A stretch of 64,000 nt of DNA. It comes from Streptomyces sp. B21-105 (lineage in GTDB: Bacteria > Actinomycetota > Actinomycetes > Streptomycetales > Streptomycetaceae). How positions within the stretch are numbered: position 1 is the first letter of the stretch; each line of letters begins with the position of its first letter. A program made the translations under genes and the position numbers. Positions 1 to 64,000 of this stretch are shown one piece after another. The DNA is taken from NCBI RefSeq assembly GCF_036898465.1, contig NZ_JARUMJ010000001.1, positions 7,378,001-7,442,000 of the forward strand. The letters are read 5' to 3'. The notes under the pieces were generated by a model. That model worked only from the letters and a program-made list of their open reading frames with translations, made no database searches and was not told the origin of the DNA.

Positions 1-1
1 C

Positions 2-58
2 CCGCGCTATGTGAGCCTCGCCGCCCGACTCGAGCGGGAGACCATGGCGGCCGTGTGA
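2..58 (+). CDS. 3' end of an unidentified protein-coding gene (partial)
   Basis: The first bases read in one frame as a protein C-terminus ending ERETMAAV and a TGA at 56-58. The start lies left of the window. Codons end almost only in G or C, as expected for Streptomyces coding DNA. Too little remains to name the family. Confidence 0.45.
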   Translation, partial: PRYVSLAARLERETMAAV

Positions 59-239
59 CAACCGCCGCCGGGGGAGGGGCGACAGGCCGGGCGATCGCGT
101 GCCGCCGGACACGGCTGGAGATCGGACGCCGGACAGGGAGGGGCAGGGCGGCAGGGTGTGACGCGGTGCGGGCGTGCGGTGCCGGCGGGCGGTGTGGTGC
201 GGTGCGTGTGATGCGGGGCTCCGCGATACGGTGAACCGC

Positions 240-1484
240 ATGCCCCGCGCCGCCGCTCCGCCCCTGATCCTCGGCAATGAGCCGGGCTCGTTCCCCCACA
301 GCGTCCTGGCCGAACGGCATCCGGCGATCATCCGGCAGGTGCGGGAGGCCTTCCCCTACGGCCCCGACCTCCACCGAGGCCTGGACGCGCTGCTGGCCGC
401 CTGCGCCGACGGCGTGATCGCCCCGCTGCCCGACGACGCGCACGATCGCGACAGGTGGCGCGTCTGGGACCTCGACGCGCACGTGGGCCGTTCCTGGTTC
501 GACGTGCCGTGGCTGTGGTCGGAGAGCTACTTCTACCGTCGACTCCTCGACGCCGTCGGGTACTTCGGACCCGGACCGTGGCAGGGCATCGACCCGTTCC
601 GCCCCTTCAAGCTGGCCGAGCTCGAGGCGCCCGAGACCGACGCGGAACTGGCCGCGCTCGACGCCCTCGAAGACCTACCCGTCGAGGAACAGGACCGCGC
701 CCTGCTGCACGGATCCCTCTGGGGCAACCGTGCCGACCTCGGCTTCCGGCTCTCCGATGCCGAGGCCGAACAGCGGGCCGCCGTTCCCGGCCTCGTCGCC
801 GACGACAGCGAGCGGCTCTGGGCACTCGTGCCGCAGGCAGGAGTGAACACCACTGTCGGCACCGGTTCCCGGGCCGGGACCGGTCGTGGCACCGGGACCG
901 GTCCGGGTACCGGCACCCTGTGCCTCGTCGCCGACAACGCCGGACGTGAGCTGGTGCCCGACCTGCTCCTGGCCGCCCATCTGCTCGCACACCGGCGGTG
1001 CGGGCGGGTCGTCCTGCACGTCAAGCCGTACCCGTACTACGTCTCGGACGCCACGACAGCCGACGTCGTCGACGCGGTGCGGAAGCTGGCGGCGGCGCGG
1101 GGAGTGGCCGCCGCACACGGCCGCCGGTTGTGGCAGGCCATGGCGGACGGCTCTCTCACGGTCCGGGCACACCCGTTCTCCGCCGCCCCGCTGCCCTACG
1201 CGCGGATGCCGGACGACCTGTGGGCCGAGTTCGCGGCGGCCACCCTGACGATCGTGAAGGGCGACCTCAACTACCGTCGGCTGGTGGGCGACAGCCGTTG
1301 GGCTCCCACCACCCCCTTCACCGAGGTCACCGCGTACTTCCCCGGCCCGGTCGCGGCGCTGCGCACGCTGAAGTCCGACGTCGTCACCGGTCTCGACGCC
1401 GACACGGAGGCCGCCCTGGTCGCGGCCGAAGGACAGAACTGGCGCACCGGCGGCACACACGCGCTGATCCAGGTGCGGGAGTGA
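240..1484 (+). CDS. DUF89 / ARMT1-like damage-control phosphatase family protein
   Basis: A protein of 414 residues that fits the DUF89 (ARMT1-like) family, metal-dependent enzymes proposed to hydrolyse damaged phosphometabolites or to act on carboxyl groups. Visible family blocks are the LVADNAGREL stretch near residue 245 (metal/phosphate-binding Asn and Asp), HVKPYPYYVSD near 280 and TIVKGDLNYRRL near 340 (Lys-Gly-Asp motif). Just before the first block sits a Gly/Thr-rich insert of about 20 residues encoded by a short repeat. The ATG at 240 was chosen because homologous sequence begins there; in-frame codons extend to 174 without a good ribosome site. No signal peptide, so cytoplasmic. 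It stands alone, 162 bases before the geosmin synthase. Family assignment is firm; the substrate is not known. Confidence 0.85.
   Translation: MPRAAAPPLILGNEPGSFPHSVLAERHPAIIRQVREAFPYGPDLHRGLDALLAACADGVIAPLPDDAHDRDRWRVWDLDAHVGRSWFDVPWLWSESYFYRRLLDAVGYFGPGPWQGIDPFRPFKLAELEAPETDAELAALDALEDLPVEEQDRALLHGSLWGNRADLGFRLSDAEAEQRAAVPGLVADDSERLWALVPQAGVNTTVGTGSRAGTGRGTGTGPGTGTLCLVADNAGRELVPDLLLAAHLLAHRRCGRVVLHVKPYPYYVSDATTADVVDAVRKLAAARGVAAAHGRRLWQAMADGSLTVRAHPFSAAPLPYARMPDDLWAEFAAATLTIVKGDLNYRRLVGDSRWAPTTPFTEVTAYFPGPVAALRTLKSDVVTGLDADTEAALVAAEGQNWRTGGTHALIQVRE
856..917 (+). repeat. In-frame GGGACCGG-type short repeat inside the DUF89 gene
   Basis: Degenerate 6 to 12 base units (ACCGGT, GGGACCGG, GGCACCGG) encode an alternating Gly-Thr/Gly-Arg linker directly before the conserved LVADNAG block. 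It looks like slippage expansion in a surface loop. Confidence 0.6.
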
Positions 1485-1637
1485 GGCGCCGGAGAGTCCC
1501 CCGGGGAGCGGGGGGCCGGCGCCCGGGACACGGTCACGCCGCAGGCCGACTCCCCGCACGTTGCCCGCTTCGCGCCGATTCACACGATGGTGTGATCATC
1601 CGGCGCCGGGTGGATGGCCGTTCGGACCCCCGGGTAG

Positions 1638-3851
<2,214 letters not shown>

Positions 3852-3852
3852 C

Positions 3853-4569
3853 TCACCGTCGGGCCGCGTGCCCGACCGCGGCCCGCGCCAGCGCCCGCAC
3901 CACCGGGTGCGGGCGCGAGCCGTCCCCCGACAGCTCCGGCTGGAAGAGGGAGGCCAGGAAGAAGGGGTGGTCCGCCAGTTCGGCGACCCGGGGCCGGCCC
4001 TGCTCGTCGTGGCCGGAGAAACGCAGCCCATGGGCGCGCAGGACGTCCACCTGGCGGGAGGGCCCGTATGCGCAGAAGTAGCGCTCCACCGTGCGCTCCG
4101 AGCCGATCACCGCGTGGGCGAGCGAGCCCGGCTCGAGCGTCACCGTGCCTTCGTGGCCCACCAGCGAGCAGACGAGCGGCTCGATGAGCGGGTCGTCGGC
4201 GTCGGGATCGGTCTCGGCGTGCGCCGCGCGCGTCAGCCCGCAGACCGAGCGCGCGTACTCCAGGAGCGCGTGCTGGAAGCCGCCGCAGGTGCCGAGGAAC
4301 GGGATGCCGTCCTCGCGCGCGGCGCGGATCGCGGACAGGACGCCCGCCTCGCTCCGGTAGGGGCTGCCCGGCACCACCCACACCGCGTCGAAACCCCGCA
4401 CCGCGCCCTCGGCCGCCTCCTGAGAGGGGATCCAGTAGGCGTCCAGGACCAGCCGGTCCCGGGCGGCCAGGGCGTCCAGGAGGAGCGGTATCCGCGTGTG
4501 GGAGACGACGTTGGAGGAGCGGTCGCCCACCAGGGCGATCCGGGCGGTCTGCGCTGCGATGCCGGTCAT
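3853..4569 (-). CDS. CTP synthase C-terminal-like class I glutamine amidotransferase domain protein
   Basis: 238 residues matching only the GATase half of CTP synthase; the synthetase domain is absent. The nucleophile elbow reads GTCGGFQH near residue 93, with the Cys available for glutamine hydrolysis. A candidate His-x-Glu partner near the C-terminus is displaced to LFQPELSG (Gln-Pro-Glu), so the catalytic triad may be incomplete. Stand-alone proteins of this type are widespread and have no assigned reaction. It is divergent from the LysR gene 109 bases away, the classic arrangement of a LysR regulator and its target. The gene is convergent with geoA. Confidence 0.8.
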   Translation of the reverse strand: MTGIAAQTARIALVGDRSSNVVSHTRIPLLLDALAARDRLVLDAYWIPSQEAAEGAVRGFDAVWVVPGSPYRSEAGVLSAIRAAREDGIPFLGTCGGFQHALLEYARSVCGLTRAAHAETDPDADDPLIEPLVCSLVGHEGTVTLEPGSLAHAVIGSERTVERYFCAYGPSRQVDVLRAHGLRFSGHDEQGRPRVAELADHPFFLASLFQPELSGDGSRPHPVVRALARAAVGHAARR

Positions 4570-4618
4570 GCCTCCTCATCCTGGGCGCGGCCGCAGGTTC
4601 ACGTCCAACGATGATTCC

Positions 4619-4652
4619 TGCATGCTCGATAAGCAGAACTGATGCATTCGAG
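4619..4652. promoter_or_regulatory. Candidate LysR-type operator between the divergent pair
   Basis: Two direct copies of ATGC(N0-2)TCGA begin at 4622 and 4642, 20 bases apart, and the same interval holds inverted halves (TGCAT 4619-4623 with ATGCA 4642-4646; CTCGA 4625-4629 with TCGAG 4648-4652). Spacing by two helical turns in a divergent LysR/target gap fits a tetrameric LysR site. Inference only. Confidence 0.35.
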
Positions 4653-4678
4653 GATCCTGACGCGCGGATCCTGGACGC

Positions 4679-5548
4679 ATGGACCCGCACCTCCTGCGCA
4701 CCTACGTCACCGTCGCCCGGCTCGCCTCCTTCTCCGACGCCGCCCGGGAACTCGGCTACACCCAGTCCGCCGTGTCCCAGCACATCGCGGCCCTCGAACA
4801 GAACCTCGGCACGCGGCTGCTCACCCGCCGCCCGGTCGCCCCCACGACGGCCGGCGAACGCCTCCTCGAACACGCGGGACCGCTGCTGCTGCGCCTGGAC
4901 GCAGCCCGCGCGGACGTCGCCCGGCTCGCCGCCGCGCCCTCCCACGGGCTGACGCTGGCCGTCGCGCCGACGGCCCTCGGCCCCACCGCACTCGCCGCGC
5001 TCCCGCCCGCCGGAGTGACCCTGCGCGTGCTCGGCCGTGACCACGTCGTCGCCGCCGTCGCCGAGGGCACGGCCGACCTGGGTCTCGTCGACGGCCTGGC
5101 CGCGCCCAGCGACCCGCTGCGGCTGCCCGACGTGGCGCCGCTGACCACGCGCGGCGTCGGCGAGGAGCCCGTCAGCGTCCTGCTGCCCGCCGCCCATCCG
5201 CTCGCCCGCCGCAGCGGTCTGCGTCTTTGCGACCTCGTCGACGCGCGCTGGCTGGACGCACCCGACGCCGGGCTGCCGCTGTCCCAGCTGCGCGCCGCCG
5301 CCGGCGGCGGCAACGGCTTTCGGCCCGCCCTGCGCTACGACGGCTGCGACGTCAGGCTGCTGACCGCGCTCGCCGCCGCCGGTCACGGCCTGACCCTGCT
5401 GCCTCGCTCGGCAGCCGCGGGCGTCCCGGGCGGGATCGCCGTCCCGGTCGTCGAACCGCGGGTCGTGCACCGGGTGGAGATCGTGCACGCCGCAACGCCG
5501 TCGGGCGCGGCCCGCGTCCTGGTGGAGGCATGGGCCGCACACGTATGA
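4679..5548 (+). CDS. LysR-family transcriptional regulator
   Basis: 289 residues. The N-terminal winged helix-turn-helix is clear: LLRTYVTVARLASFSDAARELGYTQ... with AVSQHIAALEQ as recognition helix (residues 3-60), followed by the LysR linker and a periplasmic-binding-protein-like effector domain (about 95-285). The ATG at 4679 has no obvious Shine-Dalgarno sequence. It is divergently transcribed from the amidotransferase-like gene, which is its most likely target, and LysR proteins usually repress themselves from the same gap. The effector cannot be deduced. Confidence 0.93.
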   Translation: MDPHLLRTYVTVARLASFSDAARELGYTQSAVSQHIAALEQNLGTRLLTRRPVAPTTAGERLLEHAGPLLLRLDAARADVARLAAAPSHGLTLAVAPTALGPTALAALPPAGVTLRVLGRDHVVAAVAEGTADLGLVDGLAAPSDPLRLPDVAPLTTRGVGEEPVSVLLPAAHPLARRSGLRLCDLVDARWLDAPDAGLPLSQLRAAAGGGNGFRPALRYDGCDVRLLTALAAAGHGLTLLPRSAAAGVPGGIAVPVVEPRVVHRVEIVHAATPSGAARVLVEAWAAHV

Positions 5549-5857
5549 GGCGCGGCAGCCGGAGCCGGGGACGTCGTCCTCGGGGGTGGATTCGCGTCGT
5601 CCTCGCGTGCGTGGCGGCCCGGCCCGGGACGGCTGACCTGGGCGGGCCGTCCGCCCGAAACCTTTGCCGATCGGCTCGCGCGACCCCCGCCGGACGGGCA
5701 GGATGCTGCCCGTGGTCATCTCGCCGGCGTCACCTCGTCCCTCACCTCGTCCGTCACCTGTCCACAGCCTCAGCGGCATCAGCAGCCACCCCAGCCACCT
5801 CAGCCGCATCAGTCACCCCCGTCACCTCAGTCGCAACGTCCCTCCTGGGAGGCCCGG
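5549..5857. other. Intergenic region with C-rich degenerate repeats, no gene seen
   Basis: 309 bases between the LysR gene and the M24 peptidase. The second half is built of CACCTCGTCC, CAGCCACC and CATCAG-like pieces. A good ribosome site (GGGAGG) precedes the peptidase ATG. No convincing terminator or ORF. Confidence 0.5.
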
Positions 5858-6985
5858 ATGACCGGCACCGCCCCCGCGCCCTTCACCGCCGACGACTACC
5901 GGGCCCGCATGGAACGCGCCGCCCGGGAGGCCGCCGACGCCGGACTCGCCGGACTCCTCGTGGCGCCGGGTCCCGACCTCGTCTGGCTCGCCGGCTACGC
6001 GCCGACCGCCGCCACCGAACGGCTCACCCTGCTCGTCCTCGCCGCCGGCCGGGACCCGGTCCTCGTCGTGCCGGCCCTCGAGGCCCCCGACGCCGCGAAG
6101 GCGGCCGGCGCTCCCGCGCTCACCCTGCGGGACTGGACCGACGGCAAGGACCCCTACGCGGCCACCGCCGCCCTCCTCGATGACCGGGGGCGGTTCGGGA
6201 TCAGCGACAACGCCTGGGCGATGCACCTGCTGGCCCTGCAGAAGGCCCTGCCCGCCACCTCCTACACCTCCCTCACCGAGTCCCTGCCCATGCTGCGCGC
6301 CGTCAAGGACGCCGCCGAGCTGGAGCTGATGGCGGCGGCGGGAGCGGCCGCGGACCGGGTCTTCGAGGAGATCCGCACGGTCCCCTTCGGCGGGCGCAGG
6401 GAGACGGAGGTCGGCGCCGAGCTCGCCGACCTGCTGCGCCGGTTCGGCCACTCCCAGGTCGACTTCACCATCGTCGCCTCCGGCCCGAACGGCGCCAACC
6501 CGCACCACGAGGTCGGCGACCGCGTCATCGAGCGCGGCGACATGGTCGTCCTCGACTTCGGCGGCCTCAAGGACGGCTACGGCTCCGACACCTCCCGCAC
6601 CGTGCACGTCGGCGAGCCCACCGGCGAGGAACGCCGGGTGCACGACCTGGTGCGCGAGGCGCAGGAGGCCGGATTCCGGGCGGTCCGGCCCGGCGTCGCC
6701 TGCCAGGAGGTCGACCGGGCGGCCCGCGCGGTCATCGCCGCCGCCGGCTACGGCGCGAACTTCATCCACCGCACCGGCCACGGCATCGGCGTCACCACCC
6801 ACGAGCCGCCGTACATGATCGAGGGCGAGGAGCAGCCGCTCGTGCCTGGCATGTGCTTCTCCGTTGAGCCCGGCGTGTACCTGCCCGGCCGGTTCGGCGT
6901 GCGCATCGAGGACATCGTCACCGTCACCGAGGACGGCGGCCGCCGCCTCAACGACACCACCCGTGAGCTGGTCATAGTGGACTGA
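5858..6985 (+). CDS. M24 family aminopeptidase P / Xaa-Pro dipeptidase-like metallopeptidase
   Basis: 375 residues: a creatinase/prolidase N-domain (about 12-140) and the pita-bread catalytic domain. All five metal ligands are present: D233 (VVLDFGG), D244 (GSDTSRT, eleven residues on), H308 (RTGHGIG), E337 (SVEPGVY) and E351 (RIEDIV). The family removes N-terminal residues before proline or splits X-Pro dipeptides. No signal peptide, so cytosolic. The ATG follows GGGAGG at a good distance. The kinase-fold gene starts 49 bases downstream in the same direction and may share the transcript. Confidence 0.93.
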   Translation: MTGTAPAPFTADDYRARMERAAREAADAGLAGLLVAPGPDLVWLAGYAPTAATERLTLLVLAAGRDPVLVVPALEAPDAAKAAGAPALTLRDWTDGKDPYAATAALLDDRGRFGISDNAWAMHLLALQKALPATSYTSLTESLPMLRAVKDAAELELMAAAGAAADRVFEEIRTVPFGGRRETEVGAELADLLRRFGHSQVDFTIVASGPNGANPHHEVGDRVIERGDMVVLDFGGLKDGYGSDTSRTVHVGEPTGEERRVHDLVREAQEAGFRAVRPGVACQEVDRAARAVIAAAGYGANFIHRTGHGIGVTTHEPPYMIEGEEQPLVPGMCFSVEPGVYLPGRFGVRIEDIVTVTEDGGRRLNDTTRELVIVD

Positions 6986-7034
6986 CCCGCACCCAGGAGT
7001 CCCCGGCACCCACCCGAACGGCAACGGCGCGACC

Positions 7035-8018
7035 ATGACCCAGGCACCGACACCCACCGCGGACACCGTCCGCCGACTGGTCCGAACGCTCCTCGAGGAG
7101 ACCGGGGCGAGCGGCCCCGGACCAGAGGTACGGCCCGTCACCGAGGGCGCAGCGCCCACCACCTGGTGGGTCGGCGCCCGCCATGTGCTGCGGCTCGCCA
7201 CCGACCGCGAGGCGACCGTGCGCCGTCGCCGCGAACTGCGACTGCGCGACCTCGTCCGCCAGCACGTCCCGATCGCCGTGCCGGCCGGCGTCGCGCACGG
7301 CGAGTGGTCCCCGGGGCTCGCCTACACCCTCGACACCAGGCTGCCCGGCGGCACGGCCGAGGAACACGACGTGTCGGCCGTCGGCGAGGCCGACCTCGCC
7401 GGACTGCTCAGCGGGCTGCGCGAGGTGCCGGCCCGGCAGGCGGAGGCGCTCGGCGTGCCGCGCGCCGCCCCGCGCTCCCTGGAGGCGCTGCGCCGGATGG
7501 CCGTGGCCGCCGCCGAACACCTCGACCGCGCCGACGAGTTCGACCCCGCCCGGCTGCACCAGCTCACGCCGGCCGGCGCGGCCCAGCTCGCCGCCCAGGC
7601 CGCCCCCGCGGTCCTCGTCCACCACGCCCTGCGCGGCGAGCACCTCGTGGTGAGCGCCGACGGCCGGGTACGCGGCGTCCTCGACTGGACCGACGCGGTT
7701 CTCGGGGACCCCGCCGAGGACATCGCCGGCCTCGCCCTCGCCGTCGGCGCCGGGGCCGCCGTGCGAGCCGCCACCCTCGCCGGCTACGGCGCCCGACCCT
7801 GCCTGCGCGGCCTGTGGCTCGCCCGCTGCGACACCGTCGTCCGCCTCGCCCGGAGCCTCGAGGGCCGCGGGTCCGGCCCGCGGGACGCCGACGCCCTCGC
7901 CCTCCCGCGGACCCGGCTGCGGCGCGCCTGGGAGGCGATCCTGCTGGAACGTGTCACGGAGTTCCGCGAGGACGGGGGCAGCGGGGACGGCGGGAACGTA
8001 ACGGAGGAGGACGGGTAG
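7035..8018 (+). CDS. APH/kinase-fold phosphotransferase-like protein with altered catalytic loop
   Basis: 327 residues with the aminoglycoside/macrolide phosphotransferase fold. The N-lobe has HVLRLATDREATVRRRREL (residues about 54-72; the usual Lys is Arg). The Brenner loop, normally HGDLxxxN or HGDLxxxH, reads HHALRGEHLVV at 196-206, so the catalytic Asp is Ala198. The DFG-like element DWTDA is kept at 217. Metal binding may therefore survive while phosphotransfer is doubtful. It follows the M24 peptidase closely and a tandem-repeat region lies behind it. It may be a pseudokinase or a binding protein; it should not be assumed to give antibiotic resistance. Confidence 0.8.
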   Translation: MTQAPTPTADTVRRLVRTLLEETGASGPGPEVRPVTEGAAPTTWWVGARHVLRLATDREATVRRRRELRLRDLVRQHVPIAVPAGVAHGEWSPGLAYTLDTRLPGGTAEEHDVSAVGEADLAGLLSGLREVPARQAEALGVPRAAPRSLEALRRMAVAAAEHLDRADEFDPARLHQLTPAGAAQLAAQAAPAVLVHHALRGEHLVVSADGRVRGVLDWTDAVLGDPAEDIAGLALAVGAGAAVRAATLAGYGARPCLRGLWLARCDTVVRLARSLEGRGSGPRDADALALPRTRLRRAWEAILLERVTEFREDGGSGDGGNVTEEDG

Positions 8019-8045
8019 GGCGGATGAGGGCGGACGGGAACGGGG

Positions 8046-8275
8046 GCAAGCGATTACGCCTGTTTCGGTGCGGCCGAGTGGTGGCCGGTGGGGGGTAAGC
8101 GACTACGCCTGTTTCTGTGTGTGCGAGTGGCGCCTGGCGCCTGGCGCGGGTAATCGCTTACGCCTGTTTCGGTGCGGCCGAGTGGTGGCCGGTGGGGGTA
8201 AGCGACTACGCCTGTTTCGGTGTGGCTGGGTGGGGCGCCGGTGCGGGCAATCGCTTACGCGTGTTTCCGTGTGTC
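8046..8275. repeat. Five tandem copies of a ~49-bp unit with a flipping palindromic core
   Basis: The marker TACGCCTGTTT (TACGCGTGTTT in the last copy) recurs at 8055, 8104, 8159, 8207 and 8256, a period of 48-55 bases. The preceding core alternates between GTAAGCGAYTAC-like (copies 1, 2, 4) and GYAATCGCTTAC (copies 3, 5). These are reverse complements of each other, while the right flank (CGGTGCGGCCGAGTGG) stays in one orientation. The array fills the gap between the convergent kinase-fold and treZ genes. Confidence 0.85.
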
Positions 8276-8307
8276 GACCCGCCCTACACCCACCGGGCCG
8301 CCCGGCC

Positions 8308-10053
8308 TCACTCCTGTTCCAGGACCACGCACGCCTCCCCGGGGAGATGCAGTAGTCCGTCCGGGCCCGGGGCGTCCACCGGTTCCCAGGCGGCCAGCAC
8401 GCGCGCGGGGCGCGGGCCCAGCGGGATGGCGGCCGGCTCCGTGCCGAGGTTGACGGCCACCCGGACGTCGCCGCGCCGGAAGGCCAGCCAGCGGCCCCGG
8501 ACGTCGTACGCGACCTTGATGTCGGCCAGGTCGGGATCGGTGAGGTCGGGCTGGGCGTGCCGCAGGGCGATCAGCTCGCGGTACCAGGCCAGCACGCGCG
8601 CGTGCGGCTCGCGCCGCGGCTCGGACCAGTCCAGGCAGGAGCGCTCGCGGGTCGCCGGGTCCTGCGGGTCGGGCACGTCCTCCTCGGCCCAGCCGTGCGC
8701 TGCGAACTCCCGCCGCCGCCCCCGTCGCACGGCCTCGGCGAGCTCCGGGTCGGTGTGATCGGTGAAGTACTGCCAGGGCGTGCCCGCCGCCCATTCCTCG
8801 CCCATGAACAGCATCGGCGTGAACGGCGCCGTCAGCGTCAGCGCCGCCGCGCACGCCAGCAGCCCCGGCGTGAGGGACGCCGTCAGACGGTCGCCCTGGG
8901 CGCGGTTGCCGACCTGGTCGTGGGTCTGGCTGTACCCGAGCAGCCGGTGCGCGGGCACCCGGGCCCGGTCCAGCGGGCGGCCGTGGCGTCGGGCCCGGAA
9001 GCCGGAGTGGACGCCGTCGTGGAAGTAGCCGCCGGTCAGGGTCTTGGCGAGGGCGGCGAACGGGTCGCGCGCGAAGTCGGCGTAATAGCCCTGGGACTCG
9101 CCGGTGAGCGCGGTGTGCAGGGCGTGGTGGAAGTCGTCGTTCCACTGCGCGTGCAGGCCCAGGCCGCCCTGTCGGCGTGGGGTGATGAGCCGCGGGTCGT
9201 TCAGGTCGGACTCGGCGATCAGGAACAGCGGGCGGCCCGTCTCGGCGGCGAGGGCGTCCACCGCCGCCGACAGTTCCTCCAGGAAGGGGTACGCGCGCGT
9301 GTCCGCCAGCGCGTGCACCGCGTCCAGGCGCAGCCCGTCGAGCCGGTAGTCGCGCAGCCAGGCCAGCGCGCTGCCCAGCAGGTAGGCGCGCACCTCGTCG
9401 GAACCGGGGGCGTCCAGGTTCACGGCCGCCCCCCACGGCGTGTGGTGCGTGTCGGTGAAGTACGGGCCGAAGGAGGGCAGCTGGTTGCCGGACGGACCCA
9501 GATGGTTGTGCACCACGTCCAGGACCACGCCCAGCCCCAGCGCATGGGCCCGGTCGACGAACCGCTTCAGGCCCTCGGGGCCGCCGTACGGCTCGTGCAC
9601 CGCCCACGGGGACACCCCGTCGTACCCCCAGCCGTGCCGGCCGGGGAACGGGCACAGCGGCATCAACTCCACGTGGGTGACGCCGAGTCCGGCGAGGTGG
9701 CCGAGTCGTTCGGCGGCCGCGTCCAGCGTCCCCTCGGGCGTGTAGGTGCCCACGTGCAGCTCGTACAGCACGGCGCCGGGCAGGGGACGTCCGGACCACG
9801 GCGTGCGCCACTCGTACAGGCTCTGGTCGACGACGGCGCTCAGCCCGTCCGGCCCGTCCGGCTGGCGGCGCGAGCGGGGATCGGGCCGGACCGGGCCGTC
9901 GTCGACCGCGAAGCCGTACCGGGCGCCGTCCCCGGCCACCGCCTCGCCCGTCCACCACCCCTCCCGCTCCGGATCGCGCTCCAACGCGCGCGTGGCGCCG
10001 TCGCAGCGGAGCGTGACGCGTTCGGCCTGCGGTGCCCACACCTCGAACTGCAC
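8308..10053 (-). CDS. treZ: Malto-oligosyltrehalose trehalohydrolase
   Basis: 581 residues, GH13 family. It hydrolyses maltooligosyl-trehalose, made by TreY, to trehalose and a shortened maltodextrin. An N-terminal beta-sandwich (1-90) is followed by the (beta/alpha)8 barrel with VLYELHVGTYTPEGT near 95, DVVHNHLGPSGN at 179-190, nucleophile D244 (LDGLRLDAVHAL) and acid E281 (FLIAESDLND). The start is a GTG at 10053 preceded by GGGGAG. It is a separate transcription unit from glgX-treY: the FHA gene, M14 peptidases and SSI gene lie between. Cytoplasmic. Confidence 0.96.
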   Translation of the reverse strand: MQFEVWAPQAERVTLRCDGATRALERDPEREGWWTGEAVAGDGARYGFAVDDGPVRPDPRSRRQPDGPDGLSAVVDQSLYEWRTPWSGRPLPGAVLYELHVGTYTPEGTLDAAAERLGHLAGLGVTHVELMPLCPFPGRHGWGYDGVSPWAVHEPYGGPEGLKRFVDRAHALGLGVVLDVVHNHLGPSGNQLPSFGPYFTDTHHTPWGAAVNLDAPGSDEVRAYLLGSALAWLRDYRLDGLRLDAVHALADTRAYPFLEELSAAVDALAAETGRPLFLIAESDLNDPRLITPRRQGGLGLHAQWNDDFHHALHTALTGESQGYYADFARDPFAALAKTLTGGYFHDGVHSGFRARRHGRPLDRARVPAHRLLGYSQTHDQVGNRAQGDRLTASLTPGLLACAAALTLTAPFTPMLFMGEEWAAGTPWQYFTDHTDPELAEAVRRGRRREFAAHGWAEEDVPDPQDPATRERSCLDWSEPRREPHARVLAWYRELIALRHAQPDLTDPDLADIKVAYDVRGRWLAFRRGDVRVAVNLGTEPAAIPLGPRPARVLAAWEPVDAPGPDGLLHLPGEACVVLEQE

Positions 10054-10129
10054 GGACGGCTCCCCTTCGTCTGCTCACCGTGAGGTAGTCCCGTCCATCG
10101 TGCTCCACCCGGGATCGATCCGGCTCGGA

Positions 10130-10316
10130 AACACTCCCACCGGCTCGGGGGACACCCCGCCGGCCCGGGAACACTCCCACCGGCTCGGGGACACCCCGCC
10201 GGCCAGCGGACGCCCCGCCGGCCCGGGAACACTCCCACCGGCTCGGGGACACCCCGCCGGCCAGCGGACGCCCCGCCGGCCCGGGAACACTCCCACCGGC
10301 TCGGGCACACGCCCGT
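10130..10316. repeat. Tandem repeat (58-bp unit) between treZ and the FHA gene
   Basis: The string AACACTCCCACCGGCTCGG occurs at 10130, 10170, 10228 and 10286. The last two steps are exactly 58 bases and the first is 40, because the first unit lacks the 18-base CCAGCGGACGCCCCGCCGG-like segment. Units are nearly identical, indicating recent expansion. The array lies in the divergent promoter region of treZ and the FHA gene. Confidence 0.9.
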
Positions 10317-10322
10317 CGACGC

Positions 10323-10344
10323 CGCCCCCCCCGTGCGGGGGGCG
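10323..10344. promoter_or_regulatory. GC hairpin in the divergent treZ/FHA intergenic region
   Basis: CGCCCCCC pairs with GGGGGGCG (8 bp, 6-base loop) directly after the tandem repeat. It lies 50 bases upstream of the FHA start, so it is more likely a leader or insulating hairpin than a terminator of a listed gene. Confidence 0.5.
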
Positions 10345-10393
10345 TTCTCCGGTCTTCTGGACACCCGGGGCCCGCTGACCGACAATCACCACC

Positions 10394-10945
10394 GTGACGT
10401 CGTCCTTCGAGTTCAACACGTACCCCGCGCGGTTGTCCGACGCGGAGCGCGACCACGCGCTGAAGGTGCTGCGCGACGGCGTCGCCCTGGGGCGCCTGTC
10501 GCACGACACGTTCATCCGGCGCATGGAGCTGGCCCTCGCCGCCCGCCGCCCGGACGAGCTCGCCGTCCTCACCGCCGACCTGTCCGAGGAGAACCGCTTC
10601 TCGAGGGTCGTCTTCGGCGCGGTCGAGGCGGTCTCCGGCTTCACCGTGAGACTGCGCCGCGCCTGGCAGGCCGAGCGGCTGCCCAAGCTGCTGCTGCCGC
10701 ACCCGGGCACCACGCACGCGCTGCGCATCGGCCGCGATCCCGTGAACGGTCTGCGGCTGACGCACGAGAGTGTCTCGCGGGTGCACGCCGAACTCGTCCG
10801 CCAGGGCGGGGTGTGGGTGCTGCGCGACCTCGGCTCCACCAACGGCACGACGGTCAACGGGCGGCGCGTCATCGGCGCGGCCGTGGTCCGTGAGGGCGAC
10901 CAGGTCGCCTTCGGCCGGACCGGGTTCCGTCTCTCCGCGAGCTGA
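10394..10945 (+). CDS. DUF1707 - FHA domain protein
   Basis: 183 residues with a GTG start. Residues 10-65 form the actinobacterial DUF1707 module (RLSDAERDHALKVLRDGVALGRLS), a short helical domain of unknown role. Residues about 105-180 form a forkhead-associated domain with IGRDP, SRVHAEL and LGSTNGT, the residues that contact phosphothreonine. The protein should bind a Ser/Thr-kinase-phosphorylated partner. No membrane segment, so it probably acts as a soluble phospho-signal adaptor. The M14 peptidase gene begins 59 bases downstream on the same strand. Confidence 0.9.
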   Translation: MTSSFEFNTYPARLSDAERDHALKVLRDGVALGRLSHDTFIRRMELALAARRPDELAVLTADLSEENRFSRVVFGAVEAVSGFTVRLRRAWQAERLPKLLLPHPGTTHALRIGRDPVNGLRLTHESVSRVHAELVRQGGVWVLRDLGSTNGTTVNGRRVIGAAVVREGDQVAFGRTGFRLSAS

Positions 10946-11004
10946 AATCGGTCAAGTGTCCTGGTCCGACGCGGTGTTGACGTAACCCGGAACCATGACT
11001 CACT

Positions 11005-12390
11005 GTGCGTACACCAGATACGCCCGGTGAACCGACGGCGCCCCTGTGGAGGTGTGCCCTGCCGCCCCTCCTCCGCTACCCGACCGTGGACGAACTCGCG
11101 GCCCGCGCGGCCGCGCTCGCCGTCCGCAGCTCCGGGGACGTCCGGCTGCGCCGCGTCGGAGTCTCCCGCGCGGGCACACCGCTGTGGCTGCTCTCCGTCG
11201 GCCGGGGCGCCCGTCAGGCCCTCGTCGTCGCGGGACCGCACGCCAACGAGCCCGTCGGCGGCGCCACCGTGCTGCGACTGGCCGAACGCGTCCTGGCCGA
11301 CCCGCGGCTCACCGCGGGAGCCGACGCCACCTGGAACCTGCTGCTCTGCCTCGACCCGGACGGCCTGCGCCGCAACGAGGGCTGGCTCACCGGCCCCTAC
11401 ACCCTCGGCCGCTACTTCCGGCGCTTCTTCCGGCCCGGCTTCCTGGAACAGCCCGAATGGCTGCCCGACGGCGCGGCCGGCGCCGCACTGCCGGAAACCC
11501 GTGCGCTGCTCCGCCTCCAGGACGAACTGAAACCTTTCTTCCAGTGCTCGCTGCACGGCGTCGACGTCGGCGGCGCCTTCGTGGAACTCACCCGCGACCT
11601 GCCCGGGCTGTCCCGGCGCGTCGCCCACTCCGCCGCCCGCCTCGGCATCCCCCTCGAACTCGGGCCGTACGACACCCTGTACTGGCCGCGCATCGGGCCG
11701 GCCGTCTACCGGATCCCGCCGCCGTGCCCGCGCGACCTCGCCGCGGCCATCACCGAGGCCGCCGTCGAGTCCACCTGGTACCACCCGCAACGGCACGGCA
11801 CGGTCACCGCGGTCGTCGAAGCGCCCATGTGGGGCGTCGCCGCCGTCGCGGACGGCTCCCCGCCCGCCGACCGGGACGCGGCGCTGCGCACCGTCAGCCA
11901 CACCCTGCGCCACGACGCGGCCGTGCTGGAGCGCATCCTCGCGCGCGTGCGGCCCCACCTCGACGGCGTGCCCGACGCGGCCCGCCTGCTCGCCCCGGTC
12001 GACGACTATCTGCTGGTCTGTCCCGGCCTCGCAAACGCCTGGGACCCCGGCACCGCCGATCCGCTTCGTCCGCTGCCGCCGCTGACCACCGCCCATCTGA
12101 CGGCCCTGCGCATCGCCGGCGGCCGGATCGCCGTCCGCACGGCCGGCCTGCTCCACCAGCTCGTCACCGGCGCCGGACGCGACCCGGCCGGCGTGCTGCC
12201 GGAGCTGGACGTGCTCATCGACGCGTGGTGCGCCCGCTACCGGGACGACTGCGGGGCGCGCTGGATCCCGGTGGCGCGCCAGGCCGAGTACCAGGCGCGG
12301 GTCGTCCTCGCCGCGTTCCGTCTGGCCGGTGCCCGTTCGGGTGAGTCGCACTGGGGTACCCAGCCCGTCGTGCCGATGCACCGGGAATGA
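11005..12390 (+). CDS. M14 family zinc carboxypeptidase-like protein (paralogue 1)
   Basis: 461 residues, GTG start. Zinc ligands of the M14 fold are visible: H79 and E82 in GPHANEPVGG and H184 in CSLHGVDVGG. Glu272 in VVEAPMWG is the likely catalytic base. There is no signal peptide, so the peptidase appears cytoplasmic, or exported by an unrecognised route. The C-terminal ~150 residues form a helical extension. Its stop overlaps the start of the SSI gene (ATGA), indicating translational coupling. A paralogue lies convergent on the other side of the SSI gene. The substrate is unknown; amide-cleaving roles on peptides or small conjugates are possible. Confidence 0.88.
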   Translation: MRTPDTPGEPTAPLWRCALPPLLRYPTVDELAARAAALAVRSSGDVRLRRVGVSRAGTPLWLLSVGRGARQALVVAGPHANEPVGGATVLRLAERVLADPRLTAGADATWNLLLCLDPDGLRRNEGWLTGPYTLGRYFRRFFRPGFLEQPEWLPDGAAGAALPETRALLRLQDELKPFFQCSLHGVDVGGAFVELTRDLPGLSRRVAHSAARLGIPLELGPYDTLYWPRIGPAVYRIPPPCPRDLAAAITEAAVESTWYHPQRHGTVTAVVEAPMWGVAAVADGSPPADRDAALRTVSHTLRHDAAVLERILARVRPHLDGVPDAARLLAPVDDYLLVCPGLANAWDPGTADPLRPLPPLTTAHLTALRIAGGRIAVRTAGLLHQLVTGAGRDPAGVLPELDVLIDAWCARYRDDCGARWIPVARQAEYQARVVLAAFRLAGARSGESHWGTQPVVPMHRE

Positions 12391-12893
12391 AGCACTTCCT
12401 CAACCCTCTCCGGCCGGCCCGGGCGGTACGGCGCGTCCTGCCGGCCGCGGCCGCCCTCCTCCTCGCCGCCGGCGCCGCCCCGGCGGCCCTGGCCGCCCCC
12501 CACGACGCCCCCGCGGCCCTGGCCGCCCACCACGCCTTTGACGCCTCCCTCGAGGCCCTCCCCGGCAACTGGCTCCAGCTCACCGTCACCCGCGGCGACG
12601 CCCGCTCCCGCGACACGCGCGGCACCCTGCTGCTGTGCGACCCGCCCCAGGGCCACACGCGGGCCGCGGAGGCCTGCGACGCCCTGGCCCGGTCCGGCGG
12701 CGACGTCGAGGCCGTCCCGCGCGACGGCAGCCGCGTCTGCCCGCTGGTCTACGCCCCGGTGACGGTCCGCGCCCAGGGGCGCTGGAACGGCCGCCCGGTC
12801 GACTACAGCCACACCTACAGCAACGACTGCGAGCGGGAGGCGCTGACGGGCCCGGTCTTCGCCCTGGACGACGATCAGGTGCCCGAGTTCTGA
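12387..12893 (+). CDS. Secreted subtilisin inhibitor-like (SSI family) protein
   Basis: 168 residues. A Sec signal peptide (basic start, Ala/Leu core, AAP/ALA cleavage region about 33-37) precedes an SSI domain. Cysteines C84-C97 and C118-C148 match the two SSI disulfides. The reactive loop reads VCPLVYAP, placing P1 at Leu120 and P1' at Val121 (Met-Val in classical SSI), so subtilisin- or chymotrypsin-like targets are expected. SSI proteins inhibit secreted serine proteases such as transglutaminase-activating and mycelial proteases. The ATG overlaps the M14 gene stop by ATGA, an unusual coupling of a metallopeptidase and a serine-protease inhibitor. Confidence 0.95.
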   Translation: MKHFLNPLRPARAVRRVLPAAAALLLAAGAAPAALAAPHDAPAALAAHHAFDASLEALPGNWLQLTVTRGDARSRDTRGTLLLCDPPQGHTRAAEACDALARSGGDVEAVPRDGSRVCPLVYAPVTVRAQGRWNGRPVDYSHTYSNDCEREALTGPVFALDDDQVPEF

Positions 12894-12912
12894 GCAGCCG
12901 GTCCGCACGCAC

Positions 12913-12941
12913 GGCCCCGGGAACCCCGCGTTCCCGGGGCC
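12913..12941 (+). terminator. Terminator-like hairpin after the SSI gene
   Basis: A perfect 12-bp stem (GGCCCCGGGAAC with GTTCCCGGGGCC, 5-base loop) starts 20 bases after the SSI stop. It has no U-run, as is common in Streptomyces. It may stop transcription from either side of this convergent region. Confidence 0.8.
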
Positions 12942-13087
12942 GGCCCCGGGCGGACGGCCCGATCGGACGACATGGACGGGACGACGGGACGACGGGACGA
13001 CGTGGACGGGCGCACCGGCCGGAGGGCCGGCGCACCGGTTCGGCCGTGCGGGCGAACCGTTTGGCCCACGGCAGTTGCGCCCCGCGG

Positions 13088-14338
13088 TCACGCCGCCCGG
13101 TCGCGGGCGTGCAGGGCCGCCGCGACGACCGTCCGGGACTGGTGCTCGACCTGATGCTCCAGGGGGACCCAGCGGGCGTGGAAACGGTCGGCGAAGGCGT
13201 CGCTCCAGGTCGCGACGAGGTGCTCCAGGCGCGGAGCCGCGTCGTCGTCGCACTCCTGGAGGACCCGCCACAGCATCGCGGCCGCCCGCAGCGGCAGCCG
13301 GCGGGCGAACGCGTCCACGCTGCCGACGTACGCCATCGTCGTGTCGGCCGGCGGGGTGCGGGTCCAGTCCGCGGCCAGCCCGGGCACCAGCTCCAGCGCC
13401 CACCTGGCCGCCCGCAGCAGCGGACCGTCGACGCCCTCCAGCCGCGGCAGCACCTCGGCGAGCACCCGCTCCACCTCCGTCGCGTCCCGCAGCAGCCGTC
13501 GCGCCAGCCGCCGGATCGCCGCCGCCGGGGCGGGATGCGGGGCGGGGTCGTCCACCATGTCGCTCGCCCACATCGGGACCTCCACCACCGCCGTCAGACC
13601 GCCGTAGCGGTGGGCGTGGTACCAGGTGCTGTGCCGGGCGTCGTCCGGCATGCTCGGGTAGGCGGCCTCCGCGCCGGCGGCGGGCATCACATGCACGCCG
13701 GGCCCGGACGCCGGCCAGCCCGCCGCGTCGGAGGCGCCCGTCTCGACCGGGATGTGCAGTTGCGCGGCGGACTTCGCGAACGGCTCGGCCAGCCCCGGGA
13801 TGTCCTTCGTCAACTGCACCCAGCTGCCGCCCAGGTCGGTCCCGTGCAGGGTCGCCTGGAGATAGGGGCGCAGCTCGTCGATGACCCGGGTCAGCGCGCG
13901 CGTCTCGGGCGGCAGCCGGTCCGGCGGCAGGACCGCCGGGGACCACTCCGGCTGCTCGGGGCCCGCCGGACGGAAGAAGCCGAGGTGGTACTCCAGCAGA
14001 CTGCGGGGCGCGGGGGTGACGTGCAGACTCGCCCCGTCGGGGTCCGCGCACAGCAGGAAGTGCCAGGACGTGCCGTCGCGCAGTTCGCGTTCGTACAGCA
14101 CCCGTTCGGCGAGCGCCAGCAGCGTGCACCCCCCGGTCGGCTCGTTGGCGTGGGCGCCCGCGACGACCAGCACGGCCCGCCGGGCGTGCCCCACGGACAG
14201 CAGGTGCAGCGGCCGGCCCGCACGGGAGACCCCCACCTGCCGCAGCGTGCACGTACCGGGCTGGCGCGCGGCCAGAGCCCGGGCAGAAGAGGTCAATTCG
14301 CTCACCGTGGGGTAGCGCAGCTCCGGCAGGAGACTCAC
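13088..14338 (-). CDS. M14 family zinc carboxypeptidase-like protein (paralogue 2)
   Basis: 416 residues. It aligns along its length with the protein at 11005-12390: both begin LRYPTV(D/S)EL, share VGVSRAGxPL, zinc ligands in (P/A)HANEPxGG (H63, E66 here), the LHGxDxGG His, DLGG/VQLTKDIPG and the VVExPMW Glu. No signal peptide. It is convergent with the SSI gene, so SSI is flanked by two diverged copies of the same peptidase family. Inverted duplication is the simplest history. Substrate unknown. Confidence 0.88.
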   Translation of the reverse strand: MSLLPELRYPTVSELTSSARALAARQPGTCTLRQVGVSRAGRPLHLLSVGHARRAVLVVAGAHANEPTGGCTLLALAERVLYERELRDGTSWHFLLCADPDGASLHVTPAPRSLLEYHLGFFRPAGPEQPEWSPAVLPPDRLPPETRALTRVIDELRPYLQATLHGTDLGGSWVQLTKDIPGLAEPFAKSAAQLHIPVETGASDAAGWPASGPGVHVMPAAGAEAAYPSMPDDARHSTWYHAHRYGGLTAVVEVPMWASDMVDDPAPHPAPAAAIRRLARRLLRDATEVERVLAEVLPRLEGVDGPLLRAARWALELVPGLAADWTRTPPADTTMAYVGSVDAFARRLPLRAAAMLWRVLQECDDDAAPRLEHLVATWSDAFADRFHARWVPLEHQVEHQSRTVVAAALHARDRAA

Positions 14339-14529
14339 CCCCGTATTCGTCCGCCCGGCCTTCGCCTCCGCAGTACCCCACGGCCGGTGTGAACTGTCAA
14401 GAACGCCCGCGGGCGGGCTTCAGGGGCGCTCGAAGCACGTCCCTGCGGTCGAGGGCGGGCCGACGACACGGCCGCGGGTACGGGCGTGCGACACCTGCTC
14501 GGACGCCTTCGCCGTTCGCCGTCGCTCAG

Positions 14530-14605
14530 TCCCCCGTTCCCCCCGTTCCCCCGCCGGGTCGTTCGTTCCCCCCGTTCCCCCCGCTCCCCCGCCGGGTCGT
14601 TCGTT
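14530..14605. repeat. Two copies of a 38-bp C/G-run repeat in the M14-treY gap
   Basis: Units begin near 14530 and 14568. Each contains CCCCCGTTCCCCCCG followed by GCCGGGTCGTTCGTT. The complementary strand, which is the RNA-like strand downstream of treY, carries four or more runs of five to six G separated by 3-base AAC spacers. The remaining bases of the 329-base gap 14339-14667 show no gene. Confidence 0.75.
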
Positions 14606-14667
14606 CTCTCCGTCCGACCGCGCCGTGTGAGGCCGCCCGTTCGTCCGTCGCGTATCCGTTCGCCGCG

Positions 14668-17064
14668 TCAGTCGACCCGTTCCAGCAGCGCCACCGGCAG
14701 CCGTTCGAACAGGTCGGCCACGCGCGCGTGCCCGCTGAACTCCCGCTCCCCGGCCAGCGCGTCGGCCCAGCGCCCGGGCGGCAGTGCCAGCCGCGTCTCC
14801 CGCCAGCCGCCCGTCTCCGCCAGCCGCAGCGACAGCCGGGTGACGGCTGTGACCGCCCGGCCGGAACGCGCGAACGCCAGACAGTGGTCCGACGCCACCC
14901 CTTCCGCGGGCAGCGGCTCGTACGTCGCCGACTCGCCGAAGACGTCCGGCCGCCGCCGGCGCAGCCACAGCGCCGCCTCGGTCACCGCCGCCTTGGTGTC
15001 GGGTTCCTCGGGCGGGAAGCGCACCGGGCGCCGGTTGTCCGGGTCGACGAGCGTCCGGGACTCGCACTCGGCGCCCTGGTAGACGTCCGGCACGCCCGGC
15101 ATCGTCAGATGCACCAGCGCCGTGCCGAGCACGTTCGCCCGGATGTGCGGCGCCAGCGCGCGGCGCAGCGCGGCCACCCGCTCGCCCGGCGGCCCGCACG
15201 GTCCCGCCGCAGCGAACGCGGCCAGCGCGTCCTCGTACGACGGCTCCTGCTCCGTCCAGCTGGTGTACAGGCCCGCCTCGCGCGCGTGCTTGAGCAGTGC
15301 GTCCAGGACGCGCTCCGGGGCCGCCGGGCCGAGCCCGAAGACCGTCTGCCAGGCCGCCCACGCCAGCTGCCCGTCCACCGACTGCCCGTCCACCGTCTGC
15401 CCGTCCACCGTCTGCCCGTCCACCGCGCCCTCCTGCGCGGCGGTGACCTCCGCCAGCACGTCGGACCAGCGCGCCGGGCACTCGGTGAGCACGGCGAGCG
15501 CGGCGCGCACGTCGGCGCTGCGCTTGGTGTCGTGCGTCGACACGACCGTCCCGGTGGCCGGCCAGTCGCGCTGCACGCGCGCGCAGTACGCGTGGAAGTC
15601 GGCCGGCGACACGCCCGGGGAGCCGGGGTCGCCGCCCACCTCGTTCGCCGCGGGCAGCGGCACGTACCGGTAGAACGCCGTGTCCTCCACCGACTTGGCG
15701 CGCAGCGCGGACGACGTCTGCGCGAACCGCGCCCGCAACTCCGCCCCCGCCTGGCCCTCCCCGCCGAGCACCAGTGCCCGCACCACGTCGACCGCGCCCG
15801 CCTCCTCCGGCACGGCGAACGCCTCCCGGGCCTCCTGGGCCGCCGCCTCGGTGACGACCGCCGCCGGGTCGCCCGAGGCGTAGGGCCGGTAGACCTCCAT
15901 CCGGACCAGCAGCTCCACCAGGGCCCTGCGCAGCGCCCAGGGCGCCCGGTCGCGCAGACGGGGGTCGGACGAGGCGGCGCACGCCCGGGAGGCCGCCCGC
16001 GTCAGCCGGTCCGTCTCGGCCGCCAGTTCGTGCGAGAGCACCGTGTACGCCGCCCGCCGCACGGTCGGCCCCCAGTCGCCGCCCCGGTCCGTCTGCGGGG
16101 CCGCGAAGCGCCGGTAGCGGGCCAGGAGCTCCCCGGCCCCCGCGGGGTCCGTGAACAGGCCGTCGACGCGGCGCAGGGCGTCGTAGCCGGTCGTGCCGGC
16201 GACGGGCCAGGAGTCCGGCAGCCGCTCCCCGTCCGAGAGGATCTTCTCGACGACCGTCCACCGGCCGCCGCTCGCCGCGTGCAGCCGCTCCAGGTAGCCG
16301 TCCGGGTCGGCGAGGCCGTCCGGATGGTCCACGCGCAGGCCGTCGAGCACCCCCTCGTGCAGCAGCCGCAGGATCGTGCCGTGGGTCGCCTCGAACACCA
16401 CCGGGTCCTCCACCCGCACCCCGATGAGCTCCGAGATGCTGAAGAAGCGCCGGTAGTTCAGCTCGGTGCGGGCCAGCCGCCACCAGGCGAGGCGGTACCA
16501 CTGGGCGTCCAGCAACCGCGGCAGCGGCAGCCCGCCGGTGCCCTCGCGCAGCGGGAAGACGTGCTCGTGGTAGCGCAGGACGTGGCCGTCCACCCGCAGG
16601 TGCTCCAGTTCCCCGCCGACCGGACCGCCGAGCACCGGCAGCAGCATCCTGCCGTCCTGCGCCTCCCAGTCGACGTCGAACCAGCGCGCGTACGGCGAGC
16701 CGGGGCCCTCCCGCAGCACTTCCCACAGGGCATGGTTGTGGCGCGGGGACATCGCCATGTGGTTCGGCACGATGTCCACGACCAGGCCGAGCCCGTGCTC
16801 GCGCGCGGTGCGCGCCAGGGCCCGCAGTCCCTCCTCCCCGCCCAGCTCCGCACGCACGCGCGTGGGGTCGGTGACGTCGTAGCCGTGCAGGGAGCCGGGT
16901 ACGGCCTCCAGGACGGGGGAGAGGTGCAGATGCGAGACGCCGAGCGAGGCCAGGTACGGCACGGCCGCCGCCGCGGCCCCGAAGGGGAACCCGGGCTGCA
17001 GCTGCAGCCGGTAGGTCGCCGTGGGCGGCACGGGAACGGGGGCGTCACGTCGCTCAGGGGTCAT
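14668..17064 (-). CDS. treY: Malto-oligosyltrehalose synthase
   Basis: 798 residues, GH13_26. It converts the reducing-end alpha-1,4 bond of maltodextrins to the alpha-1,1 bond of trehalose. The N-terminus TATYRLQLQPGFPF is characteristic, followed by VVDIVPNHMAMSP, GLRVDHPDGLADP (nucleophile Asp) and VEKILSDGERLP (acid Glu). MTPERRDAP at 17064 is the best start; upstream in-frame codons run into the glgX intergenic gap. Near residue 550 sits a four-fold VDGQ(T/S/L) peptide repeat coded by 15-base DNA units at 15369-15423, an unusual loop expansion. It lies 139 bases downstream of glgX in the same direction and is probably co-transcribed. Confidence 0.96.
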   Translation of the reverse strand: MTPERRDAPVPVPPTATYRLQLQPGFPFGAAAAAVPYLASLGVSHLHLSPVLEAVPGSLHGYDVTDPTRVRAELGGEEGLRALARTAREHGLGLVVDIVPNHMAMSPRHNHALWEVLREGPGSPYARWFDVDWEAQDGRMLLPVLGGPVGGELEHLRVDGHVLRYHEHVFPLREGTGGLPLPRLLDAQWYRLAWWRLARTELNYRRFFSISELIGVRVEDPVVFEATHGTILRLLHEGVLDGLRVDHPDGLADPDGYLERLHAASGGRWTVVEKILSDGERLPDSWPVAGTTGYDALRRVDGLFTDPAGAGELLARYRRFAAPQTDRGGDWGPTVRRAAYTVLSHELAAETDRLTRAASRACAASSDPRLRDRAPWALRRALVELLVRMEVYRPYASGDPAAVVTEAAAQEAREAFAVPEEAGAVDVVRALVLGGEGQAGAELRARFAQTSSALRAKSVEDTAFYRYVPLPAANEVGGDPGSPGVSPADFHAYCARVQRDWPATGTVVSTHDTKRSADVRAALAVLTECPARWSDVLAEVTAAQEGAVDGQTVDGQTVDGQSVDGQLAWAAWQTVFGLGPAAPERVLDALLKHAREAGLYTSWTEQEPSYEDALAAFAAAGPCGPPGERVAALRRALAPHIRANVLGTALVHLTMPGVPDVYQGAECESRTLVDPDNRRPVRFPPEEPDTKAAVTEAALWLRRRRPDVFGESATYEPLPAEGVASDHCLAFARSGRAVTAVTRLSLRLAETGGWRETRLALPPGRWADALAGEREFSGHARVADLFERLPVALLERVD
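15369..15428 (-). repeat. 15-bp in-frame tandem repeat in treY
   Basis: Four copies of a GCCCGTCCACCGTCT-like unit encode VDGQT-VDGQT-VDGQS-VDGQL on the minus strand. The copies are nearly identical, so copy number is likely to vary between strains. Confidence 0.85.
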
Positions 17065-17203
17065 GACACCCTTCGTACCCGCCCCGCCGCGTTTCGTGTC
17101 ACCGCCTCCCCGTCCGGGGGCGGTCCGGACCCGTCTCCCGGGCCCTCGGCCGGGTCCGTCCCGCAAGCCGGCCCCTCGCCGCCCCGTGCCGCCCGGGAGC
17201 GGC

Positions 17204-19312
<2,109 letters not shown>

Positions 19313-19504
19313 GGATACGACTCTTTCAGGTGTGCCGCCGCGGCGGGGTCGCCTTGCCGCCCGAGTCTCCCGGAAACTGAGGGAACCACCCGTGACGTAC
19401 GCCCCTCTTACCCGGTGACCGGTGCATGCGGGGCCAAACGGACACCGTGTGCCGAACCAGTGGGGCAGACGTACTCCCGGCAGCAGGGGGAGTAGGGGGA
19501 GATT

Positions 19505-20323
19505 GTGCGCACGACAGTGCGCCGCCACCTGGGCAAGGTGGTGGCGGGTACGGCCATAGCGGTGGCCGCGACAGCCGTGATGGTCGGGATCACCCTCCCG
19601 GGCACGGCGGGGGCGGACGACACGGGAGGCGGCAAGAACGGACAGAGCGCGGGCCGGGCGGCCGACGGAACCCAGGGGGACACGGCGGCGGTGCGGCCCG
19701 GCGTCGTCGAGGAGGCGCCCGCCGAGGGCGCGAAGGGCACCGGACGCGATCCGCTGACCGACGACGAGATCGCGCGCGTCGAGAAGATCGCACTCGGCCG
19801 GCAGCCGCTCACCGCCGCGAAGGACGTGGACGGCGACCGCGGCCCCCAGCGCCTCGGCGTGGACCTCGCCGACCTCGAGGCCGACGAGGTCGACGACCCC
19901 GATGCGCCCCGGCGCGCGGAGGTGTCGTTCTACGACTACGCGACCGACACGCTTCTCACCAGGACGGTCAACCTCGACACCGGCAAGGTCGAGGCCACCG
20001 GTTCGCAGCGCGGCGTCCAGCCGCCGCTCGGCACCGCCGAGCAGAGCGAGGCGGCCGCCCTGCTGATCGCCGACCCGCTGGGCGCCGGCCTCAAGGCCGA
20101 CTTCAAGGACGCCACCGGCAAGGTCCTCACCTCACCCGAACAGCTGCAGCTCGCCGGCATGGTGTATCGGGCGGTGCCGGGCGCAGGCCCGGCCGCCCTC
20201 GCCAAGTGCGGCGAACACCGCTGCGTACGGCTGCTGTCGAAGGTCAGGAACGGACCGTGGATCGACACCCGAAGCCTGGTGATCGACCTCAGCGCCCGCA
20301 AGGTGGCCCGGATCACCGGTTGA
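19505..20323 (+). CDS. Secreted protein of unknown function next to a copper-amine-oxidase-like gene
   Basis: 272 residues, GTG start with GGGGGAG upstream. Residues 1-37 form a signal peptide (MRTTVRRHLGK, hydrophobic core, ALPGTAGA-like cleavage site). The next 60 residues are an acidic, low-complexity linker. The C-terminal half (EVSFYDYATDTLLTRTVNLDTGKVEA) resembles the small alpha/beta N2/N3 domains that precede copper amine oxidase catalytic domains. The next gene encodes a protein that looks like a catalytic domain without those N-terminal domains, so the pair may be a split oxidase. This is inference from domain look and context. Confidence 0.75.
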   Translation: MRTTVRRHLGKVVAGTAIAVAATAVMVGITLPGTAGADDTGGGKNGQSAGRAADGTQGDTAAVRPGVVEEAPAEGAKGTGRDPLTDDEIARVEKIALGRQPLTAAKDVDGDRGPQRLGVDLADLEADEVDDPDAPRRAEVSFYDYATDTLLTRTVNLDTGKVEATGSQRGVQPPLGTAEQSEAAALLIADPLGAGLKADFKDATGKVLTSPEQLQLAGMVYRAVPGAGPAALAKCGEHRCVRLLSKVRNGPWIDTRSLVIDLSARKVARITG

Positions 20324-20330
20324 GCCGGCC

Positions 20331-20514
20331 CTGAACCGCTCTGACCGCTCTGACCGCTCTGACCTCTCTGGCCGCCCTGTACCGCTTTGAACCGACGCGG
20401 CGGCCACGTCGGCCTACGCCACGTCCGTCCGCTGTGAACCGGCGGGCCCACGCGGCCCACGCCCGGCCCGTCCGCTCCGAAGACCGACGCGGGGCCCACG
20501 CGGCCCACGCCCGG
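20331..20514. repeat. Short repeats upstream of the amine-oxidase-like gene
   Basis: At 20331-20370 a CTCTGACCGC unit repeats about three times. A 23-base direct repeat (GGGCCCACGCGGCCCACGCC...) occurs at 20444-20466 and again at 20492-20514. Both lie in the 257-base leader between the secreted-protein gene and its neighbour. Confidence 0.7.
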
Positions 20515-20580
20515 TCCTTCCGCCCGTCCGTCGTCGCCCCGCCTGCCTCCTGCAGAGGGATGCAAAGGAGTCATGTCGTC

Positions 20581-21927
20581 ATGCGCGTTCCGTTTCTGAA
20601 GCGCGGCCCCCGGTCGCAGGGCGCCGCCCGCGCCCGCACCGGCGTGGCCGCCGGCCTCTGTGCGGCGGCACTCGCCGCCGGTGTGGCCGCCGGCGGCGGC
20701 CCGGCCGCCGCCCAGCCGAAGGCCGCCCCCGCGGCGGCCGCCGCCGACTGCAGCGCCGCCTACCGCATCGAACAGAAGCTCTCCACCGGCACCACCTGGC
20801 GCATGTGCTGGCGCTTCGAGGCCAAGTCCGGGCTCGTCCTCGAGAAGGTCTCCTACCAGCCGCCCGGCGAGGCCAAGCCGATCCGCGTCCTCAACAGCGC
20901 CAAGATCGCCCAGATCCACGTCCCGTACGACGACGGCAAGAACGAGTACAACGACATCACCGACTACAACTTCGGCTCGGGCCTGGTCAACATGACGCCC
21001 GCCGAATGCCCCGGCGGCACCATCCGCACGGTGAAGGTCCCCGACTCGTTCACCGGGAGCCCGAACGTCAAGGGCCTGTGCACCACGACCCGTTCGCGCG
21101 GCCACGCCTACCGCATGCAGGCCGACAACAACAAGGTCTTCCAGGCCCAGGGCAAAGACCTGCTGATCTACACCGTCAACAAGGTGGGCTGGTACGAGTA
21201 CATCACCGAATGGCGCTTCTCCGACGACGGCGCGATCAACATGAACGTCGGCGCCACCGGCAGCCTCTCGCCCTTCGACTACGACGCCGGCGACGGCCGC
21301 GGCTGGCCCCTCGGCAAGGGCGCCAAGGCCTACGCCACCAGCCACAACCACAATGTGTTCTGGCGGCTCGACTTCGGCCTCGACGGCTCCTCGGCCGGCA
21401 AGGTGGAGCAGTACGACTCGGTGGTCAGCCCGCCCGCCGGCGCCCAGCAGGGCCCGACCACCAAGACCACCCGCACCGCCGTCACCAAGGAACTCGCGGG
21501 CGACGCCGCGAACATGCGCTGGTGGCGGGTGGTCAGCGCGACCGGCAAGAACAAGGACGGCCACGCCCGCTCCTACGAATTCGTCCCCGGCGCCACCACC
21601 AAGTACGCGGGACGCCCCTTCACCCGGCACGACGTGTACTTCACGCAGTACAACAAGTGCGAGCAGTACGCCAGCAACAACGTGCGCGACTGCGGCAGCC
21701 CGCTGCACGGGTACTCGGTCGACAAATGGGTGAACGGCCAGGCCCTCACCCACCCCGTGGCCTGGGTGAACGTGGGCTTCCACCACGTCGCCCGGGACGA
21801 GGACCAGCAGCCCATGCCGGTCCACTGGCAGGGCTTCTCGCTCGCCCCCAGGGACGTCACCGCCATGAATCCGCTCACCCCCTCCGCCCTCGCGGGACAG
21901 AACGGACGGCCGAACGCCGGTAGTTGA
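20581..21927 (+). CDS. Secreted copper amine oxidase-like protein
   Basis: 448 residues. A signal peptide (1-42) is followed by the catalytic beta-sandwich region of copper amine oxidases. Visible elements are DYNFGSGL (position of the catalytic Asp), YEYITEWRF (topaquinone Tyr region), the HxH copper pair in ATSHNHNVFWRLDFGLDG and the third His in VGFHHVARDEDQQPMPV. The topaquinone consensus Asn-Tyr-(Asp/Glu)-Tyr reads Trp-Tyr-Glu-Tyr here. It lacks the ~300-residue N-terminal domains of typical enzymes. The ATG at 20581 follows AAAGGAG by 10 bases. It may oxidise extracellular amines, but the missing Asn leaves activity uncertain. Confidence 0.85.
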   Translation: MRVPFLKRGPRSQGAARARTGVAAGLCAAALAAGVAAGGGPAAAQPKAAPAAAAADCSAAYRIEQKLSTGTTWRMCWRFEAKSGLVLEKVSYQPPGEAKPIRVLNSAKIAQIHVPYDDGKNEYNDITDYNFGSGLVNMTPAECPGGTIRTVKVPDSFTGSPNVKGLCTTTRSRGHAYRMQADNNKVFQAQGKDLLIYTVNKVGWYEYITEWRFSDDGAINMNVGATGSLSPFDYDAGDGRGWPLGKGAKAYATSHNHNVFWRLDFGLDGSSAGKVEQYDSVVSPPAGAQQGPTTKTTRTAVTKELAGDAANMRWWRVVSATGKNKDGHARSYEFVPGATTKYAGRPFTRHDVYFTQYNKCEQYASNNVRDCGSPLHGYSVDKWVNGQALTHPVAWVNVGFHHVARDEDQQPMPVHWQGFSLAPRDVTAMNPLTPSALAGQNGRPNAGS

Positions 21928-22029
21928 GAAACGACCTGTCCATCCGGCTGCACCGCCCGCCGCTCGCGGAGTACCCTTCCTTGATCGTTGGGACGGGGAG
22001 TGCTCGGGGGAGCGGAAGGCGGTGCGCGG

Positions 22030-23268
22030 GTGGGCTCGGGAGGGCTGGAGCTGCCCCCTGGTGACGAGGGTCACGAGGGGAGCTCCGCAGACGTCCCGCC
22101 CGGCACGGTGTCCCTGGCCCGGCCGATGGAGACGAACGCCATCGGACCGGAGCTGGACTGGGACACCGAAGCCTGGCGGGAGGTGCGCACCCGCGCCCAG
22201 CGGGCCGGCCGGGCCTACATCTGGCTGAATCTCGTCGAGCAGCGGCTGCGCTCGGTCGTGGCCGCCGTGCTGCGCCCCATCTACGAACCCGTCAACGGCG
22301 ACGAATGGGTGGTCGCCGCGGCCGGCCCCGCCGGGCAGGAATGGGTGCAGCGCGCCGTCGCGGTACGCGAAGTCAGCCGCCGCAAGGGCTACTTGCTCGA
22401 CCCGGCCGACGACAACGTGATCTCCTTCCTCACCCTGCCCCAGCTGCGCGAACTGATGGTGCAGCACTGGCCCTGCTTCGAGCCGTACTTCGACGACCGC
22501 CGCGACGTCGAACTCGCCCTGGACGAGCTGGAGGTGACCCGCAACGTCGTCTCCCGCAACCGGGCTCTGTCCGAGGCCGTCCTGAGCCAGGCCGAACGGG
22601 CCTCCGCGCGCCTGCTGGAGATGCTCGGCACCAGCGGCGACGTGCCCTCCGCACGCCGGCTGCCCGTCGACGCCGTCGAGGACCTCGTCGGCGACCGGTA
22701 CGCGGACGTGGTCGCCGTCCACTCCGACCGGGTGCGGCTGCTGCGCCAGTTCCCCGCCGAGGACATCTTCGACGGCTCCCGCCGGATCGACGCCATCGGC
22801 ATCGGCCTCAACCTGCTGGTGCAGAACTTCTCCGGCCGCCGCCTGGTCCGCCTCGCCGAGGCCGGCGCCCGCGTCCGGCTGCTCTTCCTCAACCCGGCGT
22901 CCAGCGCGGTCAAGCGCCGCGAACGGGAACTCGGCATGAAACGCGGCGAGTTGAGCCGCGCCGTGGAGATGAACATCCTGCACATGCGCCGGGTCCGGTC
23001 CCGGCTGCGCGACCCGGGCGCCTTCCAGATCCAGGTGTACGACGAGACGCCCCGCTTCACCGCCTACCTCGTCGACGGCGACGGCACCGACGGCATTGCG
23101 GTGATCCAGTCCTATCTGCGGCGCATGCGCGGCATGGAGGCGCCGGTGCTGGTGCTGCGGGGCGGCAGCCGGGTGGTCAAGCCGGGCGAGGTGGACGAAG
23201 CCGGCCTCTTCCCGGCATATCGCGAGGAGTTCGAGCTGGCCTGGGCGGACTCGCGGCCGGTGTCCTGA
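22030..23268 (+). CDS. SAV2148-family HEPN domain protein
   Basis: 412 residues from the GTG at 22030 (MGSGGLELPPGDEGHEG, the N-terminus I recall for this conserved Streptomyces family; a TTG at 21988 is also in frame). An N-terminal region has TEAWREVRTRAQRAGRAYIWLNLVEQRLRSVV, a helical HEPN-type bundle. The C-terminal half (IFDGSRRIDAIGIGLNLLVQNFSGRRLVRLAEAGARVRLLFLNP) looks like a phospholipase-D/DUF-type domain of signal proteins. HEPN domains are often RNases; the RxxxxH signature is not obvious here. Streptomyces-conserved, biological role unknown. The stop codon lies inside the first unit of a 17-base repeat. Confidence 0.85.
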   Translation: MGSGGLELPPGDEGHEGSSADVPPGTVSLARPMETNAIGPELDWDTEAWREVRTRAQRAGRAYIWLNLVEQRLRSVVAAVLRPIYEPVNGDEWVVAAAGPAGQEWVQRAVAVREVSRRKGYLLDPADDNVISFLTLPQLRELMVQHWPCFEPYFDDRRDVELALDELEVTRNVVSRNRALSEAVLSQAERASARLLEMLGTSGDVPSARRLPVDAVEDLVGDRYADVVAVHSDRVRLLRQFPAEDIFDGSRRIDAIGIGLNLLVQNFSGRRLVRLAEAGARVRLLFLNPASSAVKRRERELGMKRGELSRAVEMNILHMRRVRSRLRDPGAFQIQVYDETPRFTAYLVDGDGTDGIAVIQSYLRRMRGMEAPVLVLRGGSRVVKPGEVDEAGLFPAYREEFELAWADSRPVS

Positions 23269-23327
23269 AACGTCGGGCGCCTAAAACGTCGGGTGTCCTG
23301 AAACGTCCGGTGTCCTGAAACGTCCGG
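23261..23327. repeat. Four tandem 17-bp repeats at the 3' end of the HEPN gene
   Basis: TGTCCTGAAACGTCSGG occurs at 23261, 23294 and 23311, with a variant (CGCCTAAAACGTCGGG) at 23278. Unit 1 contains the HEPN gene stop codon TGA; every full unit repeats the in-context TGA. Confidence 0.9.
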
Positions 23328-23425
23328 TTCTCCTCGCGGTAAGCGGAACGCGCTCCTCTGATTGTCAGTGGCCCATGGGAAGGTGGGAACCACTGGGGGA
23401 AGCACCACCGAGAAGGGGGGCCGAC

Positions 23426-24151
23426 ATGGCCTGGCACCAGGAGCTGCTGGTCGGCTTCGACCTGGAGACCACCGGGACGGACCCGCGCGAGGCGCGCATC
23501 GTCACGGCAGCCGTGATCGAAGTCAGGGACGGGCAGGTCCTGGGACATCGCGAGTGGCTGGCGGACCCGGGCGTGGAGATCCCGGCCGACGCGGTCGCGG
23601 TGCACGGGATCAGCAACGAGCGGGCGGCCGCCGACGGCGCTCCGGCCGACCGGGTCGCGAACGCGATAGCCGACGTCCTCGTGGGCTACTGGCGCACCGG
23701 GGTCCCGGTCGTCGCCTACAACGCGGCCTTCGACCTCACGCTGCTGTCGGCCGAACTGCGCCGCCACGGGCTGCCCTCGCTGCGCGAGCGCCTCGGCGGC
23801 CTCGACCCGGCACCGGTGGTCGACCCGTACACCATCGACCGCTCGGTCGACCGCTACCGGCGCGGCAAGCGCAACCTCGAAGCGGTCTGCGCCGAGTACG
23901 GCGTCCGCCTCGACTCCGCGCACGACGCCTCCGCCGACGCCCTCGCCGCCGCCCGGCTGGCCGGGGCGATAGCGGCCCGCCACCCCAAGGTCGCCGGTCT
24001 CGGCCCGGCCGAGCTGCACCGCCGTCAGATCGAGTGGTACGCCGAGTGGGCGGCGGACTTCCAGAGCTTCCTGCGCCGCAAGGGTGACGCGGAGGCGGTG
24101 GTGGACGGCTCCTGGCCGGTGCGGGAGCCGGCCGGCAGCCCCAGCGTGTGA
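23426..24151 (+). CDS. 3'-5' exonuclease, DnaQ/DNA polymerase III epsilon-like (DEDDh)
   Basis: 241 residues from the ATG at 23426, which has GAGAAGGGGGG upstream. Exo I is FDLETTGTD with D12 and E14, Exo II is VAYNAAFDLTLL (Asp), Exo III is HDASADALAAARLAG with the His/Asp pair, so the DEDDh active site is complete. The stand-alone exonuclease lacks a polymerase or PHP domain and may proofread or degrade DNA ends in repair. No partner gene is adjacent. Confidence 0.93.
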   Translation: MAWHQELLVGFDLETTGTDPREARIVTAAVIEVRDGQVLGHREWLADPGVEIPADAVAVHGISNERAAADGAPADRVANAIADVLVGYWRTGVPVVAYNAAFDLTLLSAELRRHGLPSLRERLGGLDPAPVVDPYTIDRSVDRYRRGKRNLEAVCAEYGVRLDSAHDASADALAAARLAGAIAARHPKVAGLGPAELHRRQIEWYAEWAADFQSFLRRKGDAEAVVDGSWPVREPAGSPSV

Positions 24152-24418
24152 GGCGCGGCCGGGAGGCCCGAGCACGTCGCCGCCCTCGCGACGGGGCCGG
24201 TGTCCCGGGCCCGTGTCCGGGCCCCTCGCACGGGTCTGTGTCTTTGGCGGGGGAGCGCGCCCGGGCGGCGGAGTGTTCCGGCGGGGGAGCGTCTGGGTGG
24301 GGGAGCGTCCCGGCAGGAAGTGAGTCCCCCGGCCGGGGAAGCGTCCTCGGCCGGGGAAAGCGACCTTGGTGGAGGAATCGCCCCCGGTGAGGCCGGGTTC
24401 CGCGAAGGGGCGCCGTCC
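24152..24418. other. Intergenic region of degenerate GGGGAGCG repeats
   Basis: 267 bases between the convergent exonuclease and phosphotransferase genes. They hold several copies of GGGGAGCGTC- and GCCGGGGAAGCG-like units (24245-24365). No coding signal or clear terminator. Confidence 0.55.
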
Positions 24419-25282
24419 TCAGAAGGGGTACCAGCGCACCGCCTCGTCCCCGTCCCGCAGTGACGCCACCCGGCGCCGGAACTCCGCCGCGGCCTCGGCG
24501 TTCGCCGGCGCGTGCTGGGCGACCCAGGCGCAGCTCGCGGTCTCGCGCGCGCCCCGCAGCACCGCACAGCCCTCCCACTCCCGCACGTCCCACCCGTAGG
24601 CCTCGGTGAACGCGTCGTAGGCCTCGGCGGGCAGGCCGTACCGGTCGAGGGAGAGCGCCATGACGACGAGGTCGTGCTCGCGCAGATCGGCGGAGAACGT
24701 CTCCAGGTCGACCAGGACCGGCCCGTCGGGGCCGATGTGCACATTGCGCGCCAGCGCGTCGCCGTGGATCGGGCCGGGCCGCAGCCGCGGGGTGAGAGCG
24801 GCGGCGGCCTCGGCGAAGCCGTCGCGTCGCGCGCGCAGAAAAGCCGCGTCCGCCGGGTCGATCGCGTCGCCCGCGAGCCGCAGCCAGCGTTCGACTCCCG
24901 ACAGCAGGTCCCGCGGGGGCAGCGCGAAGGCGGGGGCGGGCAGGGCGTGCACCAGCCGCAGCAGTCCGGCCAGGTCCCGTGGCCCGGCAGGCCGCACCGG
25001 ATCCGGCAGCCGGTGCCACACCGTCACCGGATGCCCCTCGACCAGCAGCGGCTTCGGCTCGGCTGCCCGCACCGCGGGCACGCCCGCCTCGGCCAGCCAC
25101 GCCGCGACGTCCAGCTCGCGCCGGGCCCGTTCGAGGAGTTCGGCGTCCCGGCCCACCTTCACCGCCAGGCCGCCGGCGGCGAACACCGCGTTCTCCCCGA
25201 GGGCGAGCAGCCGCGCGTCCGCCGCCGGGCCGGGCAGCACTCCCGCCGCGGCCAGTACGATCCGCGCCCGCGCCTCGTCCAT
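24419..25282 (-). CDS. Aminoglycoside phosphotransferase (APH) fold protein
   Basis: 287 residues. N-lobe with [18 protein letters not shown] (Lys near residue 42), catalytic loop [14 protein letters not shown] (His-Gly-Asp...Asn intact, about 172-180) and DLETF as the DFG-equivalent. This is a complete APH active site, unlike the protein at 7035-8018. Such proteins phosphorylate small hydroxylated molecules; the substrate is unknown. Convergent with the exonuclease and divergent from the glycosyltransferase. A GC-rich repeat (GTGGCCCCGCCGACGGC, three copies about 25305-25375) lies in its upstream region. Confidence 0.85.
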
Positions 25283-25479
25283 CGTCCGCCTTCGTGTCGT
25301 CGCCGGCCCGGCCCCGCCGACGGGGCCTGCCGTCCGGCGGTGTGGCCCCGCCGACGGCGTGGCCCCGCCGACGGCATGGTCCGGTCGTTCGACGCTCAGT
25401 GTCGCATTCGGGCAGGCAGGCGCCGCTCGAGCGGTCTGCGCTCCGACGGCGGGGCGGCGGGGTGTACTCTCGATTTCAG

Positions 25480-25509
25480 TTGCACGATACGTATCGTCTC
25501 GCCTACGGT
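25480..25509 (+). promoter_or_regulatory. Promoter with a 14-bp palindromic operator before the glycosyltransferase gene
   Basis: ACGATACGTATCGT at 25484-25497 is a perfect palindrome, typical of TetR-like operators. It overlaps a possible -35 (TTGCAC, 25480-25485) and lies within the 18-base spacer to TACGGT (25504-25509). The predicted start of transcription is at or next to the ATG at 25516, and there is no Shine-Dalgarno sequence, so the mRNA may be leaderless. A repressor bound here would block RNA polymerase directly. Confidence 0.65.
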
Positions 25510-25515
25510 CGGCCC

Positions 25516-26721
25516 ATGACCAGTCGCGCCGCCCATATCGCCATGTTCTCCATCGCCGCCCACGGCCACGTGAACCCCAGCCTGGAGGTGATCCGCGAAC
25601 TCGTCGCCCGCGGGCACCGCGTGACGTACGCGATTCCGCCCGCCTTCGCCGAGAAGGCCGCCGGCGCCGGAGCCGAGGTCAAGCCGTGGCACTCGACGCT
25701 GCCCTCCCCGGACGACGCCCCGACCGCCTGGGGAACCACGCTCCTCGACCACGTGGAGCTCTTCCTGGCCGACGCCGTCCAGGCGCTGCCCCAGCTGGCC
25801 GAGGCCTACGACGGCGACGAACCCGACCTCGTGCTGCACGACATCACCGCCTACCCGGCTCGCGTCCTCGCCCATCGCTGGGGCGTCCCCGCCGTTTCGC
25901 TGTCGCCCAATCTCGTCGCCTGGGAGGGGTACGAGGAGGAGGTCGCCGAACCGATGTGGGCCGAACCGAGGAAAACGGAACGCGGAAAGGCTTACTACGC
26001 CCGTTTCCAGGCCTGGCTGGAGGAGAACGGGATCACCCGGCACCCGGACGCCTTCGTCGGCCGCCCGAACCGCTCCCTCGTCCTGATCCCCAGGGCGCTG
26101 CAGCCGCACGCCGACCGGGTGGACGAGAGCGTGTACACGTTCGTCGGCAGCTGCCAGGGCGACCGGACCGCCGAAGGCGAGTGGACCCGGCCCGCCGACG
26201 CCGAGAAGGTGGTGCTCGTCTCGCTGGGCTCCGCCTTCACCGACCGGCCGGAGTTCTACCGGGAGTGCGTACGGGCCTTCGGCGTCCTGCCCGGCTGGCG
26301 CCTCGTGCTCCAGATCGGCCCGCGCGTCGACCCGGCCGTGCTCGGCGAGGTGCCCGACTCCGTCGAAGTGCGTTCCTGGATCCCGCAGTTGGCGGTGTTG
26401 CGGCAGGCCGACCTGTTCGTCACCCACGCGGGCGCCGGCGGCAGCCAGGAGGGGCTGGCAACGGCCACGCCGATGATCGCCGTACCGCAGGCCGTGGACC
26501 AGTTCGGCAACGCCGACGTCCTTCAGGAGCTCGGCGTGGCCCGGCGGATCGACACGGCGGACGCCACGGCCGAGACCCTGCGCGAGGCCGCCCTCGAACT
26601 CGTCGACGATCCCGAGGTCGCCCGCCGGCTCAAGGCGGTCCAGGCGGAGATGGCTGCGGAAGGCGGCACACCGCGGGCGGCGGACCTCGTCGAGGCCGAA
26701 CTCGACGGGACACGCGGCTGA
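25516..26721 (+). CDS. mgt: Macrolide-type glycosyltransferase (MGT/OleD-like, GT1)
   Basis: 401 residues, GT-B fold. The N-domain starts [28 protein letters not shown] with the catalytic His (HGHVNP). The C-domain has [42 protein letters not shown] and [11 protein letters not shown], the nucleotide-sugar site of MGT-family enzymes. S. lividans Mgt and OleD inactivate macrolides by glucosylation from UDP-glucose; this protein is of that type. It is a single-gene unit controlled by the palindromic operator just upstream, with a strong hairpin behind. No polyketide genes are nearby, which fits self-protection rather than biosynthesis. Confidence 0.9.
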
Positions 26722-26800
26722 ACCGGGCAGGAGGTGCGGCTGAACCGGTCAGGACACGCGGCTGAGCCGGGAGCACGCGAACCTGAACCCGGCACGCAGA

Positions 26801-26836
26801 AGGGCCCGTTGACTCCCCCGGAAGTCAACGGGTCCT
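26801..26836. terminator. Bidirectional terminator between glycosyltransferase and MMPL genes
   Basis: A 14-bp stem with one G-U pair (26801-26814 with 26823-26836; core CCCGTTGACT / AGTCAACGGG, 8-base loop) sits between two convergent genes. Shape and position fit a terminator serving both directions. Confidence 0.85.
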
Positions 26837-26890
26837 CAGTGCTGTCGCCTGCTGTAGCTTGCGGTTCCCTTGCGGGGACGCCGCAGAGCG

Positions 26891-29158
26891 TCAGACCCTC
26901 ACCTGCCGGTCCTCGTCGTCCCGCGCCACCGGCGCGACCGCCTCCGGCGACTCGTCGTGCGTGAGGTCGGGCAGCCAGTGCAGCCACTTCGGCAGGTACC
27001 AGTTGCGCTCGCCGAGCAGCGCCATCACGGCAGGCAGCAGCACACCGCGGATGATCGTCGCGTCGATCAGAACCGCTGCCGCGAGACCCACGCCCATCTG
27101 CTTCATCGACTGCATGGACAGCGTCCCGAAGATCGCGAACACGGCGACCATGATGACGGCGGCGCTGGTGACCACGCCCGCCGTGGTGACGACGCCGTGC
27201 GCGATGGCCTCGTTCGTCGTACGCCCCCGCAGCCGCGCCTCGCGGATCCGGGACACGACGAACACGTGGTAGTCCATCGACAGACCGAACAGGATCACGA
27301 ACAGGAACAGCGGCAGCCAGGTGATGATGGCGCCGACGCCCTCCGCGCCCACCAGCGACGCGCCCCAGCCGTGCTGGAACACGGCGACGAGGATGCCGTA
27401 GGCCGCGCCCACCGACAGCAGGTTGAGCACGATCGACGTGATCGCGACCGTCAGCGAGCGGAACGACAGCAGCATCAGCAGGAAGGCGAAGACCACGACG
27501 AACGCGAAGACGGGAGTGACGGCTCCGGCCAACTGGTCGTTGAAGTCCTGCGAACCGGCCACCTGGCCCGTGATCGGCGCCTGGACGCCGTCCACCTTGC
27601 CGAGCGTGGCGGGCCGCACCTCGTCGCGCAGCTTCGCCAGGCTCGCCCCCGCCTTGTCGAGGTCGGAGCCGCCGACCAGAGGGACGTACACGTACGCGAT
27701 GTTCTGCGCGTCGTGCAGCTTGATCTCGACCGGGCCCCGGGAGGCGCCCGAACTCACGGCCTGCTCCTTGAACGCCTGGAGCGCGGCCTTCACGTCGGCG
27801 GCGTTGATGTCGTCCGCCTTGACGATCACCTCGGCCGGTTCGGATCCGCCCGGGAAGGCCTCGTTGACCCGGTTGTACGTCTGCACGATGGGCAGCGAGT
27901 CGCCGAACTCCTGGTCCAGGGTGAGGTTCTGGGTCTTCATGCCGACTGCCGGAGCGGCGATCGCGAGCAGCGCGCCGGCCGCGACGACCAGCGAGACGCC
28001 GGGCTTGGCGAGGACGACCTTCAGCACGGCGCTCCAGAACCGGCTGCCCTGCGCGGCACGGCCGCCGTTGCCCTTCTTGCGGCGCTTGTCGGGGTGCAGG
28101 AACGGGATCTGGCCCTTCTCCACCCGGTGGCCGAGCAGCGAGAGAAGCGCCGGCAGCACGGTCACCGAACCGACCATGGCGACCGCGACCACCATCAGAG
28201 AGGCCAGACCCATCGCCTCGAACGTGGCGAGCCCCGTGAACAGCATGCCCGCCATCGCCACGCACACGGTGACACCGGAGACGATCACGGCACGGCCGCT
28301 GGTCGCCGCGGCGATCCTGAGAGCGGTTTCCGGATCACGTCCCGCGGCCCGCTCCTCGCGCTCACGGCGGAGGTAGAACAGGCAGTAGTCGACGCCCACG
28401 GCCAGACCGACCAGCAGCATCACCGAGCTCGCGGTGTCGTCCATCGGCTGGAAGTGGCTGACGATGCTCATCAGACCCATCGTCGCCATGATCGCCGTGA
28501 CCGCGAGGGCCACCGGCAGCAGCGCCGCCACCAGCGCGCCGAAGGCGATCAACAGGATGCCCAGCGCCACCGGTACCGCGGAGTACTCGGCCTGCTGGAA
28601 GTCGTCGCCGAACGCGTCGTCGAACGTCTTCATCATGCTGGCGCCGCCGATCTCCTCGATCCGCAGCGAGGAGTGCTCTTTCTGCACGCCCGCGACCGCG
28701 TCGAGAACCGGCTCGACCCGCTCGCCGGCGGTGTCGGAGTCGCCGCGCATGTCGAACTGCACGAGCGCGCTGCGGCCGTCCTTGGAGATCGTCTGCGTGT
28801 CGTAGGGTGAGGTCACGTCGGTGACCTCACCGGTCTTGCCGACCGCCGCGACGACCGCGGTGACAGCCGCCTTGAACTCCGGGTCGGTGGCCTTGAGGGA
28901 ACCGTCCTTCGCCTGGATGAGCACGGTCTCGCCTGCCGGCTCCTCGATCCCGGCATCCTCGATGATCTTGGCGGCCGTGTGGGTCTCGCCCGCGAGCTGG
29001 TCGCTCTCCTTCACCTCGACCGTGCCGGCCGCCGAGCCGATCCCCATGGCCAGGACGACGAACAGCACCCAGATGCCGACCGCGGCCCATCGATGCCGGG
29101 CACTCCAGCCGCCCGCCCGCGCGGCGAAACCCCGCACCCTTGTATCTCCGGTTCCCAT
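26891..29158 (-). CDS. MMPL/RND family membrane transporter
   Basis: 755 residues with the MmpL topology: TM1 (WAAVGIWVLFVVLAMGIG), a large extracytoplasmic loop (about 45-180), five TMs including the VGLAVGVDYCLFYLRRERE segment, a cytoplasmic loop, then a second half with repeat loop and TMs (FGLSMDYHVFVVSRIREAR near 635). The repeated G-x-x-x-D-Y segments supply proton-relay residues. Such proteins export lipids or drugs using the proton gradient. The ATG at 29158 is used; a GTG at 29137 has a better ribosome site (GGAG, 8 bases) and may be the real start. Single gene, no adjacent regulator; substrate unknown. Confidence 0.93.
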   Translation of the reverse strand: MGTGDTRVRGFAARAGGWSARHRWAAVGIWVLFVVLAMGIGSAAGTVEVKESDQLAGETHTAAKIIEDAGIEEPAGETVLIQAKDGSLKATDPEFKAAVTAVVAAVGKTGEVTDVTSPYDTQTISKDGRSALVQFDMRGDSDTAGERVEPVLDAVAGVQKEHSSLRIEEIGGASMMKTFDDAFGDDFQQAEYSAVPVALGILLIAFGALVAALLPVALAVTAIMATMGLMSIVSHFQPMDDTASSVMLLVGLAVGVDYCLFYLRREREERAAGRDPETALRIAAATSGRAVIVSGVTVCVAMAGMLFTGLATFEAMGLASLMVVAVAMVGSVTVLPALLSLLGHRVEKGQIPFLHPDKRRKKGNGGRAAQGSRFWSAVLKVVLAKPGVSLVVAAGALLAIAAPAVGMKTQNLTLDQEFGDSLPIVQTYNRVNEAFPGGSEPAEVIVKADDINAADVKAALQAFKEQAVSSGASRGPVEIKLHDAQNIAYVYVPLVGGSDLDKAGASLAKLRDEVRPATLGKVDGVQAPITGQVAGSQDFNDQLAGAVTPVFAFVVVFAFLLMLLSFRSLTVAITSIVLNLLSVGAAYGILVAVFQHGWGASLVGAEGVGAIITWLPLFLFVILFGLSMDYHVFVVSRIREARLRGRTTNEAIAHGVVTTAGVVTSAAVIMVAVFAIFGTLSMQSMKQMGVGLAAAVLIDATIIRGVLLPAVMALLGERNWYLPKWLHWLPDLTHDESPEAVAPVARDDEDRQVRV

Positions 29159-29573
29159 GACGGGCCTGCCCCCTTGTGATGCGGTGGAGGCCCCCTGCCG
29201 CCACCTTCCGATTCGAAGGTATGGCCTGGATAAAGCCGTCTCGTCGTGCTGCCCGGTGAAGTGCCGGGCACACGAGTCCTCCCCTCGGAGCGCGTCGTCT
29301 CACCACTGGGTAGGACAGTGACCCCTTACACCTATCAGCGGATCTCGGGGGCGGCGTTCAGGGTGCAGTCGCCGGTGAAGCGTGGAAATGTCGTTGGAAA
29401 GTTTGCTCAACACGTCACAGGCCTGTGGAGAAGTCCGTCAGAGGTTGCTCCGCGGCCCGTCGATCGGCGAGAGTTTCGCCCGGCCCCTCGTCCGGGCCGC
29501 CCGGCCCCTTCGTCCGGGCCCGTGGCCGTCGTGCTCACCCCCACGGGGCACGGCGGCCGCATAGGCTGAGCGG
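29159..29573. other. Divergent intergenic region of MMPL and DUF1697 genes
   Basis: 415 bases with no gene seen. Near 29475-29525 two copies of CCCGGCCCC(T)TCGTCCGGGCC occur in tandem, each able to fold into a GGCC...GGCC hairpin, in the leader of the DUF1697 gene. No recognisable operator. Confidence 0.45.
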
Positions 29574-30122
29574 GTGACGACGACGTACGCGGCCCTGCTG
29601 CGCGGCATCAACGTGGGCGGCAACAGAAAGCTCCCCATGGCCGAACTGCGCACCCTGCTCGAAGAGCTCGGCCACGGCGACGTGCGCACCTACCTCCAGA
29701 GCGGTCAGGCCGTCTTCTCCAGCGGCCACGGCGACGAGGAGAGCCTGGCCGCCGGGCTCACGGCGGCGATCGAGAAGCGCTTCGGCTTCGCCGTGGACGT
29801 GCTCGTGCGCGACCACGCATATCTGCGGGCCGTCGCCGACGCCTGCCCGTTCCCGGCCGCCGAACTGGAGGCCAAGCAACTCCACGCCACCTACTTCTCC
29901 GCGCCCGTCGACGAGGAGCGCTTCGCCGGCATCGACCGCGCCGCACACCTCCCCGAGGACTTCCGCCTCGGCGACCGCGTCCTGTACCTGTACGCCCCCG
30001 TCGGCCTCGGCCGCTCCAAGCTCGCCGAGCAACTCGCGAAGCCCCGCGTGAACAAGGGGCTCATCGCCACCACCCGTAACTGGAACACCGTCCTCAAACT
30101 GGTGGAGATGACCCGGCAGTGA
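29574..30122 (+). CDS. DUF1697 family protein
   Basis: 182 residues, GTG start, complete for the family. Signature blocks are YAALLRGINVGGNRKLPMAELR at the N-terminus, VRTYLQSGQAVFSS near 38, and RNWNTVLKLVEM at the C-terminus. Structures of this family show two ferredoxin-like domains but no assigned function. Cytosolic, single gene, followed by a hairpin at 30257-30292. Confidence 0.93.
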   Translation: MTTTYAALLRGINVGGNRKLPMAELRTLLEELGHGDVRTYLQSGQAVFSSGHGDEESLAAGLTAAIEKRFGFAVDVLVRDHAYLRAVADACPFPAAELEAKQLHATYFSAPVDEERFAGIDRAAHLPEDFRLGDRVLYLYAPVGLGRSKLAEQLAKPRVNKGLIATTRNWNTVLKLVEMTRQ

Positions 30123-30256
30123 ACCGGCCCCGACGGCGGCCGTGACCGGGTGGGGCGGCCGTGACCGGGCGGGACTGGACGGTGGCCGCAATTGGGCGAG
30201 CCAGGCACGGTGGCGCCTTCGACGCCCCCTGGCCACCCCCGGCTCGCACCCGGCTC

Positions 30257-30292
30257 GCACGCCGGGGTTGCTCGGGCTTGCCCCCGGCGTGC
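30257..30292 (+). terminator. Terminator-like hairpin after the DUF1697 gene
   Basis: An 11-bp perfect stem (GCACGCCGGGG with CCCCGGCGTGC, 14-base loop) within the 408-base gap 30123-30530. The rest of that gap is G-rich (GGGGAGGGCAGGG near 30350) and holds no gene. Confidence 0.7.
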
Positions 30293-30457
30293 ACGTGGCC
30301 GGCCCCGGCGCGGGGCGGTGTCGCCGGTACGGCGAAGACGCCCTGCGGCAGGGGAGGGCAGGGTAGGGGAGGGGAGAGCGTGGCAGGCCAGGGTGTCCCG
30401 CCGCCCCACCGGGCCCTTCACCACCGGAAGTTGCCACGCCCCGCCCATGAATCCCGC

Positions 30458-30496
30458 CGACGAATCCCCTCGACGAATCCCCTCGACGAATCCCGT
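30458..30496. repeat. Three 13-bp tandem repeats upstream of the ketopantoate-reductase-like gene
   Basis: CGACGAATCCCCT occurs at 30458 and 30471 and as CGACGAATCCCGT at 30484, ending 34 bases before the ATG. It may overlap the promoter. Confidence 0.85.
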
Positions 30497-30530
30497 CCGC
30501 GTACCCGGGCGGCTGTGCGAGGCTCGTCCC

Positions 30531-31574
30531 ATGCGCTACATCATCATCGGGGCAGGGGCGGTCGGGGGCACGATCGCCGGACGGCTGGCGGAGGCGGGGC
30601 AGCACGTCGTCCTGGCGGCGCGCGGCGCGCACCGGGCGGCCCTCGTGGAGAGCGGACTGCGACTGCGCGTCCCGGAGGGCCGGCTGACCTTCCGGCTGCC
30701 CGTGGTCGAGAGCCCGGCCGAACTCGGCACACTGCGCACCGACGACGTCCTCGTCCTCGCCGTCAAGACCCAGGACGCCGAGTCGGCCCTGGGGGCATGG
30801 GGGCCGGCCCCGGTCGAGGGCGGCGCCACCGCAGCCGAACGGCTGCCGCTGTTCTGCGCGCAGAACGGCGTGGAGAGTCCCCGGGTGGCCCTGCGCCGCT
30901 TCCGGCACGTCTACGCCGTGTGCGTCTGGCTGCCGTCCACCCACGTCGACCCCGGCATGATCGCCGCCGCGGGCACCCCGCTCACCGGCATCCTGCACCT
31001 CGGCCGGTATCCGCACGGCGCCGACGACACCGTCCGCCGTGTCGCCGCCGACCTGGAGAAGGCACACTTCGAGGCGCCCGTCGTGCCGGACGTCTCCCGC
31101 TGGCAGTACGCCAAACTCCTGTCCAACCTCGGAAACGCCCTGGAAGCGGTGAGCGGGCCGACCGGCGACCCCCGCGCCGAGGCGCTGTACGCGCGTGTGC
31201 GGGCCGAGGGCGAGAGCGTGCTGCGCGCCGCCGGCATCCCGTACGCGAGCACCGAGGAACAGCGGGCCGCACGCGGCGACAAGATGACCCTCGTCCCGCT
31301 CGACGACGCCCCACGCGGCGGCGGCTCCTCCTGGCAGTCTCTCAGCCGCGGCACCGGGACCATCGAGGCCGACCACCTCAACGGCGAGATCGTGCTCCTC
31401 GGGCGCCTGCACGGCGTGCCCACCCCGCTGAACGAGTTGCTGCAACGGCTTGCGAACGAGTTCGCCCGGGAGCGGCGGGAACCCGGTTCCCTGCCGTTGC
31501 AGGACCTGTTGCGGCTGGCCGACGACGCTGTCGCGTTTCTTCAAGATTCCCCAGAACCCCGCTCTGTAGCGTGA
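30531..31574 (+). CDS. Ketopantoate reductase (ApbA/PanE) family oxidoreductase
   Basis: 347 residues. The NADP-binding motif GAGAVGGTIAGRL is at residues 7-19. VLAVKTQD near 81 and QNGVE near 108 are ApbA/PanE signatures, and the C-terminal domain supplies the catalytic Lys (WQYAKLLSNLGNAL) and Glu. The family reduces 2-dehydropantoate to pantoate, but Streptomyces carry several paralogues, so a role in pantothenate synthesis is not certain. The ATG is at 30531. The next gene starts five bases after its stop on the same strand. Confidence 0.88.
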   Translation: MRYIIIGAGAVGGTIAGRLAEAGQHVVLAARGAHRAALVESGLRLRVPEGRLTFRLPVVESPAELGTLRTDDVLVLAVKTQDAESALGAWGPAPVEGGATAAERLPLFCAQNGVESPRVALRRFRHVYAVCVWLPSTHVDPGMIAAAGTPLTGILHLGRYPHGADDTVRRVAADLEKAHFEAPVVPDVSRWQYAKLLSNLGNALEAVSGPTGDPRAEALYARVRAEGESVLRAAGIPYASTEEQRAARGDKMTLVPLDDAPRGGGSSWQSLSRGTGTIEADHLNGEIVLLGRLHGVPTPLNELLQRLANEFARERREPGSLPLQDLLRLADDAVAFLQDSPEPRSVA

Positions 31575-31579
31575 GCGGC

Positions 31580-32179
31580 ATGAAGCACGACGAGACCCAC
31601 CGGTACCTGTCCGCATGCGCCGCCGAGGCGGCGCGCGTCGCCCGCGGCGTTCCCGCGGAGCGGCTGAACGACCCCACGCACTGCCCCGGTTGGACGCTGC
31701 GCACCCTGGTCGACCACTGGGTCCTGTACACCTCCCACGGCCTCGAGCACCGCGCCCTGCGCAAGCCCCTGCCCGACGAGCTGACCGGCCGCGACTTCAC
31801 CGCCGACCCGCACTGGGCGAACGCGTACGCCGAGCAGCTCGACCGGGCCGTCGCCGCCTGGGCGGACCCGGCCGTGTGGGAGGGCGAGATCGACCTCGGG
31901 GCGGCGGCGATGCCCGCCGCCGAGGTGGTCTCGCTGATCATCAAGGAGACGGCGCTGCACGGTTGGGACGTGGCCGTCGCCACCGGCCAGGAGTTCAGGC
32001 TCCCCGACGACGTGGCCCGGTTCGTCCTCGACGTCGTCGAACGGCACGGCGACCTCTACCGCCGCTACGAGGGCTTCGCGCAGGCGGTGCCGGTGGCGCA
32101 GGACGCGCCGGTGTTCGAACGGGCGCTCGCCGCGAGCGGCCGCGACCCGCGCCAGGGCCCGGTCCCGGCGCCGGCCTGA
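31580..32179 (+). CDS. DinB/TIGR03086-like metal-binding protein
   Basis: 199 residues with the mycothiol-dependent maleylpyruvate isomerase/DinB four-helix fold: THCPGWTLRTLVDHWVLY (first metal-ligand His) and IIKETALHGWDVAVATGQEF (second conserved His with GWD). Members bind a divalent metal and some use mycothiol; this one has no assigned reaction. It follows the ketopantoate-reductase-like gene by five bases and is very likely its operon partner. Confidence 0.85.
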   Translation: MKHDETHRYLSACAAEAARVARGVPAERLNDPTHCPGWTLRTLVDHWVLYTSHGLEHRALRKPLPDELTGRDFTADPHWANAYAEQLDRAVAAWADPAVWEGEIDLGAAAMPAAEVVSLIIKETALHGWDVAVATGQEFRLPDDVARFVLDVVERHGDLYRRYEGFAQAVPVAQDAPVFERALAASGRDPRQGPVPAPA

Positions 32180-32218
32180 CGGCCGGCTCGCTCCGTCGTC
32201 CTGCGGGGTCGGCGAGAT

Positions 32219-32245
32219 CCATGGCGTCCATGGCGTCCATGGCGT
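32219..32245. repeat. Three 9-bp tandem repeats (CCATGGCGT)
   Basis: Three exact units sit between the convergent DinB-like and chelatase genes. Nearby, CTGAGG...CCTCAG (32385-32402) forms a small hairpin over the chelatase stop codon that could end the sulfur transcript. No gene in 32180-32398. Confidence 0.8.
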
Positions 32246-32398
32246 CTGTGGGGTTCGTGGGGGTTCGACCCATCGGCAGCGGTTGCACAGCCGACCTCCG
32301 CCACCGTCACGACACACACGCGCCAGCCCGCGCCGCCGCCCGTCGGCCGCAGTCGCGCACCCGCCGGCGGTCGCACACCCGCCGGCTGAGGTTCCGCC

Positions 32399-33148
32399 TC
32401 AGGCCCCCACAGATGCCAGAGCCGGTGTCCGGGCTGTTTCGTAACGTTCCAGAAGCACCCGGGCCACCTCCGGCGCCGGGCCCAGCACGTCGGCCAGGAC
32501 GTCCGCCCCGGCCGCTCCGCGCGCGATGCGGTCCGGCAGAAAACCGGGGGCCAGGACGTACGGCGCGACGGCGACGCGCGCACACCCCAGCGCCCGCAGT
32601 TCGCGGACCGCGTCCTCGGTGCGCGGCAAAGAGGCGGAGGCGAACGCAGGCCGCACGGCACACCAACCGGTGCGCCGCCACTCCCGCGCGATTTCTGCGA
32701 TCACTGCGATCGCCTCCGGGTCGGAGGACCCCGCCGAGGCCAGCACGACCCCGGTCGAGGACTTGTCGGCGGGCGACAGCCCCGCCTCGTACAACCGCCG
32801 TTCCAGCGCGGAGAGCAGCAACGGCGAGGGGCCGAGCACCTCGGCCTGCCTGATCCGCAGCTGCGGCGGCGCGTGCCGCAGCACCGCCGGGATGTCCGCC
32901 TTCGCATGGAACGCACGGGTCAACAGCAACGGCAGCGCCACGACGTTTCGCACGCCGTCCGCCGCCAGCGACTCCAGCACCCCGTGCACGGACGGCACGT
33001 TGAAATCGAGGAAACCGGTCTCTACACGCAACCCCGGCCGCAGCGACCGTACCCGCCGCACCAGGGCGTGGACGGTCGCGGCATGCCGCGGGTCACGGCT
33101 GCCGTGGGCGATCACCACAAGGGCGGGGAGAACCGGTTTCCTGTGCAT
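32399..33148 (-). CDS. Sirohydrochlorin chelatase (CbiX/SirB-like)
   Basis: 249 residues, two CbiX-type half domains: VVIAHGSRDPRHAATVHALV at the N-terminus (metal-ligand His) and PLLLTRAFHAKADIPAVL near 84-100 (second His), followed by a degenerate second half (VVLASAGSSDPEA). It inserts iron into sirohydrochlorin to give siroheme, the cofactor of sulfite reductase. It is the last gene of the leftward sulfur block, six bases after the permease stop, so cofactor supply is coupled to CysI. Confidence 0.93.
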   Translation of the reverse strand: MHRKPVLPALVVIAHGSRDPRHAATVHALVRRVRSLRPGLRVETGFLDFNVPSVHGVLESLAADGVRNVVALPLLLTRAFHAKADIPAVLRHAPPQLRIRQAEVLGPSPLLLSALERRLYEAGLSPADKSSTGVVLASAGSSDPEAIAVIAEIAREWRRTGWCAVRPAFASASLPRTEDAVRELRALGCARVAVAPYVLAPGFLPDRIARGAAGADVLADVLGPAPEVARVLLERYETARTPALASVGA

Positions 33149-33154
33149 GCGGCG

Positions 33155-34081
33155 TCAGCTCTTCACCAGCAGGCCGCGGCTGCGCAGCACCCACCGCTCG
33201 AGCGGACTGAAGATCAGCAGGTCGATCGCGATGCCGACGAACAGGATGAGCAGGATCGCCTCGAACACCATCGACATGTCACTGGCGTTGCGCCCGTTCT
33301 CCAGCAACTGGCCGAGGCCGACGCCGAGATCGGGGAACGACGCGATGATCTCCGCCGCCATCAGTGAACGCCACGAGAACGCCCAGCCCTGTTTCAGACC
33401 CGCCACATAGCCCGGCAGCGCGGCCGGCAGCGTGATGTACACCGTGCCCTTCAGCCCCGTCGCCCCCATGGTGCGGCCCGCCCGCAGGAACAGCGGCGAC
33501 ACCTGGTCGACCCCGGAGACCAGCCCGTTGGCGATGGACGGCACCGCGCCGAGCAGGATCACCGCGTACATCATCGAGTTGTTCAGACCCAGCCACAGCA
33601 CGGCCGGCGGCACCCACGCCACCGACGGCAGCGACTGGAGACCGGACAGGATCGGTCCGATCGCCGCCCGCACGAACTTCACCCGCGCCACCAGCAGGCC
33701 CAGCGGGGTGCCGATCGCCAGGGCGAACAGGAAGCCGAGCAGTCCGCGCGAGACGCTCGTCCAGATGTAGCCGAGCAGCTCGCCCTGCAGCCAGGCCTGG
33801 CGGAGTGTGTGCCAGACGTCGAGCGGGGAGACCAGCTTGGTCGGGTCGTCGACCGTTTTGAAGGTGATCTGCCAGACGACCAGCAGCAGCGCCGTCGCGA
33901 CGACCGGCGGCAGGATCTTGTCGACGAGGGTCCGCCGCAAGGGCACCCGCGCGGTGGGCGCGACGACGTCCAGCGCGTCGAGACCCGCCTCCACCCCGGC
34001 CAGCCCGCCGGCGTCCGCCTCCGTCACCGTGCCCACCGTCCCCGTTCCCGTTCCCGTCGTCTTCGTCTCAGTGCTGGCCAT
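33155..34081 (-). CDS. ABC transporter permease, sulfonate/nitrate/taurine type
   Basis: 308 residues. A soluble Thr/Gly-rich N-terminus (GTGTGTVGTVTEADAGG) precedes six predicted membrane helices and the BPD_transp_1 EAA-type loop (GRTMGATGLKGTVYITLPAALPGYVAGLK). It forms the channel with the ATPase encoded just upstream; its ATG at 34081 lies inside the ATPase gene (14 bases overlap) with GGGGAG upstream. Context with cys genes makes sulfate ester, sulfonate or taurine the expected cargo. Confidence 0.92.
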   Translation of the reverse strand: MASTETKTTGTGTGTVGTVTEADAGGLAGVEAGLDALDVVAPTARVPLRRTLVDKILPPVVATALLLVVWQITFKTVDDPTKLVSPLDVWHTLRQAWLQGELLGYIWTSVSRGLLGFLFALAIGTPLGLLVARVKFVRAAIGPILSGLQSLPSVAWVPPAVLWLGLNNSMMYAVILLGAVPSIANGLVSGVDQVSPLFLRAGRTMGATGLKGTVYITLPAALPGYVAGLKQGWAFSWRSLMAAEIIASFPDLGVGLGQLLENGRNASDMSMVFEAILLILFVGIAIDLLIFSPLERWVLRSRGLLVKS

Positions 34082-34856
34082 GACGGCGGATCTCCCCACG
34101 CAGGACCTCGGTGATCTGGAGGGACAGTTCCGCCACCGGGGCGTCCTCGATCCGGCGCGGCTGCGGGATGTCCACCGTCCACTCGCGCGCCACCCGGCCG
34201 GGCCGGGAGGACAGCAGGACGACGCGCTGCGCGAGCCGCACCGCCTCCCGCACGTTGTGTGTCACGAACAGGACGGACAGCCCCGTCTCCGCCCAGATCC
34301 GGGTGAGCTCGTCGTGCAGCACGTCCCGCGTGATGGCGTCCAGCGCCGCGAACGGCTCGTCCATCAGCAGCAGTTGGCTCTCCTGTGCCAGCGCGCGGGC
34401 CATCGCCACCCGCTGCCGCATACCGCCGGAAAGCTCGTGAACACGCTTTCCGTACGCGCCCTTCAACCGGACCAGCTCGAGCAGCTCCTCGGCCTTGCCG
34501 CGCCGCTCGGGCTTCGCGACCCCCCGCAGTTTCAGGGCGAGTTCGATGTTCTTGCCCGCGGTCAGCCACGGGAACAGCGCGTGCTCCTGGAACATCAGCG
34601 CCGGGCGGCCGTCCGTCGTGATGGATCCCACGGTGGGCCGGTCGAGCCCGGCCACCAGGTTCAGCAGTGTGGACTTGCCGCAGCCCGACGCCCCGAGCAG
34701 GGTGACGAACTCGCCTGGCGCGACATCGAGGGTGATGTCGTCCAGGACGAGTTGCTGCCCGCCCGGACCCGCGAAGGACTTCGAGACGTGGTCAAGGCGC
34801 GCCGCGTACGCCACGGACGCGGTGGGCTCGGCGGCCTTGGCGAAGGTCGTGGCCAT
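34068..34856 (-). CDS. ABC transporter ATPase, sulfonate/nitrate/taurine type
   Basis: 262 residues. Walker A GASGCGKST, Q-loop FQEHALFPW, signature LSGGMRQR, Walker B LLLMDEP and the H-loop VTHNVREAV are all present. The ATG at 34856 has a near-perfect ribosome site (GGAGGTGA). An alternative ATG at 34880 overlaps the stop of the binding-protein gene (ATGA) but lacks that site. Energises import together with the neighbouring permease and lipoprotein. Confidence 0.94.
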   Translation of the reverse strand: MATTFAKAAEPTASVAYAARLDHVSKSFAGPGGQQLVLDDITLDVAPGEFVTLLGASGCGKSTLLNLVAGLDRPTVGSITTDGRPALMFQEHALFPWLTAGKNIELALKLRGVAKPERRGKAEELLELVRLKGAYGKRVHELSGGMRQRVAMARALAQESQLLLMDEPFAALDAITRDVLHDELTRIWAETGLSVLFVTHNVREAVRLAQRVVLLSSRPGRVAREWTVDIPQPRRIEDAPVAELSLQITEVLRGEIRRHGQH

Positions 34857-34876
34857 GGTCGTCACCTCCTGGGAAC

Positions 34877-36007
34877 TCATCGGGACTTCGGCCGGCCGAC
34901 GCCCAGACCGGCGTCGTCGACAGCGGACTCGCCCTCGGCGTCGAGGACCTTGTTCAGGATCGTCAGGTCGTAGATGCCCTCGAGGTCGGGCTTCTCCAGC
35001 AGACCCGCGTCGACGGCGTGGGCCGCCTCGGCGCCGAGGGTGGCCGCCAGCGGGTCGTCGGTGAACCGGATCGACCGCCACGCCGGGTCCAGCACGTCGG
35101 CGGGCAGGGCCTTGCCGGTGTCGGTCTCCAGCTGCCTGTTCGCCGCGGCCTTCGCCCTCGCCGGGTTGGCGCCGATCCACTCGTTGGTCCGCACCGCGCC
35201 CTTCAGCACGGCCTCGACGACCTTGGGATGCTCCTCGAGGAACCTCTGCGACACGATGACGTTCGTGATCACGAACTTCCTGTCGGGCCACAGCGACGCC
35301 TCGTCCAGCAGCACCCTGCCGCCCTCGGCGAGCAGCTTCGAGGCGGTCGGCTCCGGCACCCAGGCGCCGTCGATCGACCCCGACCTGAACGCGTCCGGCG
35401 TCACCTTGTTGTCGCTGCGGACGACGGTCACGTCACCCTTGCCGCTCTGCGCGTCGACCTTCCAGCCCTGCTCCGCGATCCAGTGCAGAAACGCCACATC
35501 CTGCGTGTTTCCGAGCTGAGGCGTCGCGATCCTCTTGCCCTTGACGTCGGCGATCGAGGCGATCTTGTCCGGGTTCACCACCAGTCTCACCCCGCCGGAC
35601 GCCGAACCCGCCACGATGCGCAGGTTCTTGCCGTCGGACCTGGTGTACCCGTTGATCGCCGGGGACGGACCGATCCAGCCGATGTCGAGGGAACCGGCGT
35701 TCAACGCCTCGATCTCCGAGGGGCCCGCGTTGAACGTCGCGTACGACGCCCTGGTGCCGCCCAGCGCCTTTTGGAGGAAGCCCTGCTCGCGGCCGACGAG
35801 CGCGGTCCCGTGCGTCAGGTTGCCGAAGTACCCGATCCGCACGGAGTCGAGCCCGTCGATCTTCCGCGCCCCGGCGGCGACCTGCTCGTTGGCGTTGGCG
35901 TCCTTGGCCTGCGAACCGTAACCGCAGGCGGCGAGGGCGAGCAGGGGCAGAGCCGCTAGGACCGCGACGCCGCGGCGAAGCCGTGACAGGGGGAGACTGG
36001 CAGGCAC
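34877..36007 (-). CDS. ABC transporter substrate-binding lipoprotein, SsuA/TauA-like
   Basis: 376 residues, GTG start. A lipoprotein signal ends at LLALAAC (Cys28). The mature part has SRBP features: VRIGYFGNLTHGTALVGREQGFLQKAL, a loop with FNAGPSEIEALNAGSLDIGWIGPSPAINGY and a C-terminal lobe. It binds a small sulfur anion outside the membrane and hands it to the permease. Its start is 236 bases from cysN, more than elsewhere in the block, so it may have its own promoter as well. Confidence 0.92.
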   Translation of the reverse strand: MPASLPLSRLRRGVAVLAALPLLALAACGYGSQAKDANANEQVAAGARKIDGLDSVRIGYFGNLTHGTALVGREQGFLQKALGGTRASYATFNAGPSEIEALNAGSLDIGWIGPSPAINGYTRSDGKNLRIVAGSASGGVRLVVNPDKIASIADVKGKRIATPQLGNTQDVAFLHWIAEQGWKVDAQSGKGDVTVVRSDNKVTPDAFRSGSIDGAWVPEPTASKLLAEGGRVLLDEASLWPDRKFVITNVIVSQRFLEEHPKVVEAVLKGAVRTNEWIGANPARAKAAANRQLETDTGKALPADVLDPAWRSIRFTDDPLAATLGAEAAHAVDAGLLEKPDLEGIYDLTILNKVLDAEGESAVDDAGLGVGRPKSR

Positions 36008-36136
36008 CGGGAGGGGTTCCTCTCGTCGGCCCGGCGGTCACGGTCTCTCAGGTCGTGGCCGGGAGCTCGGCAAAGGGTTTTCGTCGTTTCCACGACGGCA
36101 GGCGGGACGAGCGGGCGCGCGGGCGGTGCGCGTACG

Positions 36137-36241
36137 TCAGCCCGCACATCGCGCGACTCCGCCCTGCCCGCTGCCGAGGAGGCCGCTGCCGACCCGGCCG
36201 CCCTCCTTCGCGAACGTCGCGTAGACGTCGGTCGCGGCCAC
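36137..36241 (-). CDS. Candidate 34-residue protein directly after cysN
   Basis: A GTG two bases after the cysN TGA opens a frame of 34 codons ending in RCAG. About 31 of 34 codons end in G or C, as in neighbouring real genes. Residues include ATDVYATFAKEGGRVGSGLL. No known domain. It could be a translationally coupled small protein, or the remnant of a longer gene. Not tested. Confidence 0.35.
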   Translation of the reverse strand: MAATDVYATFAKEGGRVGSGLLGSGQGGVARCAG

Positions 36242-36243
36242 CG

Positions 36244-37578
36244 TCAGAAGTCCCAGCCGTCGTCGTCGGCCGCGTCCTTGACGGGCTCCGGCGACGCGAA
36301 CGACTCGCCGACCATGCCCGCGGTGAGCGTCGTGCCGTCCGCCGGGTCGATCAGGATGAACGAGCCCGTACGGCGCGAGTCGGCGTAGGAATCCACCGGA
36401 AGCGGTTGTGCCGTGCGGATCTTCACCCGGCCGATGTCATTGGCGACGAGCTGTCCCGGGTGCGGGTGCAGGGACAGGTCGTCGAGCGTGAGACGGGACG
36501 GGATGTCCTTCACGATCGCCTTGACGGTGCGGGTGCCGTGCTTGATCAGCACCCGGTGCCCGACGGTCAGCGGCTGGTCGGCGACATGGCACACGGTCGC
36601 CTCGACGTCCTGGGTGGTGGCCGGCGCGTCCTTGGTGGGCACGATCAGGTCGCCGCGCGAGATGTCGACGTCGTCCGCGAGCAGCACGGTCACGGACTGC
36701 GTCGTCCACGCCACGTCCACCGGCTCGCCCAGCAGGTCGATGCCGGAGATCGTCGACGTCCGACCGGACGGCAGCACGGTCACCGGATCGCCGACCCGGA
36801 ACGTGCCCGCCGCGATCTGGCCCGCGTATCCCCGGTAGTCCGGGTGCTCGGCGGTCTGCGGCCGGATCACGTACTGCACGGGCAGCCGGGCGTGGCAGTG
36901 CGCGAGGTCATGACTGACCGGAACCGTTTCGAGGTGTTCCAGGAACGTCGGCCCGCCGTACCAGTCCATGTTCGCCGACGGATCCACCACGTTGTCGCCG
37001 GCCAGCGCCGAGATGGGGATCGCGGTCACCTCGGGGACGCCCAGCTCGCTCGCGTACGCCGTGAACTCCTCGGCGATCGCCGCGAAGACCGGCTCCCGGT
37101 AGTCGACCAGGTCCATCTTGTTGACGGCGAGAACGACGTGCGGGACCCGCAGCAGGGCCGCGATCGCCGCGTGTCGGCGGGTCTGCTCGACGACGCCGTT
37201 GCGGGCGTCGACCAGGATCACCGTCAGCTCCGCCGTGGAGGCGCCCGTCACCATGTTGCGGGTGTACTGCACATGACCTGGGGTGTCGGCGAGGATGAAC
37301 CGCCGCCGCGGCGTGGCGAAGTAGCGGTAGGCCACGTCGATCGTGATGCCCTGCTCACGCTCGGCGCGCAGCCCGTCGGTGAGGAGCGCCAGGTCGGGCG
37401 CTTCCTGCCCGCGGCTCGCCGAGGCGCGCTCGACGGCCTCCAGCTGGTCGCTGAGGATCGACTTGGAGTCGTGCAGCAGCCGGCCCACCAGGGTGGACTT
37501 GCCGTCGTCGACGGAGCCGGCGGTGGCGAACCGCAGCAGGGTCGTGGCCGAGAGTTCCTCGGAGGTGATCGTGCTCAT
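36244..37578 (-). CDS. cysN: Sulfate adenylyltransferase GTPase subunit (CysN)
   Basis: 444 residues, the length of a CysN without an APS-kinase fusion. EF-Tu-like GTPase motifs: P-loop GSVDDGKST at 21-29, DTPGHVQY (G3), NKMDLVDY (G4), then beta-barrel domains 2 and 3. With CysD it adenylates sulfate to APS, driven by GTP hydrolysis. It starts two bases after the cysD stop, and cysC supplies the kinase as a separate protein. Confidence 0.97.
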   Translation of the reverse strand: MSTITSEELSATTLLRFATAGSVDDGKSTLVGRLLHDSKSILSDQLEAVERASASRGQEAPDLALLTDGLRAEREQGITIDVAYRYFATPRRRFILADTPGHVQYTRNMVTGASTAELTVILVDARNGVVEQTRRHAAIAALLRVPHVVLAVNKMDLVDYREPVFAAIAEEFTAYASELGVPEVTAIPISALAGDNVVDPSANMDWYGGPTFLEHLETVPVSHDLAHCHARLPVQYVIRPQTAEHPDYRGYAGQIAAGTFRVGDPVTVLPSGRTSTISGIDLLGEPVDVAWTTQSVTVLLADDVDISRGDLIVPTKDAPATTQDVEATVCHVADQPLTVGHRVLIKHGTRTVKAIVKDIPSRLTLDDLSLHPHPGQLVANDIGRVKIRTAQPLPVDSYADSRRTGSFILIDPADGTTLTAGMVGESFASPEPVKDAADDDGWDF

Positions 37579-37580
37579 GC

Positions 37581-38519
37581 TTAGAAGTACCCCTCGCGCT
37601 TGCGGTCTTCCATCGCGGCCTCGGACATCTTGTCGTCGGCGCGGGTCGCACCGCGTTCGGTCAGCCGGGAGGCGGCGATCTCGGCGATGACGTCGTCCAG
37701 TGTCACCGCGGCGGAGTCGACGGCGCCGGTGCAGGACATGTCACCGACAGTGCGGTAACGCACGAGACGCTTTTCGACGGTTTCCCCGTCCTTGGGTCCG
37801 CCCCACTCACCGGCGGTCAGCCACATGCCGGCCCGTTGGAACACCTCCCGCTCGTGCGCGAAGTAGATCTCCGGCAGCTCGATGCCCTCGCGGGCGATGT
37901 ACTGCCAGACGTCCAGCTCGGTCCAGTTGGAGAGCGGGAAGACCCGGACGTGCTCGCCGGGCGCGTGGCGGCCGTTGTACAGGTTCCACAGTTCGGGCCG
38001 CTGGCGACGCGGGTCCCACTGCGAGAACTCGTCGCGCAGGGAGAACACCCGCTCCTTGGCGCGTGCCTTCTCCTCGTCGCGCCGGCCCCCGCCGAAGACC
38101 GCGTCGAACCTCTCCGCCTGGATCTTCTCCGTCAGCGGCAGCGTCTGGAGCGGGTTGCGGGTGCCGTCGGGACGCTCCTTGAGCACGCCGCGGTCGATGT
38201 AGTCCTGCACCAGGGCCACATGGAGGCGCAGCCCGTGCTCGGCGACCGCGCGGTCGCGGTACTGGAGGACCTCGGGGAAGTTGTGCCCGGTGTCCACGTG
38301 CAGCAGCGAGAAGGGCACGGCGGCCGGGGCGAACGCCTTCAGTGCCAGGTGCAGCATGACGATGGAGTCCTTGCCGCCGGAGAACAGGATCACCGGCCGC
38401 TCGAACTCGCCCGCCACCTCACGGAAGATGTGCACCGCCTCGGACTCCAGCGAGTCCAGGTGACTGAGGGCGTACGGGCTGACCGTGCCCTCCTCGGTAT
38501 CGGCGACGGTGGTCGTCAT
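37581..38519 (-). CDS. cysD: Sulfate adenylyltransferase small subunit (CysD)
   Basis: 312 residues. The PP-loop SGGKDS at 47-52 binds ATP; HVDTGHNFPEVLQYRD and the C-terminal RFRTVGDMSCTGAV-like block (LVRYRTVGDMSCTGAV) identify CysD of the PAPS reductase family fold. Partner of CysN in APS formation. Its ATG overlaps the cysC stop (ATGA). Confidence 0.97.
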   Translation of the reverse strand: MTTTVADTEEGTVSPYALSHLDSLESEAVHIFREVAGEFERPVILFSGGKDSIVMLHLALKAFAPAAVPFSLLHVDTGHNFPEVLQYRDRAVAEHGLRLHVALVQDYIDRGVLKERPDGTRNPLQTLPLTEKIQAERFDAVFGGGRRDEEKARAKERVFSLRDEFSQWDPRRQRPELWNLYNGRHAPGEHVRVFPLSNWTELDVWQYIAREGIELPEIYFAHEREVFQRAGMWLTAGEWGGPKDGETVEKRLVRYRTVGDMSCTGAVDSAAVTLDDVIAEIAASRLTERGATRADDKMSEAAMEDRKREGYF

Positions 38520-39052
38520 GCCAGTCCCCTCTCGCTGAGCAGGGCGTACACCGACGCCGCGGACTCCTGCACGGTCTGGTCCTGGGACTCGATCCGCAGA
38601 TCGGGCGACTCGGGCGCCTCGTAGGGGTCGTCGACCCCGGTGAGCCCGGTCAGCTCGCCCGCCGCCTGCTTGGCGTACAGGCCCTTCACGTCACGGACCG
38701 AGCACACCTCGACCGGAGTCGCCACGTGCACCTCCAGGTAACCGGTTGCGCTCTCCTGGTGGCGCTTGCGCACGGCCTCGCGGCTGTCCGCGTACGGCGC
38801 GATCACCGGGACGAGCACCTTGACTCCGTTGCGGGCCAGCAGCTCGGCCAGGAAACCGATGCGCTGCACGTTGGCGTGCCGGTCCTCGCGGCTGAAACCG
38901 AGGCCCGCGGAGATGAACTCGCGGATCTCGTCGCCGTCGAGCACCTCGACGAGGTGGCCCTCCTCGCGCAGCCGGCCGGCCAGCTCGTACGCGATGGTGG
39001 TCTTGCCGGCACTCGGCAGACCCGTGAGCCAGACGGTGGCTCCGGTCGTCAC
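38516..39052 (-). CDS. cysC: Adenylylsulfate kinase (CysC)
   Basis: 178 residues from the GTG at 39052 (MTTGATVWLTGLPSAGKTT), which has GGGAG six bases upstream and gives the usual CysC length; an ATG at 39124, just after the cysH stop, would add 24 poorly conserved residues. P-loop GLPSAGKT at 11-18, LDGDEIREFIS and FSREDRHANVQRIG are diagnostic. It phosphorylates APS to PAPS. As CysH here looks like an APS reductase, CysC may serve PAPS for sulfotransferases or siphon APS. Confidence 0.95.
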   Translation of the reverse strand: MTTGATVWLTGLPSAGKTTIAYELAGRLREEGHLVEVLDGDEIREFISAGLGFSREDRHANVQRIGFLAELLARNGVKVLVPVIAPYADSREAVRKRHQESATGYLEVHVATPVEVCSVRDVKGLYAKQAAGELTGLTGVDDPYEAPESPDLRIESQDQTVQESAASVYALLSERGLA

Positions 39053-39129
39053 GTGGTTCTCCCGGTTCGTAGGGGGACGGGGGGCGTTGTCGGGGGTGGC
39101 GCTGTTCGTGGAGGTCGCGGTCATGGCGG

Positions 39130-39840
39130 TCAGCCGTGCAGTCCGCACTCGGTCTTCCCGCGTCCCGCCCAGCGCCCGGCGCGCGCGTCCTCGCCCTCGA
39201 GGACCCGGCGGGTGCACGGGGCGCAGCCGACGGAGGTGTAGCCGTCCATCAGAAGGGGGTTGGACAGTACGCCGTGCTCCGTGATGTACGCATCGACGTC
39301 GTCCTGGGTCCAGCGGGCGATCGGCGAGATCTTGACCTTCCGCCGCTTCTCGTCCCAGCCGACCACCGGGGTGTCCGCCCGGGTCGGCGACTCGTCGCGC
39401 CGCAGGCCGGTGGCCCAGGCGAGGTACCCGCGGAGCCCCTCCTCCAACGGCTGCACCTTGCGCAGCTTGCAGCACAGGTCGGGATCGCGGTCGTGCAACT
39501 TCGGCCCGAACTCGGCATCCTGCTCGGCGACCGTCTGACGGGGGGTGAGCGTGATGACGTTGACGTCCATCACGGCCTCGACCGCATCCCGGGTGCCGAT
39601 GGTCTCGGGGAAGTGGTAACCGGTGTCGAGGAACACCACGTCCACGCCCTTGAGGACGCGGGACGCGAGGTGGGCGACCACGGCGTCCTCCATGGAGGAC
39701 GTCACACAGAACTGCCTGCCGAAGGTGTCCACCGCCCACTGAAGGATCTCGAGCGCCGAGGCGTCCTCGAGGTCGCGGCCCGCCTGCTCGGCCAGCGCCT
39801 TCAACTCGTCCGCCGTACGGTTTTCCTGAAGCGTCGTCAT
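39130..39840 (-). CDS. cysH: Adenylylsulfate (APS) reductase, 4Fe-4S type (CysH)
   Basis: 236 residues. The [4Fe-4S] cysteines that mark assimilatory APS reductases are C123-C124 and C206/C209 (GCAPC), and the C-terminal ECGLH contains the catalytic Cys232. A PAPS-specific enzyme would lack the cluster cysteines. It reduces APS to sulfite with thioredoxin or mycothiol-linked electrons. GGGAGGGGA precedes the ATG, which overlaps the stop of the 62-residue zinc-ribbon gene (ATGA). Confidence 0.96.
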   Translation of the reverse strand: MTTLQENRTADELKALAEQAGRDLEDASALEILQWAVDTFGRQFCVTSSMEDAVVAHLASRVLKGVDVVFLDTGYHFPETIGTRDAVEAVMDVNVITLTPRQTVAEQDAEFGPKLHDRDPDLCCKLRKVQPLEEGLRGYLAWATGLRRDESPTRADTPVVGWDEKRRKVKISPIARWTQDDVDAYITEHGVLSNPLLMDGYTSVGCAPCTRRVLEGEDARAGRWAGRGKTECGLHG

Positions 39841-40025
39841 ATCCGGTCCCCTCCCGTTTCGGTGCGCTGAACGCCCCGGGACAGCAGCCCGAGGAACTTC
39901 AGCTGGAATGCGCGGTTGCACGCCGCGCATTCCCAGGCGCCGTGACCGCCCTGCACGGCCTCGCTCGGACGCAGGTCCTCGTCGCCGCAGTAGGGGCAGT
40001 GGAAAGGGGCGGCCCGCTCGCTCAT
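39837..40025 (-). CDS. Small zinc-ribbon protein of the sulfite reductase operon
   Basis: 62 residues, below the usual ORF-length cut-off. CPYC at 10-13 and CAAC at 33-36 form a zinc ribbon or rubredoxin-like knuckle. Both ends overlap neighbours by ATGA (cysI stop at 40022 and cysH start at 39840), so it is tightly translated with them. A small Fe/Zn protein between sulfite and APS reductases could help electron delivery or cluster assembly; this is inference. A small ORF at this place also occurs, as I recall, in S. coelicolor. Confidence 0.85.
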   Translation of the reverse strand: MSERAAPFHCPYCGDEDLRPSEAVQGGHGAWECAACNRAFQLKFLGLLSRGVQRTETGGDRI

Positions 40026-41719
40026 GAAAGGGCCTCCTCGCTGGCGCGCGCGGCCCAGGCGGCGAACCGCTCGCCGTCCTCGCGCTCGTCCTGGAACCGC
40101 TTGAGAACGCGTTCCACGTAGTCCGGCAGCTCGTCCGAGGTGACCTTCAGCCCGCGGACCTTGCGGCCGAAACCGGCTTCGAGCCCGAGCGCCCCGCCTA
40201 GGTGTACCTGGTATCCCTCGACCTGCCGGCCCTGCTCGTCGAGGACCAGCTGACCCTTGAGACCGATGTCCGCGACCTGGATGCGGGCGCAGGCATTCGG
40301 GCAGCCGTTGAGATTGATGGTGAGGGGCTCGTCGAAGTCCGGCAGACGGCGCTCCAGCTCGTCGATCAGCTGGGAGCCGCGCTGCTTGGTCTCGACGATG
40401 GCCAGCTTGCAGAACTCGATGCCGGTGCAGGCCATGGTGCCGCGCCGGAAGGTCGAGGGCTTCGCGGTCAGGTCCAGGGCCTCCAGGCCCTCGACGAGTG
40501 ATGCGACCTGCGCCTCCTCGACGTCGAGGACGATCATCTTCTGCTCGACGGTGGTCCGGACGCGGCCCGAGCCGTGTGCCTCGGCGAGCTCCGCGATCTT
40601 CGTGAGGGTCGTGCCGTCCACCCGGCCGACACGCGGTGCGAAACCGACGTAGAAACGGCCGTCCTTCTGCCGGTGCACGCCGACGTGGTCGCGCCACCGG
40701 CCCACCGGCTGGTCCGGGGCCGGGCCGTCGACCAGCTTGCGCTGCAGGTACTCGTCCTCCAGCACCTGACGGAACTTCTCCGGCCCCCAGTCCGCGACCA
40801 GGAACTTCAGCCGGGCGCGGGTGCGCAGCCGCCGGTATCCGTAGTCACGGAAGATCGACAGCACGCCCTCGTAGACGTCCGGGACCTCGTCCAGCGGCAC
40901 CCAGGCGCCCAGCCGCACACCCAGCTTGGGGTTGGTGGACAGCCCGCCGCCGACCCACAGGTCGAAGCCAGGCCCGTGCTCGGGGTGGCGGACGCCGACG
41001 AACGCGACGTCGTTGATCTCGTGGACCACGTCCAGCACGGGGGAGCCCGAGATCGCCGTCTTGAACTTCCGCGGCAGGTTCGAGTACGCCTTGTTGCCGA
41101 GAACGCGGCGCTTGATCTCCTCCAGAGCCGGGGTACCGTCGATGATCTCGTCCTCGGCGATACCGGCGACGGGGGAGCCGATCATCACACGGGGGGTGTC
41201 GCCGCACGCGGTGACCGTGGACAGGCCCACCGCCTCCAGGCGGTTCCAGATCTCGGGCACGTCCTCGATGCGGATCCAGTGGTACTGCACGTTCTGCCGG
41301 TCCGTGAGGTCGGCGGTGCCCCGCGCGAACTCCTGCGAGATCTCGCCGATGACCCTCAGCTGCCGCGTGGTCAGCGCACCGCCGTCGATGCGCACGCGCA
41401 GCATGAAGTACTCGTCGTCCAGCTCCTCCGGCTCCAGGATCGCGGTCTTCCCGCCGTCGATCCCGGGCCGGCGCTGGGTGTACAGGCCCCACCAGCGCAT
41501 CCGGCCGCGGAGATCGTTGGGGTCGATGGAGTCGAAGCCCCGCTTGGAGTAGATCGTCTCAATGCGTGTCCGCACATTGAGACCGTCGTCGTCCTTCTTG
41601 AACTGCTCGTTGCCGTTGAGCGGGGTGTGGTGCCCCGCGGCCCACTGGCCCTCGCCGCGGTGACGGCTCACCTTGCGGCGGGGAGTCGCGGCTGCAGGCT
41701 TCTGCGGGGTGGCGGCCAT
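40022..41719 (-). CDS. cysI: Ferredoxin-dependent sulfite reductase (CysI/Sir)
   Basis: 565 residues, single-chain siroheme sulfite/nitrite reductase. Cluster/siroheme cysteines C431 and C437 (ACTGIEFCK) and C473 and C477 (NGCPNACA) match CX5C...CX3C. The N-terminal half-repeat has TADLTDRQNVQYHWIRIEDVP. It reduces sulfite to sulfide by six electrons. Actinobacterial enzymes often carry a Tyr-Cys crosslink near siroheme. The ATG at 41719 has AAGGA upstream; the 5' region carries the cys leader peptide. First gene of the sulfur operon. Confidence 0.96.
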   Translation of the reverse strand: MAATPQKPAAATPRRKVSRHRGEGQWAAGHHTPLNGNEQFKKDDDGLNVRTRIETIYSKRGFDSIDPNDLRGRMRWWGLYTQRRPGIDGGKTAILEPEELDDEYFMLRVRIDGGALTTRQLRVIGEISQEFARGTADLTDRQNVQYHWIRIEDVPEIWNRLEAVGLSTVTACGDTPRVMIGSPVAGIAEDEIIDGTPALEEIKRRVLGNKAYSNLPRKFKTAISGSPVLDVVHEINDVAFVGVRHPEHGPGFDLWVGGGLSTNPKLGVRLGAWVPLDEVPDVYEGVLSIFRDYGYRRLRTRARLKFLVADWGPEKFRQVLEDEYLQRKLVDGPAPDQPVGRWRDHVGVHRQKDGRFYVGFAPRVGRVDGTTLTKIAELAEAHGSGRVRTTVEQKMIVLDVEEAQVASLVEGLEALDLTAKPSTFRRGTMACTGIEFCKLAIVETKQRGSQLIDELERRLPDFDEPLTINLNGCPNACARIQVADIGLKGQLVLDEQGRQVEGYQVHLGGALGLEAGFGRKVRGLKVTSDELPDYVERVLKRFQDEREDGERFAAWAARASEEALS

Positions 41720-41892
41720 GGTTGATACGTCCTTCGGGACAGCAGCGGAAGGTGTCGGCGCGCAGCGCCGTCCGGCGGTGGTCGGGTGACGGGGCGAGAG
41801 GCTCTGACCTGTGCGTACGGGCGCACAGGAACCGTGCGCGTCGTTGCGCAGGAGGGAGGCTGTAGTCAGATGTCGGGCGGAGCTGCGGCTCG

Positions 41893-41976
41893 TCAGCTCG
41901 CCGGACAGATGGCGCTGGACATGCGGCCGAGGTCGACGTGCCGCCGACTCACCAAGGCAATTCCAGTTCCGGACAT
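41893..41976 (-). CDS. Cys-operon leader peptide (27 residues)
   Basis: A short ORF in the cysI leader encodes a 27-residue peptide containing RRHVDLGRMSSAIC and ending in ICPAS. This matches the conserved actinobacterial putative leader peptides with an RRHVDL motif and late Cys codon found before sulfur genes. The ATG at 41976 begins 257 bases before cysI; TGA at 41893-41895. Such leaders are thought to sense cysteinyl-tRNA through ribosome pausing near the Cys codon and to control downstream transcription or translation; no pairing structure was computed here. Confidence 0.85.
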   Translation of the reverse strand: MSGTGIALVSRRHVDLGRMSSAICPAS

Positions 41977-42110
41977 GACGAAAGCGTGTCACGGCGATCT
42001 GGACACAGTCCAGCTTCGTCCGCGATTCGGACACCCTTGTCCCGGAATGCGAGACAAGGGTGGCGTCTGTCACATGACGTGCACGGTCTCGTGTCCGCGC
42101 AGGTCACCAC

Positions 42111-42166
42111 GGACAGGACGCAGCGGACAGGACGCAGCGGACAGGGCGTAGAGGACGGGACGCAGC
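42111..42166. repeat. Four 14-bp tandem repeats upstream of the cys leader
   Basis: GGACAGGACGCAGC starts at 42111 and 42125, with variants at 42139 and 42153, immediately after the stop of the GNAT gene (which lies on the same strand as cysI). The gap 41977-42169 also holds the expected cys promoter, which I could not place. Confidence 0.9.
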
Positions 42167-42169
42167 GGT

Positions 42170-42742
42170 TCAGATGGGGAAGGCGCCCGGCCAGGGACCC
42201 GGCGCAGACACCTCGGCCTGTTCCTCGACCTTCCTGTCGAACAAGATGAAACCGCGCCGCTGATAATTCTCCATCGCGTGCTCGCCGTCCAGACTGCAGG
42301 TGTGCAGCCACACCCGCTTGGTCTGCGGCAGCCCCGGCCAGCGGTCGGTGAGATCCCACGCCCGGGCGGCGCCGTACGACAGCAGGTGTCCGCCGATCCG
42401 CCGCCCGCGGAAAGCAGGCAGCAAACCGAAGTAGACGATTTCGACGACCCCGTCGTCCTGCGGCTCCAGCTCTACGTATCCGGCCGGCGTGCCCCGCTCG
42501 TAGGCGACCCAGGTCTCGACCCCGGGGCGCTGCAGATGCTCCCGCCACTGCGCGTATGTCCAGCGCAGCCGGTCGATCCAGCGAATGTCCCCGCCGACGG
42601 ACGCGTACAGGAAACGGCTGAACTCGGGGGAGGGGACCTCGGAGCGGGCGATCCGGACATCGCCCTCGGGCGCGGCAACCGGCAAGAGGTCGCCCGGGTC
42701 GGTCTGCTCCAGGGACCAGGTGGTCACGGGGATGTTCGTCAT
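42170..42742 (-). CDS. GNAT-family N-acetyltransferase
   Basis: 190 residues. The acetyl-CoA loop is LLPAFRGRRIGGHLLSYGAARAW (R/Q-x-x-G-x-G/A type) near 115-137, followed by a C-terminal AMENYQRRGFILFDRK. The family acetylates amines with acetyl-CoA; target unknown. The ATG is at 42742, 16 bases before the end of the frameshifted secreted gene (42759), and the two lie on the same strand. A cysteine leader lies beyond its end, so it is a separate unit from the cys operon. Confidence 0.9.
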   Translation of the reverse strand: MTNIPVTTWSLEQTDPGDLLPVAAPEGDVRIARSEVPSPEFSRFLYASVGGDIRWIDRLRWTYAQWREHLQRPGVETWVAYERGTPAGYVELEPQDDGVVEIVYFGLLPAFRGRRIGGHLLSYGAARAWDLTDRWPGLPQTKRVWLHTCSLDGEHAMENYQRRGFILFDRKVEEQAEVSAPGPWPGAFPI

Positions 42743-42758
42743 GCCCGAAAGAAAATCA

Positions 42759-44086
42759 TCACCGCGACGTTCTGTCGATCGAGGCCAGCGGCAGCGCGAA
42801 CAGCGCCCGGCCCGACTGCGCCCAGACCTCGCCGGTCGCCGCCCAGTAGGACAGCGACTCCGTCTGCGTGCTCCAGCAGCCGTGCCGGTCCGCGGCGCCG
42901 CACACCGCGGCGCCCGAACCGCCCGCGCTGTGCCCGCCGTCCGCCTCGCCCTCGCCGGAGCTCTGGCGCCACAGCGTCCCGTGCGCGTCGTGCGGGCCGG
43001 CGGCACGGGTCACATACCACCGCGCGTCGTAGGACAGCACGCCGTGCACCCCCGTGACCTTCGTCGTATAGGCCTCGGACGCCGTCACCCGACCGTTCGC
43101 ACCGGTGGCGAGCAGACCCGCGTGGCCGGGCGCGGTGCTGAACGGGTAGCGCCACAGACGGGCGCCACGGTCGCCGTCGTCGCGCGTCCACTCCCCGGCG
43201 ACCAGGCTGTCCGGCGCGGTGCTGCGGTCGAGGGAGACGGTCGAGGGACGCGGCGCGCCCGAGCCGCCGCTCAGCTCGTAGGAGCCGACGGCCGGCAGCA
43301 CGAAACCGTACCCGTGCGCCGACCAGCCGCCCGGCACCCGGCCCACCGCGTCACCGGCGACCGTCGCGCGCTGCACACGGTTCATGTCGTACACATACAG
43401 CGCGGACCGGTCCCCGTCGTCCGCGGTGACCAGCAGCTTGTCCTGGTACCAGACCATGCCGGAGACGTGCGAGACCAACCCGCGGTAGTCCCGGCCGCCG
43501 TCCACGGGGACGGCGAGCAGCGCCCAGGTATAGGAGAGGTGGCCGAGATCGGCGGCATCGACGAAGCCGACCCGGGCCAGGCCCCGGTCCGCCGCCGCGC
43601 CGCCGCTGCGCGACCAGCCGGAGAGGATCACCCGGTTCGAACCCCACACGCCGTCGTCGTCCGCGTCCCCCGACGTGGTGACCGCGCCCGGCCGCCAGCC
43701 CGCCGTGTCGTCGGTGTTCCAGCAGTACGCGCGCGTGGCCGTGGGGGAGACCGGCAGGGCCCGGCGCTCGGCGGGCGAGCAGTCGATGGCGTCCCGCAGG
43801 GTGCGGTCGGCGCCGTCCAGCACCGCGCTGACGCCGACCGGGCGGCCCATCCCGGCCGCGAGCCGGTCCAGGGAGGCCTGCGGCACCATGTTCTCCGTCA
43901 GCCGCAGCCCGGCGACCTCGGACGCCGCGGTGAGCGGCTTCAGATCCCCGGGCCGTCATGGGTGACCGTCGCCTGGGAAGCGCTGATCACGGTGGCGGCA
44001 GCAGTGAGGGCGAGAGCGGTTCCGGACAGGAACGCCCGCAGTGCCCTGCCGCGTCTGCGCCGGCGGTGTCGGCCGCGCTGTCTCAT
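42759..44086 (-). pseudogene. Frameshifted secreted protein of unknown function
   Basis: A strong ribosome site (GGGAGG) and ATG at 44086 start a signal peptide (RGRHRRRRRGRALRAFLSG, then an Ala/Thr core) that ends early with TGA at 43940-43942. The body, with no start until ATG 43889, continues in another frame: GDLKPLTAASEVAGLRLTENMVPQ and 376 more residues. Adding one G to the run in GGCCCGGGG restores ...THDGPGDLKPL.... The body has Trp- and Cys-bearing beta-propeller-like repeats (WYQDKLLVTADDGD, SALYVYDMN). The gene is either disrupted or carries a one-base sequence error. Function not recognised. Confidence 0.75.
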
Positions 44087-44157
44087 TCGCCCTCCCGAGG
44101 CGGGCCAACTGCACCTGATGATCCATACGTTGACAGAGGAGCAGGTGGGGTGACCCG

Positions 44158-45561
44158 TTAGAGGGATGCTACGGCAGTCGGCCGCCCCGGAGGACGGAGA
44201 CCGTGCAAATATGCGGAAGACGCTGTAGTAAGAAACGGAAGACGCTGTCGCAAGAACCCGGATGAATCGCCGTTACGACGGTGACGACGTCCTGTTTCTG
44301 ACCACCGCAGGCGCCGTCGAATGGGGCAGCAACTCCCGGGATCGGCGGGCAGCAGCACGTCGACGTCGGCATCCTCGCAGAAACGATACGGCCGGTGTTC
44401 CAGAAATCCCCCCAGGTAGCGCCGCACCCGGGACATCTCGGCCCGTACCGTCACCGTACGGTCCGCGTCGCCGAACATGTCCTCCGCGAGCTCCGCCGCA
44501 CTGCGCCCGCTCCGCTGCGCCGCCAGCAGATACAGTAATTCCGCATGCCGGGGACTGAGTTCGTGGGACCACGAGCCCGCGTCCCCCGACACCGTCACCG
44601 ACCAGCGCCGGGGCCTGGTCAGGTCGAGCACGATCCGGGTCGCACCGCTCTGCCGCCGCCCGGCCGCCTCGTCCACCGACCGCACCAGCCAGCCCCCGGC
44701 CAGCGGCTCGAGGGTGCACAGACCCAGCGCCGGCAGCCATCGACGCCCCGGGGACGGCGACTTGGGCAGCGCGATCCGGCTCGTGTACGGCATCCCGGTC
44801 ACCGCGGCCGTCCAGCCCTCGCCGTCCACGGCTGCGGCCCGGCCGCCTATCCGGGCCAGCGCCGGCGCCGCCACAGCGCGCAGCCGCTCCAGTGAACCGA
44901 GGTGTTTCTCGCGCAGCCTCGACTCGGCGAGCTTGGCCACCGAGTCGACCCACGCGAGGGTGGCCGGGTGCATCGTCTCCAGCGGCCCGCTGACGTCGAC
45001 GACGCCCAGCAGCCGGCCGCTGCGCGGGTCGGTGATCGGCGCTCCCGCGCACGTCCAGGCGGCGTGCGAGCGCACGAAATGCTCGGACGCGAACACCTGC
45101 ACGGGCCGGCGCACCACCGCCGGCGTGCCGACCCCGTTGGTGCCCACCACCGCCTCGCCCCAGTCCGCGCCCAGCTCGAAACCGAGCCCGTCGGCCTTGC
45201 GCAGCACCGGGCCGCAGCCCTCGCGCCACAACACCCGACCCTCCCCGTCGGCGACCACCATGATGTGGTGAGCCACGTCCGCGACCGACAGCAACCCTTC
45301 CCGCAACACCGGCAGCACCTCGCGCAGCGGCGACTCCTCGCGCCGCCGCCGCACCTCGTCGGAGGTGAGCAACCCCGCCCGGACATCACGCTCCGGATCG
45401 ACGCCGCTGCGCAGCAAGCGCTCCCAGGACTGCTCGATCACCGGACGCGGGGCGACGCGCACCCGCTGCCCGGCCAGCCGGGCGTCACGGACCTGGTTGA
45501 GCACCCGCGCCGCCCGCGCGGCGTCGACGGCCGCGAGCTGCGGCACGTTCATCGGTGGCAT
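44158..45561 (-). CDS. GAF-domain transcriptional regulator with winged-helix output (C-terminus frameshifted)
   Basis: 467 residues as read, from ATG 45561 with GGGAGG upstream (GTG 45567 is an alternative). An N-terminal helical segment (QSWERLLRSGVDPER) and a GAF domain (about 90-220: HIMVVADGEGRVLW, GTNGVGTPAVVRRPVQVFASEHF, ITDPRSGRLLGVVDVSG) resemble AcoR/DhaR regulators but the sigma-54 AAA domain is missing; the C-terminus instead has an OmpR-like winged helix (PRHAELLYLLAAQRSGRSAAELAEDMFG). The last ~60 residues are junk-like. One C added near 44334-44340 changes the end to ADPRELLPHSTAPAVV... and a stop at 44273. Senses an unknown small molecule. Confidence 0.8.
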   Translation of the reverse strand: MPPMNVPQLAAVDAARAARVLNQVRDARLAGQRVRVAPRPVIEQSWERLLRSGVDPERDVRAGLLTSDEVRRRREESPLREVLPVLREGLLSVADVAHHIMVVADGEGRVLWREGCGPVLRKADGLGFELGADWGEAVVGTNGVGTPAVVRRPVQVFASEHFVRSHAAWTCAGAPITDPRSGRLLGVVDVSGPLETMHPATLAWVDSVAKLAESRLREKHLGSLERLRAVAAPALARIGGRAAAVDGEGWTAAVTGMPYTSRIALPKSPSPGRRWLPALGLCTLEPLAGGWLVRSVDEAAGRRQSGATRIVLDLTRPRRWSVTVSGDAGSWSHELSPRHAELLYLLAAQRSGRSAAELAEDMFGDADRTVTVRAEMSRVRRYLGGFLEHRPYRFCEDADVDVLLPADPGSCCPIRRRLRWSETGRRHRRNGDSSGFLRQRLPFLTTASSAYLHGLRPPGRPTAVASL

Positions 45562-45801
45562 CGCCACTGGACCTCCCGGGTTGGACGCAGGCCGAGAACC
45601 GGGTGTCAAGCGCCTGCGCCGACTGTTTCCGGTCTTACTGGGACCTCCCATCTTGCCGTCCACGCGTGACGGAGGGGCATACTCCGGTCACCACCACCGA
45701 CAAGTTGCAACCCCCTGCAACCCTGGTGAAGACCCACAGCTTGTTTGAAACTTGAGCCACGCCGTCCCGAGCGGCGATGCTGGCCTCGCAGGGCCATTGC
45801 G

Positions 45802-45839
45802 GCGGGGGTGGTGCCGTGTCGGCGCAGCACCACCCCCGC
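45802..45839 (-). terminator. Terminator-like hairpin after the acyl-CoA dehydrogenase gene
   Basis: A perfect 13-bp stem (GCGGGGGTGGTGC with GCACCACCCCCGC, 12-base loop) sits 33 bases beyond the stop of the leftward acyl-CoA dehydrogenase gene. Direct TGCAACCC repeats occur nearby at 45704 and 45716. Confidence 0.85.
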
Positions 45840-45871
45840 TTCCTGTTTCGGTGACTTTCCCGAGCCGGGCG

Positions 45872-47521
45872 TCATTCCCGGGGAGCGGCCCGCTCGACGA
45901 GCGCCGCCAGATCCAGACGGTGCGGCAACGTCCCGAAGGCCGCGCCCCCGTCCCCGCCCAGCCGCGAGGCGCAGAACGCGTCCGCCACCTCGGGCGGCGC
46001 GAACCGCACCAGCAGCGACCCCTGGAGCACCAGCGCGAACCGCTCCGCCAGTCGCCGGGCCCGCCCATCCACCCCGTCCAGATCGGCCAGGTCCGTCAAC
46101 AGATCCCTGATCGCCCCGTCCAGCCTATGGTCGGCCCCCCGCGCCAAGCCCACCTCGTGGAGGTAGGCGTGCAACGCCTGGGGCTCCCGCTGCAGCGCCC
46201 GCAGCACGTCCAGTGCCTGGACGTTGCCCGCACCCTCCCAGATCGAGTTCAGTGGCGCCTCCCGCACCAGCCGGGGCATCCCCGACTCCTCCACGTAACC
46301 GTTTCCGCCGAGACATTCCGCCGCCTCCACCGCAACTGGAGCACAGCGCTTGGTCACCCAGTACTTGGCCGCCGGAACAGCCATCCGGAGAAACGCCCGC
46401 TCCTGCTCGCTCCCGTCGTCGCAGGCCGCCGCGAGCCGCAGCGCGAGCGTGGTCGCTGCCTCCGACTCCAGCGCCAGATCTGCCAGCACATTGCGCATCA
46501 GCGGCTTGTCGACGAGCTTTCCGCCGAACGCCGCACGATGGGAACAGTGGTGGACCGCCTGCGCCACCGCCTGCCGCATCAGCCCCGCCGACCCCAGCAC
46601 ACAGTCCAGCCGGGTCGCCGCCACCATGTCGATGATGGTCCGCACCCCGCGCCCCTCCTCGCCGACCCGCCGCGCCCACGTCCCGTCGAACTCGACCTCG
46701 GCGGAGGCGTTGGACCGGTTGCCCAGCTTGTCCTTCAGCCGCTGCAGGCGGAACACGTTCCGGGAACCGTCTTCGAGAACGCGCGGAACGAGGAAACACG
46801 TCAGCCCGCCGCCACCCCCGCCGTGAGCCGTCCGCGCCAGCACCAGGAAACCGTCCGACATCGGCGCCGAACAGAACCATTTGTGCCCGGTCAGCTCGTA
46901 CGCCCCGTCCCCGGCGAGCGCGGTGGCGACCGTCGTGATCGCCCGGACGTCGCTGCCGCCCTGTTTCTCCGTCATCCCCATGCCGAACAACGCACCAGCC
47001 TTCGACCGGGCCGGCCGCAGCGCACGGTCGTAGACCGAGGACGTCAGCCGGGGCTCCCACTCCGCGGCCAGCACCGGATCGGTGCGCAGCGCGGGCACCG
47101 CCGCGTGGGTCATGGACAGCGGACAGCAGGTGCCCGCATCGACCTGCGTCCACACCAGGAACCCCGCCGCCCGCCGCACATGCCCGCCCGGCCGCCCCCA
47201 GGCACCGGTCAGCCCGGCCCCCACACCCTTGCCGAGCAGCCGATGCCACGCCGGGTGGAAGTCGACCTCGTCGACACGGTGCCCGTGACGGTCAAACGTG
47301 CGAAGTTCCGGAGGATGCGCATCGGCCTGCATCGCCCACTCCTGCACCTGCGCCGACCCCGCAGCCCGCCCGAGCGCCGACAACTCGCCGCGCACCTCGT
47401 CGAGCAGTTCCGGATCCAGGTGCCTTTCCACGGCCGCCACCAGCGTTTCGTCCGCGCCGTAGACGTCGTATCCGGTGAGGGGCGGGGGCTGGTTGGTCAC
47501 CGTGTGCGTGCTGCCTGCCAT
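45872..47521 (-). CDS. AidB-like acyl-CoA dehydrogenase
   Basis: 549 residues, longer than fatty-acid acyl-CoA dehydrogenases (~380) and typical of the AidB/isovaleryl-type DNA-repair-associated group. MGMTEKQGGSDVRAITT, NPVFRLQRLKDKLG-like (NVFRLQRLKDKLGNRSNASAEVEF) and LGGNGYVEESGMPRLVREAPLNSIWEGAGNVQALD match AidB, including the C-terminal catalytic-Glu region (WEGAGN). FAD enzyme; AidB-type proteins are linked to alkylation resistance. Single gene, divergent from the YihY gene, followed by the hairpin at 45802-45839. Confidence 0.92.
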   Translation of the reverse strand: MAGSTHTVTNQPPPLTGYDVYGADETLVAAVERHLDPELLDEVRGELSALGRAAGSAQVQEWAMQADAHPPELRTFDRHGHRVDEVDFHPAWHRLLGKGVGAGLTGAWGRPGGHVRRAAGFLVWTQVDAGTCCPLSMTHAAVPALRTDPVLAAEWEPRLTSSVYDRALRPARSKAGALFGMGMTEKQGGSDVRAITTVATALAGDGAYELTGHKWFCSAPMSDGFLVLARTAHGGGGGGLTCFLVPRVLEDGSRNVFRLQRLKDKLGNRSNASAEVEFDGTWARRVGEEGRGVRTIIDMVAATRLDCVLGSAGLMRQAVAQAVHHCSHRAAFGGKLVDKPLMRNVLADLALESEAATTLALRLAAACDDGSEQERAFLRMAVPAAKYWVTKRCAPVAVEAAECLGGNGYVEESGMPRLVREAPLNSIWEGAGNVQALDVLRALQREPQALHAYLHEVGLARGADHRLDGAIRDLLTDLADLDGVDGRARRLAERFALVLQGSLLVRFAPPEVADAFCASRLGGDGGAAFGTLPHRLDLAALVERAAPRE

Positions 47522-47644
47522 GGCCCGAACCTACCCCCGGGCACGTCGGTCATGACCGTCAGCGGGCCGCGCGCCGCTCCCCGACCCGGTGAAGAGGCCT
47601 TGCCGGAGGTGAGTGCAGCCCCGAACGGCGGATACCTTTAGGGC

Positions 47645-48988
47645 GTGCAGCCAGCAAGTCAGTCACCCGAGCAACCCGGGAGCCCCGCGGGGCGTCTCCA
47701 CCGGGCGCGTGCCCTTTACCGGAACGTCTCGAAGCGGCGGACCGCCTGGCTGCTGTTGAAGGACACCGTCAACTCGTGCATCGAGTACCGCATCCTCGGT
47801 CTCGCTGCGGAAGCCGCTTTCTTCACGTTGCTCTCGGTGCCTCCGCTGTTGCTCAGCCTCATCGGTCTGCTCGGCTACGTCGACGACTGGACCGGCACCG
47901 ACACCATCACCAGCCTGGAGGCCAACCTCCTCGACGCCTCCCGCACGGTCCTGTCCGACAAGGGCGTCCGGCAGATCGCGCAGCCGATCCTCGACGACGT
48001 GATGACGGGCGGACGCCCCGACGTCATCTCCATAGGCTTCCTGTTCGCGCTGTGGTCCGGCTCGCGCGCGGTGAACGTCTTCATCGACACCATCACCGTC
48101 ATGTACGGTCTCGACGGCGTCCGCGGCATCGTCAAGACCCGGCTGGTCGCCTTCCTGCTGTTCGTCGGAGCCCTGCTGATCGGGTCGGTCGCGCTGCCTC
48201 TGATGGTCGCCGGACCGGACGCCGTGGTCCGCATCGTCCCCTGGTCGACGACCGTCGTGCAGGTCCTGTACTGGCCGGTCGTGATCGTTCTGTCCATCGC
48301 GTTCCTGACCACGCTCTACCACGTCTCCGTGCCCGTCCGGTCCCCGTGGATCGAGGACGTGCCCGGCGCGCTCGTCGCCCTCGCCATGTGGGTGCTCGGC
48401 AGTTTCCTGCTGCGCATCTATCTGACGAGCACCATCGAGGGCGCCACCATCTACGGCTCCCTCGCGGCCGCCGTCGCCGTCCTGCTGTGGATCGGTGTGT
48501 CCGCGTTCGCGGTCCTGGTGGGCGCCGCCGTCAACGCCGCCATCGACCGGGTCTGGCCGGCCGCCGCGACGGCCGCCGCCCGCGCGGCCAACGAACGAGT
48601 GCGCCAGGAGGAGGCCGCGGAGTACGTCGCCCGCATGGCCGCGGCCCGCTCCTACGAGGACGACGACCCGGACGATCCCGACATGCCCTCCGAGTTCCCC
48701 GAACGGTGGTCCCGCTTCCTTCCCCCGGAGGACGTGACGGGACGCTTCCGGGCCCATGTGAAGAGCGCCGCGAAGGGAAACGGCGTGAACGGGGTGAACG
48801 GCGCGAGCAGGGGAAACGACGCATCCGACGGAGACGGTGTGAGCGGCGTGAGCCGCGGAAACACCGGAAACAGCGTGAGCCGCGGAAACAGCGGGAACGC
48901 GGGCAACAGCGGTATGGGCGGCAACGAGGGAAACAGCGTAGCCAGGCCAACCGGCGGAAACAGTGAGGAACAGCCACCCGGACAGTGA
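47645..48988 (+). CDS. YihY/BrkB-family inner membrane protein with Gly/Asn/Ser-rich tail
   Basis: 447 residues, GTG start. Six membrane helices span about 45-300, with the family motif AAEAAFFTLLSVPPLLLSLIG, FLFALWSGSRAVNVFIDT and IYGSLAAAVAVLLWIGVSAFAVLVGAAVNAAID. Family members resemble RNase-BN-misannotated permease-like proteins; the function is unknown. After residue 375 the cytoplasmic tail becomes Gly-Asn-Ser-Val low-complexity sequence (GNGVNGVNGASRGND... to EGNSV), from imperfect DNA repeats at about 48775-48950. Divergent from the acyl-CoA dehydrogenase. A small frame overlaps its stop by GTGA. Confidence 0.92.
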   Translation: MQPASQSPEQPGSPAGRLHRARALYRNVSKRRTAWLLLKDTVNSCIEYRILGLAAEAAFFTLLSVPPLLLSLIGLLGYVDDWTGTDTITSLEANLLDASRTVLSDKGVRQIAQPILDDVMTGGRPDVISIGFLFALWSGSRAVNVFIDTITVMYGLDGVRGIVKTRLVAFLLFVGALLIGSVALPLMVAGPDAVVRIVPWSTTVVQVLYWPVVIVLSIAFLTTLYHVSVPVRSPWIEDVPGALVALAMWVLGSFLLRIYLTSTIEGATIYGSLAAAVAVLLWIGVSAFAVLVGAAVNAAIDRVWPAAATAAARAANERVRQEEAAEYVARMAAARSYEDDDPDDPDMPSEFPERWSRFLPPEDVTGRFRAHVKSAAKGNGVNGVNGASRGNDASDGDGVSGVSRGNTGNSVSRGNSGNAGNSGMGGNEGNSVARPTGGNSEEQPPGQ

Positions 48989-49302
48989 CCCTGGACAAAG
49001 GTGTTACGAATTCCAGCCCCCGCTTCTGCCGCCTCCCTCGCGAACGCCGCAAAGTCGCGCGGCCGGAGCACCTTCTGAACGCCCTCCGAGAGGCAGGCGT
49101 TGCATCCGCCCAGCAGCACCCGAACCTTCACCAGGAACGAGCTTTCCTCCGGCGCGACACCGAAACCTACGTAGCCGGCCGACGTCCCGTCCTCGCCGCC
49201 GACCGACTGCGCGACATCGAGGACACCATCGGCGCGATCGGCCGCCAGAGCGGTTACGGAAGCGCGTTCTCCCGCCCTACACCCGCCCTCAAGCGGGTGT
49301 AG
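48985..49302 (+). CDS. Hypothetical small protein, uncertain
   Basis: A GTG overlapping the YihY stop (GTGA) opens a 105-residue frame, basic, with EHLLNALREAGVASAQQH and LAADRLRDIEDTIGAIG helices and a stop (TAG 49300-49302) inside the terminator stem. Third-position GC is moderate, and the opposite strand is open as well, so coding is not proved. No known family recognised. It may be only an artefact of high GC. Confidence 0.25.
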   Translation: MTLDKGVTNSSPRFCRLPRERRKVARPEHLLNALREAGVASAQQHPNLHQERAFLRRDTETYVAGRRPVLAADRLRDIEDTIGAIGRQSGYGSAFSRPTPALKRV

Positions 49303-49306
49303 GGCG
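49273..49306 (+). terminator. Strong terminator hairpin downstream of the YihY gene
   Basis: A perfect 14-bp stem (CGCCCTACACCCGC with GCGGGTGTAGGGCG, 6-base loop). It separates the YihY transcript from the AraC gene, whose start is 102 bases further on. Confidence 0.9.
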
Positions 49307-49407
49307 TCCCCCGGGAACACCGGACGAGGGCGTCGCGGAGGCAGGCAGCAGAGGGCGCCGCAGCGGCGTGACGAAGCCGTCCCCTCCTGCGGCGTAGGCT
49401 GGCATAC

Positions 49408-50181
49408 GTGTACGAGGAGCGGGTCTCCCGGCTGGCCGGGGCGGTGGTGTGGACCAATGCGCCGTCGCCGTCGACCCGCGCGTTTCCCGTCCTGCCCGAC
49501 GGCTGCATGGACCTGCTGTACAGCGAGGGCAGACTGCTGGTCGCCGGGCCGGACACCCGGGCTCACGTACCCGACGGACCGCCGGCGCCCTGGGCGGGCA
49601 TCCGCTTCTTCCCGGGTGCCGCGCCTGCCCTCCTCGGTGTACCCGCTCACGAACTGCGCGACCGGCGCGTGGAGTTGGCAGATCTGTGGCCGGCACCCGA
49701 GGTGCGGTGCCTGACCGACCGGGTCGCCACCGCGCTCCGACCGGCGATGGCACTGGAGTCGTTGGCTCTGGAACGCGCGGCTCCCCCCGCCCCGGAACTG
49801 CGCCGTCTCGTCGCCCTCCTCGCCGCCGGCCGTCCGGTGGCCGCGACGGCTGACGAACTCGGCATCGGAGCACGCCAGTTGCACCGACGCTCGCTCAACG
49901 CCTTCGGCTACGGACCCAAGACACTGGCCCGGATCCTGCGCCTGCAGCGGGCTCTCGCGATGGCCCGGGAGGGCATGCCGTACGCGGACACCGCGGCCCG
50001 CGCCGGATACGCCGACCAAGCGCATCTCTCCCGGGAGGTAAGGGAGTTCACGGGGGCGGCACTCGGCGACCTGCTGCTGCGCCGACGACTTGCGGCAACG
50101 CCGCGAACGGCCCCCTTGGGCCCAGCGCCTCCGGCAAGGTCGGACGAAGCACCCTCGCAACCTTTCAGGGCGGGTTACTGA
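49408..50181 (+). CDS. AraC-family transcriptional regulator
   Basis: 257 residues, GTG start. An N-terminal domain with VLPDGCMDLLYSEG and the DUF6597-like PWAGIRFFPGAAPALLGVP block is followed by the AraC double helix-turn-helix at about 150-235 (ATADELGIGARQLHRRSLNAFGYGPKTLARILRLQRALAMAREG then YADTAARAGYADQAHLSREVREFTG). This subgroup commonly controls a nearby glyoxalase or ketoreductase; the VOC protein behind it, convergent 80 bases away, is a candidate target. Confidence 0.93.
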   Translation: MYEERVSRLAGAVVWTNAPSPSTRAFPVLPDGCMDLLYSEGRLLVAGPDTRAHVPDGPPAPWAGIRFFPGAAPALLGVPAHELRDRRVELADLWPAPEVRCLTDRVATALRPAMALESLALERAAPPAPELRRLVALLAAGRPVAATADELGIGARQLHRRSLNAFGYGPKTLARILRLQRALAMAREGMPYADTAARAGYADQAHLSREVREFTGAALGDLLLRRRLAATPRTAPLGPAPPARSDEAPSQPFRAGY

Positions 50182-50263
50182 TCCAGCAGGGGCGGGCCTG
50201 GGGATCCGGCGGCTCGGCCCTGGCGAACCGCCGATACGGCACTGGATGATCCGGGGTACGGGC

Positions 50264-50659
50264 CTACCGATCCAGCCGCGCGAAGAGGTCGACGCCGTTG
50301 CCGTCAGGGTCGTGCACGACGGCGTACCGTTGGCCCCAGAACGCGTCCCAAGGCTTCAGCTCGCCCCGATGACCGGCGCCCACCACCTCCGCGTACACCG
50401 TGTCGACCTCCTCCGGGGTGTCGCAGCGAAGCGCGAGCGAGGTCCGGCCGCCCCCCGACGGTGCTCGCCACTGCGGGTGGAACGAACGCACCGTGCTCTC
50501 GGTGTCCAGCAGGAGCCGCAACCCGCCCGGCAGGTCGGCCTCGGCGTGCGGTTGCTTTTCGGAGCCTTCGGGGAAGGCGAATCCCAGCCGACGGTAGAAG
50601 ATGACGGAGGCGGCCATGTCGGAGACGACCAGGCCGATGGCATCGAATCGTGGAGTCAT
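50264..50659 (-). CDS. VOC-superfamily (glyoxalase/bleomycin-resistance-like) protein
   Basis: 131 residues. Paired beta-alpha-beta-beta-beta modules: LVVSDMAASVIFYRRLGFAFPEG at the N-terminus and TVYAEVVGAGHRGELKPWDAFWGQRYAVVHDPDGNGVDLFA at the C-terminus with a conserved metal/ligand Glu-like site replaced by Asp (VDLFA). The family binds small molecules or metal ions. Cytosolic. Divergent from the DinB-like gene. The ATG is at 50659; an in-frame extension to 50710 has no ribosome site. Confidence 0.9.
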   Translation of the reverse strand: MTPRFDAIGLVVSDMAASVIFYRRLGFAFPEGSEKQPHAEADLPGGLRLLLDTESTVRSFHPQWRAPSGGGRTSLALRCDTPEEVDTVYAEVVGAGHRGELKPWDAFWGQRYAVVHDPDGNGVDLFARLDR

Positions 50660-50830
50660 ACGGCCACGGTAGGCAAGGTCGCCACAAGCGGTCTTGAAAG
50701 AAACGGACACGTCGGACCGACGGGCCTGGGAGATCGTTCCCGGGGTCGGCCGGCTGCGGAAACGACTTCAGGACGTGCCGGCTCCGGAAATCCATTTCTC
50801 GCAGTTTCCCGCGCGTGCCAGGCTGAACTG

Positions 50831-51364
50831 ATGGACATCCTCGGCCGTCGGGAACTTCTCAGCTGGCAGTTCGATCTCACCTGGGCACTCTTCGAGTACC
50901 ACCTGGATCGGCTGGAGCCGGAGGACTTCCTCTGGGAGCCCGTGGCGCGATCCTGGACTCTCCATCCGGACGGAGCCGGAGGATGGACGCCCGACTGGGC
51001 GGACACGGAACCCGACCCGGTGCCGGTCCCGACCGCCGGCTGGGTGAGCTGGCACCTCGGCTGGTGGCTGAGCGTAGCCACGGACCACCTGCTGGACCGT
51101 TCTCCGCGAGAGCGCGGCGACATCCGCTGGCCGGGCGTAGGAGAGCCGGCCGTCTCGTGGCTGCGCGGCCTGCGTGAGGAGTGGGCGGCCGCCGTCGACC
51201 GCCTCGTCGACGCCGACCTCGACCGGACCGCGACCCTTCCCTTGCCGAACAACCCGCAGTACACGGTGGCGCACCTGCTGACCTGGGTGAACGCCGAACT
51301 GATGAAGAACGTGGCGGAGATCGGACAGTTGCACCTGCTGAGGGCGGTCTCGCAGGTCGACTGA
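50831..51364 (+). CDS. DinB superfamily protein
   Basis: 177 residues. N-terminal LLSWQFDLTWALFEYHLDRLEPEDFLWEPVARSWTL fits the DinB four-helix fold, with His ligands in WVSWHLGWWLSVATDHLL and AHLLTWVNAELMKNVAEIG. The family binds a metal through three His. Reaction unknown. Start ATG 50831. Single gene, with 234 bases of empty sequence behind it. Confidence 0.88.
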   Translation: MDILGRRELLSWQFDLTWALFEYHLDRLEPEDFLWEPVARSWTLHPDGAGGWTPDWADTEPDPVPVPTAGWVSWHLGWWLSVATDHLLDRSPRERGDIRWPGVGEPAVSWLRGLREEWAAAVDRLVDADLDRTATLPLPNNPQYTVAHLLTWVNAELMKNVAEIGQLHLLRAVSQVD

Positions 51365-51598
51365 GGATACGGCGAACCGCGTCGGCGAGCCGCCACCCCC
51401 GCAAGCTGCCGTCGGGCAACGCCGGCGCATCTCCCCGTCGTTGCCGTTGCCGTAACCCTGGGAGTGGGCAGGTAAGTTCCCGGTCCCCGCCCCGACACGC
51501 GTCCGGCGTCGGGGCCGCTCCGCCGGGTGAACCCCGAGACCTGCCGCACATCCCGCCCTGATCAGCTCCCGAGACGTACGCCCCGTCACTCTGGGCTC

Positions 51599-52302
51599 AT
51601 GCGCATGAACGCTCGTCTGCTCGTCTACAGTCGCACGGCCGCCTACCGCCACGACTCCATCCCGGCCGCCGTCGCCGCAGTGCGCGGTCTGGGCGAGTCC
51701 GTCGTCGATCACACGGAGGCCCGGCGGCACTCGAAGCCCCGCTGGACGGGTACGCGGCCGTGGTCTTCCTCTCCACCAGCGGCGAGGTGCTCACTCCACC
51801 GGGGCGGGACCGACTCTCCGGCTACATCGAGGCGGGCGGCGGCTTTGTCGGGGTGCACGCGGCGGCGTGCACCGAGTACGACTGGCCGGCCTACGGCGAA
51901 CTCCTCGGGGCACGCTTCGCCCGGCATCCGGCACTTCAGCCCGGCAAGGCGGTGATCGAGGACCACGACCACCCCGCCACCCGTTCCCTGCCGGCCGTCT
52001 GGGACTTCATCGACGAGTGGTACGACTTCTGTTCCAACCCCCGTGGGCGGGTGCGCGTCCTCGCCGTCGCTGACGAGACGTCGTACGAAGGCGGCGGGCT
52101 GGGCAACGACCACCCACTGGTGTGGTGCCGTGAACAGGGGCGAGGGCGCGTCTTCTACACCGCTCTCGGCCACATGGTCGAGGCATACCGCAATCCCGAC
52201 TTCCTTGCACACCTGCGCGGCGGGCTGCGCGGTGGTCGGCGAAAAGCCGCTGCTCTTCAACCAGATCGCAGGCGGCAAGTCGCCCCGGCTCTCCTTGCGT
52301 GA
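51599..52302 (+). pseudogene. ThuA-like trehalose-utilisation family protein, frameshifted
   Basis: The frame starting ATG 51599 reads MRMNARLLVYSRTAAYRHDSI then is lost after about residue 45. The downstream frame continues correctly with ALEAPLDGYAAVVFLSTSGEVLTPPGRDRL, GGFVGVHAAACTEYDWPAYGELLGARFARHP and NDHPLVWCREQGRGRVFYTALGHMVEAYRNPDFLAHLRGGL, all ThuA-type class I amidotransferase-fold motifs. Inserting one C near 51718-51721 (GAGGCCCGG to GAGGCCCCGG) rejoins them. The C-terminus ends in frame-shifted noise. Related ThuA proteins act with sugars in several organisms, but activity is unproved. Confidence 0.75.
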
Positions 52303-52438
52303 ACTGTCCGACCTCGGGGTGAACGTCGCGATCTACAGCACCCCCTGTCTGTTCGCGGCCCATAAGGCCGTGCACTGCGCCCTCACCGAACTGAAACGGA
52401 CGGACGGTCGGCTGCCCCCGTCGGACGCCCTGCACGGT
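52225..52438 (+). pseudogene. C-terminal fragment of an isocitrate lyase/PEP mutase family gene
   Basis: One frame reads VVGEKPLLFNQIAGGKSPRLSLRELSDLGVNVAIYSTPCLFAAHKAVHCALTELKRTDG. Lines up with the last barrel strands of ICL/PEP mutase-family proteins (KPVLVNM...GGKTP...LSxxELxxLGYxxVIFPxxxLFAAxKA). The start and the catalytic domain are missing. It begins inside the 3' end of the ThuA-like gene, in a different frame, as after a deletion or recombination joint. Confidence 0.7.
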
Positions 52439-52711
52439 GGGTGTCCACCGTCACAGCCTGCGGGAAGGCCACAATCGCCCGTCGCCGCCCTGCCGCGGAA
52501 GAGGCGGGATGCAATCGGGAAACAGCGAGCATGAAGGACGACAAGTGGGCTGAGGTGAACGCGGGGGTGTGAGCCCGGCGCCCGGAAGCTGCCTCGGTAA
52601 GGCTGACGTGCGTGTGTGAACGGCCCGGGTGCGGCGCCATGGAGGTGGGATGAGCACGGAAACAGCGCGGGCCGAGTGCCGGCCTGAGAGCCGCGCCGGG
52701 CGGACGAGCCG

Positions 52712-53767
52712 TCAGTCCGGCGGCGGCGCCGTGCTTGCCCGTCGGACGAGTCGCGTCGACAGCTCTGTTCGGGTTCCCTCCGGGCGCTCTCCGTCCATCA
52801 TCCGCACTAGCAGCCGCAAGGCCGTAGCCGCCATCTCCGCCAGCGGCTGCCGCACGGTGGTGAGGGCGGGCGTCGTCCATCGGGACTCCGGCAAATCGTC
52901 GAAACCGACCACACTGACGTCGCAAGGAATTCTCAACCCCCGCTCCGCCAACGCCTGGTACACCCCCAGAGCCATGCGGTCGGAACAGACGAAGACGGCC
53001 GTCGGCGGTACGGGCAGGTCCAGCAGTTCGTGCATCCGGCGGTGAGCGACGGACTCGTCGAAGTCGCCGTCGCGAAGGTACTCGGGACGGTGCGTGGCCC
53101 CGGCCGACGCCAGCGCCGAGCGGTAGCCCGCCATTCTGGCGCTGCTGCACATCCTGCGGCGCGGTCCGGCGATCACGGCGATGCGCTCGTGCCCGAGTTC
53201 CAGCAGGTGCTGCGTCGCAGTCACCCCGCCCTGCCAGTTCGCCGCACCGACCGAGACCACCTCGGGCGGCGGCTCGACCACCGGGTCGATCATCACGAAC
53301 GGGACGCGGTGCTGCTCCAGCCAGGCGTACTGCGAGTCCGCCAACTCGGCCAGGTTGAACAGGACTCCGGCGGAACCGCGCGCGGTCAGCTTGTCGAGCC
53401 AGCCGCGCTGCGGACGGCCGGCGCGAGTGCGGGACAGGCCCGCCGAGACCACGACGTCCAGATCCGCGTCGTGCGCCGCCTCCTCGACGCCGTGCAGCAC
53501 CGCGCCCGACCATGAGCTGTCCAGCGAGTGCACGACGAGATCGACCAGCCTGGTCGGCTTGGTCGCGTCGAAGCGCGGCCTGCGCACGTATCCGAGCCGG
53601 TCCAGCGCCTCGGTGACCCGGCGTCGGGTTTCCGGAGCGACGTCTTCCCGGCCGTTCACCACCTTGGAAGCGGTCGGCACCGACACTCCCGCCTCCCGGG
53701 CCACGACCGCCAGGGTCGGCCCGGCCGGCACGCCGGTACTCGCGCTCGCACTCACCGTGCGCACCAT
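52712..53767 (-). CDS. LacI-family transcriptional regulator (upstream of GH43 locus)
   Basis: 351 residues. The DNA-binding domain is LAVVAREAGVSVPTASKVVNGREDVAPETRRRV (about 18-50), followed by the PBP1-type sugar-binding domain with HRVPFVMIDPVVEPPPEVVSVGAANWQGG and a C-terminal GFDDLPESRWTTPALTTVRQPLAEM. It sits 322 bases downstream of the GH43 gene, same strand, and is likely a sensor of a xylan or pectin oligosaccharide. A candidate promoter and self-operator are described at 53857-53896. Confidence 0.93.
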   Translation of the reverse strand: MVRTVSASASTGVPAGPTLAVVAREAGVSVPTASKVVNGREDVAPETRRRVTEALDRLGYVRRPRFDATKPTRLVDLVVHSLDSSWSGAVLHGVEEAAHDADLDVVVSAGLSRTRAGRPQRGWLDKLTARGSAGVLFNLAELADSQYAWLEQHRVPFVMIDPVVEPPPEVVSVGAANWQGGVTATQHLLELGHERIAVIAGPRRRMCSSARMAGYRSALASAGATHRPEYLRDGDFDESVAHRRMHELLDLPVPPTAVFVCSDRMALGVYQALAERGLRIPCDVSVVGFDDLPESRWTTPALTTVRQPLAEMAATALRLLVRMMDGERPEGTRTELSTRLVRRASTAPPPD

Positions 53768-53856
53768 CGGGAACCACCTCTCCGGCCCGCCCGAGGGCCA
53801 GCGAAAGTTCGACCAGCGCCGTTTCGGAGCCGATCCCCGAACAGGCGGCTCACAGA

Positions 53857-53896
53857 AAGCGCTTGCTATCCTAGATGCGGCTCAGCGCGGCGTGAA
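53857..53896 (-). promoter_or_regulatory. Promoter and palindromic operator of the LacI gene
   Basis: On the minus strand -35 is TTCACG (53891-53896), spacer 17 bases, -10 is TAGGAT (53868-53873). AAGCGCTT, a LacI-type palindrome, lies at 53857-53864 across the expected start of transcription. Negative autoregulation is a natural reading. Confidence 0.65.
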
Positions 53897-54089
53897 GACA
53901 CCGGGAAACGCTAGATCATGAGCGTTGTCCTTCGGGCCGTCGAGTCGACAGTGCTTCGATGCTTCCGAAACGCCGAAACGCGTGGGCCTGAGTGCTCAGC
54001 TCGGCCGCTACACGGAGCGGTGGCGTTACCGGCGTTATCGACACGTCCACAGCGGTGAGGACGCCGGGAGGCGACGGTCGGCGGTCGCT

Positions 54090-55682
54090 TCATCTCTCCC
54101 TGCAGGTCAGCCGGAAGTGTCGAAAGTCCGCCGTGAAGGACGCGTTTACCAGATCTCGGGCGTGGATCCCGGCCAGCGTGCCGGTGAAACGAAGTTTCCC
54201 GCCGTGGTCGTCCGACAACCGGCCGGCGTCCATCGGCGGGCCGACCGGTGTCCGAGCCTCGCTGGGCCCGTGCCAGAAACGTGCTTCTGTCCCGTCGACA
54301 GTCACCCCCAGCGTGATCGGTGCGCGCGCGTCCACATCCACGACCGCGGCCTGCCGCGCACCCCGTTCGTCGCGCTCCACGAGACTGAGCACGGTCCGCC
54401 CCGTGCTGTGCCATTGCTGTCCGCGTTGCGGCTCGGCCGCGGGTTCCGCCCAGGTCAGCTCGAGTGAGATATAAGCTTCGGCGTCGTAGCGAAGGATCAG
54501 ACCCGCAGCCTGTGTGAAGGTCGTCGGGGCCGCTTGGACGGTGACGTACGCGGTGGCGCAGTGCTCGGTGATGCGTTGCGCGAGCAGGCTCTGCGCCCAG
54601 CGTGACTCCGGACCGTGCCGTCCGCGCAGACGGATCCAGCCCGGGCGCGAGACGAGATCCGCCCAGGACGGGTCCGGCGATTCGCGCAGCGTGCTCCAGG
54701 GCCAGCCCAGCGCATCGTGGCGGACTGCCCGGTGAGGACTTGCCGCGGAAGGCGTGGGCCCGTCGACATCGACCGAGGGGTGCCAGCCACCCGTCCGGAG
54801 CCGGGGCCTGCCTTGTGCGTCCCAGACAACCGCCTGGATCGCGGTCTCCCGCCCCAGAGTGCAGCGCGGGCCCTGCGCGGTGTCCAGCGGACGAGACGTG
54901 AGGTGACTCATGAACCACGCTCCGTCGGGCGTCTCCACCAACTCCGCGTGCCCTGCCTTCTGCAACGGGGACTTCGGATCGTCGCGTGCGGTGAGGAGGG
55001 GATGTTCGTCGAGCTCGTAGGGCCCAGAGATGCTACGACTGCGAGCCGTTCGGACTCCGTGCTCGAAACCGGTTCCACCCTCTGCGAGGATGAGGTGATA
55101 CCAACCGCCGTGTGCTGTCAACTTCGGCCCCTCGAGCAGCCGTTCGTGCTGGAGCAGCAGGCGGGTGCCGCCGATCGGGGTGAGCGTCTCACGGTTCAGC
55201 TCCGTCAGCACGATCCCCGCGAAGCGCCGACCGCCGGGACGATGGTCGTTCTGCAGGTTGAGCAGCCAGAGCCGGCCCCCCTCGTGGAAGAGGGCGGGAT
55301 CGAAACCGTGACTGGCGACGCGGCGCGGCGAAGTCCAGGGGCCGGCCACGTCCGTGGCTGTGGTCACGTACGTGTCCTGGTCGAAGTACGGCGTACCGAT
55401 GGACCGTACGACCGAGTAGACGACCCAGAACCGCTTGCCGTCCCAGCTCAGGGACGGCGCCCAGATGCCGCCGGAGTCAGGAACGCCGGACAGCGTGCCT
55501 CCTGGGGCAGCTCCGCGTACGTGACCCGCGTACTCCCAATGCGCCAGGTCGCGGGAACGGTGGATAGGGATCGTCGGAAACCATTCGAAGGAACTGGTCG
55601 CCACGTAGTACCAGTCTCCGACCCGGATCAAGGAAGGGTCAGGTGCGAAGCCGCGGATCACCGGATTGCGCAGGACCGTCAC
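54090..55682 (-). CDS. Glycoside hydrolase family 43 (beta-xylosidase/arabinofuranosidase type)
   Basis: 530 residues, GTG start overlapping the permease stop (GTGA). Five-bladed propeller with catalytic D15 (FAPDPSL, base), D128 (GFDPALF) and E184 (LLEGPKL, acid), all in family spacing. A C-terminal CBM-like beta-sandwich (about 320-530: GRHGPESRWAQSLLAQRI, TFTQAAGLILRYDAEAYISLELTWAE) is typical of GH43_11/12 xylosidases. No signal peptide, so it acts on oligosaccharides already imported by the adjacent ABC system. Xylose or arabinose residues are the expected products; the sugar cannot be fixed from sequence alone. Confidence 0.92.
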   Translation of the reverse strand: MTVLRNPVIRGFAPDPSLIRVGDWYYVATSSFEWFPTIPIHRSRDLAHWEYAGHVRGAAPGGTLSGVPDSGGIWAPSLSWDGKRFWVVYSVVRSIGTPYFDQDTYVTTATDVAGPWTSPRRVASHGFDPALFHEGGRLWLLNLQNDHRPGGRRFAGIVLTELNRETLTPIGGTRLLLQHERLLEGPKLTAHGGWYHLILAEGGTGFEHGVRTARSRSISGPYELDEHPLLTARDDPKSPLQKAGHAELVETPDGAWFMSHLTSRPLDTAQGPRCTLGRETAIQAVVWDAQGRPRLRTGGWHPSVDVDGPTPSAASPHRAVRHDALGWPWSTLRESPDPSWADLVSRPGWIRLRGRHGPESRWAQSLLAQRITEHCATAYVTVQAAPTTFTQAAGLILRYDAEAYISLELTWAEPAAEPQRGQQWHSTGRTVLSLVERDERGARQAAVVDVDARAPITLGVTVDGTEARFWHGPSEARTPVGPPMDAGRLSDDHGGKLRFTGTLAGIHARDLVNASFTADFRHFRLTCRER

Positions 55683-56593
55683 TTCAACGCCCCCAAGGTG
55701 ACGCCTGTCCGCCAGTATCGACGCATCGCGACCATCATGATCGCCATGGGGACGATGGACAGCAGCGCGCCGGTCAGTACCAGGCTGGACAGGTCGACCC
55801 CTGATTCCAGGCGCTTGCCGCTCCAGTTGTAGAGGCCGATGTTGAGCGTCCAGTTCTCCTCGCCCCGCAGTACTGTCAGCGGCAGGAAGAAGGCGTTCCA
55901 GGTGTTGACGAAGGCCAGCAGAAACACGGTTGCGCCTCCTGTCGTCATCATCCTGAGCACGATGCTTGTGAAGATGCGCAGTTCGCCCGCGCCGTCGAGG
56001 CGCGCCGCCTCGAGCAGTTCGAAGGGGATGGTCGCCTCGGTGTACACCTTGGCCAAGTACACGCTGAACGGGTTGATCAGGCAGGGGATCAGCATCGCCC
56101 ACGGCGTGTCGACGAGGCCGATCTCCGAGAACAGCAGATACAGCGGCAACGTGAGCAGGGCGATCGGAATCAGGAACGACCCCACTACGCAGGCGAAGAC
56201 GAGGGAACGCCCCGGAAACTCGAAGCGGGCCAGGCCGTAACCGGTTGCGAGCGCGATCAGGGTGCCGCCGAGCGACCCGACACCGGCATACAGCAGGGAG
56301 TTCGCGGTCCACCGCAGGAAGATGCCGTCCGAGTAGGTGAACAGCTGATGCAGATTGTCCCAGAAATGCATGCCGGAGAACCAGAGACCGTTGCTCTGGT
56401 AGAGCCCCGCACGGTCCTTAGTGGCGGCGACGATCAGCCACCACACCGGAAACAGGCTGTAAGCGCTTGCCAGCATCAGGCCCAGGAGTAGGAAGCGCTG
56501 CCCGCCGCGTGAACGAGCCGCCGGATCGGCCGTTGTACGGCGGCTTACCACCAGCGTCATGTGTTTCGGTGCGCGGTCTTTGGTGAGGGTCAT
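55679..56593 (-). CDS. Carbohydrate ABC transporter permease (MalG-like)
   Basis: 304 residues, six membrane helices, with the EAA loop at ...PFELLEAARLDGAGELRIFTSIVLRMM. SLFPVWWLIVAATK marks the first helix after a short Arg-rich N-terminus. Starts one base inside the MalF-like stop (TGATG overlap). With the next two genes it forms a sugar importer; no ATPase is encoded here, so the shared MsiK-type ATPase probably energises it. Confidence 0.93.
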   Translation of the reverse strand: MTLTKDRAPKHMTLVVSRRTTADPAARSRGGQRFLLLGLMLASAYSLFPVWWLIVAATKDRAGLYQSNGLWFSGMHFWDNLHQLFTYSDGIFLRWTANSLLYAGVGSLGGTLIALATGYGLARFEFPGRSLVFACVVGSFLIPIALLTLPLYLLFSEIGLVDTPWAMLIPCLINPFSVYLAKVYTEATIPFELLEAARLDGAGELRIFTSIVLRMMTTGGATVFLLAFVNTWNAFFLPLTVLRGEENWTLNIGLYNWSGKRLESGVDLSSLVLTGALLSIVPMAIMMVAMRRYWRTGVTLGALK

Positions 56594-57477
56594 CAGTCGG
56601 CCTCCTTCGACGTCATCCGGTAGAAGAGGAAGGAAGCGACGCCCAGGATCAGCGCGAGCAACACGGAGAGGGCCGCGGCGTAGTGGTAGTTGCCGGCGTT
56701 GAACGCCTGATTGTAAATGATCATGATGGGTGTGAAGCTGTCGTCCACCGTCTGCGGTGTGACATTGCGGAACAGCGCCGGCTCATTGAAGATCTGCAGC
56801 ATCTGGATGACGGAGAGCAGCCCGGTCAGGACCAGCGCCTCTCTGACATACGGAACTTTGATGCTGCGGGCGATGCGGATCTCCGAAGCGCCGTCCAGCC
56901 TGGCAGCTTCGAACAACTCGCGGGGAACCGCCTGAAGTGCCGAGTAGATGATCACCATGTTGTAGCCGATGCCGTGCCAGGTGAGAAGGTTCCCGATCGA
57001 CGGCCAGACCATGGAAGGAGCGAAGAAGTTCCAGTCGGCGCCGAACAGTGCGCCCAATGGGGTCAGCGGACCGACGTCGGGGCTGTAGAGGTTGATCCAC
57101 ACGATGGCGGCGACCACCCCGGGGATCATGTAGGGGACCAGCAGCAGGATCCGGAACCGGCTTGCTGCACGCGACGTCAGTGCGTCCAGGAGCAGTGCCA
57201 GCAGGAGGCTGATCGACAGCATGACCGGTATCTGCACCCCGGCGAACAGCACCACGCGCAGGATGGAGCCCAGAAACGCCGAATCCGTCAGACCCTGATG
57301 GTAGTTGTCCAGACCGGAGAATTCTTCCGTCGCGCCACCGAGCCCCAGCCCGGACTGATGGGTGCGGAACAGGGACTGGTAGACGGCGTAGCCGATCGGC
57401 ACCAGATACAGAAACACGAAGCCGAGTTGGAAGGGCACCGTGAATGCGGCACCCTTCCAACGCAGTGAACGGATCAT
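56593..57477 (-). CDS. Carbohydrate ABC transporter permease (MalF-like)
   Basis: 294 residues, six helices. EAA loop: VPRELFEAARLDGASEIRIARSIKVPYVR. N-terminal GFVFLYLVPIGYAVYQSLF is the signature first helix. Starts 10 bases after the binding-protein stop (57488) and overlaps MalG by one base. Partner of the MalG-like and lipoprotein genes for oligosaccharide uptake. Confidence 0.93.
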   Translation of the reverse strand: MIRSLRWKGAAFTVPFQLGFVFLYLVPIGYAVYQSLFRTHQSGLGLGGATEEFSGLDNYHQGLTDSAFLGSILRVVLFAGVQIPVMLSISLLLALLLDALTSRAASRFRILLLVPYMIPGVVAAIVWINLYSPDVGPLTPLGALFGADWNFFAPSMVWPSIGNLLTWHGIGYNMVIIYSALQAVPRELFEAARLDGASEIRIARSIKVPYVREALVLTGLLSVIQMLQIFNEPALFRNVTPQTVDDSFTPIMIIYNQAFNAGNYHYAAALSVLLALILGVASFLFYRMTSKEAD

Positions 57478-57487
57478 CCTCTGCGCC

Positions 57488-58819
57488 TCAGCCCTTGACG
57501 CTGATGCCGCGGGACTTCAGGTCGTCGACGGTCCACCGCTGCATGTGTGCCAGCAGGTCGGTGACGCTCTGCGTTTTGTTGACGACTTTGGCCCAGCCGG
57601 CCTGCATCTCGGTGAACATGGCGGTCCAGTTGGGGCCGAAGGTCCAGTCGGTGGTCACCGTGCTCAGACTGTCCTTCACGACCTGCTGGGCCGGCTGATA
57701 GTTCGTGCCGAGCAACTTTTCCGGGATCGCCTCGGCGACGTACGGGTGGCTGTCGACCAGCGCGGGCATCACACCGTTGCCCGTGGCCGGGTCCGCCATC
57801 GTCGTGACCGCGCCGACGTCCGTGGACATCCACAACGCTGCTTCCGCGGCTTGCTGCTGGTGCCTGCACTGTTCCGTCACCAAGGTCAGGCCGCCGCTCT
57901 GGTTGGTGCCCGCCGGCGTCTTGGCCGCCTCACCCGCGAACGTCGGCCACGGCGACAGCGCCCACTTGCCGAGGGACTTGGTGAAGTTCTGCACCATGCC
58001 GGCCATCTGCCACGTCGATATCTGTCGCGTCGCGGTGCCGCCGTCGTCGTAATTGCGCTGAACGGCTGCGTAGTCGGCGAAGGAGAGCTTGGAGTTGAGG
58101 TCGTTGTCGATGATCTCCTGGATCACCTGGGCGGCCTTGAGGGTTCCCTCGTCCTGGAAATTCACTTTCCACGACGATCCGTCGATGGCGTACCAGTGTG
58201 CTCCCGCCTGCATGGCGAGCACTTCGAGCGTGCTGGGATCCTCGCCGGCGAAGTTGGTGATCTCGACACCGTGTTTCTTCAGCTGCTTGCCCGCGGCGAT
58301 GAATTCGTCCCAGGTCGTGGGGGCCCGGAGACCGTACTTGGTGAAGATGTCCGTGCGGTAGATGGTGAACGCGGGAGCCGAACTGGTCGGCACCCCGTAC
58401 ACCTTGCCCTGAACCTGTCCCGCGGTCCATGACCCCGCGTTGAACTTGTCCTTGCTCGAACCGACGTACTGCGTGATGTCGGCCAGCGCGCCCTGTGACA
58501 CCCAGCTGGTCACGTACTCGGCGGTGTTCTGCACCAGGCAGGGAGCGTTTCCCGCCTTGACGGCGTTGGTCAGCTGCTTCTGCATGGTCAGCTGGTCGGT
58601 CACCTTGGTGTACTTCAACTGGACGTCCTTGTGGGAGGCGTTGAACGCTTCGATGACCGCCTCCTGCCCGTTGGCCCATCCCCAGAACGGGAGGGTGACC
58701 GGGCCGGACGCCGAGGCGTCCCCGTCATTCGATCCGCCGCAGGCGGAGAGCAGACCTGTCAGTGCGATACCTGCCACGGCGGCGCGGGCGAACCTTCTCC
58801 GGGGGCTGCTGGAGTTCAT
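57488..58819 (-). CDS. Sugar-binding lipoprotein of an ABC transporter
   Basis: 443 residues. Lipoprotein signal with Cys27 (LLSAC). The mature protein has SBP_bac_1 features: VTLPFWGWANGQEAVIEAFNASHKDVQLKYTKV, GKVYGVPTSSAPAFTIYRTDIFTKYGL and PTTWDEFIAAGKQLKKHG. Binds an extracellular oligosaccharide. First gene of the leftward importer-GH43 unit, with 640 bases of regulatory sequence and two LacI-type operators upstream. Confidence 0.94.
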   Translation of the reverse strand: MNSSSPRRRFARAAVAGIALTGLLSACGGSNDGDASASGPVTLPFWGWANGQEAVIEAFNASHKDVQLKYTKVTDQLTMQKQLTNAVKAGNAPCLVQNTAEYVTSWVSQGALADITQYVGSSKDKFNAGSWTAGQVQGKVYGVPTSSAPAFTIYRTDIFTKYGLRAPTTWDEFIAAGKQLKKHGVEITNFAGEDPSTLEVLAMQAGAHWYAIDGSSWKVNFQDEGTLKAAQVIQEIIDNDLNSKLSFADYAAVQRNYDDGGTATRQISTWQMAGMVQNFTKSLGKWALSPWPTFAGEAAKTPAGTNQSGGLTLVTEQCRHQQQAAEAALWMSTDVGAVTTMADPATGNGVMPALVDSHPYVAEAIPEKLLGTNYQPAQQVVKDSLSTVTTDWTFGPNWTAMFTEMQAGWAKVVNKTQSVTDLLAHMQRWTVDDLKSRGISVKG

Positions 58820-58932
58820 CTGACCGTGATCCTTCGGGAAGTGGGTGTCTCGGAACGAGGGAAACGGCGGCTCAGTACTGGCCGGGAACGGCGGCGGTGA
58901 GGCCGGACGACGTCGGCAAAGCGGAAGCGGTA

Positions 58933-58944
58933 GAAACCGGTTGC
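58933..58944 (-). promoter_or_regulatory. LacI-type operator 1 upstream of the sugar-binding protein gene
   Basis: GAAACCGGTTGC with the palindromic core AACCGGTT, 114 bases upstream of the ATG at 58819. The same core occurs at 62059 and 62306. Confidence 0.55.
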
Positions 58945-59143
58945 TGTGACCGTAGGCCGGTTGCTCCGGCCAGATCAAGGGGGCGGGCAGGGAAATGTTG
59001 TGCGTGTGGGATGGGCGAGAATGGGCGAGGTGCTCGCGGAGCATTGCAACGATATGAATCGGTGCAGCTCAGATGCGGCTGACGGCTCGGAAGTGGGATG
59101 CGGGGCCGGGCCTCCGGGGAGGCCCGGAGCAAGACACCCGTTA

Positions 59144-59160
59144 GAAACCGTTTACGAAAC
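59144..59160 (-). promoter_or_regulatory. LacI-type operator 2 in the same gap
   Basis: GAAACCGTTTACGAAAC, containing GAAACCGTTT and GTTTACGAAAC, upstream of operator 1 in the 640-base gap between the second LacI gene and the importer. The rest of the gap shows no gene. Confidence 0.5.
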
Positions 59161-59459
59161 TCTGGCTCGATCGGTCTGAGCCGATGCCGTCTGCGGTGCT
59201 TCCAGGGGATAATGCCGGCCGTTCACGTCGCCGGTCGCCCTGCCGCGGGACGGAGTTGGCGTCCGACAAGCGCCCGAGTGAGTGACGCGATGCGGAGGTG
59301 CTATGCGTGGTGCGGCGACCTCGGTGTCCGGCGATACCCCGCTTGACGGGTGAGGTCGCGGGACTGGGGAGCCGCGACGTGAGGTGCGGCTCTGTCTGGC
59401 AGTGCTAAGAGCGTTGAGGTGCCGGCACGCGGCGTTGCCACGGTTCGCCGGCCGGCGTT

Positions 59460-60557
59460 TCACCGTCGGCGTTTTTTCGGTGGCCGCACGGAATCCCGTA
59501 CGACGACGTGGGTGCCCAGGATCAGATGTTCGGCGTCGCCGCCCTTGCGCCGGACGGTGGCGCCGACGCCCTCCCGGCGATCGGCCACCGCGCGCAGGGC
59601 GACTCGTCCCATCTCTTCGTACGGCACGTGCACCGTGGTCAGTTGAGGCGTGAGCTGGGACGCCAGCGGGATGTCGTCGTAACCCGTGATCGACACGTCC
59701 TCCGGCACTCGAAGCCCCGCTGCCCGCACCGCCTGCATGGCGCCGGCGGCAACGATGTCGGTGCCGGCGAGCACGGCGGTGAAGTCGGGCGTCTCGTGCA
59801 GGGCAGCCTCCACCGCAGCGTATCCGTGCTCGTCGTCGTACGGACCGTGCCGCACCAGCCCCGGATCGAACCGCGCGCCGTAGGCCTCGAAGGCCCGTCG
59901 CGCACCGTTCAGCCTGCCCTGAGCCGTGGTCAGTCCGGCGGGACCCGGCAAGACCAGGACACGTCGATGGCCGGCCGACAGCAGGTGACTGGCCATCGCG
60001 TAGGCACCGGACTCGTTGTCGTAGTCGACCGTCGTCGCAGGGACATCGCCCTCCAACGGCGGCCTGCCGACCAGGACCAGGTGCGACCCGGCAGCGTCCA
60101 GGGACCGTGCGAAACGGGCCATGCGCAACTGGTACTCGTCGTAGTCGTAGGCGCCGCCGAGCAGGACCACCGCCGCGACGCCCTGCTGGCGCATCATGTT
60201 GACGAGGGCGAGCTCGCGTTCGGGATCGTCGCCGGTGGTGCCGACGAGCGAGAGCCAACCACGCAGCGTGGCCGCGCCCTCCACGCCTTTCGCCACGTGG
60301 GCGAAGGCTGCGCCGGTGATGTTGTTGATCAGTATCGCCACTGTCGGAGTGCCACCGCCGGCCAGGGACCGGGCGTGCGCGTTGGTGACGTAGTCGAGGT
60401 CACCGACCACCTGCATCACGCGGCTGCGGATGTCCTCCGAGACCGGGTAGTTGCCTGAAAGGACCCGGGAAACGCTTGCCACGGACACACCCGCGTGATG
60501 CGCGACGTCCCTTATCGTCACCCGGCCAGGCTTCCCGGTCGTCCTGCTCTGACTCAC
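59460..60557 (-). CDS. LacI-family transcriptional regulator (importer locus)
   Basis: 365 residues. Helix-turn-helix TIRDVAHHAGVSVASVSRVLSGNYPVSEDIRSRV (about 14-47), then a PBP1-type domain with VAILINNITGAAFAHVAKGVEGAA and ITGYDDIPLASQLTPQLTTVHVPYEEMG. Transcribed leftward ahead of the importer genes. It is the best candidate to bind the AACCGGTT-type sites around the locus and to respond to an imported oligosaccharide. Confidence 0.94.
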   Translation of the reverse strand: MSQSRTTGKPGRVTIRDVAHHAGVSVASVSRVLSGNYPVSEDIRSRVMQVVGDLDYVTNAHARSLAGGGTPTVAILINNITGAAFAHVAKGVEGAATLRGWLSLVGTTGDDPERELALVNMMRQQGVAAVVLLGGAYDYDEYQLRMARFARSLDAAGSHLVLVGRPPLEGDVPATTVDYDNESGAYAMASHLLSAGHRRVLVLPGPAGLTTAQGRLNGARRAFEAYGARFDPGLVRHGPYDDEHGYAAVEAALHETPDFTAVLAGTDIVAAGAMQAVRAAGLRVPEDVSITGYDDIPLASQLTPQLTTVHVPYEEMGRVALRAVADRREGVGATVRRKGGDAEHLILGTHVVVRDSVRPPKKRRR

Positions 60558-60668
60558 GTTGCGCTCCTTACCGTCGTGGGCGCCATGACGGACGCTGTGG
60601 AGGCCACGGGTCGCGGAGACCTCTGTGACCTGATCACGGGACGGCCGTGCCCGGCCCCCCGTCGGTGC

Positions 60669-60682
60669 GGGAACGCTATCCC
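60669..60682 (-). promoter_or_regulatory. Possible operator upstream of the second LacI gene
   Basis: GGGAACGCTATCCC, an imperfect inverted repeat with a central CG, in the 209-base gap behind the hydroxyacid dehydrogenase gene. Position fits autoregulation of LacI. Weak evidence. Confidence 0.3.
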
Positions 60683-60766
60683 AATGTTCGTCCTGGTGGA
60701 CCGGCCTGTGGATAACCCCGGCGACCCCTTGCGGCCGCGGTACCGGAACAGGAGGAAGACCGGATT

Positions 60767-61780
60767 TCAGGCCACCCGGGCAAGGTCGGTATGGCGCACC
60801 TCATGGGCGAGCGGCAACCCTTCGGCCAGGCGTTCCAGCTCCTCGACGACGATGCGGCCGAGTCGTTCCAGCTCGTTGCCGAGCGATCCGGCGATATGCG
60901 GCGTGAGAAACACGTTCGGCAATCGGTACAGCGGAGAGTCCGCGGGCAGCGGCTCGGGATCGGTCACGTCCAGGACCGCGTCAAGGCGGCCCGCGACCAG
61001 TTCGTCGGTGAGGGCGGCATGGTCGATGAGGGCGCCCCGCGAAGTGTTGATCAGCACGGCGCCGTCGCGGATCAGGGCGAGCCGGTCGCGATCGAGCAGG
61101 TGACGGGTCTCCGGAATGTCGGGCGCGTGCAGACTGACGATGTCGCTGTGCCGCAGTAGGTCCTGCAGGGAGAGCAGCTGCGCGCCGAGCTCGGCGGCCT
61201 CGGCCGCGTCCAGGTAGGGATCGTGGAGGAGAACCTCGAAGTCGTACGGGTGCAGCAGTTCCAGCAGACGACGTCCCACACGGGAGGCGCCGATGATGCC
61301 GATGCGACGGCCGAGGTTGCCGGTGGCAGCGGTTTGCGCGTGTGTCGGGTGGGCGTGAGTACGACGGAAGCGCTCACGGTGGGCGAAGGCGTCCTTCCCG
61401 GCGAGCAGGATCATCGCGAGGGTGTATTCGGCGACCGGGAGGGCGTTCGCCGTGACCGCGCTGGACACCGTCACCCGTCGGTCCCACAACACTTCGCCGA
61501 CGAGCGAACGGACCGAGCCCGCGGCATGCAGGACGCTACGCAGCCGGGGTGCGGCGGCGAGGACGCCCGCATCGAGTCGGGGGCACCCCCAGCCGGTGAT
61601 CAGGACTTCCGCTTCGGCCAGCACCGTTGCGGCGGCGGGATCGGTGAAGTCCCGCACGACGAGGCTCGGCTCGATGGCGGCCGTCCGCTGCAGCCGTGCC
61701 AGGAGCGGCGCGGGGAACAGCAGCGGGAGGTGCACCGGATCCATGGCGAACACGGCCCTGGGCAGCTGGGCGCTGGGCAT
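60767..61780 (-). CDS. D-isomer-specific 2-hydroxyacid dehydrogenase
   Basis: 337 residues. Rossmann motif GIIGASRVGRRLLELLHPYDFEVLLHDP (about 158-185), catalytic Arg in INTSRGALIDHAAL and His in LTPHIAGSLGNE, Glu/Asp in DVTDPEPLP. Family oxidises D-2-hydroxyacids or reduces 2-oxoacids with NAD(P). AGGAG lies six bases before the ATG at 61780, and a GAAACGGTTTC operator sits at 61801-61811 in the leader, tying it to the LacI regulon. Possible role in sugar-acid metabolism. Confidence 0.93.
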   Translation of the reverse strand: MPSAQLPRAVFAMDPVHLPLLFPAPLLARLQRTAAIEPSLVVRDFTDPAAATVLAEAEVLITGWGCPRLDAGVLAAAPRLRSVLHAAGSVRSLVGEVLWDRRVTVSSAVTANALPVAEYTLAMILLAGKDAFAHRERFRRTHAHPTHAQTAATGNLGRRIGIIGASRVGRRLLELLHPYDFEVLLHDPYLDAAEAAELGAQLLSLQDLLRHSDIVSLHAPDIPETRHLLDRDRLALIRDGAVLINTSRGALIDHAALTDELVAGRLDAVLDVTDPEPLPADSPLYRLPNVFLTPHIAGSLGNELERLGRIVVEELERLAEGLPLAHEVRHTDLARVA

Positions 61781-61800
61781 GACTCTCCTGAGGTGCGTGG

Positions 61801-61811
61801 GAAACGGTTTC
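61801..61811 (-). promoter_or_regulatory. LacI-type operator before the hydroxyacid dehydrogenase gene
   Basis: GAAACGGTTTC (inverted repeat around a central G) 21 bases upstream of the ATG. Very close to the AACCGGTT sites near 58.9 and 62 kb. A bound repressor here would block transcription or elongation. Confidence 0.55.
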
Positions 61812-62828
61812 TGAAAGCGTCTTCTACCGTAGATCTGACGCAGAGGCCTGGTCAATCGATGGGAGGGATCCACCGTCGGGGGGAAAATTTTCGAGTGATT
61901 TCCCGGCAAAGAACCACCTCAGACGCGCAGTTGGAGCGCATATGGGATCCGGTGTCGGCGGTCGCGCGGTCTCCGAGGACGGGACTCAGGTTGTGGGTCG
62001 CCCGCGCCCTCCCATGTACGGATCTGCGCGCTGAGAGCGATAGATACCCCATGCTCACAACCGGTTTCTGCCCGTCCATCGAAAGCTGACCGCAGCACTG
62101 CTACGACCCACTCGATCGTTTCCGCGTCGGGTTTCTGCGCGTGAGGACACATCACTGCAGTTCAGAGGGGTAGCCCAGAAAGCAGACACGAGCACGGCTG
62201 CGCGGCTGGAGTGGACATCGGAGGTCGCGAAGCATTTTCGAAAATCTGCCAGGCCCCTTGACGGGCCACCTTGGCCGGAACAAGCTCTGGCCAGCGGGGC
62301 GTAGCAACCGGTTCCTACTTGTTACTACGGTCCTTGCCGGCCACCTGCCTTGCTTGCGGGGCCCGAACCTCTCCCCACTCCTCTCGTCCCTGCGCCAGAA
62401 AGAGGACGTCTCATGCGCTCCCACGTCGGTGCTCCTTCCAACGGCCAGGGTCGGTCCGGACGGTGGCGGTCGGCACTGTGGCCGCCTCGACGGCGGGCGT
62501 CGGCCGTCCCCTGCGGGTGCCGACCGTGCTGAGCCACCTGCCGACTTCAAGCTCGGGGTCAACCCCGGCCCGGTCAAGCACGAGGGCACCTGGGCAAGGG
62601 AGCGCTGCTCCCTTTCGGGCAAGATGCACGACGTCTTTCCGGAGCTGACACCCGGGCCCGAAAGGGCCTCGACATCAAGATCGCCACGGTGGTGCGGGCC
62701 GCGCCCGCCCCGAGGCCGCTCCCCGGCCCAGCGCGATGGCGTCGCCGATATGCCGACAACCGGCTTCTACGTGCCCGTGCTCACATGCCCCGAGCAACCC
62801 CTTACCGATCTGTTGCAAGGAGTCCCGT
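61812..62828. other. Gene-poor region between divergent genes, with operator-like sites and decayed coding-like fragments
   Basis: About 1 kb with no sound gene. AACCGGTT occurs at 62059-62066 and 62306-62313, possible operators for the GH28-like gene. From 62413 to 62800 short stretches in different frames look protein-like (RVRTVAVGTVAASTAGVG, then ADFKLGVNPGPVKHEGTW, then ARKGLDIKIATVVRAAP) and may be the remains of a secreted-protein gene, but no family was recognised. Confidence 0.45.
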
Positions 62829-64000
62829 ATGAACACGCCTCTGTCCCGCCGCACCGCCCTCACGGCCGCCGGAGCCACCGTGCTCGCCACTGGCCTCTCC
62901 GGCGGTCTCACCGCCACGGCGGCTCACGCGGACGCCGACGACTCCGCATCGAAACTGGTCACCTACCCGCGCCCCGCCACCCTGCCGACCAACGTCAGCT
63001 TCAAGGTCCGGGTGCGTCCCGCCCCGAGCGGCACGTGGCAGACCCTGGACATCTACCGGCCCCAACTGGAGGAGATCAACGCCACCACCGGCTCCGGCAA
63101 GGTCTACAGCACGTCGATGGTGTACTTCGACTTCCGAGGCTCCGTGGAACTCGAGATCACCTATCTCAAGGGCGGCGCCACCAAGACCGGGGTGCGGCCC
63201 CGCGCCCTGGGCATCGTGCCCGAACTCCTCGGCGACACACTCAGATTCACCCTCGACGAGCCCCGTGACGTCGTCGTCCAGATCAATGACGAGATCTTCG
63301 ACTGCCTGCACGTCATCACCAATCGCATCGACCCGCATCCGCCGTGCGCGGACGATCCCGACGTGATCTATTTCGGTCCCGGCGTGCACACGGTTGCCGG
63401 GAACGTCCTCACCGTGCCCAGCGGGAAGACCGTGCATCTCGCGGGCGGCGCCGTCCTCACCGCGCAGGTCTACTTCAAGGACGTGGAGAAGGCGGCCCTC
63501 TCCGGCCACGGCATGTTGTACGCCGGCCCTGGGGGGATCCTCTGCGAGGGGAGCAAAGACATCCGGGTCCAGGACGTCATCATCATGAACCCCAACGGCT
63601 ACGCGGGCACATTCGCAGAGAGCGAGAATGTCCACGTCACCAAGGCCAGATCATTCAGCTCGAAGGGCAACGGAGACGGTTTCGACGTCTTTTCCTCGAG
63701 CGGAATCGTCTTCGACGGATGTTTCATGCGCAACTCGGACGACTGCTTCGCGATCTACGCACACCGCTGGGACTACTACGGCGACACCAAGAACATCACC
63801 ATCCAGAACTGCACCCTGTGGGCGGACGTCGCGCACCCCGTCAACGTCGGGACACACGGTAACACCGACGCCCCTGAGGTGATCGAAAACCTCGTCATCA
63901 GAAACGTCGACATCCTCGACCACCGTGAGCCGCAGATGGGCTACCAAGGATGCATCGCCCTGAACCCCGGCGACTCCAACCTCGTCAAGAACGTCCGCAT
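62829..64000 (+). CDS. GH28-like right-handed beta-helix enzyme, Tat-exported (partial)
   Basis: 390 codons to the window end, start ATG 62829 with AAGGAG eight bases upstream. A twin-arginine signal (SRRTALTAAGATVLATGL) is followed by a beta-helix with polygalacturonase-like repeats: VIYFGPGVHTVAG, HLAGGAVLTAQVYFKD, GDGFDVFSSSGIVFDGCFMRNSDDCFAIYAHR (Asp pair of the GH28 active site) and NVGTHGN (near the family GHG). The second Asp-bearing motif (NTD) is not clear. Expected to act extracellularly on pectin or a related polymer and to feed the oligosaccharide importer. The C-terminus is outside. Confidence 0.85.
   Translation, partial: MNTPLSRRTALTAAGATVLATGLSGGLTATAAHADADDSASKLVTYPRPATLPTNVSFKVRVRPAPSGTWQTLDIYRPQLEEINATTGSGKVYSTSMVYFDFRGSVELEITYLKGGATKTGVRPRALGIVPELLGDTLRFTLDEPRDVVVQINDEIFDCLHVITNRIDPHPPCADDPDVIYFGPGVHTVAGNVLTVPSGKTVHLAGGAVLTAQVYFKDVEKAALSGHGMLYAGPGGILCEGSKDIRVQDVIIMNPNGYAGTFAESENVHVTKARSFSSKGNGDGFDVFSSSGIVFDGCFMRNSDDCFAIYAHRWDYYGDTKNITIQNCTLWADVAHPVNVGTHGNTDAPEVIENLVIRNVDILDHREPQMGYQGCIALNPGDSNLVKNVR

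Follow-up and report, generated by a model that had tools for sequence, protein, structure and literature searches.

Three one-base frame breaks cluster in this part of the Streptomyces sp. B21-105 genome by coincidence: one belongs to a real pseudogene, and the other two are private to the assembly and lie in adjacent genes. On balance, three separate events appear to have been involved: the decay of a ThuA-like gene, and breaks in the genes for a secreted protein and a GAF regulator, both of the latter being more likely isolated residual one-base errors in the assembly.

The window—the whole stretch of 64,000 nucleotides analysed (G000:C1:7378001-7442000)—lies on a contig of 9,152,429 bp in a genome (G000) of 9.21 Mb and 3 contigs. 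It was compared with named loci of relatives and with the sister genome G013, the closest relative used for comparison, which is collinear with most of the window and about 94% identical to it over the secreted-protein gene. All three frame breaks are present in the sequence, at the runs and coordinates given in the preliminary description (Table 1). At each site the window is off by one base with respect to its relatives, most of which are one base longer modulo 3, and it is the window that is the exception. None of the papers listed in literature searches concerns this locus, to judge by title.

Table 1. Features of the three broken genes, in window positions
Feature	Position	Strand	Remarks
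Signal-peptide frame of secreted protein	43940..44086	-	48 codons, then stop
Mature part of secreted protein, other frame	42759..43889	-	376 aa; without Pfam family
Site 1: C4G3 run	43946..43952	-	short by one base against G013 and the closest named relatives
GAF regulator, in-frame part	44344..45564	-	407 codons as queried; GAF domain PF01590
Site 2: C3G3	44335..44340	-	one base (modulo 3) shorter than in 78/78 alignable named loci and G013
Conserved C-terminal tail of GAF regulator	44273..44343	-	frame differs from the regulator's own
ThuA 5' part preceding frame break	51599..51720	+	
Site 3: ThuA frame break	51718..51722	+	
ThuA remainder	51760..52223	+	PF06283, E 7.9e-52 for 51760-52221
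Junction of ~765-bp deletion, ThuA to next gene	52223..52232	+	
PEP-mutase-type gene, 3' remnant	52232..52445	+	family taken from intact relative L040

In the secreted-protein gene the signal-peptide frame ends at the site 1 run, and the mature part continues in another frame; the displaced signal peptide is itself intact. The run is one base longer in G013 and in the named loci L039-L043 and L045. Of 116 locus rows, 99 could be used for the alignment, some genomes being present twice or more; across these, 90 have an extra base modulo 3 and the other 9 do not. In each of the 81 loci with the gene, the frame of the mature part stays open for 40 codons or more upstream. Relative to G013 the difference is a contraction of the run. 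The earlier proposal, by which a single added C or G in a CCCGG-containing run would restore the frame, is not borne out for all three sites together. An intact secreted protein of 446 residues (P0001), with 98% identity (373/380), is found on another contig, of 243,466 bp. Loss of the signal peptide would leave the protein inside the cell.

For the GAF regulator, 80 named loci were compared, 78 of them Streptomyces by name. At site 2, 78 of the 80 could be aligned, and modulo 3 every one of these is a base longer than the window (77 by a single base, 1 by four); G013 is longer by one base. Read as a contraction of the run itself, the site is ambiguous, the relatives being variable. The conserved tail, displaced by the break, is still intact in the window. 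The sequence P0121, on a contig of 44,091 bp, is identical to the regulator at 406/406 residues and also carries the conserved tail; P0122, on a contig of the same length as that of P0001, is 99% identical. With the break, the regulator would lose its conserved C-terminal tail and gain an unrelated one.

Both breaks are private to the G000 assembly, with the ordinary frame in all 81 gene-holding loci, and the near-identical sequences P0121, P0122 and P0001 are all without them. These sequences come from other assemblies, since the lengths of their contigs differ from that of the contig carrying the window. Their source strains may be sister strains, not B21-105 itself. In comparison with G013, dN/dS is 0.27 for the secreted protein and 0.14 for the GAF regulator, the length-weighted null mean being 0.22, and no relaxed constraint is seen in either gene by this measure. 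Given the near-identical intact copies and this ordinary constraint, the two breaks should be either very recent or not real, and we put isolated residual one-base errors somewhat ahead of very recent mutation. An assembly slip, preferred earlier over gene decay, is a good explanation for these two sites; the third belongs to ThuA, which also carries a fusion deletion. A rival reading takes all three breaks to be real, ThuA decay being joined by two recent private mutations, one of which removed secretion while the other replaced the C-terminal tail of the regulator. This is possible, if somewhat less probable: at least one adjacent pair is expected among the broken genes by chance with a probability of 0.15 to 0.27, so that such a pair is not unlikely, but the displaced parts of both proteins are still intact and near-identical intact copies exist.

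At site 3, 49 of the 116 rows could be aligned, of which 44 are one base longer modulo 3 and the remaining 5 are not. In 43 of the 45 rows listed (of the 49, duplicates included) the unmatched letter of the relatives is neither G nor C, and in one row there is a longer run instead. The base missing from the window thus sits beside the G/C run, not inside it, in most rows, and the proposed extra C or G fails for this gene. The ThuA remainder matches the profile PF06283, as does the intact gene of L040 (E 2.5e-72). The gene downstream of ThuA in L040 matches the PEP_mutase family (PF13714), and its match to methylisocitrate lyase lies far below the curated cut-off; a Pfam search with the remnant in the window gave no match. 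Both genes are whole in five loci (L039, L040, L063, L111 and L029), where the next frame follows less than 100 bases after ThuA; in most other ThuA loci the PEP-mutase-type gene was not found within the stretch examined. The window lacks the end of ThuA and most of the PEP-mutase-type gene, and the remnants are joined; in comparison with L039, L040, L063 and L029, about 760-770 bases are missing. The broken 3' end of ThuA remarked on earlier is thus accounted for by a deletion that fuses two genes.

Relatives show erosion of the same gene. G013 has lost most of ThuA, with a junction that differs from that of the window, and L042 has an eroded ThuA; L041 has a partial match only, close to where its stretch ends, and a search for ThuA in L043 gave no match. 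Among the 120 matches listed of 663 in a protein search there is no near-identical intact ThuA, the best listed being 87% identical. The fusion deletion, the erosion in G013 and L042, the lack of a match in L043 and the distance of the best listed match all indicate a decaying locus. With a frame break, a fusion deletion and erosion in relatives, ThuA and its downstream neighbour form a true pseudogene locus of this Streptomyces clade. To judge by the company that it keeps, the frame break itself is probably real, and together with the fusion deletion would represent true decay.

Programmed frameshifting or phase variation at the short runs can be given hardly any credence as an explanation of the three sites. 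Every break does lie at or beside a G/C run, but a programmed shift would be conserved in position and direction, and here the breaks of sites 1 and 2 occur in no frame-tested locus and that of site 3 is absent from most rows. Runs of 3-4 bases are, moreover, short for phase variation.

The preliminary description had ascribed the cluster to systematic undercalling of G/C runs in a CCCGG context across the assembly, and CCCGG is indeed found at all three sites. G000 and G013 were aligned over about 584 kb in regions A and B, with 109 kb more in region C, giving a sample of 0.69 Mb. Of the isolated one-base gaps in regions A and B, 83 leave G000 the shorter and 82 leave G013 the shorter, and an overall surplus of one-base losses in G000 was accordingly rejected; of those in G/C runs of at least 3, 33 fall to G000 and 23 to G013 (p 0.23). 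Over the three regions, contraction affects 45 of 23,443 G/C runs in G000 and, with the roles of the genomes exchanged, 35 of 23,120 (p 0.31), so that no significant excess over the sister genome is seen. Within G000, contraction is slightly commoner in a CCCGG context than elsewhere (13/5,086 vs 32/18,357), but this is not significant in the sampled 0.69 Mb (p 0.28), a CCCGG-specific error being rejected, and the reciprocal comparison goes in the same direction (9/4,981 vs 26/18,139). CCCGG or CCGGG is equally frequent near the isolated gaps of the two genomes (11/83 vs 11/82).

A deficit of runs in G000 would also fit undercalling: in aligned sequence, G/C runs of 3 to 6 are 1 to 6% fewer per base than in G013, and with unaligned parts included runs of 4 and 5 are up to 8% fewer. 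This deficit, however, tracks a lower G+C content (0.712 vs 0.716) and substitutions, with 2,154 runs broken by substitution vs 1,915, and not gaps. At ThuA, in addition, most rows place the difference outside the run. Neither motif-specific nor large-scale undercalling of G/C runs is supported, and it is improbable that such undercalling explains all three breaks; its absence on a large scale is one point for the reading in which all three are real. The run and gap counts may be compatible with a low rate of scattered errors. The broad error signal is nevertheless weak, in gaps overall and in gaps within runs, which counts against residual error.

Broken genes in the two genomes were surveyed with a second frameshift detector, the first having missed sites 1 and 2. 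The gene lists were pruned by hand and the test counts compiled from the pruned lists. In G000, 11 genes were flagged in region A and 8 kept, those removed being 6731044 (weak start region), 6859695 (low complexity) and 6739110 (window 4571), which sits between divergently predicted genes. One of the 8, 6695470, has gained two bases within a repeat close to a C-terminus. In region B, 5 were flagged and 2 kept: the parA-parB case was moved to G013, and 4619669, which mirrors a case in G013, was dropped along with the repetitive 4633378. The sole G000 flag in region C was assigned to G013. In G013, 6, 9 and 3 genes were flagged in regions A, B and C, of which 3, 4 and 1 were kept; 7353230, 7422158, 7502370, 4558709 and 4741909 were dropped as mirror images of the G000 list, and 4582849, 4789760, 4874526, 7755721 and 7761792 as weak, short or repetitive. 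Three G013 genes (4539424, 4848781 and 4907158) have further lesions, one lesion being counted for each. Pruning left 10 genes broken in G000, out of 541 aligned G013 genes, and 8 broken in G013, out of 554 aligned G000 genes; the parA-parB case brings the G013 list to 9.

The single-base lesions differ in sign: G000 has 7 losses and no gains, G013 a single loss and 8 gains (Fisher p 0.0014, post hoc; p 0.003 without sites 1 and 2). Among the gains in G013 are those at the parA-parB junction and in a gene for 3-hydroxyacyl-CoA dehydrogenase. Outgroup polarity was examined at 5 sites in 4 loci, and is clear for these two and for two TPP-enzyme sites; at the fifth, in a PucR gene, the relatives vary in length. 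All 12 outgroup loci have the length of G000 in the dehydrogenase gene, and at the parA-parB junction the length difference from G000 is a multiple of three in each of 12, so that both lesions look, from these alignments, like insertion-type errors in G013. The one-sided losses in G000 may, on this reasoning, be errors as well. The opposite signs in the sister genomes hint at residual scattered error in both assemblies, and the one-sidedness in G000 weighs against all three breaks being real.

Other properties of the broken genes in G000 are compatible with real decay. No obvious housekeeping gene is among them, by Pfam look-up of 9 of the 10. Their mean dN/dS is 0.303 against a null of 0.223 (9 genes, P 0.06), with P 0.04 for the 7 genes left when sites 1 and 2 are removed and P 0.016 when the false window-4571 case is included; for G013 broken genes (7 tested, 1 missing) the mean is 0.157 against 0.219 (P 0.89). 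They also crowd in the region of 7.24-7.58 Mb, with 8 of 186 genes broken there and 2 of 355 elsewhere (p 0.004). This dispensable look, leaning towards relaxed constraint, and crowding fit the reading in which all three window breaks are real. The broken TPP-enzyme gene of G000 has many lesions. When stops within 15 codons of either end are excluded, in-frame stops occur in 4 genes in G000 and none in G013; one of the four has two stops, and in the other three the stop is about 20 codons from the C-terminus. It is doubtful that a segment of about 7.34-7.50 Mb is in a burst of recent inactivation, possibly driven by culture selection, in which the regulator and the secreted protein next to it were cut in quick succession.

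The finding is an ordinary one. The ThuA locus, with its frame break, fusion deletion and erosion in G013 and L042, resembles ordinary bacterial pseudogenes formed by frameshift and deletion and differs from them in nothing notable. Isolated and private, in genes otherwise intact, the breaks at sites 1 and 2 resemble residual one-base assembly errors, which they would then be without any motif-specific or large-scale undercalling; the difference from such errors is that no significant enrichment of a motif or of G/C runs over the sister genome accompanies them here. Many predicted frame transitions, including 4010 pseudogene clusters, are reported for prokaryotic genomes by Antonov et al. (2013, PMC3711429), and none of the three window sites fits the conserved recoding type of that paper. 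For annotation, to label the secreted-protein and GAF-regulator genes as pseudogenes would first require support from reads, and the ThuA locus is to be treated as a pseudogene. More generally, the sign of one-base lesions in each genome offers a practical hint for separating residual assembly error from gene decay.

Broken genes in the genome of Streptomyces sp. B21-105 (G000), judged against the sister genome G013, numbered 8 among the 186 aligned genes between 7.24 and 7.58 Mb, against 2 of 355 in the remaining sampled stretches. They concentrate in the window and its flanking tiles.

Within the window, a deletion of ~765 bp joins the ThuA pseudogene to the following gene, of the PEP-mutase type; in G013 the junction differs from that of the window, and it sits at nearly the same place as this fusion. 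The signal peptide of the secreted protein is almost invariant over the 10 loci shown, and the protein matched no family in Pfam or NCBIfam. A one-base difference from G013 at window position 4571, which at first resembled a frameshift, falls between two divergently predicted genes and was set aside. Elsewhere in G000, the gene for a TPP enzyme carries many small indels inside ~740 bases and an apparent short duplication within it; either the gene is plainly a pseudogene or the assembly is poor in this patch.

Genes are also broken in G013, where the counterparts of a 3-hydroxyacyl-CoA dehydrogenase gene and a phosphoketolase gene, both open in G000, are frameshifted through a gained base; of this pair, the outgroup comparison covered the dehydrogenase gene. 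In G013 parA and parB form a single frame of 672 aa because that genome has one base more than G000. The length offset from G000 is a multiple of three in all 12 outgroup loci, and the extra base in G013 is probably an assembly error in that genome.

Coordinates of the features discussed (L-numbers are loci with their own internal coordinates)
Feature	Locus or window	G000
Concentration of broken genes		C1:7339000-7502500
ThuA/PEP-mutase-type fusion	window 51599-52445	
Signal peptide, secreted protein	window 43940-44086	
TPP-enzyme gene	L128:6400-7400	7488400-7489400
3-hydroxyacyl-CoA dehydrogenase, open frame in G000	L122:9021-11153	
Phosphoketolase, open frame in G000	L209:9089-11470	
parA-parB single frame, G013	L185:4867-6885
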